From: Chthoniobacterales bacterium
GTDB lineage: Bacteria > Verrucomicrobiota > Verrucomicrobiia > Chthoniobacterales > UBA10450
Reading direction: 5' to 3'
DNA length: 33,013 nt
Assembly: GCA_013821455.1 (NCBI GenBank)
Contig: JACDGS010000045.1
Coordinates: 1 to 33,013 of the forward strand
Shown here: one piece after another, positions 1 through 33,013 of the stretch
Numbering within the stretch: position 1 is the stretch's first letter
Layout: each line of letters starts with the position of its first letter
The notes under the pieces: generated by a model
Told to the model about the DNA's origin: nothing
Database searches by the model: none
The model's input: only the letters and a program-made list of their open reading frames with translations
Position numbers and translations under genes: made by a program

Positions 1-214
1 CACGCGCCACCGGAAGAGGAAGCGTTCCCAAGACCAGACCCACCGCCAAACCCATCTCTCAAACCAATGACCTAAAACCAACCTGAATCCGCACGCCGCC
101 CTTGACTCCCTACATAGGGGTTAGGCGGGCGGGAGAAGCTTGTCACTGCTTTGCGACACCACCTGGTGCGTGGTTTTCGATCGCAGTTCGAAACCAGCGG
201 AGCGCTTCTTGCAC

Positions 215-703
215 ATGGCCAGCCACCACCCAGAGTTTACTCCTGCGGTGCCGTTTGCAGCGCAGCAGGAGATTGTTTTGCGGCGCCGGATTATTCCGCG
301 CACTGATTACTGGCGAGTGGCCTTGTCGATGCCTCCCGCGCCGGATGCATCAAACTATCTTCTCGAGATAATGTGCTACGATCCGCATCATCGCATCATC
401 ATCACTAGTCGAGATGGCACGGCACATGAAGTTGAGATCTGTTTTAACTGCCAGAAGATGCGTGTTGACTCTCCTTGGGTTGGCGGCATACCGCTGGTAT
501 GGCAGCACACGTTACTATCCCTCTTTCAGCGTTACGGTATGCCCGAGAGATCGTCCGGGGAGTATTCGGAGTCGCAGCCGACCGCTGGCCGGCGTACGGC
601 CAAGTTTACCATGACCCTACCTCTTCTCGCGCCGCCATGCGCGCGCGCGCCAGCGGTGGCTGATCTTGTTCTCGTTAGGCGGATTCGTCGCACTCAACGT
701 TAA
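215..703 (+). CDS. Hypothetical protein with CFxC-type core, C-terminus probably degraded
   Basis: The recognisable part is the middle of the protein. A CYDPHHRIIIT segment is followed by a beta hairpin and EVEICFNCQKMRV. This resembles a small family of unknown function, common in soil bacteria, built on the pattern C-(Y/F)-x-P-R/H-H followed by xxICFxC. The ATG at 215 is chosen; an upstream TTG at 140 is also open, and neither has a good ribosome binding site. The last ~50 residues are rich in Arg, Ala and Pro and look like non-native sequence read through after a frameshift. The gene ends 9 bp before the next one. Function unknown; it may be a decaying gene. Confidence 0.45.
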   Translation: MASHHPEFTPAVPFAAQQEIVLRRRIIPRTDYWRVALSMPPAPDASNYLLEIMCYDPHHRIIITSRDGTAHEVEICFNCQKMRVDSPWVGGIPLVWQHTLLSLFQRYGMPERSSGEYSESQPTAGRRTAKFTMTLPLLAPPCARAPAVADLVLVRRIRRTQR

Positions 704-712
704 GGATAAACA

Positions 713-1555
713 ATGGAAAACAATGATTCTCACGTAACGATCCACATGGCGGCGAGCCTCGACGGCTTCATCGCACGAAAGGATGGGAGCGTGGACTGGA
801 TGGAGACCTCCGACGAATTCACCGCCGGGGGAAACCATGGCCCCCGCATTCGTCGAGGCTTCCTCAAAACGATCGACTGTTATGTCATGGGATCGCGCAC
901 TTATGAGACTGCGCTCAGTTTTGAGGCCAAAGGATTGGGCTGGGCGTATGGCGACAAACCCACCTTCGTCCTCACTCGTCGCGAGCTGGCGCGGACCCGG
1001 GATAGCGTCGAGTTTTATGCAGGCGATCTCGCGCAGTTCGTCAAGGGTCGCCTGCGGCCGAGGTTCCGCAGTATCTGGTTTGTCGGTGGCGGCGTTGTTT
1101 CCGGCGAATGCCTTCGTCTCGGGCTCGCTGACGAAGTGCGTTATTCGATCCTGCCGGTTTTGCTTGGTAATGGGATCGCATTCTTCGAGAAGCTCGATCG
1201 AGACGTCGCCCTCCATCTGACGGAAGTTGAAGCCTACCAGAGCGGCATGGTTCGAAGCCACTCGGGGTGGCGAGGACCCAGTGTCGGGCCAGGCTTGTTA
1301 CCGGCGCCGCAGACTACCATCGCCCGGCCAGACGACGGGAAAACCCTGCACGCTTTCGGAGATACGTTGCAGATAAAACTAAGTGGCGACGTAACTAATG
1401 GTGGCCTCACTCTAGGTCTCGGTTCTACTCCTCAAGGTCACGGTCTTCCTCCCCACATTCATCACCATGAAGAGGAGTTATTCATCGTCTTGGAAGGAGG
1501 CATCCGCTTTCTGCGCGATGACAATTCGACCGGGCCGCTGGGACCAGAACAGTGA
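713..1555 (+). CDS. RibD C-terminal/DHFR-like reductase fused to a truncated cupin
   Basis: Residues 7-180 form a dihydrofolate-reductase-fold domain of the RibD C-terminal (YyaP/YwjB-like) family. It opens with HMAASLDGFIARKDGSVDW, has VMGSRTYE in the middle, and the nucleotide-binding IWFVGGGVVSGECL near residue 125. Such proteins are NAD(P)H-dependent reductases of unknown substrate. Where the family normally ends (after SGMV), the frame runs on into a cupin sequence that looks like a separate protein (APQTTIARPDDGKTLHAFGD, then the metal-binding pattern PPHIHHHEEELFIVLEG). The cupin stops early, after GPLGPEQ. Its missing part continues in another frame just downstream, so the cupin half is broken. 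An AAGGAT sequence lies upstream of the ATG. The reductase half could still be functional. Confidence 0.8.
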   Translation: MENNDSHVTIHMAASLDGFIARKDGSVDWMETSDEFTAGGNHGPRIRRGFLKTIDCYVMGSRTYETALSFEAKGLGWAYGDKPTFVLTRRELARTRDSVEFYAGDLAQFVKGRLRPRFRSIWFVGGGVVSGECLRLGLADEVRYSILPVLLGNGIAFFEKLDRDVALHLTEVEAYQSGMVRSHSGWRGPSVGPGLLPAPQTTIARPDDGKTLHAFGDTLQIKLSGDVTNGGLTLGLGSTPQGHGLPPHIHHHEEELFIVLEGGIRFLRDDNSTGPLGPEQ

Positions 1556-1710
1556 TCTACACACCGCGCGGAGTTCGGCATACGTTTCAGAATGGTTATA
1601 GGACTTGCATAAGTCATAGTCAGCAATTCTTTCCACGCACCTGTCGCCCCGTGAAGGAACAAACGAATGCTCTTGGGAGCTTCCAAGTCATATTATGGGA
1701 AGCGCATTGA
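1549..1710 (+). pseudogene. Frameshifted remainder of the cupin domain
   Basis: Immediately after the break in the preceding gene, the alternative frame reads TVIYTPRGVRHTFQN. This is the usual second cupin motif (G-x-x-x-xxPxGxxHxxxN). Inserting one G near 1547, so that GGACCAGAACA becomes GGACCAGGAACA, would restore GPGTVIYTPRG in frame with the upstream cupin. Past TFQN the sequence no longer looks like a cupin (GYRTCISHSQQ...), so there is a second lesion or truncation. It is read as a pseudogene tail and is not expected to be translated on its own. Confidence 0.7.
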
Positions 1711-1740
1711 CTGAGCAGATTGTTCCCTACAACCTCCCCC

Positions 1741-2448
1741 ATGTATCTCCTGCGTATTTTTTTGCTCGTTCCCTTTTTCAGCCCGCAACTTATCCGAGCC
1801 GCCGAACCTTCGGCGATACAGATTGAGGTGAAGGATATTCTCAATGCTCGAGTTGTTACCGTGGTCAAGGGTGGGGCACTAGTGCCCCTGCATGAGACTA
1901 TTGATGGCGCCGGAGGCCTGGCGACTCAGGCAGCGGTCGCGCTGATGGGGAATAAGAACGCCCACCCACTTCCCGATCATCCTACCTTTCCGGCAACCGA
2001 CCGTCATCCGGAAGCTGTCCTGCACTATGCGAATGAAGATGCCGCGTCTAATCAGGTGCGACGTGCGCAAGGCGAGGACACGTTCTTCTTTTCCGTGTCG
2101 CCGAATCACTACTCACATCTGCACATTTATTGCACGAGCGGGTGGGGCGCCAGTCAGTTACAAGTGAAGTTAATTTATGAGGATCAACCGGCCGAACGGC
2201 GTAGCCTCGAAATACCGGACTGGTATTGGGAGATCAAGCCGAACGATCCTGTCCGTTCTTATCTCGCGACGAACCTCGGCAAGTGGACGAGTAAGAATCA
2301 AATGGCCGAGCAGGATCATCACTATATCTTCGCGCTCGACCTGACTCCCGCGCCCGGCAGAGTCCTAACTCGGGTAGCTATTCACAAACTCGACAAGGGT
2401 CTGATGGGATTTTACGGAGCTACCGGCACCCTGGCGCAGAAGGAGTAA
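1741..2448 (+). CDS. Exported protein of unknown function
   Basis: The protein has a clear Sec signal peptide: the hydrophobic stretch YLLRIFLLVPFF, then a predicted cleavage after IRAAEP. The mature part of ~210 residues is rich in beta-prone segments and aromatic residues (HYSHLHIYCTSGWG, IPDWYWEIKPND, HYIFALDLTPAPG), consistent with a secreted or periplasmic beta-sandwich protein. The ATG at 1741 is preferred because it puts the signal peptide at the N-terminus; an in-frame ATG at 1720 adds seven residues. A CCTAACGA repeat and a strong inverted repeat lie between it and the convergent gene. I do not recognise the family. Confidence 0.65.
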   Translation: MYLLRIFLLVPFFSPQLIRAAEPSAIQIEVKDILNARVVTVVKGGALVPLHETIDGAGGLATQAAVALMGNKNAHPLPDHPTFPATDRHPEAVLHYANEDAASNQVRRAQGEDTFFFSVSPNHYSHLHIYCTSGWGASQLQVKLIYEDQPAERRSLEIPDWYWEIKPNDPVRSYLATNLGKWTSKNQMAEQDHHYIFALDLTPAPGRVLTRVAIHKLDKGLMGFYGATGTLAQKE

Positions 2449-2483
2449 GCCAGACTGCCAACAAAAGTGCCAGCGGGCACCAG

Positions 2484-2491
2484 CCTAACGA
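2484..2491 (+). repeat. CCTAACGA octamer, intergenic copy
   Basis: One of 25 perfect copies of the octamer in the window. This one lies 36 bp after a stop codon in a convergent intergenic gap. Confidence 0.8.
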
Positions 2492-2518
2492 GTATAAGTC
2501 TTTATTCGTACACAGAAA

Positions 2519-2560
2519 CCCGGCGGAGGAGCAGTTCTTGGACTGCGTCCCGCCGCCGGG
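2519..2560. terminator. Convergent inverted repeat, probable bidirectional terminator
   Basis: CCCGGCGG at 2519-2526 pairs with CCGCCGGG at 2553-2560. Inside it GCAGT (2531-2535) pairs with ACTGC (2542-2546). The structure sits in the gap between two convergent genes (ends at 2448 and 2585), where a shared terminator is expected. On the minus strand it is followed by a short TTT; neither side has a long T-run, so termination efficiency is uncertain. Confidence 0.5.
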
Positions 2561-2584
2561 TCTGTTAGTTTGGTAGTCTCAGTG

Positions 2585-3763
2585 TTAGCCGGGACCCTGC
2601 TGACCGTCGGGGCCATTGGCAGGGCGTTTCTTTTTCTTGCCCTGTCCTGGGCCGGCCGGTCCACGACGTTGTGGACCACCACGCTCAGCGGCCGGTCCGG
2701 GACCACCATTGCGGCCGGGACCTACTGCGCCTATGACGTGATTTCCTGTTTGGCGACGACCGACGCGGGGACCCTGAGGTCCATTGTTACCTTCGGCATG
2801 CTGTTGGGCTCGACGGTTCTTACCAGCCTGCGGGCCTGCTGCGCGCCCATCGGCACGAGCTGCCTTCTTCGCGGCGGGGCCTGATTCGTTCGCTGCTTGA
2901 CCAGCTCCTTTCTTGCCTTTCCCTCCGGTAGCCTGCTGGTTTGGCGCGGTTTCATTTCCAGCTCCGGCTTTGTCGCCTTTGGCGGTGGTTTCGGCGGCAG
3001 TTTGTTTTTCAGGAGCGTTGGCTGCTGCTGGCGCAGCTCCGTTCCCGGCTGCCGCTCCTCCGCCGTTTCCACCATTCTTAGCTTGAAACGCCTTTACTGC
3101 GTCAGCCTTGGGTTTGCCTTTGTTATTCGCGGCGTGGAGCGAGGGGTCGGCCTTTGCTGCCTCAGCCTGCGCGGTCTGAGCCTGCACCGGCGCGACATGT
3201 TCGGCTTTCGCCGCGGCTTGTTCCTGAGCGCTAGGTTTAGCCTTCGCGCCGCCCGGGCCGTTGAACCCAGCCTTGCTGCCGGTGTTGTTATTGTTAACGA
3301 CGGTCTTATTAACATAAGTGTTATGAATGATCGTGGTATTTACACGAGTCACCGCGGTGTTATAACGGAAGACGCCGCCGTTCCATTCGCCGCCGTAGTA
3401 GCCGCGTCCGCCGTAGCCGAAGCCGTAGTTAATTCCACCGTAGAATCCTACGGTAGGACCCCAGTAGCCTTCGTTGAAGAGATAATGGCCGCCGCGATAT
3501 CCCCAGTAGCCGGGAGTCCAGAGAAAGCCCACGCGCGGCGGTAACACCCAGGCCCCCGGGACCCAGTAATAGCCGAAATCAGCATAGGCCCAATAGCCCG
3601 GGGTCCAGAGATAGCCTTCGCCCGGCGCGTAGGGTTGCTCGTAAATCGGAATGGCCGGTGGAGCGATGCCGACCGAGACGGCAACAAACGCTTTCGATGA
3701 AGCCAGCGGGAGCCCTGCGAAAAGCAAGGCCGCCAGCACGATAGTAGGGATTCTTATTTTCAT
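2585..3763 (-). CDS. YXWGXW repeat-containing exported protein with long basic low-complexity tail
   Basis: A signal peptide (KIRIPTIVLAALLFAGLPLA) precedes a Tyr/Trp/Gly-rich block at about residues 35-125. This block has repeated units such as GYLWTPGYWAYADFGYYW, VGFLWTPGYWGYRGGHY and NEGYWGPTVGFYGG, the YXWGXW repeat family found in exported proteins of Gram-negative soil bacteria. After an Asn/Thr-rich stretch with NNNNTG, the C-terminal ~220 residues are low complexity (Ala, Gly, Lys, Pro, Gln), end strongly basic with GQGKKKKRPANG, and lack aromatic residues. The internal ATG at 3763 is chosen because it starts the signal peptide. The tail suggests an extended, possibly nucleic-acid- or polyanion-binding surface segment; that is inference. 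Function unknown. Confidence 0.8.
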   Translation of the reverse strand: MKIRIPTIVLAALLFAGLPLASSKAFVAVSVGIAPPAIPIYEQPYAPGEGYLWTPGYWAYADFGYYWVPGAWVLPPRVGFLWTPGYWGYRGGHYLFNEGYWGPTVGFYGGINYGFGYGGRGYYGGEWNGGVFRYNTAVTRVNTTIIHNTYVNKTVVNNNNTGSKAGFNGPGGAKAKPSAQEQAAAKAEHVAPVQAQTAQAEAAKADPSLHAANNKGKPKADAVKAFQAKNGGNGGGAAAGNGAAPAAANAPEKQTAAETTAKGDKAGAGNETAPNQQATGGKGKKGAGQAANESGPAAKKAARADGRAAGPQAGKNRRAQQHAEGNNGPQGPRVGRRQTGNHVIGAVGPGRNGGPGPAAERGGPQRRGPAGPGQGKKKKRPANGPDGQQGPG

Positions 3764-3919
3764 TTTCAGTTGTAGCATGGAATTGGAAACGAGAGACGCA
3801 ACCAACTCTCCAAGTATTCATAATAAAACCCCACCAGGGTTTCGGTTGCAGTCCTCGCGTCAGTCAGTAATCGGCTGCGCGGGGGAAAATGCGCGTGTGT
3901 CGGGGGCGTGACGGCGTTG

Positions 3920-4390
3920 TTAGGGACGGGGGAAACCCGAGAAGAAGTGGGCGAAGAAACTTCCGAAAATGGCCATCAGCAGGAGGAGGAGAATGATAAG
4001 GGCGGGAAGGAAGCAGCAGATGACCAGAAAGGCGGCGATCATCCCTTTGAACATCAGCTTGAGAATGGAACCGAAAGGCAAATCGATATCGACGAGAGCG
4101 AAATTACGACTGACCGGCGCGCTGGTCTGTGAGCCAAGAGGGTTCTCGACGTAAAGAGATGGTAGCGGCGGAGGCGCGGAAGGTGGTGCGGAAATACCTG
4201 GCGCGGGCGCCAACGGCGCGCCGTACTTCAACATAGGAAGATAGTCATCGATTGTTTTCCAAATGCCATCCAGACCAGTCCGGCATGGAGTGTTGCGGTC
4301 GATCCGTGACTCGGCAAAAAGTTGCGAGACCTGCTCTTCGAAGTAAGGCCCTTCCTCACGTTCCGACGTTTTAAGGTAATAGGATAACAT
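3920..4390 (-). CDS. GYF_2 (DUF4339) domain membrane protein
   Basis: The first ~55 residues (YYLKTSEREEGPYFEEQVSQ ... GIWKTIDDYLP) match the GYF_2/DUF4339 pattern, a small domain usually placed next to membrane segments. A Pro/Ala/Ser-rich linker follows. The C-terminus is a long hydrophobic region (MIAAFLVICCFLPALIILLL and onward) giving one or two membrane helices, then a short FFSGFPRP end. The start is set at the ATG that begins MLSYYLK, nine codons inside the longest frame, because the GYF_2 domain normally starts at the N-terminus. It probably displays the GYF_2 domain on the cytoplasmic side. Partner unknown. Confidence 0.75.
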   Translation of the reverse strand: MLSYYLKTSEREEGPYFEEQVSQLFAESRIDRNTPCRTGLDGIWKTIDDYLPMLKYGAPLAPAPGISAPPSAPPPLPSLYVENPLGSQTSAPVSRNFALVDIDLPFGSILKLMFKGMIAAFLVICCFLPALIILLLLLMAIFGSFFAHFFSGFPRP

Positions 4391-4455
4391 CGGCTGGCTG
4401 ACTCCTGGCAAGCTCACTTCGCGAGCGCGCCAGTGCGGTGGTAACTCGCGTTTTC

Positions 4456-4812
4456 CTACTTCGGCAAATCGGGAGTTACTTTGGCCGAGATAGCCGCCGC
4501 GCGCTGCGTTTCTTCTGGAGTCATCCTGGCGCCCGCTTGTTGCAGCTTGGCCTGCCAGTCCTGGACGCCTTTGCCTTCGTCGATGTATCGCATCGTTAGG
4601 CTGACATCGCCGGCCTTGAACTTCTTTACCGTCTTGACGAAGTGAGTGGCCGCTTTCTCGTAGTCATTGATCATGAAATCGATTTCGTTCAAATGAACGT
4701 GGGGGTCCTTCTTCGCGGTGGTATCCGGCGCGTCTTCCCCGCAACCGCCGAGCACAAGAAGCAAAGGAGCGATCAGAGCGAGCAACAGAGCGAGGTGAGA
4801 GATTCGTTTCAC
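4456..4812 (-). CDS. Small lipoprotein of unknown function
   Basis: A hydrophobic signal segment ends in a lipobox-like VLGGC, followed by GEDAPDTTAKKD, so the mature protein is probably lipid-anchored. The ~95-residue mature part is charged and helix-prone (INDYEKAATHFVKTVKKFKA, DWQAKLQQAGARMTPEETQR). The GTG at 4812 is chosen as start, giving a normal-length signal peptide; an in-frame ATG at 4860 would add 16 residues. A TCGTTAGG octamer lies inside the gene at 4593. No family recognised. Confidence 0.6.
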   Translation of the reverse strand: MKRISHLALLLALIAPLLLVLGGCGEDAPDTTAKKDPHVHLNEIDFMINDYEKAATHFVKTVKKFKAGDVSLTMRYIDEGKGVQDWQAKLQQAGARMTPEETQRAAAISAKVTPDLPK

Positions 4813-4824
4813 AAGTTTCTTTAA

Positions 4825-5256
4825 GAAAGAGAATCGAAAGGCTATTCCAAAAAGTGTCACGCACGCAACTTATTTGCGGGGAAGTTCGCCGCGCCTCGCA
4901 GAAAATTTTCTGGACAGGCTGTTCGCGACGATCTCAATCTGCGCGTAAACAATTCGGGAGGCGCGAATAGCTTCTTCGGCTTGGCGGTTGCGATTAACGG
5001 CGCGACTGCACTTATCGGCGCCGACGTCGCCACCGTGGGCAGCCACACCTCGCAAGACAAGGCCTACACCTTCACCGCACCGTTCGCGAGCTGGCTCGAG
5101 CAAGCGATCCTTACCGCAAGTGATGGAACGGCCGACGACTTCTTTGGCGCGGCGCTGGCCCTGGACGGCGGCACCGCTTTGGTGAGCACGCCGCATCCCA
5201 CGATCAACGGCAATCCCTTCCAAGGCGCGGCCTATTTCTACACGCAAGCGCCCTAA
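4825..5256 (+). pseudogene. C-terminal fragment of an FG-GAP repeat protein
   Basis: The frame is open from just after a stop at 4824 but has no convincing start codon. It encodes two FG-GAP-like units, NSFFGLAVAINGATALIGA and DDFFGAALALDGGTALVSTP, and ends with AAYFYTQAP. FG-GAP proteins of this type are large secreted beta-propellers with many such units, so only the last ~130 residues remain. The stop codon TAA is embedded in a CCTAACGA octamer (5252-5259). Its 5' end overlaps the start region of the divergent lipoprotein gene, which marks a rearrangement junction. Confidence 0.75.
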
Positions 5257-5479
5257 CGAGAATTAGTCGTAAGCTCTTATTGTTAGCAGGCGGACCAATC
5301 GCGTCATCTCGCGCATGACTCCCATCGCGGAAGCCGTGTCCTAGGTTACGGAACTTAAACTGCAAGACGTAGCAGTAAGGACCGCAGCGGGCGAATCCCT
5401 CCCTGCGGCTGGGATCACAGGGCGATTGTTGCGTCTGATAGACTTGGACGTGCGCGCTTTGACCGCGCCGAGAACTCTG

Positions 5480-6073
5480 TTACTTACCACCCGCGCCCTG
5501 ATCTCCTCCGCACGCGAGGTTTTCCATCTCCGTTACTACGCGATCCAACTCGTCAATTAACTCACTTTCTCCGTGAGCGCGAAAAGCAGTCACCAGTGCG
5601 CGGTAATACCAGAGACAACCTTCCTTGCCTGCTTTAAAGCGGGACCAAACTTCGTCGCCTACTTCGCGGAAGTTATGCACGATGGCCCGGCAGTTATGCA
5701 GCTTATCCGACGCGGAAACGAGGCGGGTCGAGGCTGAGGCGGCGCTTAGGTGTGCGATGTAGCTCTCTTTACGCTCGCGCCAGGGAGGCTTGGGGGTCTG
5801 GTCGCTGTCGGTGCAACCCTCAACGATGTCGGCCACTTCTTTGCCGAAGCGCTTGCGAATATCGCGCTGGCGTTCCGGCCCGCCGCCATCCTCGACCGCA
5901 TCGTGCAGGAGCGCGCCGATGGCTTCCTCTTCACTCGCGCCGTACTCCATGGCAATAGCCGCTACGCCCAGGAGATGACCAATGTAAGGGACATGCGTTT
6001 TCTTACGCAGTTGTGCGCCGTGGACGCGAGTAGCGTAGATAAGTGCTTCTTCGAATTTGGGTGTGAGTTTCAC
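5480..6073 (-). CDS. Stand-alone HD-domain phosphohydrolase, small alarmone hydrolase-like
   Basis: The 197-residue protein is a single HD domain like the hydrolase half of RelA/SpoT and the MESH1/SAH enzymes, which remove the 3'-pyrophosphate of (p)ppGpp using Mn2+. Visible signatures are RKKTHVPYIGHLLGVA (His33), the HD pair in ALLHDAVEDGG (His57-Asp58, Glu61-Asp62) and SASDKLHN (Asp123, Asn127). No synthetase, TGS or ACT domain is attached, and the length fits a single-domain hydrolase. A broader HD role (another nucleotide) is possible. The gene stands alone, followed by a 223-bp gap with no recognised feature. Confidence 0.8.
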   Translation of the reverse strand: MKLTPKFEEALIYATRVHGAQLRKKTHVPYIGHLLGVAAIAMEYGASEEEAIGALLHDAVEDGGGPERQRDIRKRFGKEVADIVEGCTDSDQTPKPPWRERKESYIAHLSAASASTRLVSASDKLHNCRAIVHNFREVGDEVWSRFKAGKEGCLWYYRALVTAFRAHGESELIDELDRVVTEMENLACGGDQGAGGK

Positions 6074-6595
6074 GATAAGACTCGAGCGATAGGTGAGTCT
6101 TTATCACTCTGTCTGAAATCTTCAAATGGTTGGTGTCAGCCGGCGCTTGGTTACCGCTCGCGTGATAAGCGCACGACTGCCCGATGAAGAAAGTAGTTAG
6201 TGGAGAGCTACGCGCTCACGGCGTGAGGCATGACTGCGATCTCTGTCATTGCCTATCCCCTCGGTCCCCTCGTTCCCAAACTCCAGTTTGGGAACGAGCT
6301 TGTTCTGGAAACTCCGTTTCGGTGCTTGGACGCTCGGTGTTGGTCTCATCACGTCGTGGCACTATCACGGATAAGTAAGCGGTGAGAGTTAAGAACGGGT
6401 TGTCGAAACGGAGTTTCGAGAGCAGGTGCGTTCCCAAAGGGACTTTGGGAACGAGTGTCTTGGGGAACGAGTGTCGAGTGCCGAGTGTCGAGTAGGACGA
6501 GGGAGCACTTAGCTACTCAGCACGCGGCGATCGCGTCACGAGCAATAAGAAGAAATGTTATTGATGAAGCCGCTAAGAACTAGCTTCAACGCAAC
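6074..6595. other. 522-bp intergenic region containing REP-like hairpins
   Basis: No convincing coding sequence on either strand. The central 185 bp hold the hairpin cluster listed separately. After it come short direct repeats of GAGTGTCGAGT/GAGTGCCGAGT around 6468-6492. The rest shows nothing I can assign. Confidence 0.7.
6269..6453. repeat. Cluster of four REP-like palindromic units
   Basis: Unit 1 pairs CTCGTTCCCAAACT (6269-6282) with AGTTTGGGAACGAG (6285-6298) around a CC loop. Unit 2 is GAAAC-TCC-GTTTC (6308-6320). Unit 3 is TCGAAAC-GGA-GTTTCGA (6403-6419). Unit 4 pairs CGTTCCCAAAG (6429-6439) with CTTTGGGAACG (6443-6453) around GGA. Units 1 and 4 share the arm CGTTCCCAAA, and units 2 and 3 share GAAAC/GTTTC, with the same TCC/GGA-type loops. 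The order A-B-B-A suggests a composite mobile repeat (BIME-like). GTTCCCAA...TTGGGAAC palindromes of this type are widespread in several phyla and are thought to be mobilised by REP-associated tyrosine transposases; none is in this window. Confidence 0.8.
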
Positions 6596-6907
6596 TCACG
6601 GCCAGGGATGACGGAGAGCGCTATTGTGAGACTCGATCGCGGCCTTATTGAAGCAATCTAAAGCTACGAGAAACCCATCGGTAAGTTCGCCGGAAATGAG
6701 ATGTTCTTCGATTAAGTGCGCGGCGATGGCGATTTCGCGCCTAACATCCAGATCGGCGTCAGCGTCCTCCTGCGCATCGAAAGTTTCCAGGCAGGCCGCG
6801 GCTATTTCATAAAGGCCTTCGAGAAGCTGGCGTTGTACCGTCTCGGGGTATTCCTGTTGGTGATCGACCAACAGTTGGATGATGGCGTTGGCGTTAGTTA
6901 TTTCCAT
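6596..6907 (-). CDS. Small helical hypothetical protein
   Basis: A ~103-residue, acidic, mostly alpha-helical protein (ANAIIQLLVDHQQEYPETVQ, REIAIAAHLIEEHLISGELT). The ATG at 6907 is chosen: it overlaps the end of the upstream gene by 14 bp, suggesting translational coupling, and the longer frame would add Arg-rich residues that look like read-through. No signal peptide or membrane segment. Family not recognised. Confidence 0.6.
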   Translation of the reverse strand: MEITNANAIIQLLVDHQQEYPETVQRQLLEGLYEIAAACLETFDAQEDADADLDVRREIAIAAHLIEEHLISGELTDGFLVALDCFNKAAIESHNSALRHPWP

Positions 6908-7136
6908 TGCGAGATGCCGGCGCGGTCTGGCGTGGTCGATAGTGGCGGTGGGTGTGCGGAGTTTGAATTTCAGTGGCAAACTCCTTTAAGAGCTTCGCGA
7001 GACCGGGAAGCGCGCCGCCCTTGATCCGGTTCGCATAGGCGAAGTAGAGGACCTTCCCTAGATCGGCGGTGGTGTAGCGAGCATGCACCTTCGCTAACTC
7101 GGTCCCGAGGCGTCGTACCTCGTTAGGCTCGATCAT
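6894..7136 (-). CDS. Small basic hypothetical protein
   Basis: An 80-residue protein with an amphipathic helical core (VRRLGTELAKVHARYTTADL, GKVLYFAYANRIKG) and a polar tail. It is first in a two-gene unit with the overlapping helical protein downstream. A TCGTTAGG octamer lies near its 5' end (7120-7127). Function unknown. Confidence 0.55.
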   Translation of the reverse strand: MIEPNEVRRLGTELAKVHARYTTADLGKVLYFAYANRIKGGALPGLAKLLKEFATEIQTPHTHRHYRPRQTAPASRNGNN

Positions 7137-7246
7137 ATGTAGGGAGACCTGTGAGTCTCTCCAACGGTTACGAAAATGGATTTTCTTTGCTGTTTTTTCA
7201 TAAACTTACTCACAGCTTTCCGCGAGCCTTTCCGGCAGTAGGCGAC

Positions 7247-8530
7247 CTAGTCGATCGACATGTCGGAGAGCTGGCCGGCGAAGGCGTGACCGGGCGTCGT
7301 TTCGACGACCTTGATGAATTTGCGCATGGCATCGAGCACGGGCACCTCGCTCCGGTCGAAAACTTCGCCTTGCAGGAGACGCAATATTTCCACCCGGTGT
7401 TCTTTAGACTTAATGAAGTGGGTAAAGAGCGGCAGAAGTTTGTAGTAAAGCCGAATGAATTCGTACCAGATCGCAGTGCCGGAGCGCAGCTTCTTCTCGT
7501 AGGGTTTCAGGTTCGCTTCGCTGAAATCGCCCGTGGCAAAGGCATGCACGATCCGCTCGGAGGAGTATTTGGCGCTAAAGAGGGCGACGCTGACTCCGGA
7601 AGAGAAGATCGGGTCCACGAAACGCGCGGCGTCGCCGATCATGACGAAACCGTTGCCGGCGAAGGTATCCATCTGATAGCTATAATCGCCTTCCATTTTG
7701 AATTCGTTCACGCGTTTGGCGTTGCGCATGGCGTGCGCGAGGTCCGGGTTCGAAGCCACATACTTTTCGAAGTATTCTTCGGGTTTCATCTTGGCCCCTT
7801 TGAAGACCTCTTTTTCAGCGACGATACCCATCGAAGTGATCTCGTGAGTGATGGGAATTTGCCAGGCCCAACCGCGCTGCACCGGCAGGAAGTAAATGTG
7901 AATATATTCCGATGACTCAACCTGACTCTTATCGACATTCTCAAACCAGGCGTGCACCGCGAATTGATCGAAGATGGGATCGTTCTTTTTCACCTTGAGT
8001 TGTTTGCCCAGGACCGTCGCGCGCCCGCTGGCGTCAACCACCATCTTCGCGGGAACATCCATCTCCTGACCGGCGATCTTTACGCGCACACCGCGGGTGT
8101 ATTTGTTCTCATCGAAAAGGATTTCGGTGACCTGCATCCCTTGATAAACCTTTGTGCCGAGACTCTCCGCGTGCTTCAGCAGGAGCAGGTCGAATTTCTT
8201 ACGATCGACGTGATAGGTGTAGTCCTGATGGATGTCCGCCTGCGGAAACTCATTGAAAGCAATATCGGCCTCGCCCTTTTCGATCGGTGGATGCCAGGAG
8301 GCGCCATACTTCCGCACGAATCCTTCGCGCTCCATGACTGGCAGGAAATCCAGCTCATCAAAAACACGGACCGATGACATGACCATCGATTCGCCCACAT
8401 GGTCGCGCGGATGATTGGCGGATTCGAAGATGGTGTTCTTGATTCCGGCCTTCGAGAGGTAGCAACCGAGGGCGGATCCAGCAGGGCCGCCTCCGATGAT
8501 GACAACATTATCGCTTTCGTTTTTGTTCAT
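7247..8530 (-). CDS. Flavin-dependent halogenase-like FAD oxidoreductase 1
   Basis: A 427-residue flavoprotein of the tryptophan/phenolic halogenase superfamily, which uses FADH2, O2 and halide to make HOX; related members only reduce or hydroxylate. The FAD-binding GGGPAGS is at residues 13-19, HVGES at 44-48 and the second FAD contact GDAARF at 299-304. The halogenase motif WxWxIP is present as WAWQIP (221-226), and FxxPxxSxG as FVDPIFSSG (304-312). Lys74 in GFVRKYGASW is at the place of the catalytic lysine of this family. The pattern is closest to the carrier-bound or free-phenol type (CmlS/PltM-like) and not to tryptophan halogenases such as PrnA. It is divergent from the next paralogue across 333 bp. 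Substrate unknown. Confidence 0.85.
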   Translation of the reverse strand: MNKNESDNVVIIGGGPAGSALGCYLSKAGIKNTIFESANHPRDHVGESMVMSSVRVFDELDFLPVMEREGFVRKYGASWHPPIEKGEADIAFNEFPQADIHQDYTYHVDRKKFDLLLLKHAESLGTKVYQGMQVTEILFDENKYTRGVRVKIAGQEMDVPAKMVVDASGRATVLGKQLKVKKNDPIFDQFAVHAWFENVDKSQVESSEYIHIYFLPVQRGWAWQIPITHEITSMGIVAEKEVFKGAKMKPEEYFEKYVASNPDLAHAMRNAKRVNEFKMEGDYSYQMDTFAGNGFVMIGDAARFVDPIFSSGVSVALFSAKYSSERIVHAFATGDFSEANLKPYEKKLRSGTAIWYEFIRLYYKLLPLFTHFIKSKEHRVEILRLLQGEVFDRSEVPVLDAMRKFIKVVETTPGHAFAGQLSDMSID

Positions 8531-8863
8531 AAGTTCGTCCTGAGAATGCCAGGGCCACGGAAAGAGCGAGCCTCGTGGCGCTAGCTCCGCCTGGAGGTTC
8601 TATTGGTTTCGCCGATCATGGTATTAGCATTCCTTAGACCTTGGCAACAGATTTTTGGTTACAATTAAAGAGATCGTCGGAAGGCCCTCGCAGGAATGTG
8701 AGCGCTCGCTCAGGTCAGGTATCCCTGCTGAGGCGCTTTGAGACACGCGGAATATTTCACTCTTGTTAAAAATGAAGCGTAGCCCGCACCCAAACAGGCC
8801 GCGCTGCATCCATTTTACTTTACCGAGCGCAGCTTCTGTTGTTAGATCAGATTCTTTAGAATT
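8531..8863. promoter_or_regulatory. Divergent intergenic region between halogenase-like genes 1 and 2
   Basis: 333 bp separate two divergently transcribed start codons, so promoters for both must lie here. The half nearest the plus-strand gene is A+T-richer (around 8745-8790 and 8835-8865). I could not identify convincing -35/-10 boxes or an operator, and I see no coding sequence. Confidence 0.4.
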
Positions 8864-10237
8864 ATGAGAGCAGAAGTATTGATTGTTGGAGGCGGTCCGG
8901 GCGGCTCGGCGGCGGCTATGTTCCTCCTGAAAGAGAGAATCCAGCCGGTCATTCTCGAGCAGGAAGAGTTTCCGCGTTTCCATATCGGTGAATCAATGAC
9001 CGGCGAAGCGGGCGCACTGCTGCGCAGGCTCGGGCTGGAAGACGCGATGACCGCCCGGAACTATCCGGTAAAGCACGGCGTGCGGGTCTTCGGCGAAGGC
9101 GGCAAGAATTCCTGGTTCATCCCTGTCTCTGCGCGCAACGAGCGCTGGGAGCTGGAGTCGGGCACCACCTGGCAGGTCCGCCGCAGCGACTTCGATGGCA
9201 TGATGCTCGATGAAGCGGCGAAACGTGGCGCGACTCTCATCCGCGGCACTGCCGTAAAGGCGTTGCTCGGCGAAGACGGCGGCGTGCGCGGGGTGACGAT
9301 GCGCCACCCTGACGGGTGTCTCGAAGACATCGAATCGACTATGCTCCTCGATTGCACTGGCATGGCCACCTTTCTGGGAAACCAAAAAGTGACCGGCCCG
9401 AAATATCTCGGCAGTTACGATAAACAGATCGCATTCTTCGCGCATGTGAAAGGGGCAGTCCGCGACTCGGGTGATGCCGGAGAGATGGCACGCGATAACA
9501 CGGTCATCTTCTATGAGAAGAAGTATCACTGGTCGTGGTTCATCCCGGTTGATAAGGAGATCACAAGCATCGGGTTGGTGGTGCCGCGAGCCAAGTTCAT
9601 CGAATCGAAGCAAACTCCGCAGGAATTTTTTCTCGATTATCTGCCGCAGATTAATCCCGACCTCGAGCGCCGCATCGCGGGCTTCGAGCTCGTCGATAAG
9701 GTCCACGTGATCCCGAATTATTCCTATCAGGTCCGGCGCTTTTGCGGGAAAGGCTTTATCTGTATCGGCGACGCGCACCGTTTCATCGATCCCATCTTTT
9801 CCTTCGGGCTTTCAGCGACCATGCGCGAGGCCGAATTCGCCATTCCCCATATCCTCTCCTATCTCAAAGGCGAGCGGCGCGCAGAGGAGAATCCCTTTGC
9901 CGGGCACATGCTCTTTTGCGAGCAGGGAATCGATAACCTCGAAGACATGGTCGATCTTTTCTGGGAGCAGCCCTTCGCCTTCGCGACCTTTGTGCATCAG
10001 CGCTATCGCAGCGAATTAATCGATGCCTTCGCCGGCCGGGTCTATGCCACCGAATATCAACCCTCGACCGCCATCCTCGCTTTTCGCAAAATGCTCAAAC
10101 GGGAACGCGGCTACGAACATGAAGATGATTATTCCATTCCGATCGGTTCGCGCTATCACCCCGAGCGCGCGGCTTTGTGGGCGCCGGACTCACCGGTGGA
10201 AACCACAGAAGAATGGTTGAACTCCAATCTGGCCTGA
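8864..10237 (+). CDS. Flavin-dependent halogenase-like FAD oxidoreductase 2
   Basis: A 457-residue paralogue of the flanking flavoproteins. It has GGGPGGS (residues 9-15) for FAD, HIGES (40-44), an exact WxWxIP as WSWFIP (223-228), GDAHRF (302-307) and FxxPxxSxG as FIDPIFSFG (307-315). Lys70 in YPVKHGVRVF is the candidate catalytic lysine. The C-terminal ~140 residues (after IPHILSYLKG) are helical and Trp/Phe-rich (DLFWEQPFAFATFVHQRY), a likely substrate-binding lid. The start ATG has the FAD motif within ten residues, as usual. It shares conserved segments with its neighbours but is far from identical to them, so this is an old duplication. Confidence 0.85.
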   Translation: MRAEVLIVGGGPGGSAAAMFLLKERIQPVILEQEEFPRFHIGESMTGEAGALLRRLGLEDAMTARNYPVKHGVRVFGEGGKNSWFIPVSARNERWELESGTTWQVRRSDFDGMMLDEAAKRGATLIRGTAVKALLGEDGGVRGVTMRHPDGCLEDIESTMLLDCTGMATFLGNQKVTGPKYLGSYDKQIAFFAHVKGAVRDSGDAGEMARDNTVIFYEKKYHWSWFIPVDKEITSIGLVVPRAKFIESKQTPQEFFLDYLPQINPDLERRIAGFELVDKVHVIPNYSYQVRRFCGKGFICIGDAHRFIDPIFSFGLSATMREAEFAIPHILSYLKGERRAEENPFAGHMLFCEQGIDNLEDMVDLFWEQPFAFATFVHQRYRSELIDAFAGRVYATEYQPSTAILAFRKMLKRERGYEHEDDYSIPIGSRYHPERAALWAPDSPVETTEEWLNSNLA

Positions 10238-10245
10238 CCTAACCT

Positions 10246-10395
10246 ATGCGACGCAGCAAACGTGACGGCGGCATAGCCCGTGGCTCCCTAACCCTGTGTA
10301 ACCTCCTGGAAGTTCTCGCGGTCACTGGCTGCGGGAAGATTGCGAGTAAGACAATTGCTTCCATGGCCACGGCATCCGCGGTCGTTGGGGAATAA
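10246..10395 (+). CDS. Candidate 49-residue small peptide between halogenase-like genes
   Basis: An ATG frame of 49 codons begins 9 bp after the preceding stop. It has a basic N-terminus (MRRSKRDGG), a hydrophobic Cys-containing middle (LTLCNLLEVLAVTGCGK) and a Ser/Thr/Ala-rich end (ASKTIASMATASAVVGE). It might be a modified peptide, a toxin-like or membrane peptide, or chance. There is no recognisable ribosome binding site and no peptide-modifying enzyme other than the flavoproteins. Weak call. Confidence 0.2.
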   Translation: MRRSKRDGGIARGSLTLCNLLEVLAVTGCGKIASKTIASMATASAVVGE

Positions 10396-10489
10396 GTCCT
10401 GCTTCATTCACATAACTCGAAATCGCCCACGGCTTTCAATCCATTTTCAAAGTTGGAAACCACAACTCGACTGAACTCAAACTAAACTT

Positions 10490-11902
10490 ATGACTAACTC
10501 TAATGCGCACGACGTAATCGTTATCGGAGGAGGGCCCGCCGGCTCTACGGCCGCAACCTGGCTCGCCCGTGAGGGACACGATGTTCTCTTAATGGAACGC
10601 GAGAAGTTTCCGCGCGAGCACGTCGGCGAATCACTCCTGCCCTTCTGCTACAAGCTCCTCGAGGATCTTGGTGTGGTCGAAGAGCTGAAGAAGAACTTCG
10701 TTCGCAAGCCAGGTGTCCGCTTCATCGATCGGGACGGGAACATTTCTACCACCTGGTGTTTCGATCATGTGATTAAGAATGATACTTATCTCTCCTTCCA
10801 GGTTATCCGCGGTGAGTTCGATCACATCCTGCTCAAGAACGCCGCGAAAAACGGTGTGGATGTGCGCGAAGAGACATCGGTGGTCGAGGCTGATATTACG
10901 ACCGCGCCTGATCGTGTGTCGGTCACCGCGCTCGATGCTTCGGGCGAGAAGACAACTCATACGGCGAAATTCCTGATCGACGCCAGCGGACGGGAAGCTT
11001 TCATCGGCGCTAAGTCCGGCTGGCGTAAGCCGCGCGAAGAGTTGGACCGGACCGCTATCTGGTCGCACTGGGGCAATGTGAAGTTAGCGGGCGGTCTTGA
11101 GGAAGGCCTCTCCATTATCATCTATATGGGTTTGGAGCAGAAGGGCTGGATCTGGGTTTTCCCGTTGGGTGAGAATCGCATCACCGCCGGTTTCGTAGCC
11201 CAGAACTCCTATATTAAGGAGCAACAAAAGAAGCTGCGCGAAGGCGGTTCCAAGGATTGGAAGCAGGACCTTTGCATGCAGGAACTTTTGCATTCGAAGT
11301 ATGTCGCCGGTTTGCTGGAAGGAGCGGACATGCTTATCCCAATGCAAATCAACGGTAACTACTCTTACGAAGTGAAGAACCATTATGGTTCTAACTATGC
11401 CATGGTGGGTGACGCGCGCGGTTTCATCGATCCGATCTTCTCCAGTGGCGTTTTCCTCTCAATCAAAACGGCCTCGCTGGTTTCCGCCGCCCTTCATAAG
11501 CAGCTCACTGGACAAGTGAACGGTAAGAATGAAGCCATGGAACAAGCTTACGCCCAAGTCACGGGCGCTTATAACTTCGTGCATCGCATGATTAAGCTCT
11601 TCTACAATCCGCATAGTGTCACCTGGGCCCAGGCCGGCGCGGATGGACAGGCGCATAAGAACCACGAGAGCGCGATGGCCGCGGGTCATTACATGCTTTC
11701 GGGCGATTTCTTTGAGAACTACAAGAAGTATGAAGGTTTCTTCGAAGTCCTGGAAGATCCGGAGCAGTTCCGTCGCTATAAGAAACTAGTCATCGATCGC
11801 GACGAATTTGTGCAACCTACTTGCAGCAGCCGCTGGGAAGAAGTCTTCCAAGACATGGTCGCGCGTGACGCAGAACGCACAGCGGAGCTCGCTCCGGTCT
11901 AA
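10490..11902 (+). CDS. Flavin-dependent halogenase-like FAD oxidoreductase 3
   Basis: The third paralogue, 470 residues. FAD motif GGGPAGS is at 13-19, HVGES at 44-48, GDARGF at 308-313 and FxxPxxSxG as FIDPIFSSG at 312-320. The WxWxIP motif is slightly changed to WIWVFP (220-225). Lys73 in FVRKPGVRF is the candidate catalytic lysine. The C-terminal region carries a helical lid (SAMAAGHYMLSGDFFENYKK) that differs from paralogue 2. Many halogenases tolerate the I-to-F change, but it could mark a change to hydroxylase or reductase activity. The gene follows paralogue 2 after 252 bp and precedes the antiporter by 82 bp. Confidence 0.85.
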   Translation: MTNSNAHDVIVIGGGPAGSTAATWLAREGHDVLLMEREKFPREHVGESLLPFCYKLLEDLGVVEELKKNFVRKPGVRFIDRDGNISTTWCFDHVIKNDTYLSFQVIRGEFDHILLKNAAKNGVDVREETSVVEADITTAPDRVSVTALDASGEKTTHTAKFLIDASGREAFIGAKSGWRKPREELDRTAIWSHWGNVKLAGGLEEGLSIIIYMGLEQKGWIWVFPLGENRITAGFVAQNSYIKEQQKKLREGGSKDWKQDLCMQELLHSKYVAGLLEGADMLIPMQINGNYSYEVKNHYGSNYAMVGDARGFIDPIFSSGVFLSIKTASLVSAALHKQLTGQVNGKNEAMEQAYAQVTGAYNFVHRMIKLFYNPHSVTWAQAGADGQAHKNHESAMAAGHYMLSGDFFENYKKYEGFFEVLEDPEQFRRYKKLVIDRDEFVQPTCSSRWEEVFQDMVARDAERTAELAPV

Positions 11903-11950
11903 CTCGCGATCGAGTCCGATTCGGTTGTCAGTTTGCTGCTAGTCCCTATA

Positions 11951-11982
11951 GGATAAGGGCGCGGCTGCTTGCGTCCTTATCC
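11951..11982 (+). promoter_or_regulatory. Stem-loop ending two bases before the antiporter start codon
   Basis: GGATAAGGGCGC (11951-11962) pairs with GCGTCCTTATCC (11971-11982) with one G-A mismatch around an 8-base loop; the ATG is at 11985. The right arm occupies the place of the ribosome binding site. It could be a terminator for the upstream gene (no T-run follows) or a structure that limits antiporter translation. An in-frame TAG at 11949-11951 rules out an earlier start. Confidence 0.5.
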
Positions 11983-11984
11983 CT

Positions 11985-13427
11985 ATGCGCAAAGCAATAT
12001 TGCTCTATCTCCTGATCATTGGGACGACCAGTCTGGGTCTGCTCACGGTGCTTCATTTCGGACGACAGCAGCCGCTCCCGGGCTACACAGAGACTTATAA
12101 GGCGGCTCAGCTAATTCACGATCATGAGTTAACTTCTAAAGTTACTCTGCGAGATGCGGTGCAGCAGCGGTTGGTGGAAAATGCTACCGACCCGCTAAGT
12201 CGCTTCTTTCTCCAACTCTTCGTCGTTATTGCCGTGTCCTACGCAGTCGGATGGCTCTTCACGAGATGTGGCCAACCGGCCGTGGTAGGTGAGATGATGG
12301 CTGGAGTCTTACTCGGGCCTTCTCTCTTTGGCTGGGTTGCTCCCGGAGTTTTTCAATATGTCTTTGCGGCTTCTTCGCTCGAGCCTTTGCACCTGCTTAG
12401 TCAAGTCGGTGTCTGTCTGTTTATGTTTGCCGTCGGCATGGAGATGGATTGGGCTGAGCTACGCGAGAAGGTTTCAGCCGCGCTGCTGATCAGTCATGCG
12501 AGCATAGCTATTCCTTCCCTGCTCGGCGCGGGTATGGCTTGCCTGCTTTATCAGCGACTGGCTCAACCCGGCGCGCCCTTTGTTCCTTTCGCGCTTTTCG
12601 TGGCCATCTCGATGAGCATCACGGCCTTTCCTGTTCTGGTGCGAATCCTCCAGGATCGTGGACTGCTCAAGACTTCGCTAGGGCGAATCGCTTCGGCCTG
12701 CGCTGCGATCGGCGACGTCACCGCCTGGGGACTGCTGGCCTTCGTCGTCGCGTTCGCCCGCTCGGCCAACTTCGCGTCGGCGATTGTGTGTCTGAGTTTC
12801 GTCCTGGTCTTTGTCCTGGTCATGTTTGTCGCCGTGAAACCAAACATTCCACGCTGGCTGGGGAAGGAAGCTCTTGCGCAACCCAAGCCCTCGCGCGGTG
12901 TTCTTGCCGTCGTCATAGCTATCGTCCTTGCCTCAGCCCTATGCACGCAACTGCTCGGGATTCGCGCACTCTTTGGCTCCTTTGTCGCTGGCCTCATCAT
13001 GCCGGCTGGCGGAGGATTTCGCGGGAAACTCGGGGTGCGGATTGAGAACATCAGCTCCGTTCTTCTCCTGCCGGTTTTCTTTGCCTTCTCCGGCCTGCGC
13101 ACTGAGGTCGGTTTGCTGCATGACCATGCCGATTGGCTGATTTGTCTTCTCATCATCGCCGTGGCGACGATAGGAAAACTGGGTGGAAGTTCGTTGACGG
13201 CCCGGCTAACGGGAATTGGATGGCGTGAGTCGCTGCAACTCGGCGCGCTGATGAACACCCGCGGCCTGATGGAGCTCATCGCCCTTAACCTTGGCTATGA
13301 ATTGCACATCCTATCGCAGCGCGTCTTTAGCATGCTTGTCCTTATGGCCTTGGTGACAACGATCATGACCGGGCCGCTGCTGACTCTCTTCGGACGGCGG
13401 CGCGAGCAATTTGCGGTAAGCGTTTAG
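11985..13427 (+). CDS. CPA2-family cation/proton antiporter (KefB/NapA-like)
   Basis: A 480-residue polytopic membrane protein with about 13 hydrophobic segments. The first, at the N-terminus, is separated from the rest by a ~55-residue hydrophilic extension. Family hallmarks are GQPAVVGEMMAGVLLGPSLF, VGVCLFMFAVGMEMD, the discontinuous-helix segment SITAFPVLVRIL, CAAIGDVTAWGLLA (transport-site aspartate) and MNTRGLMELI near the end. It lacks the C-terminal RCK/TrkA-N domain of KefB/KefC, so it is a transporter-only form. It exchanges Na+ or K+ for H+ across the inner membrane. It lies directly downstream of the halogenase-like genes on the same strand; a role in resistance or export for that pathway is only a guess. 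Its stop overlaps the stop of the convergent porin. Confidence 0.85.
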   Translation: MRKAILLYLLIIGTTSLGLLTVLHFGRQQPLPGYTETYKAAQLIHDHELTSKVTLRDAVQQRLVENATDPLSRFFLQLFVVIAVSYAVGWLFTRCGQPAVVGEMMAGVLLGPSLFGWVAPGVFQYVFAASSLEPLHLLSQVGVCLFMFAVGMEMDWAELREKVSAALLISHASIAIPSLLGAGMACLLYQRLAQPGAPFVPFALFVAISMSITAFPVLVRILQDRGLLKTSLGRIASACAAIGDVTAWGLLAFVVAFARSANFASAIVCLSFVLVFVLVMFVAVKPNIPRWLGKEALAQPKPSRGVLAVVIAIVLASALCTQLLGIRALFGSFVAGLIMPAGGGFRGKLGVRIENISSVLLLPVFFAFSGLRTEVGLLHDHADWLICLLIIAVATIGKLGGSSLTARLTGIGWRESLQLGALMNTRGLMELIALNLGYELHILSQRVFSMLVLMALVTTIMTGPLLTLFGRRREQFAVSV

Positions 13428-14692
13428 AAAGTAAGAACAACATCCACCGCTGCGGTCAACATATCCCGTTCGGATGAGTCATTGAAAGGTCGTGTGCCGC
13501 TCAGTGAACGATCGTAGCGCAGCTCGGGTCGAATCGTGAGGCCAGTAAACGGTTTCGGCACCGGCGGTTTGATACTTACTCCTGCGGTAAGTGCCGCATA
13601 GGTTGTGCTTCCGCCGCCAACTGTCCTCGGAGCGAAAACCGTATCGTCACCCCGCGCGAAGTGGAGGAAGTCATTGTTCGAGGCAAACTGCGCGACAAAG
13701 AAACCATCCTCGTCGCGCCAGACTTCGCCGCGCAGACTTACGCTACAACAGTCATTCACTGTGTAGGTCAGATACTGCGCAATGCCGTAGCCGCGGGCTT
13801 CGGCTGCTTCTTCGTAAACATAGTTAAGATCGGTGATTGAAGTAAGCTTGTCCGTTATCTTCCAGGTTGTCGTTATGTCGCTGAGATAGCGAAGGTCGTG
13901 ATTATCTCCCGGGTCTTCCGGGCCAATATGAGTTAGTGCCGCACAGCAGACTTTGCCGTTGCAGCAGTTCATACCTACTCCACCATAAAAGGAAACGGAG
14001 TCGTTGTTATCGTCCAGAGTCACGTTGAGCCCGCGATCGACGCTGGCGTAAAGATCGAGCCACGGTCGGGCGTGAAGAGTAACCAGCGCGCCCGTCCCGT
14101 AGAAAGGACATCCGAAATTAAAGATATAAGTGTGCGAGTAGAAAACATTCATGCGCGGATCACTCATGTCCGCGCCGAAGCAGTTCATGAACTTGCCGAG
14201 TCTCACATCCAACCCGCCCGACGTTCCGCACAAAGGAAAGTGCGCCAGGATCCAAGCCTCGGGTATATCAGGTTGCTCCGTGTCATTAGTGGTGAGGTCG
14301 AGGAGCCCGGTGGAATGGAGGTAGCGCGCGTCGCTGCCATAGAAGAGCTGCGCGCGAAACCCCCAGTCGAACTGGTCGCTCATCTTCGGATCGGGACCGC
14401 GTTCAGCCCTAACGACGAGTTGATTCAAGAGCGGCTCATTCGAGCGGTCGTCGAGCAGGCGGCCAAAGTTCTGGCGATCGCTAGGCGAATCTAAGTTAGC
14501 GGTCAAACCAGCTTCGAGCCAGCCAAGAACTCTAAATCCCGGTTCCGGCGACCACATGCTTTCCATTGGCATATTCATCATCTCCATCGGCTTTTCCGCC
14601 GCGGTGGTCGGCGGCGGTTGATTCGTCCCGCCCGCGCGGCCCAGAGGAATGCTGCTTACTAACAATACGATAGTGAGGACAGTTCGCTTCAT
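13424..14692 (-). CDS. Outer-membrane beta-barrel porin (OmpL/BBP2-like), Cys-rich
   Basis: A signal peptide (RTVLTIVLLVSSIPLGRAGG) is followed by a Met-rich linker with MEMMNMPMESMW and then a 350-residue beta-rich region with alternating hydrophobic/polar strands. It ends in DVVLTF, the aromatic C-terminus typical of BAM-inserted barrels. WLEAGLTANLDSP and LDVRLGKFMNCFGADM fit the putative porin-2 (BBP2/OmpL-like) family. There are nine cysteines, including pairs in MNCCNGKVCC and NDCCS, which is unusual for an outer-membrane barrel. It overlaps the antiporter tail by 4 bp in convergent orientation. The Met-rich N-terminus and Cys pairs might bind metal (inference). Confidence 0.8.
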   Translation of the reverse strand: MKRTVLTIVLLVSSIPLGRAGGTNQPPPTTAAEKPMEMMNMPMESMWSPEPGFRVLGWLEAGLTANLDSPSDRQNFGRLLDDRSNEPLLNQLVVRAERGPDPKMSDQFDWGFRAQLFYGSDARYLHSTGLLDLTTNDTEQPDIPEAWILAHFPLCGTSGGLDVRLGKFMNCFGADMSDPRMNVFYSHTYIFNFGCPFYGTGALVTLHARPWLDLYASVDRGLNVTLDDNNDSVSFYGGVGMNCCNGKVCCAALTHIGPEDPGDNHDLRYLSDITTTWKITDKLTSITDLNYVYEEAAEARGYGIAQYLTYTVNDCCSVSLRGEVWRDEDGFFVAQFASNNDFLHFARGDDTVFAPRTVGGGSTTYAALTAGVSIKPPVPKPFTGLTIRPELRYDRSLSGTRPFNDSSERDMLTAAVDVVLTF

Positions 14693-14802
14693 AAGCGCAG
14701 GTTATGTTCCTATAATTTTACGAAGGCAAGCGGCTTTTCTTACCAGGAAAAAACCTGCGCCCGGTCAAAGCGCGCACACGAACGGCGAGCGGCGTGCTAG
14801 CT

Positions 14803-15615
14803 CTAGTTTTCGGAGAGACTGCGACCGGCGAAGTGCATAATCTCCAAAATCTCGCCACGCAATTGAAGAAACTCAGGACTGCTGCGATCGCGTGGCCGGG
14901 GGTTACTGACAGGAATGATCCGTTCGATCCTGCCGGGACGCGGAGTCATGATCACGATGCGATCACTCATGTAGATAGCCTCATCGATGTCATGCGTGAC
15001 AAAGAGCATGGTAGTGCCGTGGGCGCGCCAGAGACGAAGCACCTCGTCCTGCATGCGCATACGGGTGAAGGCGTCGAGCGCGCCGAGAGGTTCGTCGAGC
15101 AGTAGGACTCTGGGATGGTTAATGAGTGCGCGCGCGAGAGAGACACGTTGCGCCATGCCACCGGAGAGATGATGGGGGAAGGAGTTAGCGAAGCTTTCCA
15201 GGCCAACCAAGCGCATGAACTCATCTACCTCCCCGCGTTTTTCCCGTAACACTCCGCGTGCGACCAAGCCTGCTTCTATGTTTCGGCGAACGGTCAACCA
15301 TGGGAAAAGGTTTGGGTCTTGAAAGACTAGTCCACGGTCGGCGCTGGGTGCCGTGATAGGTTCGGCGCCAATCGCGACCTCGCCCGCGGTAGGTGAAGTA
15401 AGTCCTGCGATCATCCGTAAGAGAGTGGACTTACCGCAACCGCTCGGGCCTACAATCGAGACAAGCTCTCCGGCCGCGACGGAAAGTGAGACGTCATCCA
15501 AAGCGAGCGCGCCAGGAGTAATGCCGCCGTCCAGCGAGGTAAATTCCTTACGCACATTCCTAACTCTGAGCGAGGCGGCTTCGCTCAGATTTACCTCGGA
15601 GTTTAGAGCTACCAT
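14803..15615 (-). CDS. ABC importer ATP-binding subunit, SsuB/TauB/NrtD type
   Basis: A complete ATPase of 270 residues. Walker A is GPSGCGKST (56-64), the Q-loop is in VFQDPNLFPWL (~98-106), the signature is LSGGMAQRVSLARA (150-163), Walker B is VLLLDEPLGALD (170-181) and the switch histidine is in FVTHDIDEAIYMSDR (208). The DPNLFPW and DIDEAI wording is typical of the nitrate/sulfonate/taurine importer family. It is the last gene of a three-gene operon, and its start overlaps the permease end by 7 bp. It would power uptake of a small anion or heterocycle across the inner membrane. Confidence 0.9.
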   Translation of the reverse strand: MVALNSEVNLSEAASLRVRNVRKEFTSLDGGITPGALALDDVSLSVAAGELVSIVGPSGCGKSTLLRMIAGLTSPTAGEVAIGAEPITAPSADRGLVFQDPNLFPWLTVRRNIEAGLVARGVLREKRGEVDEFMRLVGLESFANSFPHHLSGGMAQRVSLARALINHPRVLLLDEPLGALDAFTRMRMQDEVLRLWRAHGTTMLFVTHDIDEAIYMSDRIVIMTPRPGRIERIIPVSNPRPRDRSSPEFLQLRGEILEIMHFAGRSLSEN

Positions 15616-16652
15616 TTAATAACTCCCTTTTGCCAGACAAGCACTCGATCGCGCACTCTAAAGAGGACAGTCATGATCGTAGAGAAGAAGGCCGCCATGA
15701 TGACAAGTGCGCCGTAGACCTTGCCGTACTCCGCCCAACCTTGCGCCCAGCTCACATACCATCCGAGTCCTGACTTAACGCCGACGGTTTCCGCTACCAC
15801 TAGCGTCAGGAACGAAGTGCCAAGTCCCATAAACAATCCAATAAAAATATTGGGCAAAGCTGCGGGTATCGCGACCCGGAAGATAAGATAAGTGCGGTTA
15901 GCGCCAAGTGTGCGCGCCACGTCGAGGTAAGACGCACGCGTATTGGAAATGCCGGAGGCAGTCAGCATTGTCACCGGGAACCAAACGGCCAGCGCCACCA
16001 GCCCAACGGCGGAGAACAAGGCTGAGGGCGAAACGACCAACGCGAGCGGAATCCAGGCGGTCGCGGGAATGGGACCTACAACTTTTAACAACGGCATCCC
16101 CCAATAACGGGCATGAGGAAACCAGCCAATGGTAACTCCTGTGACCAGCGCAACAACGACACCGATGGAGTAGCCGCTGAGGAGGAGGATAAGTGAATGC
16201 CACGTGCTATCGAAGAGAAGGGCGCGATCGCTCACGATCGCGGCCATGACTCCTTCTGGTCCCGGGAAGTAAGGCAACGGAAGGACAGCAAAGCAGGAAG
16301 TCATTAGCTCCCACCCGGCCACTGCGCCAACCGCGACCCCGAGGATAGGACACATTTTTTGCATCCAGCGATGTAGCCTAACGAGGAAAGGATAGAGGGC
16401 CGCCCCCAGCATGCCCAGCGCGAGCATGACGCTAAGAAAGACAGGGTAATAGTTAGTCTCTGGGAGTGGCTCTCTCTTCGGCACGAAATAGTGGATCGCT
16501 AGCGCGAGGCCCGCGGCGACGGGAACGGCGAGCCACGTTTGCGGACGCGACTCCAAAGGAGTCGCAATAGCCCGCAACGGCTGAGTGTAAGTTGGCTGGG
16601 CGCTCGCCACCGGCGCAGATTGCAGAGTGATTTCTCCTACAGCAGTATTCAT
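15609..16652 (-). CDS. ABC importer permease subunit, SsuC/TauC type, with extended N-terminus
   Basis: An inner-membrane permease of 347 residues. The C-terminal ~220 residues carry the usual six-helix core, with the ATPase-contacting EAA loop visible as SYLDVARTLGANRTYLIFRV followed by AIPAALPNIFIGL, and the GLGWYVSWAQ segment common in this family. Compared with the usual ~260 residues it has about 80 extra at the N-terminus, with two additional hydrophobic segments (TWLAVPVAAGLALAIHYFVP, YPVFLSVMLALGMLGAALYP), an arrangement also seen in some nitrate-type permeases. It overlaps the binding-protein gene by 4 bp (ATGA). A CCTAACGA octamer is inside (16378-16385). Confidence 0.88.
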   Translation of the reverse strand: MNTAVGEITLQSAPVASAQPTYTQPLRAIATPLESRPQTWLAVPVAAGLALAIHYFVPKREPLPETNYYPVFLSVMLALGMLGAALYPFLVRLHRWMQKMCPILGVAVGAVAGWELMTSCFAVLPLPYFPGPEGVMAAIVSDRALLFDSTWHSLILLLSGYSIGVVVALVTGVTIGWFPHARYWGMPLLKVVGPIPATAWIPLALVVSPSALFSAVGLVALAVWFPVTMLTASGISNTRASYLDVARTLGANRTYLIFRVAIPAALPNIFIGLFMGLGTSFLTLVVAETVGVKSGLGWYVSWAQGWAEYGKVYGALVIMAAFFSTIMTVLFRVRDRVLVWQKGVIKW

Positions 16653-17848
16653 TTCTTGGCGGCAATCATTGAGGTTTGGGGCTCCGGGGCGTCAGGGTCC
16701 GCCAGATTTGGCGCCGTCTGGTCGGGCTGATCGAACATTTTCCTTTGGCAGCAGGAATCTTCCGCGTGTTTCCCGATCAACTCAGCATAGAGGCGGATGT
16801 CCTGATTAGGATCAAGCTGACCGCCGGGCACTTTTTCCACCTGCACGGTTTTGATCCATTCGTCCGTGACGCCGGGAAGATGCTGGAAGGCACGCTTGGC
16901 CAAGGCCTCGGTGTCAGTCGTTGATGAAAGCATTTTCGCCTCTTTCATTTCCCGGGCCGCGGTGTGAAGGGTTTGCTCAGCGATCGACACCGAAGGGATG
17001 TATTTCAAACGACCAATGGCCACCGTATTTAGCTCAACAGTTGAGGCGAGATATTTTTTGTCCACGGCCAGTTGCGCCGCTGCCTTGGGATTGGCTTGTA
17101 CCCAAACCGCGCCCCTTAAGATCGCCCGCGTCGCCCGCGCCGCCGAGTCAGGATTGCCGTCGATCCATTTACCGTTAGCGACGATCTCGCAGCAGTACTC
17201 GCCCGCGTAAGGCTGATCAATAGCCTCATCCATTCCTTCGACATTTCTCGCGATGCCTTCCGCGATCAAAAGACTGCCGATCGGTTCCGCGTCAGCCACG
17301 GCATCGACTTCTCCTTTGCGCAATGCAAGACCGAGCTCTCCCGCCGGGAAAACTTTCCAAGTGATATCTTTACTGGCATCGACTCCGTGTGTGCCGAAAA
17401 CCCGGTTCGCGAAAACGAAGGGCGGCGTTCCCATGCCGGGCACGCCGATACGCTTTCCTTTCAGGTCTTGAATGGAATGAATGGAGCTATTCACGCCGGT
17501 CTGGACACGCAGGCAGCCGTTGTGCACGCCACCGAGAAATCTTACATCCAAGCCCTGCTCGATCGGCTTCAGAAAATACATCACGAGATGGTGGGTGATG
17601 TCAAAGCTGCCAAGGGCAAGGTTATCTTTGTAGGCCGCCCAACTGCATTTGACCAACTCCGGCTCGATTCCTTCGTCTTTGAAGAAGCCTTTCTCGTAGG
17701 CCACATAAATCGGCGCTTCGCAGGTCAGCCCGATGAAGCCGATTTTCACATGTTTGGAATTAACGACGGTAGTTGTGGCTTTCTTGCTGCACCCGGCCAG
17801 CGACAAAAGCGAAATTCCCGAAACGATTAGGAGTGTCCGTAAGTTCAT
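16649..17848 (-). CDS. ABC importer substrate-binding lipoprotein, SsuA/NMT1 type
   Basis: A lipobox LSLAGC at residues 15-20 follows a short signal (NLRTLLIVSGISL), so the mature protein is lipid-anchored in the periplasm. The body fits the NMT1/SsuA/TauA clade of type II binding proteins: GFIGLTCEAPIYVAYEKGFF, then GIEPELVKCSWAAYKDNLAL, DLKGKRIGVPGMGTPP and EYCCEIVANGKW. The C-terminus has an odd Cys pair and polar tail (DSCCQRKMFDQPDQ). The ATG at 17848 is chosen since the longest frame would place 11 residues before the signal peptide. The exact ligand (sulfonate, nitrate, cyanate, pyrimidine) cannot be read from the sequence. Confidence 0.85.
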   Translation of the reverse strand: MNLRTLLIVSGISLLSLAGCSKKATTTVVNSKHVKIGFIGLTCEAPIYVAYEKGFFKDEGIEPELVKCSWAAYKDNLALGSFDITHHLVMYFLKPIEQGLDVRFLGGVHNGCLRVQTGVNSSIHSIQDLKGKRIGVPGMGTPPFVFANRVFGTHGVDASKDITWKVFPAGELGLALRKGEVDAVADAEPIGSLLIAEGIARNVEGMDEAIDQPYAGEYCCEIVANGKWIDGNPDSAARATRAILRGAVWVQANPKAAAQLAVDKKYLASTVELNTVAIGRLKYIPSVSIAEQTLHTAAREMKEAKMLSSTTDTEALAKRAFQHLPGVTDEWIKTVQVEKVPGGQLDPNQDIRLYAELIGKHAEDSCCQRKMFDQPDQTAPNLADPDAPEPQTSMIAAKK

Positions 17849-18101
17849 TATTTTAAAGTGAAGGTCACAACAATAGAACAATAACCAATCCTTTTAGAAG
17901 CAAAATGTTTGCCAGTCCGATTTTTTCTTTTGCCGCCGCGGAAGGACTACGGCAGCCTGACGAATGACATTTTTTCCGGGGCGAAGATCGGCGTCCGTTC
18001 GCTTCTCGCCGCGAGCAAGTCGCTCAAGGTCTTCATGCTTCAGCGCGTGGGAAGGGCCGTCGATTGCGTTAGCCTTTTCGACGAAATAACATGGGCCTGG
18101 C
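17849..18101. promoter_or_regulatory. Divergent ABC-operon / LysR control region
   Basis: 253 bp between divergent starts, the normal place for a LysR-type regulator to bind. The first ~80 bp are A+T-rich and contain ACAATAGAACAATAACC (repeated ACAATA) close to the ABC operon start, a plausible promoter or operator. I cannot fix a T-N11-A box with confidence. Confidence 0.4.
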
Positions 18102-19007
18102 ATGATTCACGACCCGCTCGACCTGCGGCATCTCCGCTACTTCCTCGCCGTCGCGGAGGCGGGCAGCTTCAGCCGCGCGGCGGATCGCCTCGGCGTCTCT
18201 CAGCCGAATGTCTCGCAGCAGATGCGCGACCTGGAAACGGCCTTGCGTGTTTCCCTTTTTCAGCGGCGTGGGAAACGCATTCTGCTCACGTCCGCCGGCC
18301 GGATTTTCGAAGAGCACGCTCGCTCGATTTTGCGCCAGATCGAAAGCTTCCTGGAAGAGTTGAGCACCGAGCCGGGGCAGATGCGGGGCGCGCTCCATCT
18401 CGGCGTGGTGCCGATTTTAAACGTCGCCCTCATGCCACAGCTGCTCGGCCTGTTTGCCTCCACTCATCCCGGCGTGAGCCTCAAGGTCGAAGAAATTTCC
18501 TCGACCGAAATTGAGACTGCCCTCGAAGAGGGCCGCATGGATGTCGGCCTTGGCTTTCTCACCCGGCACTCGCCGAACCTGCGTTACGAGCGCCTTTACG
18601 CGGATCAATTCGCGCTCCTCGTGCACAAGACGCATCGCTGGGCGAAAAGGCGCATGATCGATATTTCAGAGCTGCATCATGCGCGGATCCTACAGTTGCC
18701 CGATACTTACGTCATGCGACGAATGTCGGACACGATTTGCCGCGAGCACCAGGTCCGCCCACGCACGGTCGCAGAGATCAATACGATCGAAACGCTCCTG
18801 CGCAGCCTGCAAACTTTGGATGCCGCCGCGCTCATGCCGAAGATCGCGCTCCGGGGCACGACCGACCTGACCGCGATTCGGCTCAAGGGAAAAAATCTCG
18901 CGCTCGAAATCGGACTGCTGCGCCTGATCGATTCCGGTGCGAACAGCGCCGTGAGCGAGTTTGCCAAAATCGCGCGCGTGGCCGTGCCAAAGATCATCAA
19001 ACAATAG
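18102..19007 (+). CDS. LysR-family transcriptional regulator, CynR/CysB-like
   Basis: The N-terminal winged helix-turn-helix (residues ~7-66) is clear: LRHLRYFLAVAEAGSFSRAA, DRLGVSQPNVSQQMRDLE, LFQRRGKRILLTSAG. It continues into the linker helix and a two-lobed effector domain (GALHLGVVPILNVALMPQLL, GRMDVGLGFLTRHSP, IETLLRSLQTLDAAALMP), with a CynR/CbbR-like wording. It is divergent from the three-gene ABC importer and so probably controls it in response to the imported compound or a product. Length 301 is normal. The Arg-rich and Glu-rich segments follow the GC-rich codon use of the region. It ends 53 bp from the convergent AIM24 gene, with two TCGTTAGG octamers nearby. Confidence 0.88.
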   Translation: MIHDPLDLRHLRYFLAVAEAGSFSRAADRLGVSQPNVSQQMRDLETALRVSLFQRRGKRILLTSAGRIFEEHARSILRQIESFLEELSTEPGQMRGALHLGVVPILNVALMPQLLGLFASTHPGVSLKVEEISSTEIETALEEGRMDVGLGFLTRHSPNLRYERLYADQFALLVHKTHRWAKRRMIDISELHHARILQLPDTYVMRRMSDTICREHQVRPRTVAEINTIETLLRSLQTLDAAALMPKIALRGTTDLTAIRLKGKNLALEIGLLRLIDSGANSAVSEFAKIARVAVPKIIKQ

Positions 19008-19059
19008 TTGGATTTCCTTTTCGTTAGGCGAAACCGGCTTCCTGGAGGGCGGCCGTCTC

Positions 19060-19821
19060 TCAGCTTTTCGTTAGGCCACGAATGACCGAGCCGATGACCG
19101 CGCCGGCGCCGACTTCCGCCACTTCGCTCTGCGCGCTCGGCAGGTAGGGCGCGAGGGCGTGCGCGAAGTTGGCCACGGTCAGCGTCTGCAGCCAGATCCG
19201 GCCCGGGCCAGTGAGTGCAGCGAGGAAAATGCCGTCGCCGCCGAAGAGCATATTGCGGATGCCTTTGATTCTCGTGATGTCGAAGCGCACGCTCGCCTCG
19301 AACATGCCGACGTGGCCGGGATGCACGCGCAGGGTTTCGCCGGGCGCGAGGTCGTAGGTCACGATCTCGCCGCCGAGCTCGACAAAGGCCTGGCATTGAC
19401 CTTCCAGTTTTTGCAGGATGAAACCGTCGCCGCCGAAGATGCCCGCGCCTAACGACTGCTGGAAGCCGACACTCAGCTCGACGCCCGGCGTCGCGCACAG
19501 AAATCCGTGACGATGGATCAGGTAAGTTTGTCCCGGCGAGACATCGACCGGCACAATGTGCCCGGGCAATTTGGTCGCGAACGCCACCTTCCCGGGACCG
19601 CCGCGCGCGGTGTATTCGGTCATGAAAAGCGAGCCGCCGCCGACGACGCGTTTGAACGCGCCTAACAATCCGCCGCTCCCGCCGCCGAAGCCGGTGGTGG
19701 TCGTTAGGTCGATCGTGCTCGTCATCCACGAAAGCTCGCCGGAGACGGCGACGATTTTCTCTTCCGGCCCGAGCTGAATTTCCAGCACGGGCATGGTGCT
19801 GCCGATTATTTCATGTTGCAT
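19060..19821 (-). CDS. AIM24 / TIGR00266 family protein
   Basis: A 253-residue, Gly-rich beta protein of the AIM24 (TIGR00266) family. It opens with MQHEIIGSTMPVLEIQLGPE and has SGELSWMTSTIDL, then GGLLGAFKRVVGGGSLFMTEY, PGHIVPVDVSPGQTYLIHRH, GVELSVGFQQSLGAGIFGGD and IKGIRNMLFGGDGIFLAALT. These repeated motifs give a double-layer beta-helix-like barrel of unknown biochemical role; family members are cytoplasmic and near-universal in bacteria. The ATG at 19821 matches the family start; the longer frame adds 12 residues. It ends close to the LysR gene and begins next to a pair of repeats. Confidence 0.88.
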   Translation of the reverse strand: MQHEIIGSTMPVLEIQLGPEEKIVAVSGELSWMTSTIDLTTTTGFGGGSGGLLGAFKRVVGGGSLFMTEYTARGGPGKVAFATKLPGHIVPVDVSPGQTYLIHRHGFLCATPGVELSVGFQQSLGAGIFGGDGFILQKLEGQCQAFVELGGEIVTYDLAPGETLRVHPGHVGMFEASVRFDITRIKGIRNMLFGGDGIFLAALTGPGRIWLQTLTVANFAHALAPYLPSAQSEVAEVGAGAVIGSVIRGLTKS

Positions 19822-19906
19822 CGATGGGATAATCCGCCCGTTAGGCGCGCGCCGCAACGAACGCTTCCCTTCAACTCAGACCAAGAGAAAACCAACGGAA
19901 GTAAGA

Positions 19907-19989
19907 GACAGGATTTAGAGGATTAACCGGATGGGGAGAGTTCCCCGAAACGCCGCTTCTTAAATCCTGATAATCCTGTGAATCCTGTC
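19907..19989. repeat. Large imperfect inverted repeat with ~9-bp GGATT periodicity
   Basis: The left arm 19907-19933 begins GACAGGATT and contains GGATT again. The right arm 19963-19989 reads AATCCTG, AATCCTG, AATCCTGTC. Reverse-complemented, the right arm matches the left at about 21 of 27 positions. A small inner GGGGA/TCCCC hairpin lies at 19933-19946. Repeats built on GACAGGATT(N)ACAGGATT recur in intergenic DNA of several soil phyla. Lying between a gene start (19821) and a gene end (20008), both on the minus strand, it may act as a terminator for the upstream-coded dehydrogenase. Confidence 0.7.
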
Positions 19990-20007
19990 TGCTTCTTTAC
20001 GAACTCG

Positions 20008-22419
20008 TTAGGGAAGATCGTAGGCTTCGACGAGGGCCACACCGTTGCCGTTGTTCGCGCCCCTAACGATCGCGGTGTAGTTGCCGGGATCGAGTGTCGC
20101 AACGATGGCCGCTTCGCGGTCGTCGTTAGGCGGAAGGCCGGTCGCAATAATCGCGGCTTCCTGGCTATCGCGCCAATCGTCGTTCGCTTCGAGTAGCGCA
20201 CCGTCCGCATCGCGCAATTCCAGCGTCGGATCGAGCAGAGGATTGGCTATGTTTTGCGCGGCGAGTGACGGCCCGGTCGCCCGCAGGAGGATCTGGCGTG
20301 GTTCCGTCCCGCCCACGATGAAGCCGCCAATCAAAACATCATCGCCTGTTTGCACGAGGCCTCGCGTCGAAATGTTCACCGCGTTCGCCGCGGCGCTAAG
20401 CGCGTAAAGTTCGACCAAACCGATGCCTGTGCCACCCTGCGCGCCGCTCAGGATCACGGTGTAATTTCCCGGCGCGAGATGCGCAACCAAGGCAGACTCC
20501 AAGTCATTGTTAGGCGCGAGGTTCAAGTCCATGATCTCATTCTTGTCGGGGCTGTTCATCCAATTGTCGTTAGTCGCCAGGAGCGCGCCCGATGCATCAT
20601 GCAATTCGATCTTGGGATCGGCCAGCCTGCCCGCGAGCGGCGTGCCGTTCACCGCGAGCGAAGGTCCGAGGCCGCGCAGCACCACTTCTTCGTCTTCGCT
20701 GCCGACGACAATGAAACCGCCGATGAGGACGTTGTCACCGACGCCGACTCGTCCGCGGGTCGAGAGATTCAGCAGCGCAGGTGCAGGCGTAATCGAGACG
20801 AGCTTATCCACCTCGCCTCCGCCAGTCCCGCCGGTGAGAACATAGACGTCACCGTTATCGTCCATGCCGAAAGCGCGGATGAGTTTGCCTAACGGCGCCG
20901 CTCCGTCTCCGATGCCAATTTCTCGGATAACTCCGCTTAAAATGTCGCTCTCGAAGAGACGGCCCGTGCCGTTATCATCGACGAAGTCTCCGAAGACATA
21001 GCGGCCGCTCAGCGCCGGCACCGCCGGACCGTGCGCGACATAGCCACCGATGATCGCGTTGCCATCGGCGTGACTGTACTCGAGCACCGGATCGGTCAGG
21101 CTCGGATCGGGGGAAGGATCGACGCTGACCGTCCCATTGCTCGGGTTGAACAGGAATGTGCCTTCCTTGCGATTCCAGCCGTAATTTTTTCCGGATGCGA
21201 CGATGTCCACTTCTTCGACGTTGTTCTGCCCGACATCGCCGGCGATCAAACGATCCGTCGGCGCGTCAAAGGAAAAGCGAAACGGATTGCGAAAACCGTA
21301 GGCATAAATTTCGTGCACCGCGGTGCTGCTGTTGATGAACGGATTCGACGCCGGGACGCGATATTTTCCATTCGCGCTCACGGGATCGGCGCTGCCTTGC
21401 GAGAGCGCGGGCGCGATCGGGCGGATGCGCAGGATTTTCCCGAGGACAACGGTGAGGTCCTGGCCGTTGCCGAGGCCGGGAGTGTGGCCGGCACCGACGT
21501 CGTTGCCGTTGCCGCCATCGCCTAACGAGATGTAGAGATAATTTTCGCCCGGCCGAAACGCGAGTTTCCCGCCGTTGTGATTGGCTTCGGGTTCATCGAT
21601 GCGCAGCACTTCGCGACGCGACGCCGGATCAGCGAGGTCGGGATTGGTGGCGGATTGTTTCCATTCCGCGACCACGCTTTGATGGTTAGGCGGCAAAGAA
21701 TCCACCACTGAAAAATCCGCCGCGCCCATGACCGGTTCGCTCGTGTAAGTGTAAAATTTCCGGAAGCCGGGGCTGGCCGGATCGTTGTAGTCCGGATGAA
21801 AGGCGACCCCGAGTAAACCGACTTCGCCGCTGGTTCCAACGAGGCGCGAGGAAACGTCGAGAAACGCGTTCGCGAGCACTGCGCCGTTTTTGATCACGCG
21901 AATCGTGCCCGTCTGCTCCACCACAAAAAGGCGCCCGTCGCCGATCGTGGCGAAGTCGAGCGGAGCGCTCAGCCCAGTCGCGATCGGATCGAGCGCGACA
22001 CGAATCGGTCCTTTGGCGATGAGCGGCAGAATCGGGGTCGCCGTTGGGATCGGCGTCGGTGTAGGCGTCGAAGCTACCGCGACGACGTGGACCGTGGCGG
22101 TCATCATGCAGCAATTGCCGTGGACGGAGCAGAAATAGGGGAAGTCGCCCGCAGCCGGAAATTCCTGGGTAAATTTGGAGCCGCTGTTTAAGACGCCGGA
22201 ATCCCATGTGCCCGAGGGATTGTTCGGCGTGCCGGCGGTGGTGCTGTGAAAGCTGGCATGCCAATCCCACTCGATCTTGTCGCCGGGTCCGATCGTGATG
22301 GCGGAAGGCGTGAAGGTGTCGCCATTCAAACCGACGTGAACGGTGAAGGTTTTCGCCGGCGCATTTGCCGCCGCGAGAAGGAGCGAAAGAGTGACAAGGA
22401 AACGTGGCAACGACTTCAT
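20008..22419 (-). CDS. Cupredoxin-glucose/sorbosone dehydrogenase fusion with two C-terminal repeats
   Basis: A signal peptide (KSLPRFLVTLSLLLAAANA) leads into a cupredoxin domain (residues ~24-112). Its candidate copper ligands are in DWHASFHST and FCSVHGNCCMM: His54 or His58, Cys97, His100 and Met105/106. A TPTPTPIPTATP linker follows. Next is a PQQ-type glucose/sorbosone dehydrogenase (HHIP-like) propeller, residues ~138-545, with EVGLLGVAFHPDY, NHNGGKLAFRPGENYLYISL, VVLGKILRIRPI, YGFRNPFRFSFD and IAGDVGQNNVEEVDIV. The last ~250 residues are two related units of ~120, each running LSTRG...VLIGGFIVxG...PSLA...NDxW...PGNYTxIxxGxxxG. The protein is exported; it would oxidise a sugar or alcohol and pass electrons to copper. 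Its stop lies in a TCGTTAGG octamer. Confidence 0.85.
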   Translation of the reverse strand: MKSLPRFLVTLSLLLAAANAPAKTFTVHVGLNGDTFTPSAITIGPGDKIEWDWHASFHSTTAGTPNNPSGTWDSGVLNSGSKFTQEFPAAGDFPYFCSVHGNCCMMTATVHVVAVASTPTPTPIPTATPILPLIAKGPIRVALDPIATGLSAPLDFATIGDGRLFVVEQTGTIRVIKNGAVLANAFLDVSSRLVGTSGEVGLLGVAFHPDYNDPASPGFRKFYTYTSEPVMGAADFSVVDSLPPNHQSVVAEWKQSATNPDLADPASRREVLRIDEPEANHNGGKLAFRPGENYLYISLGDGGNGNDVGAGHTPGLGNGQDLTVVLGKILRIRPIAPALSQGSADPVSANGKYRVPASNPFINSSTAVHEIYAYGFRNPFRFSFDAPTDRLIAGDVGQNNVEEVDIVASGKNYGWNRKEGTFLFNPSNGTVSVDPSPDPSLTDPVLEYSHADGNAIIGGYVAHGPAVPALSGRYVFGDFVDDNGTGRLFESDILSGVIREIGIGDGAAPLGKLIRAFGMDDNGDVYVLTGGTGGGEVDKLVSITPAPALLNLSTRGRVGVGDNVLIGGFIVVGSEDEEVVLRGLGPSLAVNGTPLAGRLADPKIELHDASGALLATNDNWMNSPDKNEIMDLNLAPNNDLESALVAHLAPGNYTVILSGAQGGTGIGLVELYALSAAANAVNISTRGLVQTGDDVLIGGFIVGGTEPRQILLRATGPSLAAQNIANPLLDPTLELRDADGALLEANDDWRDSQEAAIIATGLPPNDDREAAIVATLDPGNYTAIVRGANNGNGVALVEAYDLP

Positions 22420-22513
22420 TATGGTAATTATTCTACTGCCACTATCTGTCAAAGCCGCCGTTAAAGCGACCAGGCAAAGGTAACGTCATTGTTACTTCAA
22501 CCTAACGAGCGCT

Positions 22514-23719
22514 TCAGAAGCGCAGGGTGAACTGCAGGGCGAAAGTGCTGCCGAGATTTTCCGAAACGAAATCGCCGTTCGCCAGACTGTATTGCAGCTT
22601 CAACTGCGTGTGCGCGGTAAAGCGATAAGCGACGGCCGCTTCGACGCGCCAGATGTCGTGGGCCTTGGCGACGGTCCGTCCCTCCTCATCCGTCCCGCTG
22701 TCGAACATTTCCTGATTCCAACGCAGCGCGCCGAAAAGCTGCGGCGAGAATTTGTATTTCGCCTCGAGGTAATAAGCGAAAACGTCCGCGTCGCCGAGGC
22801 GCGGAACCTGGAAGCGCGCTTCAAATGCTTCCGCCCAAAACTGCCAGTGCCCGCGCGCGTAACTCACGTCCTGACCGAGAAGATATTCGCGATAATCGCC
22901 TAACGAGCCTTCGTCTTCGAGCGGCCTTGCATTCGCGCGGAGGTAAGGGCCTTCCGCGGCGGAGAGGCCAAAACGCCAGGCAACGTTAGGCTGAAGTCCA
23001 ATCCGCAGGTCCACCGCGGGATCGCTGAAATCGTAATCGTTCCAGGTTTCCGGGCGCGAGGCGACGGGCGCGTTTTTTACTTCTGCGGCATACTCGAAAA
23101 TCCCGAGCCGTCCGCTCACGGAAAATCCTGGCGTGTACACCGGCCCCCAAATGATCGGGAGGAATTCATATTTGTCGAAACCGGGAACAGCGCGAAAACT
23201 TTGACTCGTTAGGGGAAGTTCGATATCGGAAACCAGCGTCGCCGTCTCGTAGGGCAGGGGAGCGTTGATGAAGGGATTGTCCCACGAGAGATGCCGTTCG
23301 ACCCAGTTGCCGATGACGGTAGAGAATTTTCCGACCTGCAAATTAAAGCGGCCGTCATTCCACGGCGTCACACGGAACGCGAACTCATCGAGGCGCGCTT
23401 GCGAACCGCGATCGGTCGGTTCGAAGCCAGTGTCGAAGCGCGACTGCGCGAAAAAATAAATGTTCGCGCCAAGGTGAGCGTCGAGGAAAAGGCTGAGGCG
23501 CGGTGTGAAAAGATCGTGGCCGCTCGAGCGGATGAGGCCCGGCGATGGTTGGGGAAAATGGTAATACTCGAGGTCGAGCAAACCGCTGAGCCGCGCGCGG
23601 AGTTGATCGTCCGCCAGGCTTATCGTTAGGGCCTGATCGACCCGATCGATAAAATCTTCCGCGCCGGCGGTGCGAATTGTCGCCACGAGAAAACACGCGG
23701 CTAGAATCGGGGCCTTCAT
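22514..23719 (-). CDS. Outer-membrane porin-like beta-barrel
   Basis: A signal peptide (KAPILAACFLVATIRTAGAE) precedes a 380-residue region of alternating beta strands (LFLDAHLGANIYFFAQSRFD, RFNLQVGKFSTVIGNWVERH, YYLEAKYKFSPQLFGALRWN). It ends in FALQFTLRF, the expected C-terminal aromatic for BAM assembly. The length and layout suggest a 16-18-strand porin of the phosphate/carbohydrate-selective kind. It is the last gene of a coupled operon: its ATG overlaps the sensor-kinase stop (ATGA). It probably admits the solute sensed or used by the upstream gene products. Specificity cannot be read. Confidence 0.8.
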   Translation of the reverse strand: MKAPILAACFLVATIRTAGAEDFIDRVDQALTISLADDQLRARLSGLLDLEYYHFPQPSPGLIRSSGHDLFTPRLSLFLDAHLGANIYFFAQSRFDTGFEPTDRGSQARLDEFAFRVTPWNDGRFNLQVGKFSTVIGNWVERHLSWDNPFINAPLPYETATLVSDIELPLTSQSFRAVPGFDKYEFLPIIWGPVYTPGFSVSGRLGIFEYAAEVKNAPVASRPETWNDYDFSDPAVDLRIGLQPNVAWRFGLSAAEGPYLRANARPLEDEGSLGDYREYLLGQDVSYARGHWQFWAEAFEARFQVPRLGDADVFAYYLEAKYKFSPQLFGALRWNQEMFDSGTDEEGRTVAKAHDIWRVEAAVAYRFTAHTQLKLQYSLANGDFVSENLGSTFALQFTLRF

Positions 23720-25452
23720 CCGGCAATGAAGAGCGCGGAGAATTCCGTGTATTCCGCATCGGAGCGGACCAGTCGCAGATCGCCGCCATGCAGGCGCGCC
23801 AGCTCGCGCGCGAGGTTGAGCCCGAGACCGTGACCGGGAACATCATCACCCGCGCCCGCTCGATGAAAGCGCTCGAAAATATCGGGCTGCGCTTCTGCCG
23901 GAATGCCGCGACCGGTGTTGGCCACGCGCAGCTCGACCTGATTTTTTTCCGCGCGCGCCGAGACCCGGATCAGGCCATGGGGGCGGTTATATTTGCGGGC
24001 GTTGTCGAGAAGATTTTGCACAATGAGGTCGGTGTATTTTTTTTCGCCGGCGACTTTCAACTTTGGCGGGAGATCGATTTGCACGGAGAGATCAGCGGCC
24101 TCCGGCAGAGCGTGCAGGTCGTCGGCCCATTCCTCGACGAGTTGGGCCAGGTCAACCACGCTCATCGTTAGGCGCAAACGGCCGGCGTCCATGCGCGAGA
24201 GCAGGAGGAGATCCTCGACCACGCCCGTGAGGCGATAGGTTTGGTGAATCAGAAGCGAGATTTCCTCGTAAATTTCCTGCGGAAAACCATCGCGCGAGAG
24301 GAGCGAATCGAGCCCCGCGCGCAGGACAGTGATCGGACTTTTCAACTGGTGCGACGCATCGGCCGAAAAGCGGGCGGACCGCTGCAGCTCCTCTGTCGTC
24401 GTTTGCAGTTTCGCCTCGGCCTGGCGGCGCTGCGCAAAGTTCTCCTCGGAAACAACCGCAAGTTTTTCCACTGGGCGCGACAGCCTCCGCGCGAGGAACT
24501 GACAGATCACAAAACCACCGAGTAGAAGCGCGACTCCACCGGTGAGAATTTGTGCGCGCAAATGTTGCTGGCGCGCGAGCAGTTGCGTGAGCGGATAAAC
24601 ACAAACCTCGTAAGCCGGCGGGTAATTCGACTTGGGATTGAGTTGCTTGAAAAAGAGCAGGTGCGGCACGCCTGCGATGAGCACACGCAGACTGCGCTCT
24701 TCTCCCGGCCCGCGCCGCGATTCATTCTCGATCTCGCCGATGACGCGGTCCTCCGCCGTCGGATCGAAAGTGGGCAGTTCCAATTTTCCGTTCACCAGAA
24801 TCCCGCTGTTCATTCCCGTCGCGTTCCCGCGCACCAGCGCTGCGACTGGTTTGAAGCCCAGGACGAGAGCTGCGATCACGCTGTTCGTCTCGGTCGAACG
24901 GATCGGCACCGCGATCATTTCATCGACCGTCGTGGCGCCGTTTCCGTCGCGCCGAACGAAGTAACCGACCTGCATGGTTTGCGGAACGCTTTTTTGCGCG
25001 AGACTTTTTTCTTCGTTAGGCAAGAGCGCGCCCGCATCGTTCGCGGGTGGCACAATGACCGTGCCGTTGCCATCGAGAAAACGGTAAAAACGCGCCTGCA
25101 ACGCGTCGCTCCGCGGAGTGCTTTGCATCAGGTCGCGCATCTCTTCGCGCGCGCTCGGGTAGAGAAGATCGAGCGCGTTATCTTCCAGCGCGGCGTGAAT
25201 GCGGGGATTACGCGCGAGCGCGGTCGTGCGATCGAGCACCGCCGCATTGCGCAAGTCCTGCAGGCGATGAAGCGAGGCGAGCTCGAGTTGGAAATCGCGC
25301 TGCAAATCGTCCTGCGCATCCTGGGCCGCGCGGCGTTGCGCGAAATAAATGCCTAACGACGTCAAGACCGAGACCACGAGCATCATCGCGATCAGGAGCT
25401 TGATGCGAAAAAGGCGAAAGCTTGTCGGACGCGGTTCGGCGGGCGCGCTCAC
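23716..25452 (-). CDS. Membrane sensor histidine kinase
   Basis: TM1 (~18-37) and TM2 (~301-319) enclose a ~260-residue periplasmic sensor. A short HAMP-like linker follows, then HisKA with the phospho-acceptor His368 in FSADASHQLKSPITVLRAGL. The ATPase domain has N-box LIVQNLLDNARKYN (477-489), G1 NTGRGIP (512-518), F-box IFERFHR and G2 GHGLGLNLA (540-548). It is complete and should be active. The GTG start overlaps the cupredoxin-gene stop by 4 bp, and its own stop overlaps the porin ATG, so the three genes are translationally coupled. No response regulator is found in this window. The sensor has no family I can name. Confidence 0.88.
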   Translation of the reverse strand: MSAPAEPRPTSFRLFRIKLLIAMMLVVSVLTSLGIYFAQRRAAQDAQDDLQRDFQLELASLHRLQDLRNAAVLDRTTALARNPRIHAALEDNALDLLYPSAREEMRDLMQSTPRSDALQARFYRFLDGNGTVIVPPANDAGALLPNEEKSLAQKSVPQTMQVGYFVRRDGNGATTVDEMIAVPIRSTETNSVIAALVLGFKPVAALVRGNATGMNSGILVNGKLELPTFDPTAEDRVIGEIENESRRGPGEERSLRVLIAGVPHLLFFKQLNPKSNYPPAYEVCVYPLTQLLARQQHLRAQILTGGVALLLGGFVICQFLARRLSRPVEKLAVVSEENFAQRRQAEAKLQTTTEELQRSARFSADASHQLKSPITVLRAGLDSLLSRDGFPQEIYEEISLLIHQTYRLTGVVEDLLLLSRMDAGRLRLTMSVVDLAQLVEEWADDLHALPEAADLSVQIDLPPKLKVAGEKKYTDLIVQNLLDNARKYNRPHGLIRVSARAEKNQVELRVANTGRGIPAEAQPDIFERFHRAGAGDDVPGHGLGLNLARELARLHGGDLRLVRSDAEYTEFSALFIAG

Positions 25453-26093
25453 GGGAGATCGACGTGCGCGACCGCGCCGCTCTTCAGGTCCACCGGCGCG
25501 GAGCGCGTCGTGCGGCTATCGACCCACGCTTTCGCCACGAAATGGCCTGCCGGTAATTTCGTTAGGCGAAAATTTCCTGCCGTGTCGGTGACGGTGAAGT
25601 AAGGCGTCGCGAGGACGAGAATGAGGCCGCGCATGTGCTCGTGAATATCGCAGCGCAAGGTGATCAAGCCCGGTTTGTCGAAGATCTGAAACGGTGCGGG
25701 ATTTTCTCTCGGCGGGTAACGCCCGAGATCGAAGCGTTTCGCGGGCGAGTAGGAAAAGATGTTGTGATAAGTGTCGTCGAGATTTGGAAAGCTCACCTTC
25801 GTTCCTACCTCGATCGCGAGCAGCGGCGGGAGGAAGGCGAGATCTTTTTGCGCGACTTCTTTTGTGGGGAGAGTGGCGGGCGCGGGAAAGTCGCCCTCGA
25901 GATAAACCACGGCGCGCGGCGGGTTGGTTGCGAGCACGCCGGCTTTGCTCACGATTTCATAGCGCTCGGTCACCACCGGCGAGACATGCGTCTTCGGCAG
26001 CACCACCTTTCCTTCGAGTGTGGCTTGAGCCGAGCAGGCGACCGGCACGAGCATGATCGCCGCCGCGATCACGAGAAGGATGTTTTTATTCAC
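25449..26093 (-). CDS. Exported cupredoxin-like protein (MauL/plastocyanin type)
   Basis: A signal peptide (NKNILLVIAAAIMLVPVACS) is followed by a 190-residue beta protein. The copper-site signature is His110 in DDTYHNIF and Cys148-x-x-His151 with Met154 in RCDIHEHMRG, as in plastocyanin-like proteins annotated as methylamine-utilisation MauL-type. The last ~45 residues (VTDTAGNFRLTKLPAGHFVA) resemble a carboxypeptidase-regulatory/SdrD-like beta-sandwich. The start is GTG at 26093, directly after a CCTAACA repeat variant; no Shine-Dalgarno is visible. It is the first gene of the cupredoxin-kinase-porin operon and might bring copper or redox information to the kinase (inference). Confidence 0.82.
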   Translation of the reverse strand: MNKNILLVIAAAIMLVPVACSAQATLEGKVVLPKTHVSPVVTERYEIVSKAGVLATNPPRAVVYLEGDFPAPATLPTKEVAQKDLAFLPPLLAIEVGTKVSFPNLDDTYHNIFSYSPAKRFDLGRYPPRENPAPFQIFDKPGLITLRCDIHEHMRGLILVLATPYFTVTDTAGNFRLTKLPAGHFVAKAWVDSRTTRSAPVDLKSGAVAHVDLP

Positions 26094-26311
26094 TGTTAGG
26101 CGGGAAAAGCCATCTTAAGCGCTTTTGATACATTGCGAGCCCCGACTTAGTAACTTCTTCCCACATCAAAGCCCAATGCAGGCTGACGGGCTGAGAGTTT
26201 GCGGATCGCGCCGCAGTGCCAAGCGCAGAACGCCAGTCGCGCGCTGGGCTCCTCCGCCGGCAAACAAGTAAAGGACGCCGGAGCGCTCCTGTCTCCGGCA
26301 TGACGGGCAAT

Positions 26312-28123
26312 TTATTGCGCCGAGGGAGTGAGCTTCGACACCCCACCCAAAAGGCGGGTAACCCAGATATTACTACCGTCAAAAAGCACCGCTTCGGGAA
26401 AGTAAATGAACCCGAAGTTGTGCTGATAATCCCCTGTATCGAGTGCCCGCTGTTCCACCGTGTTTCCTGCATTGCAGGAGACAAACAGGTGAGTGCCATC
26501 AACCGCCAGGCGTAGAGGTTCGTGTCCGACCATTTCAGTAGCAACGATCTTGCCGTCGCTCGTCTGGAGCTTCATCACCGTGTCACTCGCGTAATTCGAG
26601 ACCCAGATAGCAGTTCCGTCAAAGACGATGCTAAGTGGCTCCAGTCCCACAGGGAAAGTGCCCAGGCTCGTCCCGTCACTGGCCCGTAGTTTCGTTACCG
26701 TGTTGCCGTTGGCGTTAGCGACCCAAATGTTTTGTCCGTCGAAGGTAATACTTGCAGGAGATGACCCGACGGGAAAGGTTCCTAAAAGCATACCATCGCT
26801 CGCCCGCAGCTTCGTCACGGTGTTAGCATAGGCATTGGCTGTCCAGATATTCACGCCATCGAAGAGGATACTGCTGGGGAAGTCTCCTACGGGAAAGGTG
26901 CCCTGCATCGAGCCATCGCTCTGGAGCAATCGCGTGACGGTATCTTTATCGCCGTTCGCGATCCAGATATAGGTTCCGTCGTAGGTAATACCGCCGCTAA
27001 AATTACCTCCCTGTGGGAAAACCCCCACCACCGCGCCGTCGCTCGCCCGTAGCTCGGTCACCGTGGGCGGGCCATCTTGTGTGACCCAGATATTTGTCCC
27101 GTCGAAGGTGAGCGCCTGCGCAGCATCCAGGGCAAATGTTTCCTTTCCGTACGACGGCTTCGCCCCCGGGCTGAACCTGGCCACACTGCCACTAACTTCC
27201 ACCGCGACCCACATACTAGATCCGTCGAAGGCTAGATTACCTGGGTAGAGATCGTTGTAATGTGCATCCAACGCACCATCACTCGGGCGCAGCACAGAGA
27301 TGGCGCCATCAAAGTGTGTTAGCCACGCGTTCCCCGTCCGATCGAAAGCAATGAATTGCGGATCTCTTCCCCTACTGGAAAATGTGCCCAGGAGGGCGCC
27401 GTCGCTCGCACGCAGCTTAGTCACGGTAGAGTCATTGAAGTTAGCGACCCAGATATTCCCCCGATCAAACGCGACGCCACTCGGGCCTGATCCGACAGCA
27501 AAGGTGCCGAGCAAGGTCGCGTCGCTCGCGCGATACTTCATCACGCTGTTGGTAGGCGACGTGCCGGTGACCCACACATTCTCTCCGTCGAAGGTGACTC
27601 CACCACCTCCATAGCCCCCAAAACCGCCCAGGTAGGTGCCGTCGCTTGCTTGCAGGATAAATCCGCCCTCGGCACCAGCTACCCAAATCTTGCCCGCAGC
27701 ATAGACAAGCTCCTCGGGATATGCGGCGTAGTAGAACGACCCCAGGAAGGCGCCGTCACTCGCGCGCAGCTCCGTCACGCTTCCGCGGTAATGTGATACC
27801 CAGATGTTCTCGCCATCGAAAGCGAGAAATTGCGGCTCTGCTCCCATGGTGGGGTAAGTGGCCAAAATCGTTCCGTCCAGTTGCAGTTTTAGCACCGTTC
27901 CGTTGTAGTGATCCGTCACCCACATGTAGGTGCCATCAAACAACACTCCATCGGGCACGCCAAGACCGAGAAAGAATTCTCGGAAACCATCAACAGGTCG
28001 CGTCCGCTCGATCGCAGCTGCCAGCGGAGAAACACCGCCTAATGTCAGCAAAAGCGCAACGACCAGTAAGAGCGAGCGCAGACGGCTTATGCCGCCTAAC
28101 GATAAGACAGTGTTGGTTTTCAT
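26312..28123 (-). CDS. Exported 14-unit beta-propeller (YVTN/NHL-like) protein
   Basis: After a signal peptide (hydrophobic SLLLVVALLLTLGGVSPLAA), the whole protein is built from a ~40-residue unit. Its consensus is FDGxNIWVANxxxNTVTKLR, then ASDGxxLGTFPVGxxP. I count 13 full units and a final partial one, which fits two seven-bladed propellers (or one closed ring sharing ends). The best-conserved neighbouring units are around 26600-26950. The longest open frame starts at 28189; the ATG at 28123 is chosen as it begins the signal peptide. Similar exported propellers in this phylum are of unknown function, possibly surface binding. It has no visible active site and stands alone, convergent with nothing. 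Confidence 0.85.
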   Translation of the reverse strand: MKTNTVLSLGGISRLRSLLLVVALLLTLGGVSPLAAAIERTRPVDGFREFFLGLGVPDGVLFDGTYMWVTDHYNGTVLKLQLDGTILATYPTMGAEPQFLAFDGENIWVSHYRGSVTELRASDGAFLGSFYYAAYPEELVYAAGKIWVAGAEGGFILQASDGTYLGGFGGYGGGGVTFDGENVWVTGTSPTNSVMKYRASDATLLGTFAVGSGPSGVAFDRGNIWVANFNDSTVTKLRASDGALLGTFSSRGRDPQFIAFDRTGNAWLTHFDGAISVLRPSDGALDAHYNDLYPGNLAFDGSSMWVAVEVSGSVARFSPGAKPSYGKETFALDAAQALTFDGTNIWVTQDGPPTVTELRASDGAVVGVFPQGGNFSGGITYDGTYIWIANGDKDTVTRLLQSDGSMQGTFPVGDFPSSILFDGVNIWTANAYANTVTKLRASDGMLLGTFPVGSSPASITFDGQNIWVANANGNTVTKLRASDGTSLGTFPVGLEPLSIVFDGTAIWVSNYASDTVMKLQTSDGKIVATEMVGHEPLRLAVDGTHLFVSCNAGNTVEQRALDTGDYQHNFGFIYFPEAVLFDGSNIWVTRLLGGVSKLTPSAQ

Positions 28124-28369
28124 AGTTGGGTAATGAGCGATCGCGGTGGATCGCAGGGAAATCGTGTCGGCCGCCCGCGCGGTCGTCAATCATAAATTGC
28201 GTTTCACCGCCGCCGAACAATCACAGGCGGTCTCCGCGAGGCTTTAGCCGTCTCCCATCCCTGCCTAACGAATAAAGGACAAACCAAACACCGCTTCCGT
28301 TCCCGCCGACTCTTCCTCAGGGCTGAAGTTCGAGATCGGCCGTGTCCTATTTATCTCTTCTCCAGAGAC

Positions 28370-28642
28370 TCAGGTCACCATGGTGGTTGCCGGATCGCTC
28401 CAGGGACCGGGGCCGTTCGCGTTGCGGGCGCGCACCCGCACCCAGACGTCCTTGCCGCGGGGCAGGCCGGGGATCTCAAAATGGCGCGAGCTGGAGAAAG
28501 GTTCGATGTCGATCCACGGGCCGACGGTCGGATCGCCCAGGGTGTACTGCGCCTCGTAGATGAGGATGTTATCGCCCACGTGTTTGAAGCTGCCGGTGAT
28601 CACGCCCCCTCCGCTGGAAGGAAGACTGCTCAATAAGATCAT
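28370..28642 (-). pseudogene. Fibronectin-III-like fragment, 5' truncated
   Basis: The readable part (VGDNILIYEAQYTLGD, GPWIDIEPFSSSRHFEIPGL, GKDVWVRVRARNANGPGPWS) is the C-terminal half of an Fn3-like domain protein common in this phylum, ending WSDPATTMVT. The normal family member is at least twice as long and starts with a different N-terminus. Here the reading frame begins at a chance ATG next to the breakpoint at ~28643, where a truncated cytochrome gene starts on the opposite strand. Probably non-functional. Confidence 0.65.
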
Positions 28643-28643
28643 G

Positions 28644-28925
28644 GTCCAGTCCGTCCGGTATCACGCTCGCGACGTTCGGCCGGCGGCGGGCGTAAACTTA
28701 CACGACCGCGCACTGGCGGAAAAAGTGGGCGGCGCTTACGGCCTTGCCTGCCGCACCTGCCACGGCGCGCCCGGAATAAAGCCCGACCCTTGGGGCTATC
28801 TCTATCCGCCCGCACCGGATCTGACGCGTGCGGACGTTGTCGGCACTTGGAGCGATGCCGAGCTCTATTGGATGATCAAGAACGGCATCGAGCACACTGG
28901 CATGATCGGGCTGGGGCCGCGGCGC
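28644..28925 (+). pseudogene. Cytochrome c fragment with CxxCH haem site, truncated at both ends
   Basis: The frame contains DRALAEKVGGAYGLACRTCH, with the haem motif CRTCH at 28749-28763, then GIKPDPWGYLYPPAPDLT, YWMIKNGIEHTGMIGLGP. This matches a class-I c-type cytochrome domain. After GLGP, where the axial-Met helix should continue (typically THKDxDLWxVxAFV), the sequence becomes unrelated Arg-rich read-through. There is no start codon, signal peptide or ribosome binding site. This is a remnant. Confidence 0.75.
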
Positions 28926-29097
28926 ACAAGAAAGAGGAAGAATAGGGCGATTGAGCGTAATGACTCGCGCGATTTATTCGACTGTTGTCTTTCTATTCTG
29001 CGTCGCGGTAAGTGACGTCAAGGCTCAGGCAGCTAACACGGAAACTGCTCAGCTAACGTTCGTCACGAGCAGGAGCATGATTAGGATTAGGAGCGAG

Positions 29098-29445
29098 ATG
29101 AAGATCAAACTTAAACGGGCTTATGAAAAACCCGATAAGACGGATGGCACGTGCATTCTCGTCGATCGGCTCTGGCCGCGCGGGCTGACGAAGCGCAAAG
29201 CAAACATCGATCTTTGGTCGAAAGAGATCGCTCCGAGTACCGAGCTGCGAAAGTGGTTCGACCACGATCCGAAGAAGTGGCGAAGTTTTCGCGGGCGTTA
29301 TCAGACCGAGCTCAAACATCATCCCGAGCAGCTCGCGACCATCAGGAGCAAGGTTAAAGAAGGAACAGTAACTCTTATCTACGGCGCGCGCGATCAAGAG
29401 CACAATGAGGCCGTAGTCCTCAAGCAGTTTCTTGAGAAACGCTGA
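29098..29445 (+). CDS. DUF488 family protein (YeaO-like)
   Basis: A 115-residue cytoplasmic protein of the short DUF488 (YeaO) type: MKIKLKRAYEKPDKTDGTCI, LVDRLWPRGLTKRKANIDLW, LRKWFDHDPKKWRSFRGRYQ, then TLIYGARDQEHNEAVVLKQF. Function unknown across the family. The ATG at 29098 has AGGAG seven bases upstream and gives the family start. The longer open frame upstream adds a signal-peptide-like leader (RAIYSTVVFLFCVAVSDVKA) left by a different truncated gene. It is followed 12 bp later by the DUF2945 gene. Confidence 0.88.
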   Translation: MKIKLKRAYEKPDKTDGTCILVDRLWPRGLTKRKANIDLWSKEIAPSTELRKWFDHDPKKWRSFRGRYQTELKHHPEQLATIRSKVKEGTVTLIYGARDQEHNEAVVLKQFLEKR

Positions 29446-29457
29446 CCAGTTCCAGCT

Positions 29458-29670
29458 ATGGCGCACCGATTCAAAGTTGGCGATCATGTTGAGTGGAACT
29501 CGGAGGCGGGCTGTGTCCGGGGAACCATCAAGAAAAAGATTACTTCAGAAATCAAATTCAAGGGATATACGGTTCGCGCATCAAAGGAAGAGCCGCAGTA
29601 TTTGATCAAGAGCGACAAGACTGACCATATGGCGATGCACAAAGGTTCAGCGCTCAGGAAGATCAGATAA
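29458..29670 (+). CDS. DUF2945 / HVA1-TUDOR-like small protein
   Basis: A 70-residue protein: AHRFKVGDHVEWNSEAGCVR, GTIKKKI, then YTVRASKEEPQYLIKSDKTD and MHKGSALRKI. This is the DUF2945 (hypervirulence-associated TUDOR-like) domain, a small beta barrel of unknown ligand. It overlaps the convergent glycosylase gene by 24 bp. The last third of this gene is found again at 32655-32723 with one amino-acid change (Met to Leu). Confidence 0.85.
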   Translation: MAHRFKVGDHVEWNSEAGCVRGTIKKKITSEIKFKGYTVRASKEEPQYLIKSDKTDHMAMHKGSALRKIR

Positions 29671-29960
29671 AGGAATAGGCGCCATTCGATTCGCAGCGCG
29701 CCTTATTTCTTTGAGTTCCTTCACCCGCACCTCAGCCGGGCCGCGAATGGGGAAATGCATCAGATACACTTGCGCGCCGGCGATCGGCGGCTGCCAGCCC
29801 CAATCGCATTGCCGGCTGCCGTGATAAGTATTGCAGGCGATCTTTCCGATGAAGCAAACCACCTTTGGTTTGCAGGTCTGGATGATTCTTAAGGCCCGTC
29901 TCACTCCGGCCAGTTCTTCCCCTTTCTTTAGTTCGGTCACGTCTATCGTCGGACGGTCGA
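29600..29960. repeat. Left copy of a 361-bp near-identical duplication
   Basis: These bases match 32653-33013 at 351 of 361 positions with no gaps (offset 3053). The copy spans the end of DUF2945 and about the last 57% of the convergent glycosylase gene. The match starts abruptly at 29600; its right limit is unknown because the second copy runs off the window. Confidence 0.9.
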
Positions 29961-30195
29961 CCAGGTTGACAAAGTTGAGCCGATAGCAATCGAGGAATTT
30001 GCCGTCGTAGATTCGCTTGAGCAGCAGATCGTCTTTCAGATGAGCTTCTTCTTCCTGCAACAAGCCGGACCGGTTGAGCAGATACCAAAACATCTTGTTA
30101 TTGGAAAAAGGAACCCCGCGTCGATAGGAACCCGGATGGGGATTGATACCTACAAACAGAATCTTCGCATTCTTCGATACCTTGTAGGTGATCAT
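29647..30195 (-). CDS. mug: MUG/TDG-type G:T/U mismatch DNA glycosylase
   Basis: A 182-residue enzyme of the uracil-DNA glycosylase superfamily, mismatch-specific branch, which removes uracil or thymine opposite G. The active-site strand is VGINPHPGSYRRGVPFSNNK, with GINP at 16-19 replacing the family-1 GQDPY; NKMFWYLLNRSGLL and KVVCFIGKIACNTYHGSRQC follow. The C-terminal minor-groove loop is LMHFPIRGP, unlike the usual HPSP/NPSG, so activity may be altered. Its ATG overlaps the stop of the DUF488 gene upstream (ATGA), showing translational coupling. A second, diverged copy of its C-terminal part is at the window end. Confidence 0.85.
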   Translation of the reverse strand: MITYKVSKNAKILFVGINPHPGSYRRGVPFSNNKMFWYLLNRSGLLQEEEAHLKDDLLLKRIYDGKFLDCYRLNFVNLVDRPTIDVTELKKGEELAGVRRALRIIQTCKPKVVCFIGKIACNTYHGSRQCDWGWQPPIAGAQVYLMHFPIRGPAEVRVKELKEIRRAANRMAPIPLSDLPER

Positions 30196-30815
30196 CTGTT
30201 TTCGACCCGCCGCGAAGTAGAACGCGTGGCTGCTGGTTTCGTTTCAGTTCCGGGATAGGTAATAGTGAGACCTTGGACCTTTGCAAAAGGTGTAAGTGCG
30301 TGCGTCTGGCTGCGAGTAAGACTCATAATGTCTTCAACGCGAATTCCGCGGACAATCAAGGCATCGCCGATCAGCGAACGATGACAGCGCCAGGGCACGG
30401 CTTCGGCGCACATGATGACGATTCTTTCCTGCTTCGCGAGGCGGATCAACTGGTCGAGAGCCTGAGCAAACTCCGGCGTTTGCATGTAATCGGCATAACC
30501 TCGAAAAGAAGCATTGCGCCAGCCGACGTTGAGCGAATCACTTCTCGCATGGCGCAGCCCGCCAAGCTCCGGCACGTGTAGATATCGCAATCCAGCTTTC
30601 TGCAATGATGCGGCCAAATAAGCTTTGTTGAACTGAGGGTTGTGGCGTGAGCGCGGAATGGTGCGCACGTCCACCACTTCCGTCACGCCGTGGGCTAGAA
30701 GTAGCGGGACAAACTCGTCAATCGGTCGCGTGGAATGGCCGACCGTAAGAACGATCGGCGAAATGTCCTCTCCTGCTTCTGACTTACTCGCAGTAACTCG
30801 AGCTTTGCCCTTCAT
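30192..30815 (-). CDS. DUF488 family protein (long type), coupled to the glycosylase
   Basis: The body (~207 residues) has the long DUF488 signatures VLTVGHSTRPIDEFVPLLLA, VVDVRTIPRSRHNPQFNKAY, ELGGLRHARSDSLN and IVIMCAEAVPWRCHRSLIGD, where the Cys and Arg/His residues are conserved. The family is uncharacterised; some members occur next to DNA repair genes. The ATG at 30815 is chosen because the extra 69 upstream residues are low complexity and run into the next gene. Its stop overlaps the glycosylase start, so the two proteins are made together. Confidence 0.85.
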   Translation of the reverse strand: MKGKARVTASKSEAGEDISPIVLTVGHSTRPIDEFVPLLLAHGVTEVVDVRTIPRSRHNPQFNKAYLAASLQKAGLRYLHVPELGGLRHARSDSLNVGWRNASFRGYADYMQTPEFAQALDQLIRLAKQERIVIMCAEAVPWRCHRSLIGDALIVRGIRVEDIMSLTRSQTHALTPFAKVQGLTITYPGTETKPAATRSTSRRVENR

Positions 30816-30879
30816 CGGTCTGCCCGACGGTAACACAGCTATCCCGGCTGTCGGGCGACACCGCGCTCGCTGAGACTGG

Positions 30880-31398
30880 TCAAAGCTGATTCGCGCGCGT
30901 TCTGAAGCTGCTGCTACTGGCGGCCCGAAGTGCTTCGCCTGCGGTCCAGAGGGCGGCGCCGAGAAGGAGCAAGTCTTTCGCAAGAAGCTGCCCTGGGACA
31001 GCTGACAAGAAGGGGAAGCCATACCCAGGTTGCCACACGCCCGGCGTGCTCAAAGCGAAGCTCAGGGTAATAAGAAACATAATGATCGCGCCGATGCTGC
31101 CTATAGCCGAGAGCATGGGAGCCACGAAGCGCAGGGCAATCAAAATGCCGAGTGTGATTTCGATGCAGCCGAGGGCCGCGGCGACGGCACGCACGCTCAT
31201 GACACCGTAAGCCCACGACATAAAGGGCGAGTGCGCGACGAAGCCCTGGATTCCCTCCGCCTCATAGGCGGTAAATTTTAAAAGCCCAACCCAAATCAAG
31301 ACCGCGACCAATCCATAACGAATCACGAACGCGCCGATTCTTTCCAGTTTGTATCCGGGACCTTCCACTGAGTTGCTTTCCCTCATTCCTGTTGCCAT
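30880..31398 (-). CDS. DUF417 / YkgB (RclC-like) membrane protein
   Basis: A 172-residue inner-membrane protein with four hydrophobic segments: IRYGLVAVLIWVGLLKFTAY, the GCIEITLGILIAL region, the GAIIMFLITLSFAL region and LLAKDLLLLGAALW. WVGLLKFTAYEAEGI and SPFMSWAYG are typical of the YkgB/DUF417 family; E. coli RclC is a member linked to reactive-chlorine resistance. It is followed by the DUF488-glycosylase pair on the same strand after 64 bp. A stress role is inferred from the family only. Confidence 0.85.
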   Translation of the reverse strand: MATGMRESNSVEGPGYKLERIGAFVIRYGLVAVLIWVGLLKFTAYEAEGIQGFVAHSPFMSWAYGVMSVRAVAAALGCIEITLGILIALRFVAPMLSAIGSIGAIIMFLITLSFALSTPGVWQPGYGFPFLSAVPGQLLAKDLLLLGAALWTAGEALRAASSSSFRTRANQL

Positions 31399-31436
31399 TT
31401 TTTTGTTCTCCTGGTTTTTGATTATTCAGACTCGGT

Positions 31437-31982
31437 TTACTTGACCGGCACGTCCATGTCTTGCGCGAGCGCGCGGATCATTTCCAAGTGATGCTGGAGA
31501 GTCGGCAATGTGGCGGCGGCGAAAGTTTTCACGTCCGCGTCGGTCGCGTTTTGGGAAACGGCTGCGAAAGCAGCCACGTCCTTCTCGTGCACCTGCACCA
31601 TCGCTTTCACATATTCGCGGTCGAAATTTTCGCCGCTCAGCTTTGATAATTTTTCCTTGGTTTGCTTCGCCTGCGGAAGAATACCCGGGGGAAGTTTCAC
31701 TTTCTTGAGCTGGGCCAATTGCACCAGCTTCTTACCCGCCTTCGAGTGATCCTCGATCATTTGCTGCGCGAATTGTTTTACCTGTGGGCTGGTCGCGCGT
31801 TCGGCCGCGAGCCGGCCAAGCTCCACTTCGGCCAGACCGCCGGGAGCGGCATCGTTCATAAACGCGAGATCGCCACCGGTGACGACATGATCGCCCTTGT
31901 CGCTCGGAGGTTGCGCGGCGCCGGCGAACCGCAGCGCGCAGACGAGGCCGAGGCCGGCCAGCCGAATCCATCCGCGTTTCAT
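31437..31982 (-). CDS. Exported DUF4142 (ferritin-like) protein
   Basis: A signal peptide (RGWIRLAGLGLVCALRFAGA) precedes a ~155-residue four-helix DUF4142 domain: DLAFMNDAAPGGLAEVELGR, VKQFAQQMIEDHSKAGKKLV, NFDREYVKAMVQVHEKDVAA, FAAATLPTLQHHLEMIRALA. The conserved His/Glu/Asp residues (EDHSK, HEKD, QHHLE) are in the ferritin-like positions, but the metal function is unproven. The ATG at 31982 gives a shorter, better signal; an ATG at 32003 is also possible. It is likely periplasmic. Confidence 0.88.
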   Translation of the reverse strand: MKRGWIRLAGLGLVCALRFAGAAQPPSDKGDHVVTGGDLAFMNDAAPGGLAEVELGRLAAERATSPQVKQFAQQMIEDHSKAGKKLVQLAQLKKVKLPPGILPQAKQTKEKLSKLSGENFDREYVKAMVQVHEKDVAAFAAVSQNATDADVKTFAAATLPTLQHHLEMIRALAQDMDVPVK

Positions 31983-32124
31983 TCTCCTTGTTTGTTTTTT
32001 CATTGCTCCAGTTTTCTCCCTTTATTGGATCGCGCCACAGCCTCTCGCTGACTCTCTTTTTCTACGAGTAGGCGCGCCAAAGCGGACAAGCCCGCCGTCG
32101 GCAACGAGAAAGCGGCCCTCGCTC

Positions 32125-32658
32125 GTGAATGGCTACAACGCGATCACCATCCGCACCATCCTCGGCGCCTACCCGGTCGAAAGCATTCACGAGATCAAGA
32201 AGCCTTTCGAGTCGAAGCTCTGGGAAATTGGCGGCGCGAAAGTCTCGCTCAACGACATCGAAAACGGCACGCTGCGGCCGATGCTAAAATATCACGCGCA
32301 CGCGGTGCTGGTGTGTGCGGCCCGGAGCTGCCCGCCCCTGCAACGCAGCGCCTACTCGGCCGATTCCTTCGAGTCGCAGGATGACAAAGCTTTCACCAAC
32401 TGGCTCGGGCGCGAGGACCTGAACAAGTTCCTGCCGCAGGAGAAGAAGGCGGAGGTTTCCGAGATTTTTAAATGGTTCAAAGCCGACTTCGAAAAATCCC
32501 TGGCCGTCTCGAAAGTGTTCGCGAAATACGGGTCCGCATCGGCGCGGGAGCTAACCAAAGGTGGACAGAAATTCGAGACCTCCTACCTCTCTTATAACTG
32601 GGGCCTGAACGATCAGGGCGAGCATGGCCGCCATTACAGCAAGATCAATTCGATTTGA
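32125..32658 (+). pseudogene. DUF547 protein fragment, N-terminus missing
   Basis: The sequence enters the DUF547 domain in its middle: VNGYNAITIRTILGAYPVES, KLWEIGGAKVSLNDIENGTL, HAVLVCAARSCPPLQRSAYS, and continues to the end with LSYNWGLNDQGEHG. DUF547 proteins are usually exported and ~250-300 residues; the N-terminal signal and first half are lacking. Upstream, 32070-32124 is readable in another frame (AKADKPAVGNEKAALAREWL), hinting at a frameshift, then the divergent DUF4142 gene begins. The stop is in the first bases of the 361-bp duplication. A GTG at 32125 could start a shortened product. Confidence 0.7.
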
Positions 32659-32723
32659 TCAAGAGCGATAAGACGGACCACCTGGCGATGCACAAAGGTT
32701 CAGCGCTCAGGAAGATCAGATAA
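32655..32723 (+). pseudogene. Second copy of the DUF2945 C-terminus
   Basis: It encodes LIKSDKTDHLAMHKGSALRK followed by IR and a stop, matching the last 22 codons of the DUF2945 gene with one Met-to-Leu change and three silent changes. The first 48 codons are absent. Confidence 0.85.
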
Positions 32724-33013
32724 AGGAATAGGCGCCATTCGATTCGCAGCGCGTTTTATTTCTTTGAGTTCCTTCACCCGCACCTCAGCCGGGCCGCGAA
32801 TGGGGAAATGCATCAGATACACTTGCGCGCCGGCGACCGGCGGCTGCCAGCCCCAATCGCATCGCCGGCTGCCGTGATAGGTATTCCAGGCGATCTTTCC
32901 GATGAAGCAAACCACCTTTGGTTTGCAGGTCTGGATGATTCTTAAGGCCCGTCTCACTCCGGCCAGTTCTTCCCCTTTCTTTAGTTCGGTCACGTCTATC
33001 GTCGGACGGTCGA
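32700..33013 (-). CDS. Partial second MUG-type glycosylase, cut by the window edge
   Basis: About 104 C-terminal codons of a glycosylase almost identical to the one at 29647-30195. Four residues differ: Cys to Trp in IAxNTYH, Gln to Arg in SRxCDWG, Ile to Val in PPxAGAQ, and Arg to Lys in KEIxRAAN. The frame is intact, so this could be a working paralogue whose 5' end is outside the window. Here the active-site GINP segment is not visible. Confidence 0.75.
   Translation of the reverse strand, partial: DRPTIDVTELKKGEELAGVRRALRIIQTCKPKVVCFIGKIAWNTYHGSRRCDWGWQPPVAGAQVYLMHFPIRGPAEVRVKELKEIKRAANRMAPIPLSDLPER

Follow-up and report, generated by a model that had tools for sequence, protein, structure and literature searches.

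An inverted array of four hairpins in the genome of a Chthoniobacterales bacterium is probably a non-autonomous mobile element resembling a REPIN or BIME, moved in trans by a RAYT (REP-associated Y1 HUH transposase) of the kind encoded at G000:C81:22091-22633. The array is located in the window, i.e. the whole stretch of 33,013 nucleotides that was analysed, which belongs to contig C79 of a genome of 4.30 Mb in 117 contigs (G000). With slightly better than even confidence in the statement as a whole, we further suggest that a RAYT clade spanning more than ten phyla possesses double-hairpin ends with the same kind of apex, and that these apices are read by helix positions 79-80 in a reprogrammable code that has been switched repeatedly: Arg-His/Tyr would correspond to TGN loops, Ser to a G.C apical pair and Lys to A.T or T.A. 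If true, the cognate repeat of a RAYT is predictable from its protein sequence and can be reprogrammed.

The array and its dispersed copies

Sequence inspection and the listing of inverted repeats resolve the array (6269-6455) into two units of opposite orientation, A-B and B'-A' (Table 1). Each unit consists of an outer hairpin of GTTCCC type and a smaller inner hairpin, with matching apices. The A-B-B-A order described in the first-pass annotation is borne out by the stems of A1, B1, B2 and A2 as well as by one long inverted repeat that joins the two halves (6287-6321 against 6404-6438, 35 nt, 86% complementary). That all hairpins share the same three-base loop holds for B1, B2 and A2 with their TCC, but A1 has TCCA; the loops of the right half read GGA because the right unit has the opposite orientation. 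The limits given at first, 6269-6453, cover the hairpins, and the element runs a few bases further, to about 6266-6455, judging by other copies.

Table 1. Components of the hairpin array and adjoining sequence (positions in the window).
Feature	Position	Strand	Remarks
Whole element A-B ... B'-A', ~190 bp	6266..6455	.	limits judged by the CCCTC / GAGG borders seen in further copies and by the breakpoints of two G004 copies
Outer hairpin A1	6269..6298	+	CTCGTTCCCAAAC-TCCA-GTTTGGGAACGAG, 13-bp stem, loop TCCA
Unpaired linker A1-B1	6299..6307	+	CTTGTTCTG; the family's most frequent form resembles GCACTTGTCCC
Inner hairpin B1	6308..6320	+	GAAAC-TCC-GTTTC, apex resembling that of A1
Spacer between the two units	6321..6402	.	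no interior match in the all-against-all comparison of element copies
Inner hairpin B2	6403..6419	-	TCGAAAC-GGA-GTTTCGA (minus strand: TCGAAAC-TCC-GTTTCGA)
Linker B2-A2	6420..6428	-	
Outer hairpin A2	6429..6453	-	CGTTCCCAAAG-GGA-CTTTGGGAACG, 11-bp stem; minus-strand apex AAAG-TCC-CTTT
Possible remnant of a further A arm, just outside the element	6460..6471	.	TTGGGGAACGAG, 92% complementary to 6269-6280

As a single strand, 6262-6462 forms one long hairpin with a folding energy of -52.3 kcal/mol, whereas 200 shuffles average -27.2 (sd 3.1; z = -8.2, 0/200 shuffles as low). A match to the Rfam family MIR839 scores 34 bits where the gathering score is 200, and was discarded as a chance match to the long palindrome. 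The array lies between a minus-strand HD-domain gene (5480-6073, PF13328) and a minus-strand ORF (6596-6979), for which no Pfam family was found. A simple-sequence tail (CGAGTGTCGAGTGCCGAGTGTCGAGT, 6468-6493) adjoins the element and has 7 matches in G037, a genome without hairpin matches. Further along the window, at 7247-11902, three adjacent ORFs (one minus, two plus) have tryptophan-halogenase / FAD-binding matches (PF04820, PF01494).

According to the first-pass annotation, uniqueness of the array in its genome would speak against a mobile repeat. A 321-base query yields 35 BLAST matches over 10 contigs of the own genome, self-matches included, and the further copies that the annotation proposed to look for are present, with 21 A hairpins. 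The pattern GTTCCC-N(8-12)-GGGAAC occurs at 23 places of the own genome (the two of the window included), 21 of them of the A type, against 1 for the backward pattern; the array is more than chance. One 30-kb contig, C81 (L071, L072), contains seven A hairpins and also the cognate RAYT. Of the 39 genomes first compared, the own one among them, 6 have matches, those in G037 being restricted to the simple-sequence tail. The order was sampled with 213 genomes (own included); the A pattern is present in 32 and a RAYT of this type in 14, and the pattern occurs in 13 of the 14 genomes with such a RAYT vs 19 of the 199 without (Fisher 2e-11, relatedness ignored).

In the unit, compared over 111 entries of which some are reversed or spurious, the base of A is conserved, the linker is close to GCACTTGTCCC and hairpin B mostly measures 5-7 bp. 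The listed units have no conserved GTAG/GTGG at either foot, and their outer flank is of the CCTC type. Strictly defined REPs carry a GT[AG]G tetranucleotide at the hairpin foot, which these units lack, and we therefore call them REPIN-like; they share with REPINs the arrangement as two inverted REP units, with copies dispersed as a doublet. The all-against-all comparison lists 32 A-B...B-A spans, some of them overlapping or long. Many AAAC-apex doublets are found in G026 (L096-L113); their two sides often differ, one having a GGGAATGCC end and the other a GGGAACGCACTTG end.

In the congener G004, contig C40 carries two copies (near 160163-160361 and 161153-161352) that are identical at 190/200 positions (95%), tip to tip, with borders near CCCCTC and GAGGGG, and the 100-bp flanks of which align no better than shuffled sequence. 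The complete A-B...B-A has thus been duplicated as a unit, and this pair is the single case in which such movement is seen. No empty site was found for the window copy. The likeness to a mobile bipartite repeat (BIME), suggested in the first-pass annotation, thus stands as regards the dispersed inverted doublets and the unit duplication in G004, but not as regards the classical GTAG-tagged kind, the units being double hairpins.

RAYT genes between the same ends

Two RAYT genes of the own genome lie between A hairpins in A-B ... B-A ends, C81:22091-22633 (A hairpins at 22037 and 22675) and C87:12701-13234 (12636 and 13262). They provide the REP-associated Y1 transposase that had been proposed as a check on the array. 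Both match the NCBIfam RAYT model NF047646 REP_Tyr_transpos above its cut-off of 80 bits (C81:22160-22621, 93 bits; C87:12725-13174, 97 bits), and the C81 protein has no Pfam family at 1e-3. The presence of the Pfam family Y1_Tnp was rejected as a test for RAYTs, since it is found in 36/39 genomes (own included). H60-x-H62, Y138, N142 and P143 are invariant in sets of 19 and 37 proteins, so that the HUH and Tyr/Y---NP motifs are both present. IS200/IS605 transposases would be expected in multiple near-identical copies with a YxxxQ motif; here the motif is Y---NP, and the two RAYTs of this type in the genome are 67% identical to each other. The C81 gene is uninterrupted and encodes Lys79-Phe80, the C87 enzyme has Arg79-His80 and TGC loops in its own ends. 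Given the AAAC/AAAG apices and TCC loop of the window array, the C81 enzyme rather than the C87 enzyme is predicted from sequence to be its mover.

Framing by the repeat extends beyond this genome. At 17 of the 24 RAYT places in 14 genomes of the order, both sides carry an inward-pointing A hairpin (<=3 mismatches) no more than 60 nt away, 36-48 nt upstream of the start and 26-56 nt downstream of the matched gene, i.e. the gene is framed by inverted copies of a dispersed palindromic repeat, as expected of RAYTs. Four of the seven unframed places are broken or partial genes (G055_C60, G026_C10_52165, G144_C41, G003_C30), the other three are not (G026_C10_149699, G055_C54, G055_C12). Other RAYT-like genes of the own genome, on C65, C13, C56, C115, C92, C93, C101, C108 and C91, have no A-type hairpin within 600 bp, and those on C13, C56 and C92 possess hairpins of other sequence. 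G004 and G010 contain AAAC-apex elements, yet no such RAYT turns up in them at E<=1e-10. G026 likewise has such elements but no intact Lys79 RAYT was found in it; at E<=1e-10 it contains one intact Ser79 relative and one Arg-His fragment. In these three genomes the movers have therefore been lost or missed. Another RAYT of G026 (L115, G026:C3:106228-106596) is framed by GTAG-tagged hairpins (GGTAGGGACATGCGG...), so that two RAYT systems coexist in this genome.

Element and RAYT gene share one type of end, a double hairpin in which A, with its GTTCCC base, and B point the same way and have matching apices. We propose that the DNA of the element would fold as a single strand and that the RAYT would bind the folded strand, taking hold of both hairpins of an end, perhaps with one subunit each, which would explain why the apices match. 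The apices would be read with helix residues 79-80. The enzyme would cut beyond the A hairpins, where the CCTC/GAGG borders lie, and would move the intervening single strand, with strand transfer as in IS200/IS605.

Hairpin apices and residues 79-80 across phyla

A scan of 84,980 species, with one genome per species, retrieved 229 relatives of the RAYT alignment; the best 80 of the 229 and three loci from the window's own set make up the 83 loci examined. Double hairpins are found at both ends in 47/83, at one end in 22/83 and at neither in 14/83, a few detections being spurious. Loci with at least one double-hairpin end, among the best 80 of 229 relatives, come by record title from more than ten phyla: Verrucomicrobia, Hydrogenedentota, Planctomycetes including Brocadia, Nitrospira, Deltaproteobacteria, KSB1, Ignavibacteria, Calditrichaceae, Neomarinimicrobiota, Bacteroidetes, Cyanobacteria and Gammaproteobacteria. 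A phylum sample of 357 genomes contains this RAYT at E<=1e-25 in the own genome only. One RAYT relative is present in the viral collection and four in the plasmid collection.

Under a stricter distance and arm filter 66 loci pass and 17/83 are left out. The A and B hairpins of a locus agree in the penultimate apical base in 58/66 loci (G/G 45, A/A 12, T/T 1) and in the second loop base in 55/66 (C/C 39, G/G 15, T/T 1), with poorer agreement in the closing base (53/66). The closing base pair was dropped as part of the code, A having T while B has C in 12/66 loci. Independent-pair tests of apex matching between A and B comprise only 3 or 4 pairs on starred (well supported) branches, too few to count. 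On the RAYT tree the apex class changes 16 times vs a shuffled mean of 38.3 (0/200 as low), and so follows the tree.

The rule was fixed in writing before the new loci were collected. Arg79 with His or Tyr80 goes with the loop TGN, any other combination with TCN; for the penultimate base, Ser79 goes with G and Lys79 with A or T. Loci with a loop base other than C or G were left out. In the training set from which it was made, the loop rule fits 63/63; among the loop-C loci of this set Ser79 occurs with G in 29/31 (the exceptions L214 and L223 have a penultimate A or T), Lys79 with A or T in 10/10, and two Arg79-Phe80 loci have A. The hold-outs comprise other RAYTs of the training genomes at 20 places (further places in these genomes, mostly fragments, were not included) and RAYTs from two phyla also represented in training. 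Five of the 41 hold-out loci (L271, L286, L293, L297, L311), at least 90% identical to training proteins, were dropped. The unchanged detector scores 15 of the remaining 36, and the loop rule fits 15/15 (4 G, 11 C), a perfect split with a chance of 1 in 1365. The scored hold-outs include no Lys79; a penultimate G is found in all 8 with Ser79 but also in 2 with Gln and 1 with Ala, and is not special to Ser79.

Judged by eye, the 21 unscored hold-outs comprise 12 that fit, 2 that contradict, 4 with T at the loop position (L281-L283, L304) and 3 that are unreadable (L277, L294, L296); T is also found in L161 and L167. The rule is broken by L280 (Arg-Tyr but TCCG), which is 36% identical to the nearest training protein, and by L284 (Lys-Phe but TGT/TGC), with 45%. 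L313, the only one of the five viral and plasmid relatives that is readable with some trust, fits the loop rule; the plasmid locus L314 (Ser-His, TGT hairpin) would break it, provided that its REP is this hairpin. Hold-out L276, when read a second time, shows loops ATA/GTA, which differ from the scored reading. A rule-blind reader without the B requirement finds pairs in 21/36, in mixed orientations, and was left out of the score. The loop rule should be taken as one of the double-hairpin clade, not of all RAYTs. The distant relatives L275, L276 and L278 have a distinct hairpin base (TTCGACAGT or similar), two of them with Gln79 and TCT loops and one with Arg79 and a TGG loop. In other distant RAYTs (L285, L309, L280) the apices read GGTC-TCC and may represent another apex class, with Lys or Arg at position 79.

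Residues 79-80 lie within a single helix (residues 70-92) that follows the HUH strand in the predicted model of L156, a 68%-identical relative (pLDDT 93). The best match of this model is 4er8, TnpAREP bound to REP (Z 15.0, rmsd 3.0, 138 aligned). According to the available text of PMC8266576, residue K82 in helix alpha-3 of the E. coli enzyme contacts the REP base C27, and Corneloup et al. 2021 'can only speculate' on contacts to the loop of a perfect palindrome, pointing to helix alpha-3. On the predicted model, residues 79-80 are likely located in the same helix as this REP-contacting one. A correspondence between residue 79 and E. coli K82 was withdrawn as support: the HMMER alignment alone pairs them, ending there, MAFFT in three modes pairs K78 with K81 and opens a gap before K82, and hhalign aligns this stretch differently.

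It is highly improbable that the hairpins serve the host as ordinary signals (bidirectional terminators, mRNA-stabilising hairpins or nucleoid sites) and lie near a transposase gene by chance. The window copy does occupy a usual place of REPs, between two minus-strand ORFs (5480-6073, 6596-6979), and its hairpins could act secondarily as terminators; host signals would not account for the same double ends on both sides of the RAYT gene, for a pair of copies with sharp borders in unrelated flanks or for a patchy distribution over 32/213 genomes of one order, and 5900-7000 contains no Rfam family above its gathering score. We give hardly more credit to a MITE of another transposase, whether a classical DDE enzyme or an IS200/IS605 TnpA, with the RAYT genes caught between its ends. 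Inverted-repeat halves around a variable middle look MITE-like, and the repeat also occurs in genomes that lack such a RAYT; against a MITE, the order A-B-RAYT-B-A recurs at similar distances in RAYT relatives of many phyla, and the apex class follows both the RAYT tree and residues 79-80. A mobile element of the RAYT is the reading we retain. The window copy itself may be a relic no longer able to move, a serious possibility towards which we do not quite incline: the inner border of A1 reads GAG where the family usually has GC, and the apex of A2 is AAAG instead of AAAC, but the stems, loops and B hairpins are intact and the genome has an uninterrupted RAYT with fitting residues.

The association of residues 79-80 with the apex may also reflect shared ancestry instead of recognition, RAYTs and flanking REPs being physically linked and co-inherited. 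This is somewhat unlikely. The independent pairs on well supported branches number only five, all concordant (p 0.0625, too few for 0.05). In the joint tree, however, each trait changes 9 times, with no discordant row among the 78 scored. A scan of 180 alignment positions for the second loop base ranks residue 79 first and residue 80 second, with balanced accuracies of 0.98 and 0.92 against 0.80 for the best column outside the two. Furthermore, six genomes (G000, G074, G143, G144, G569, G591) contain the two enzyme types side by side, and each type keeps to its own loops, although the Arg-His gene of G144 is broken.

Under recognition by residues 79-80, the genome data name two helix positions and their partner bases, so that loop recognition would be reducible to a two-residue swap. 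The code would also let each dispersed array be assigned to its mover, lost movers included. RAYTs themselves are single-strand transposases that have been domesticated, and bacterial genomes commonly contain their repeats.

Relation to known systems

REPINs or BIMEs, as Bertels and Rainey are said to have described them in 2011, are paired REPs in opposite orientation. The present element resembles them in its two inverted REP-like units, its dispersal, the lack of a gene of its own and the folding of the doublet as one hairpin, but each of its units consists of two tandem hairpins with matching apices and without a GTAG tag.

In a REPtron, a RAYT gene is framed by cognate inverted repeat copies (Nunvar 2010, PMC2817692; Di Nocera 2013, PMC3733652), and the available text of this literature states that RAYT and REP trees agree in Stenotrophomonas. 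REPtrons and the co-inheritance of RAYT and REP are already known from the same portions of text (PMC2817692, PMC3733652), and REPINs are likewise known. The RAYT genes reported here are likewise framed by inverted copies of a genome-wide repeat; they differ in their non-GTAG double-hairpin ends and in the proposed residue-level correspondence.

TIRtrons with 'double palindromic TIRs' possess a RAYT-like gene between long inverted repeats holding two palindromes, and some of these TIRs form repeat families in dimers, according to the accessible part of PMC3733652. The present genes share this arrangement of a RAYT-like gene between two-palindrome inverted repeats, a likeness at the level of description; the same part of PMC3733652 makes no mention of matching apices. 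The TnpA-Y1 subclass 2.6, equivalent to Bertels group 5, has WQ and Y[IL]H[NH]NP-like motifs in about 179 aa and 'atypical secondary structures' in place of GT[AG]G REPs, mostly in Bacteroidetes (available text of Quentin 2018, PMC6006769). Our motifs agree by eye with Table 1 in that text, a likeness by description and not by the subclass profile or by the insertion between helix C and strand 4 that also marks the subclass. Neither in it nor in the available text of PMC3733652 was an analysis of the apices of 'atypical secondary structures' or 'double palindromic TIRs' found. In the literature searched, with most subscription papers and all supplements and figures outside the search, neither matching apices nor a residue code were found described, and the matches listed for the hairpin 10-mers, which represent part of that literature, look unrelated by title.

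TnpAREP of E. coli (4er8) shares with the present RAYTs the fold, the HUH and Tyr motifs and, under the proposed code, the placing of specificity residues in the helix that follows the HUH strand. The E. coli REP requires GTAG and a bulged stem (available text of PMC8266576); in contrast, the repeats reported here have perfect stems and no GTAG, and their RAYTs possess a longer stretch between this helix and the WQ motif.
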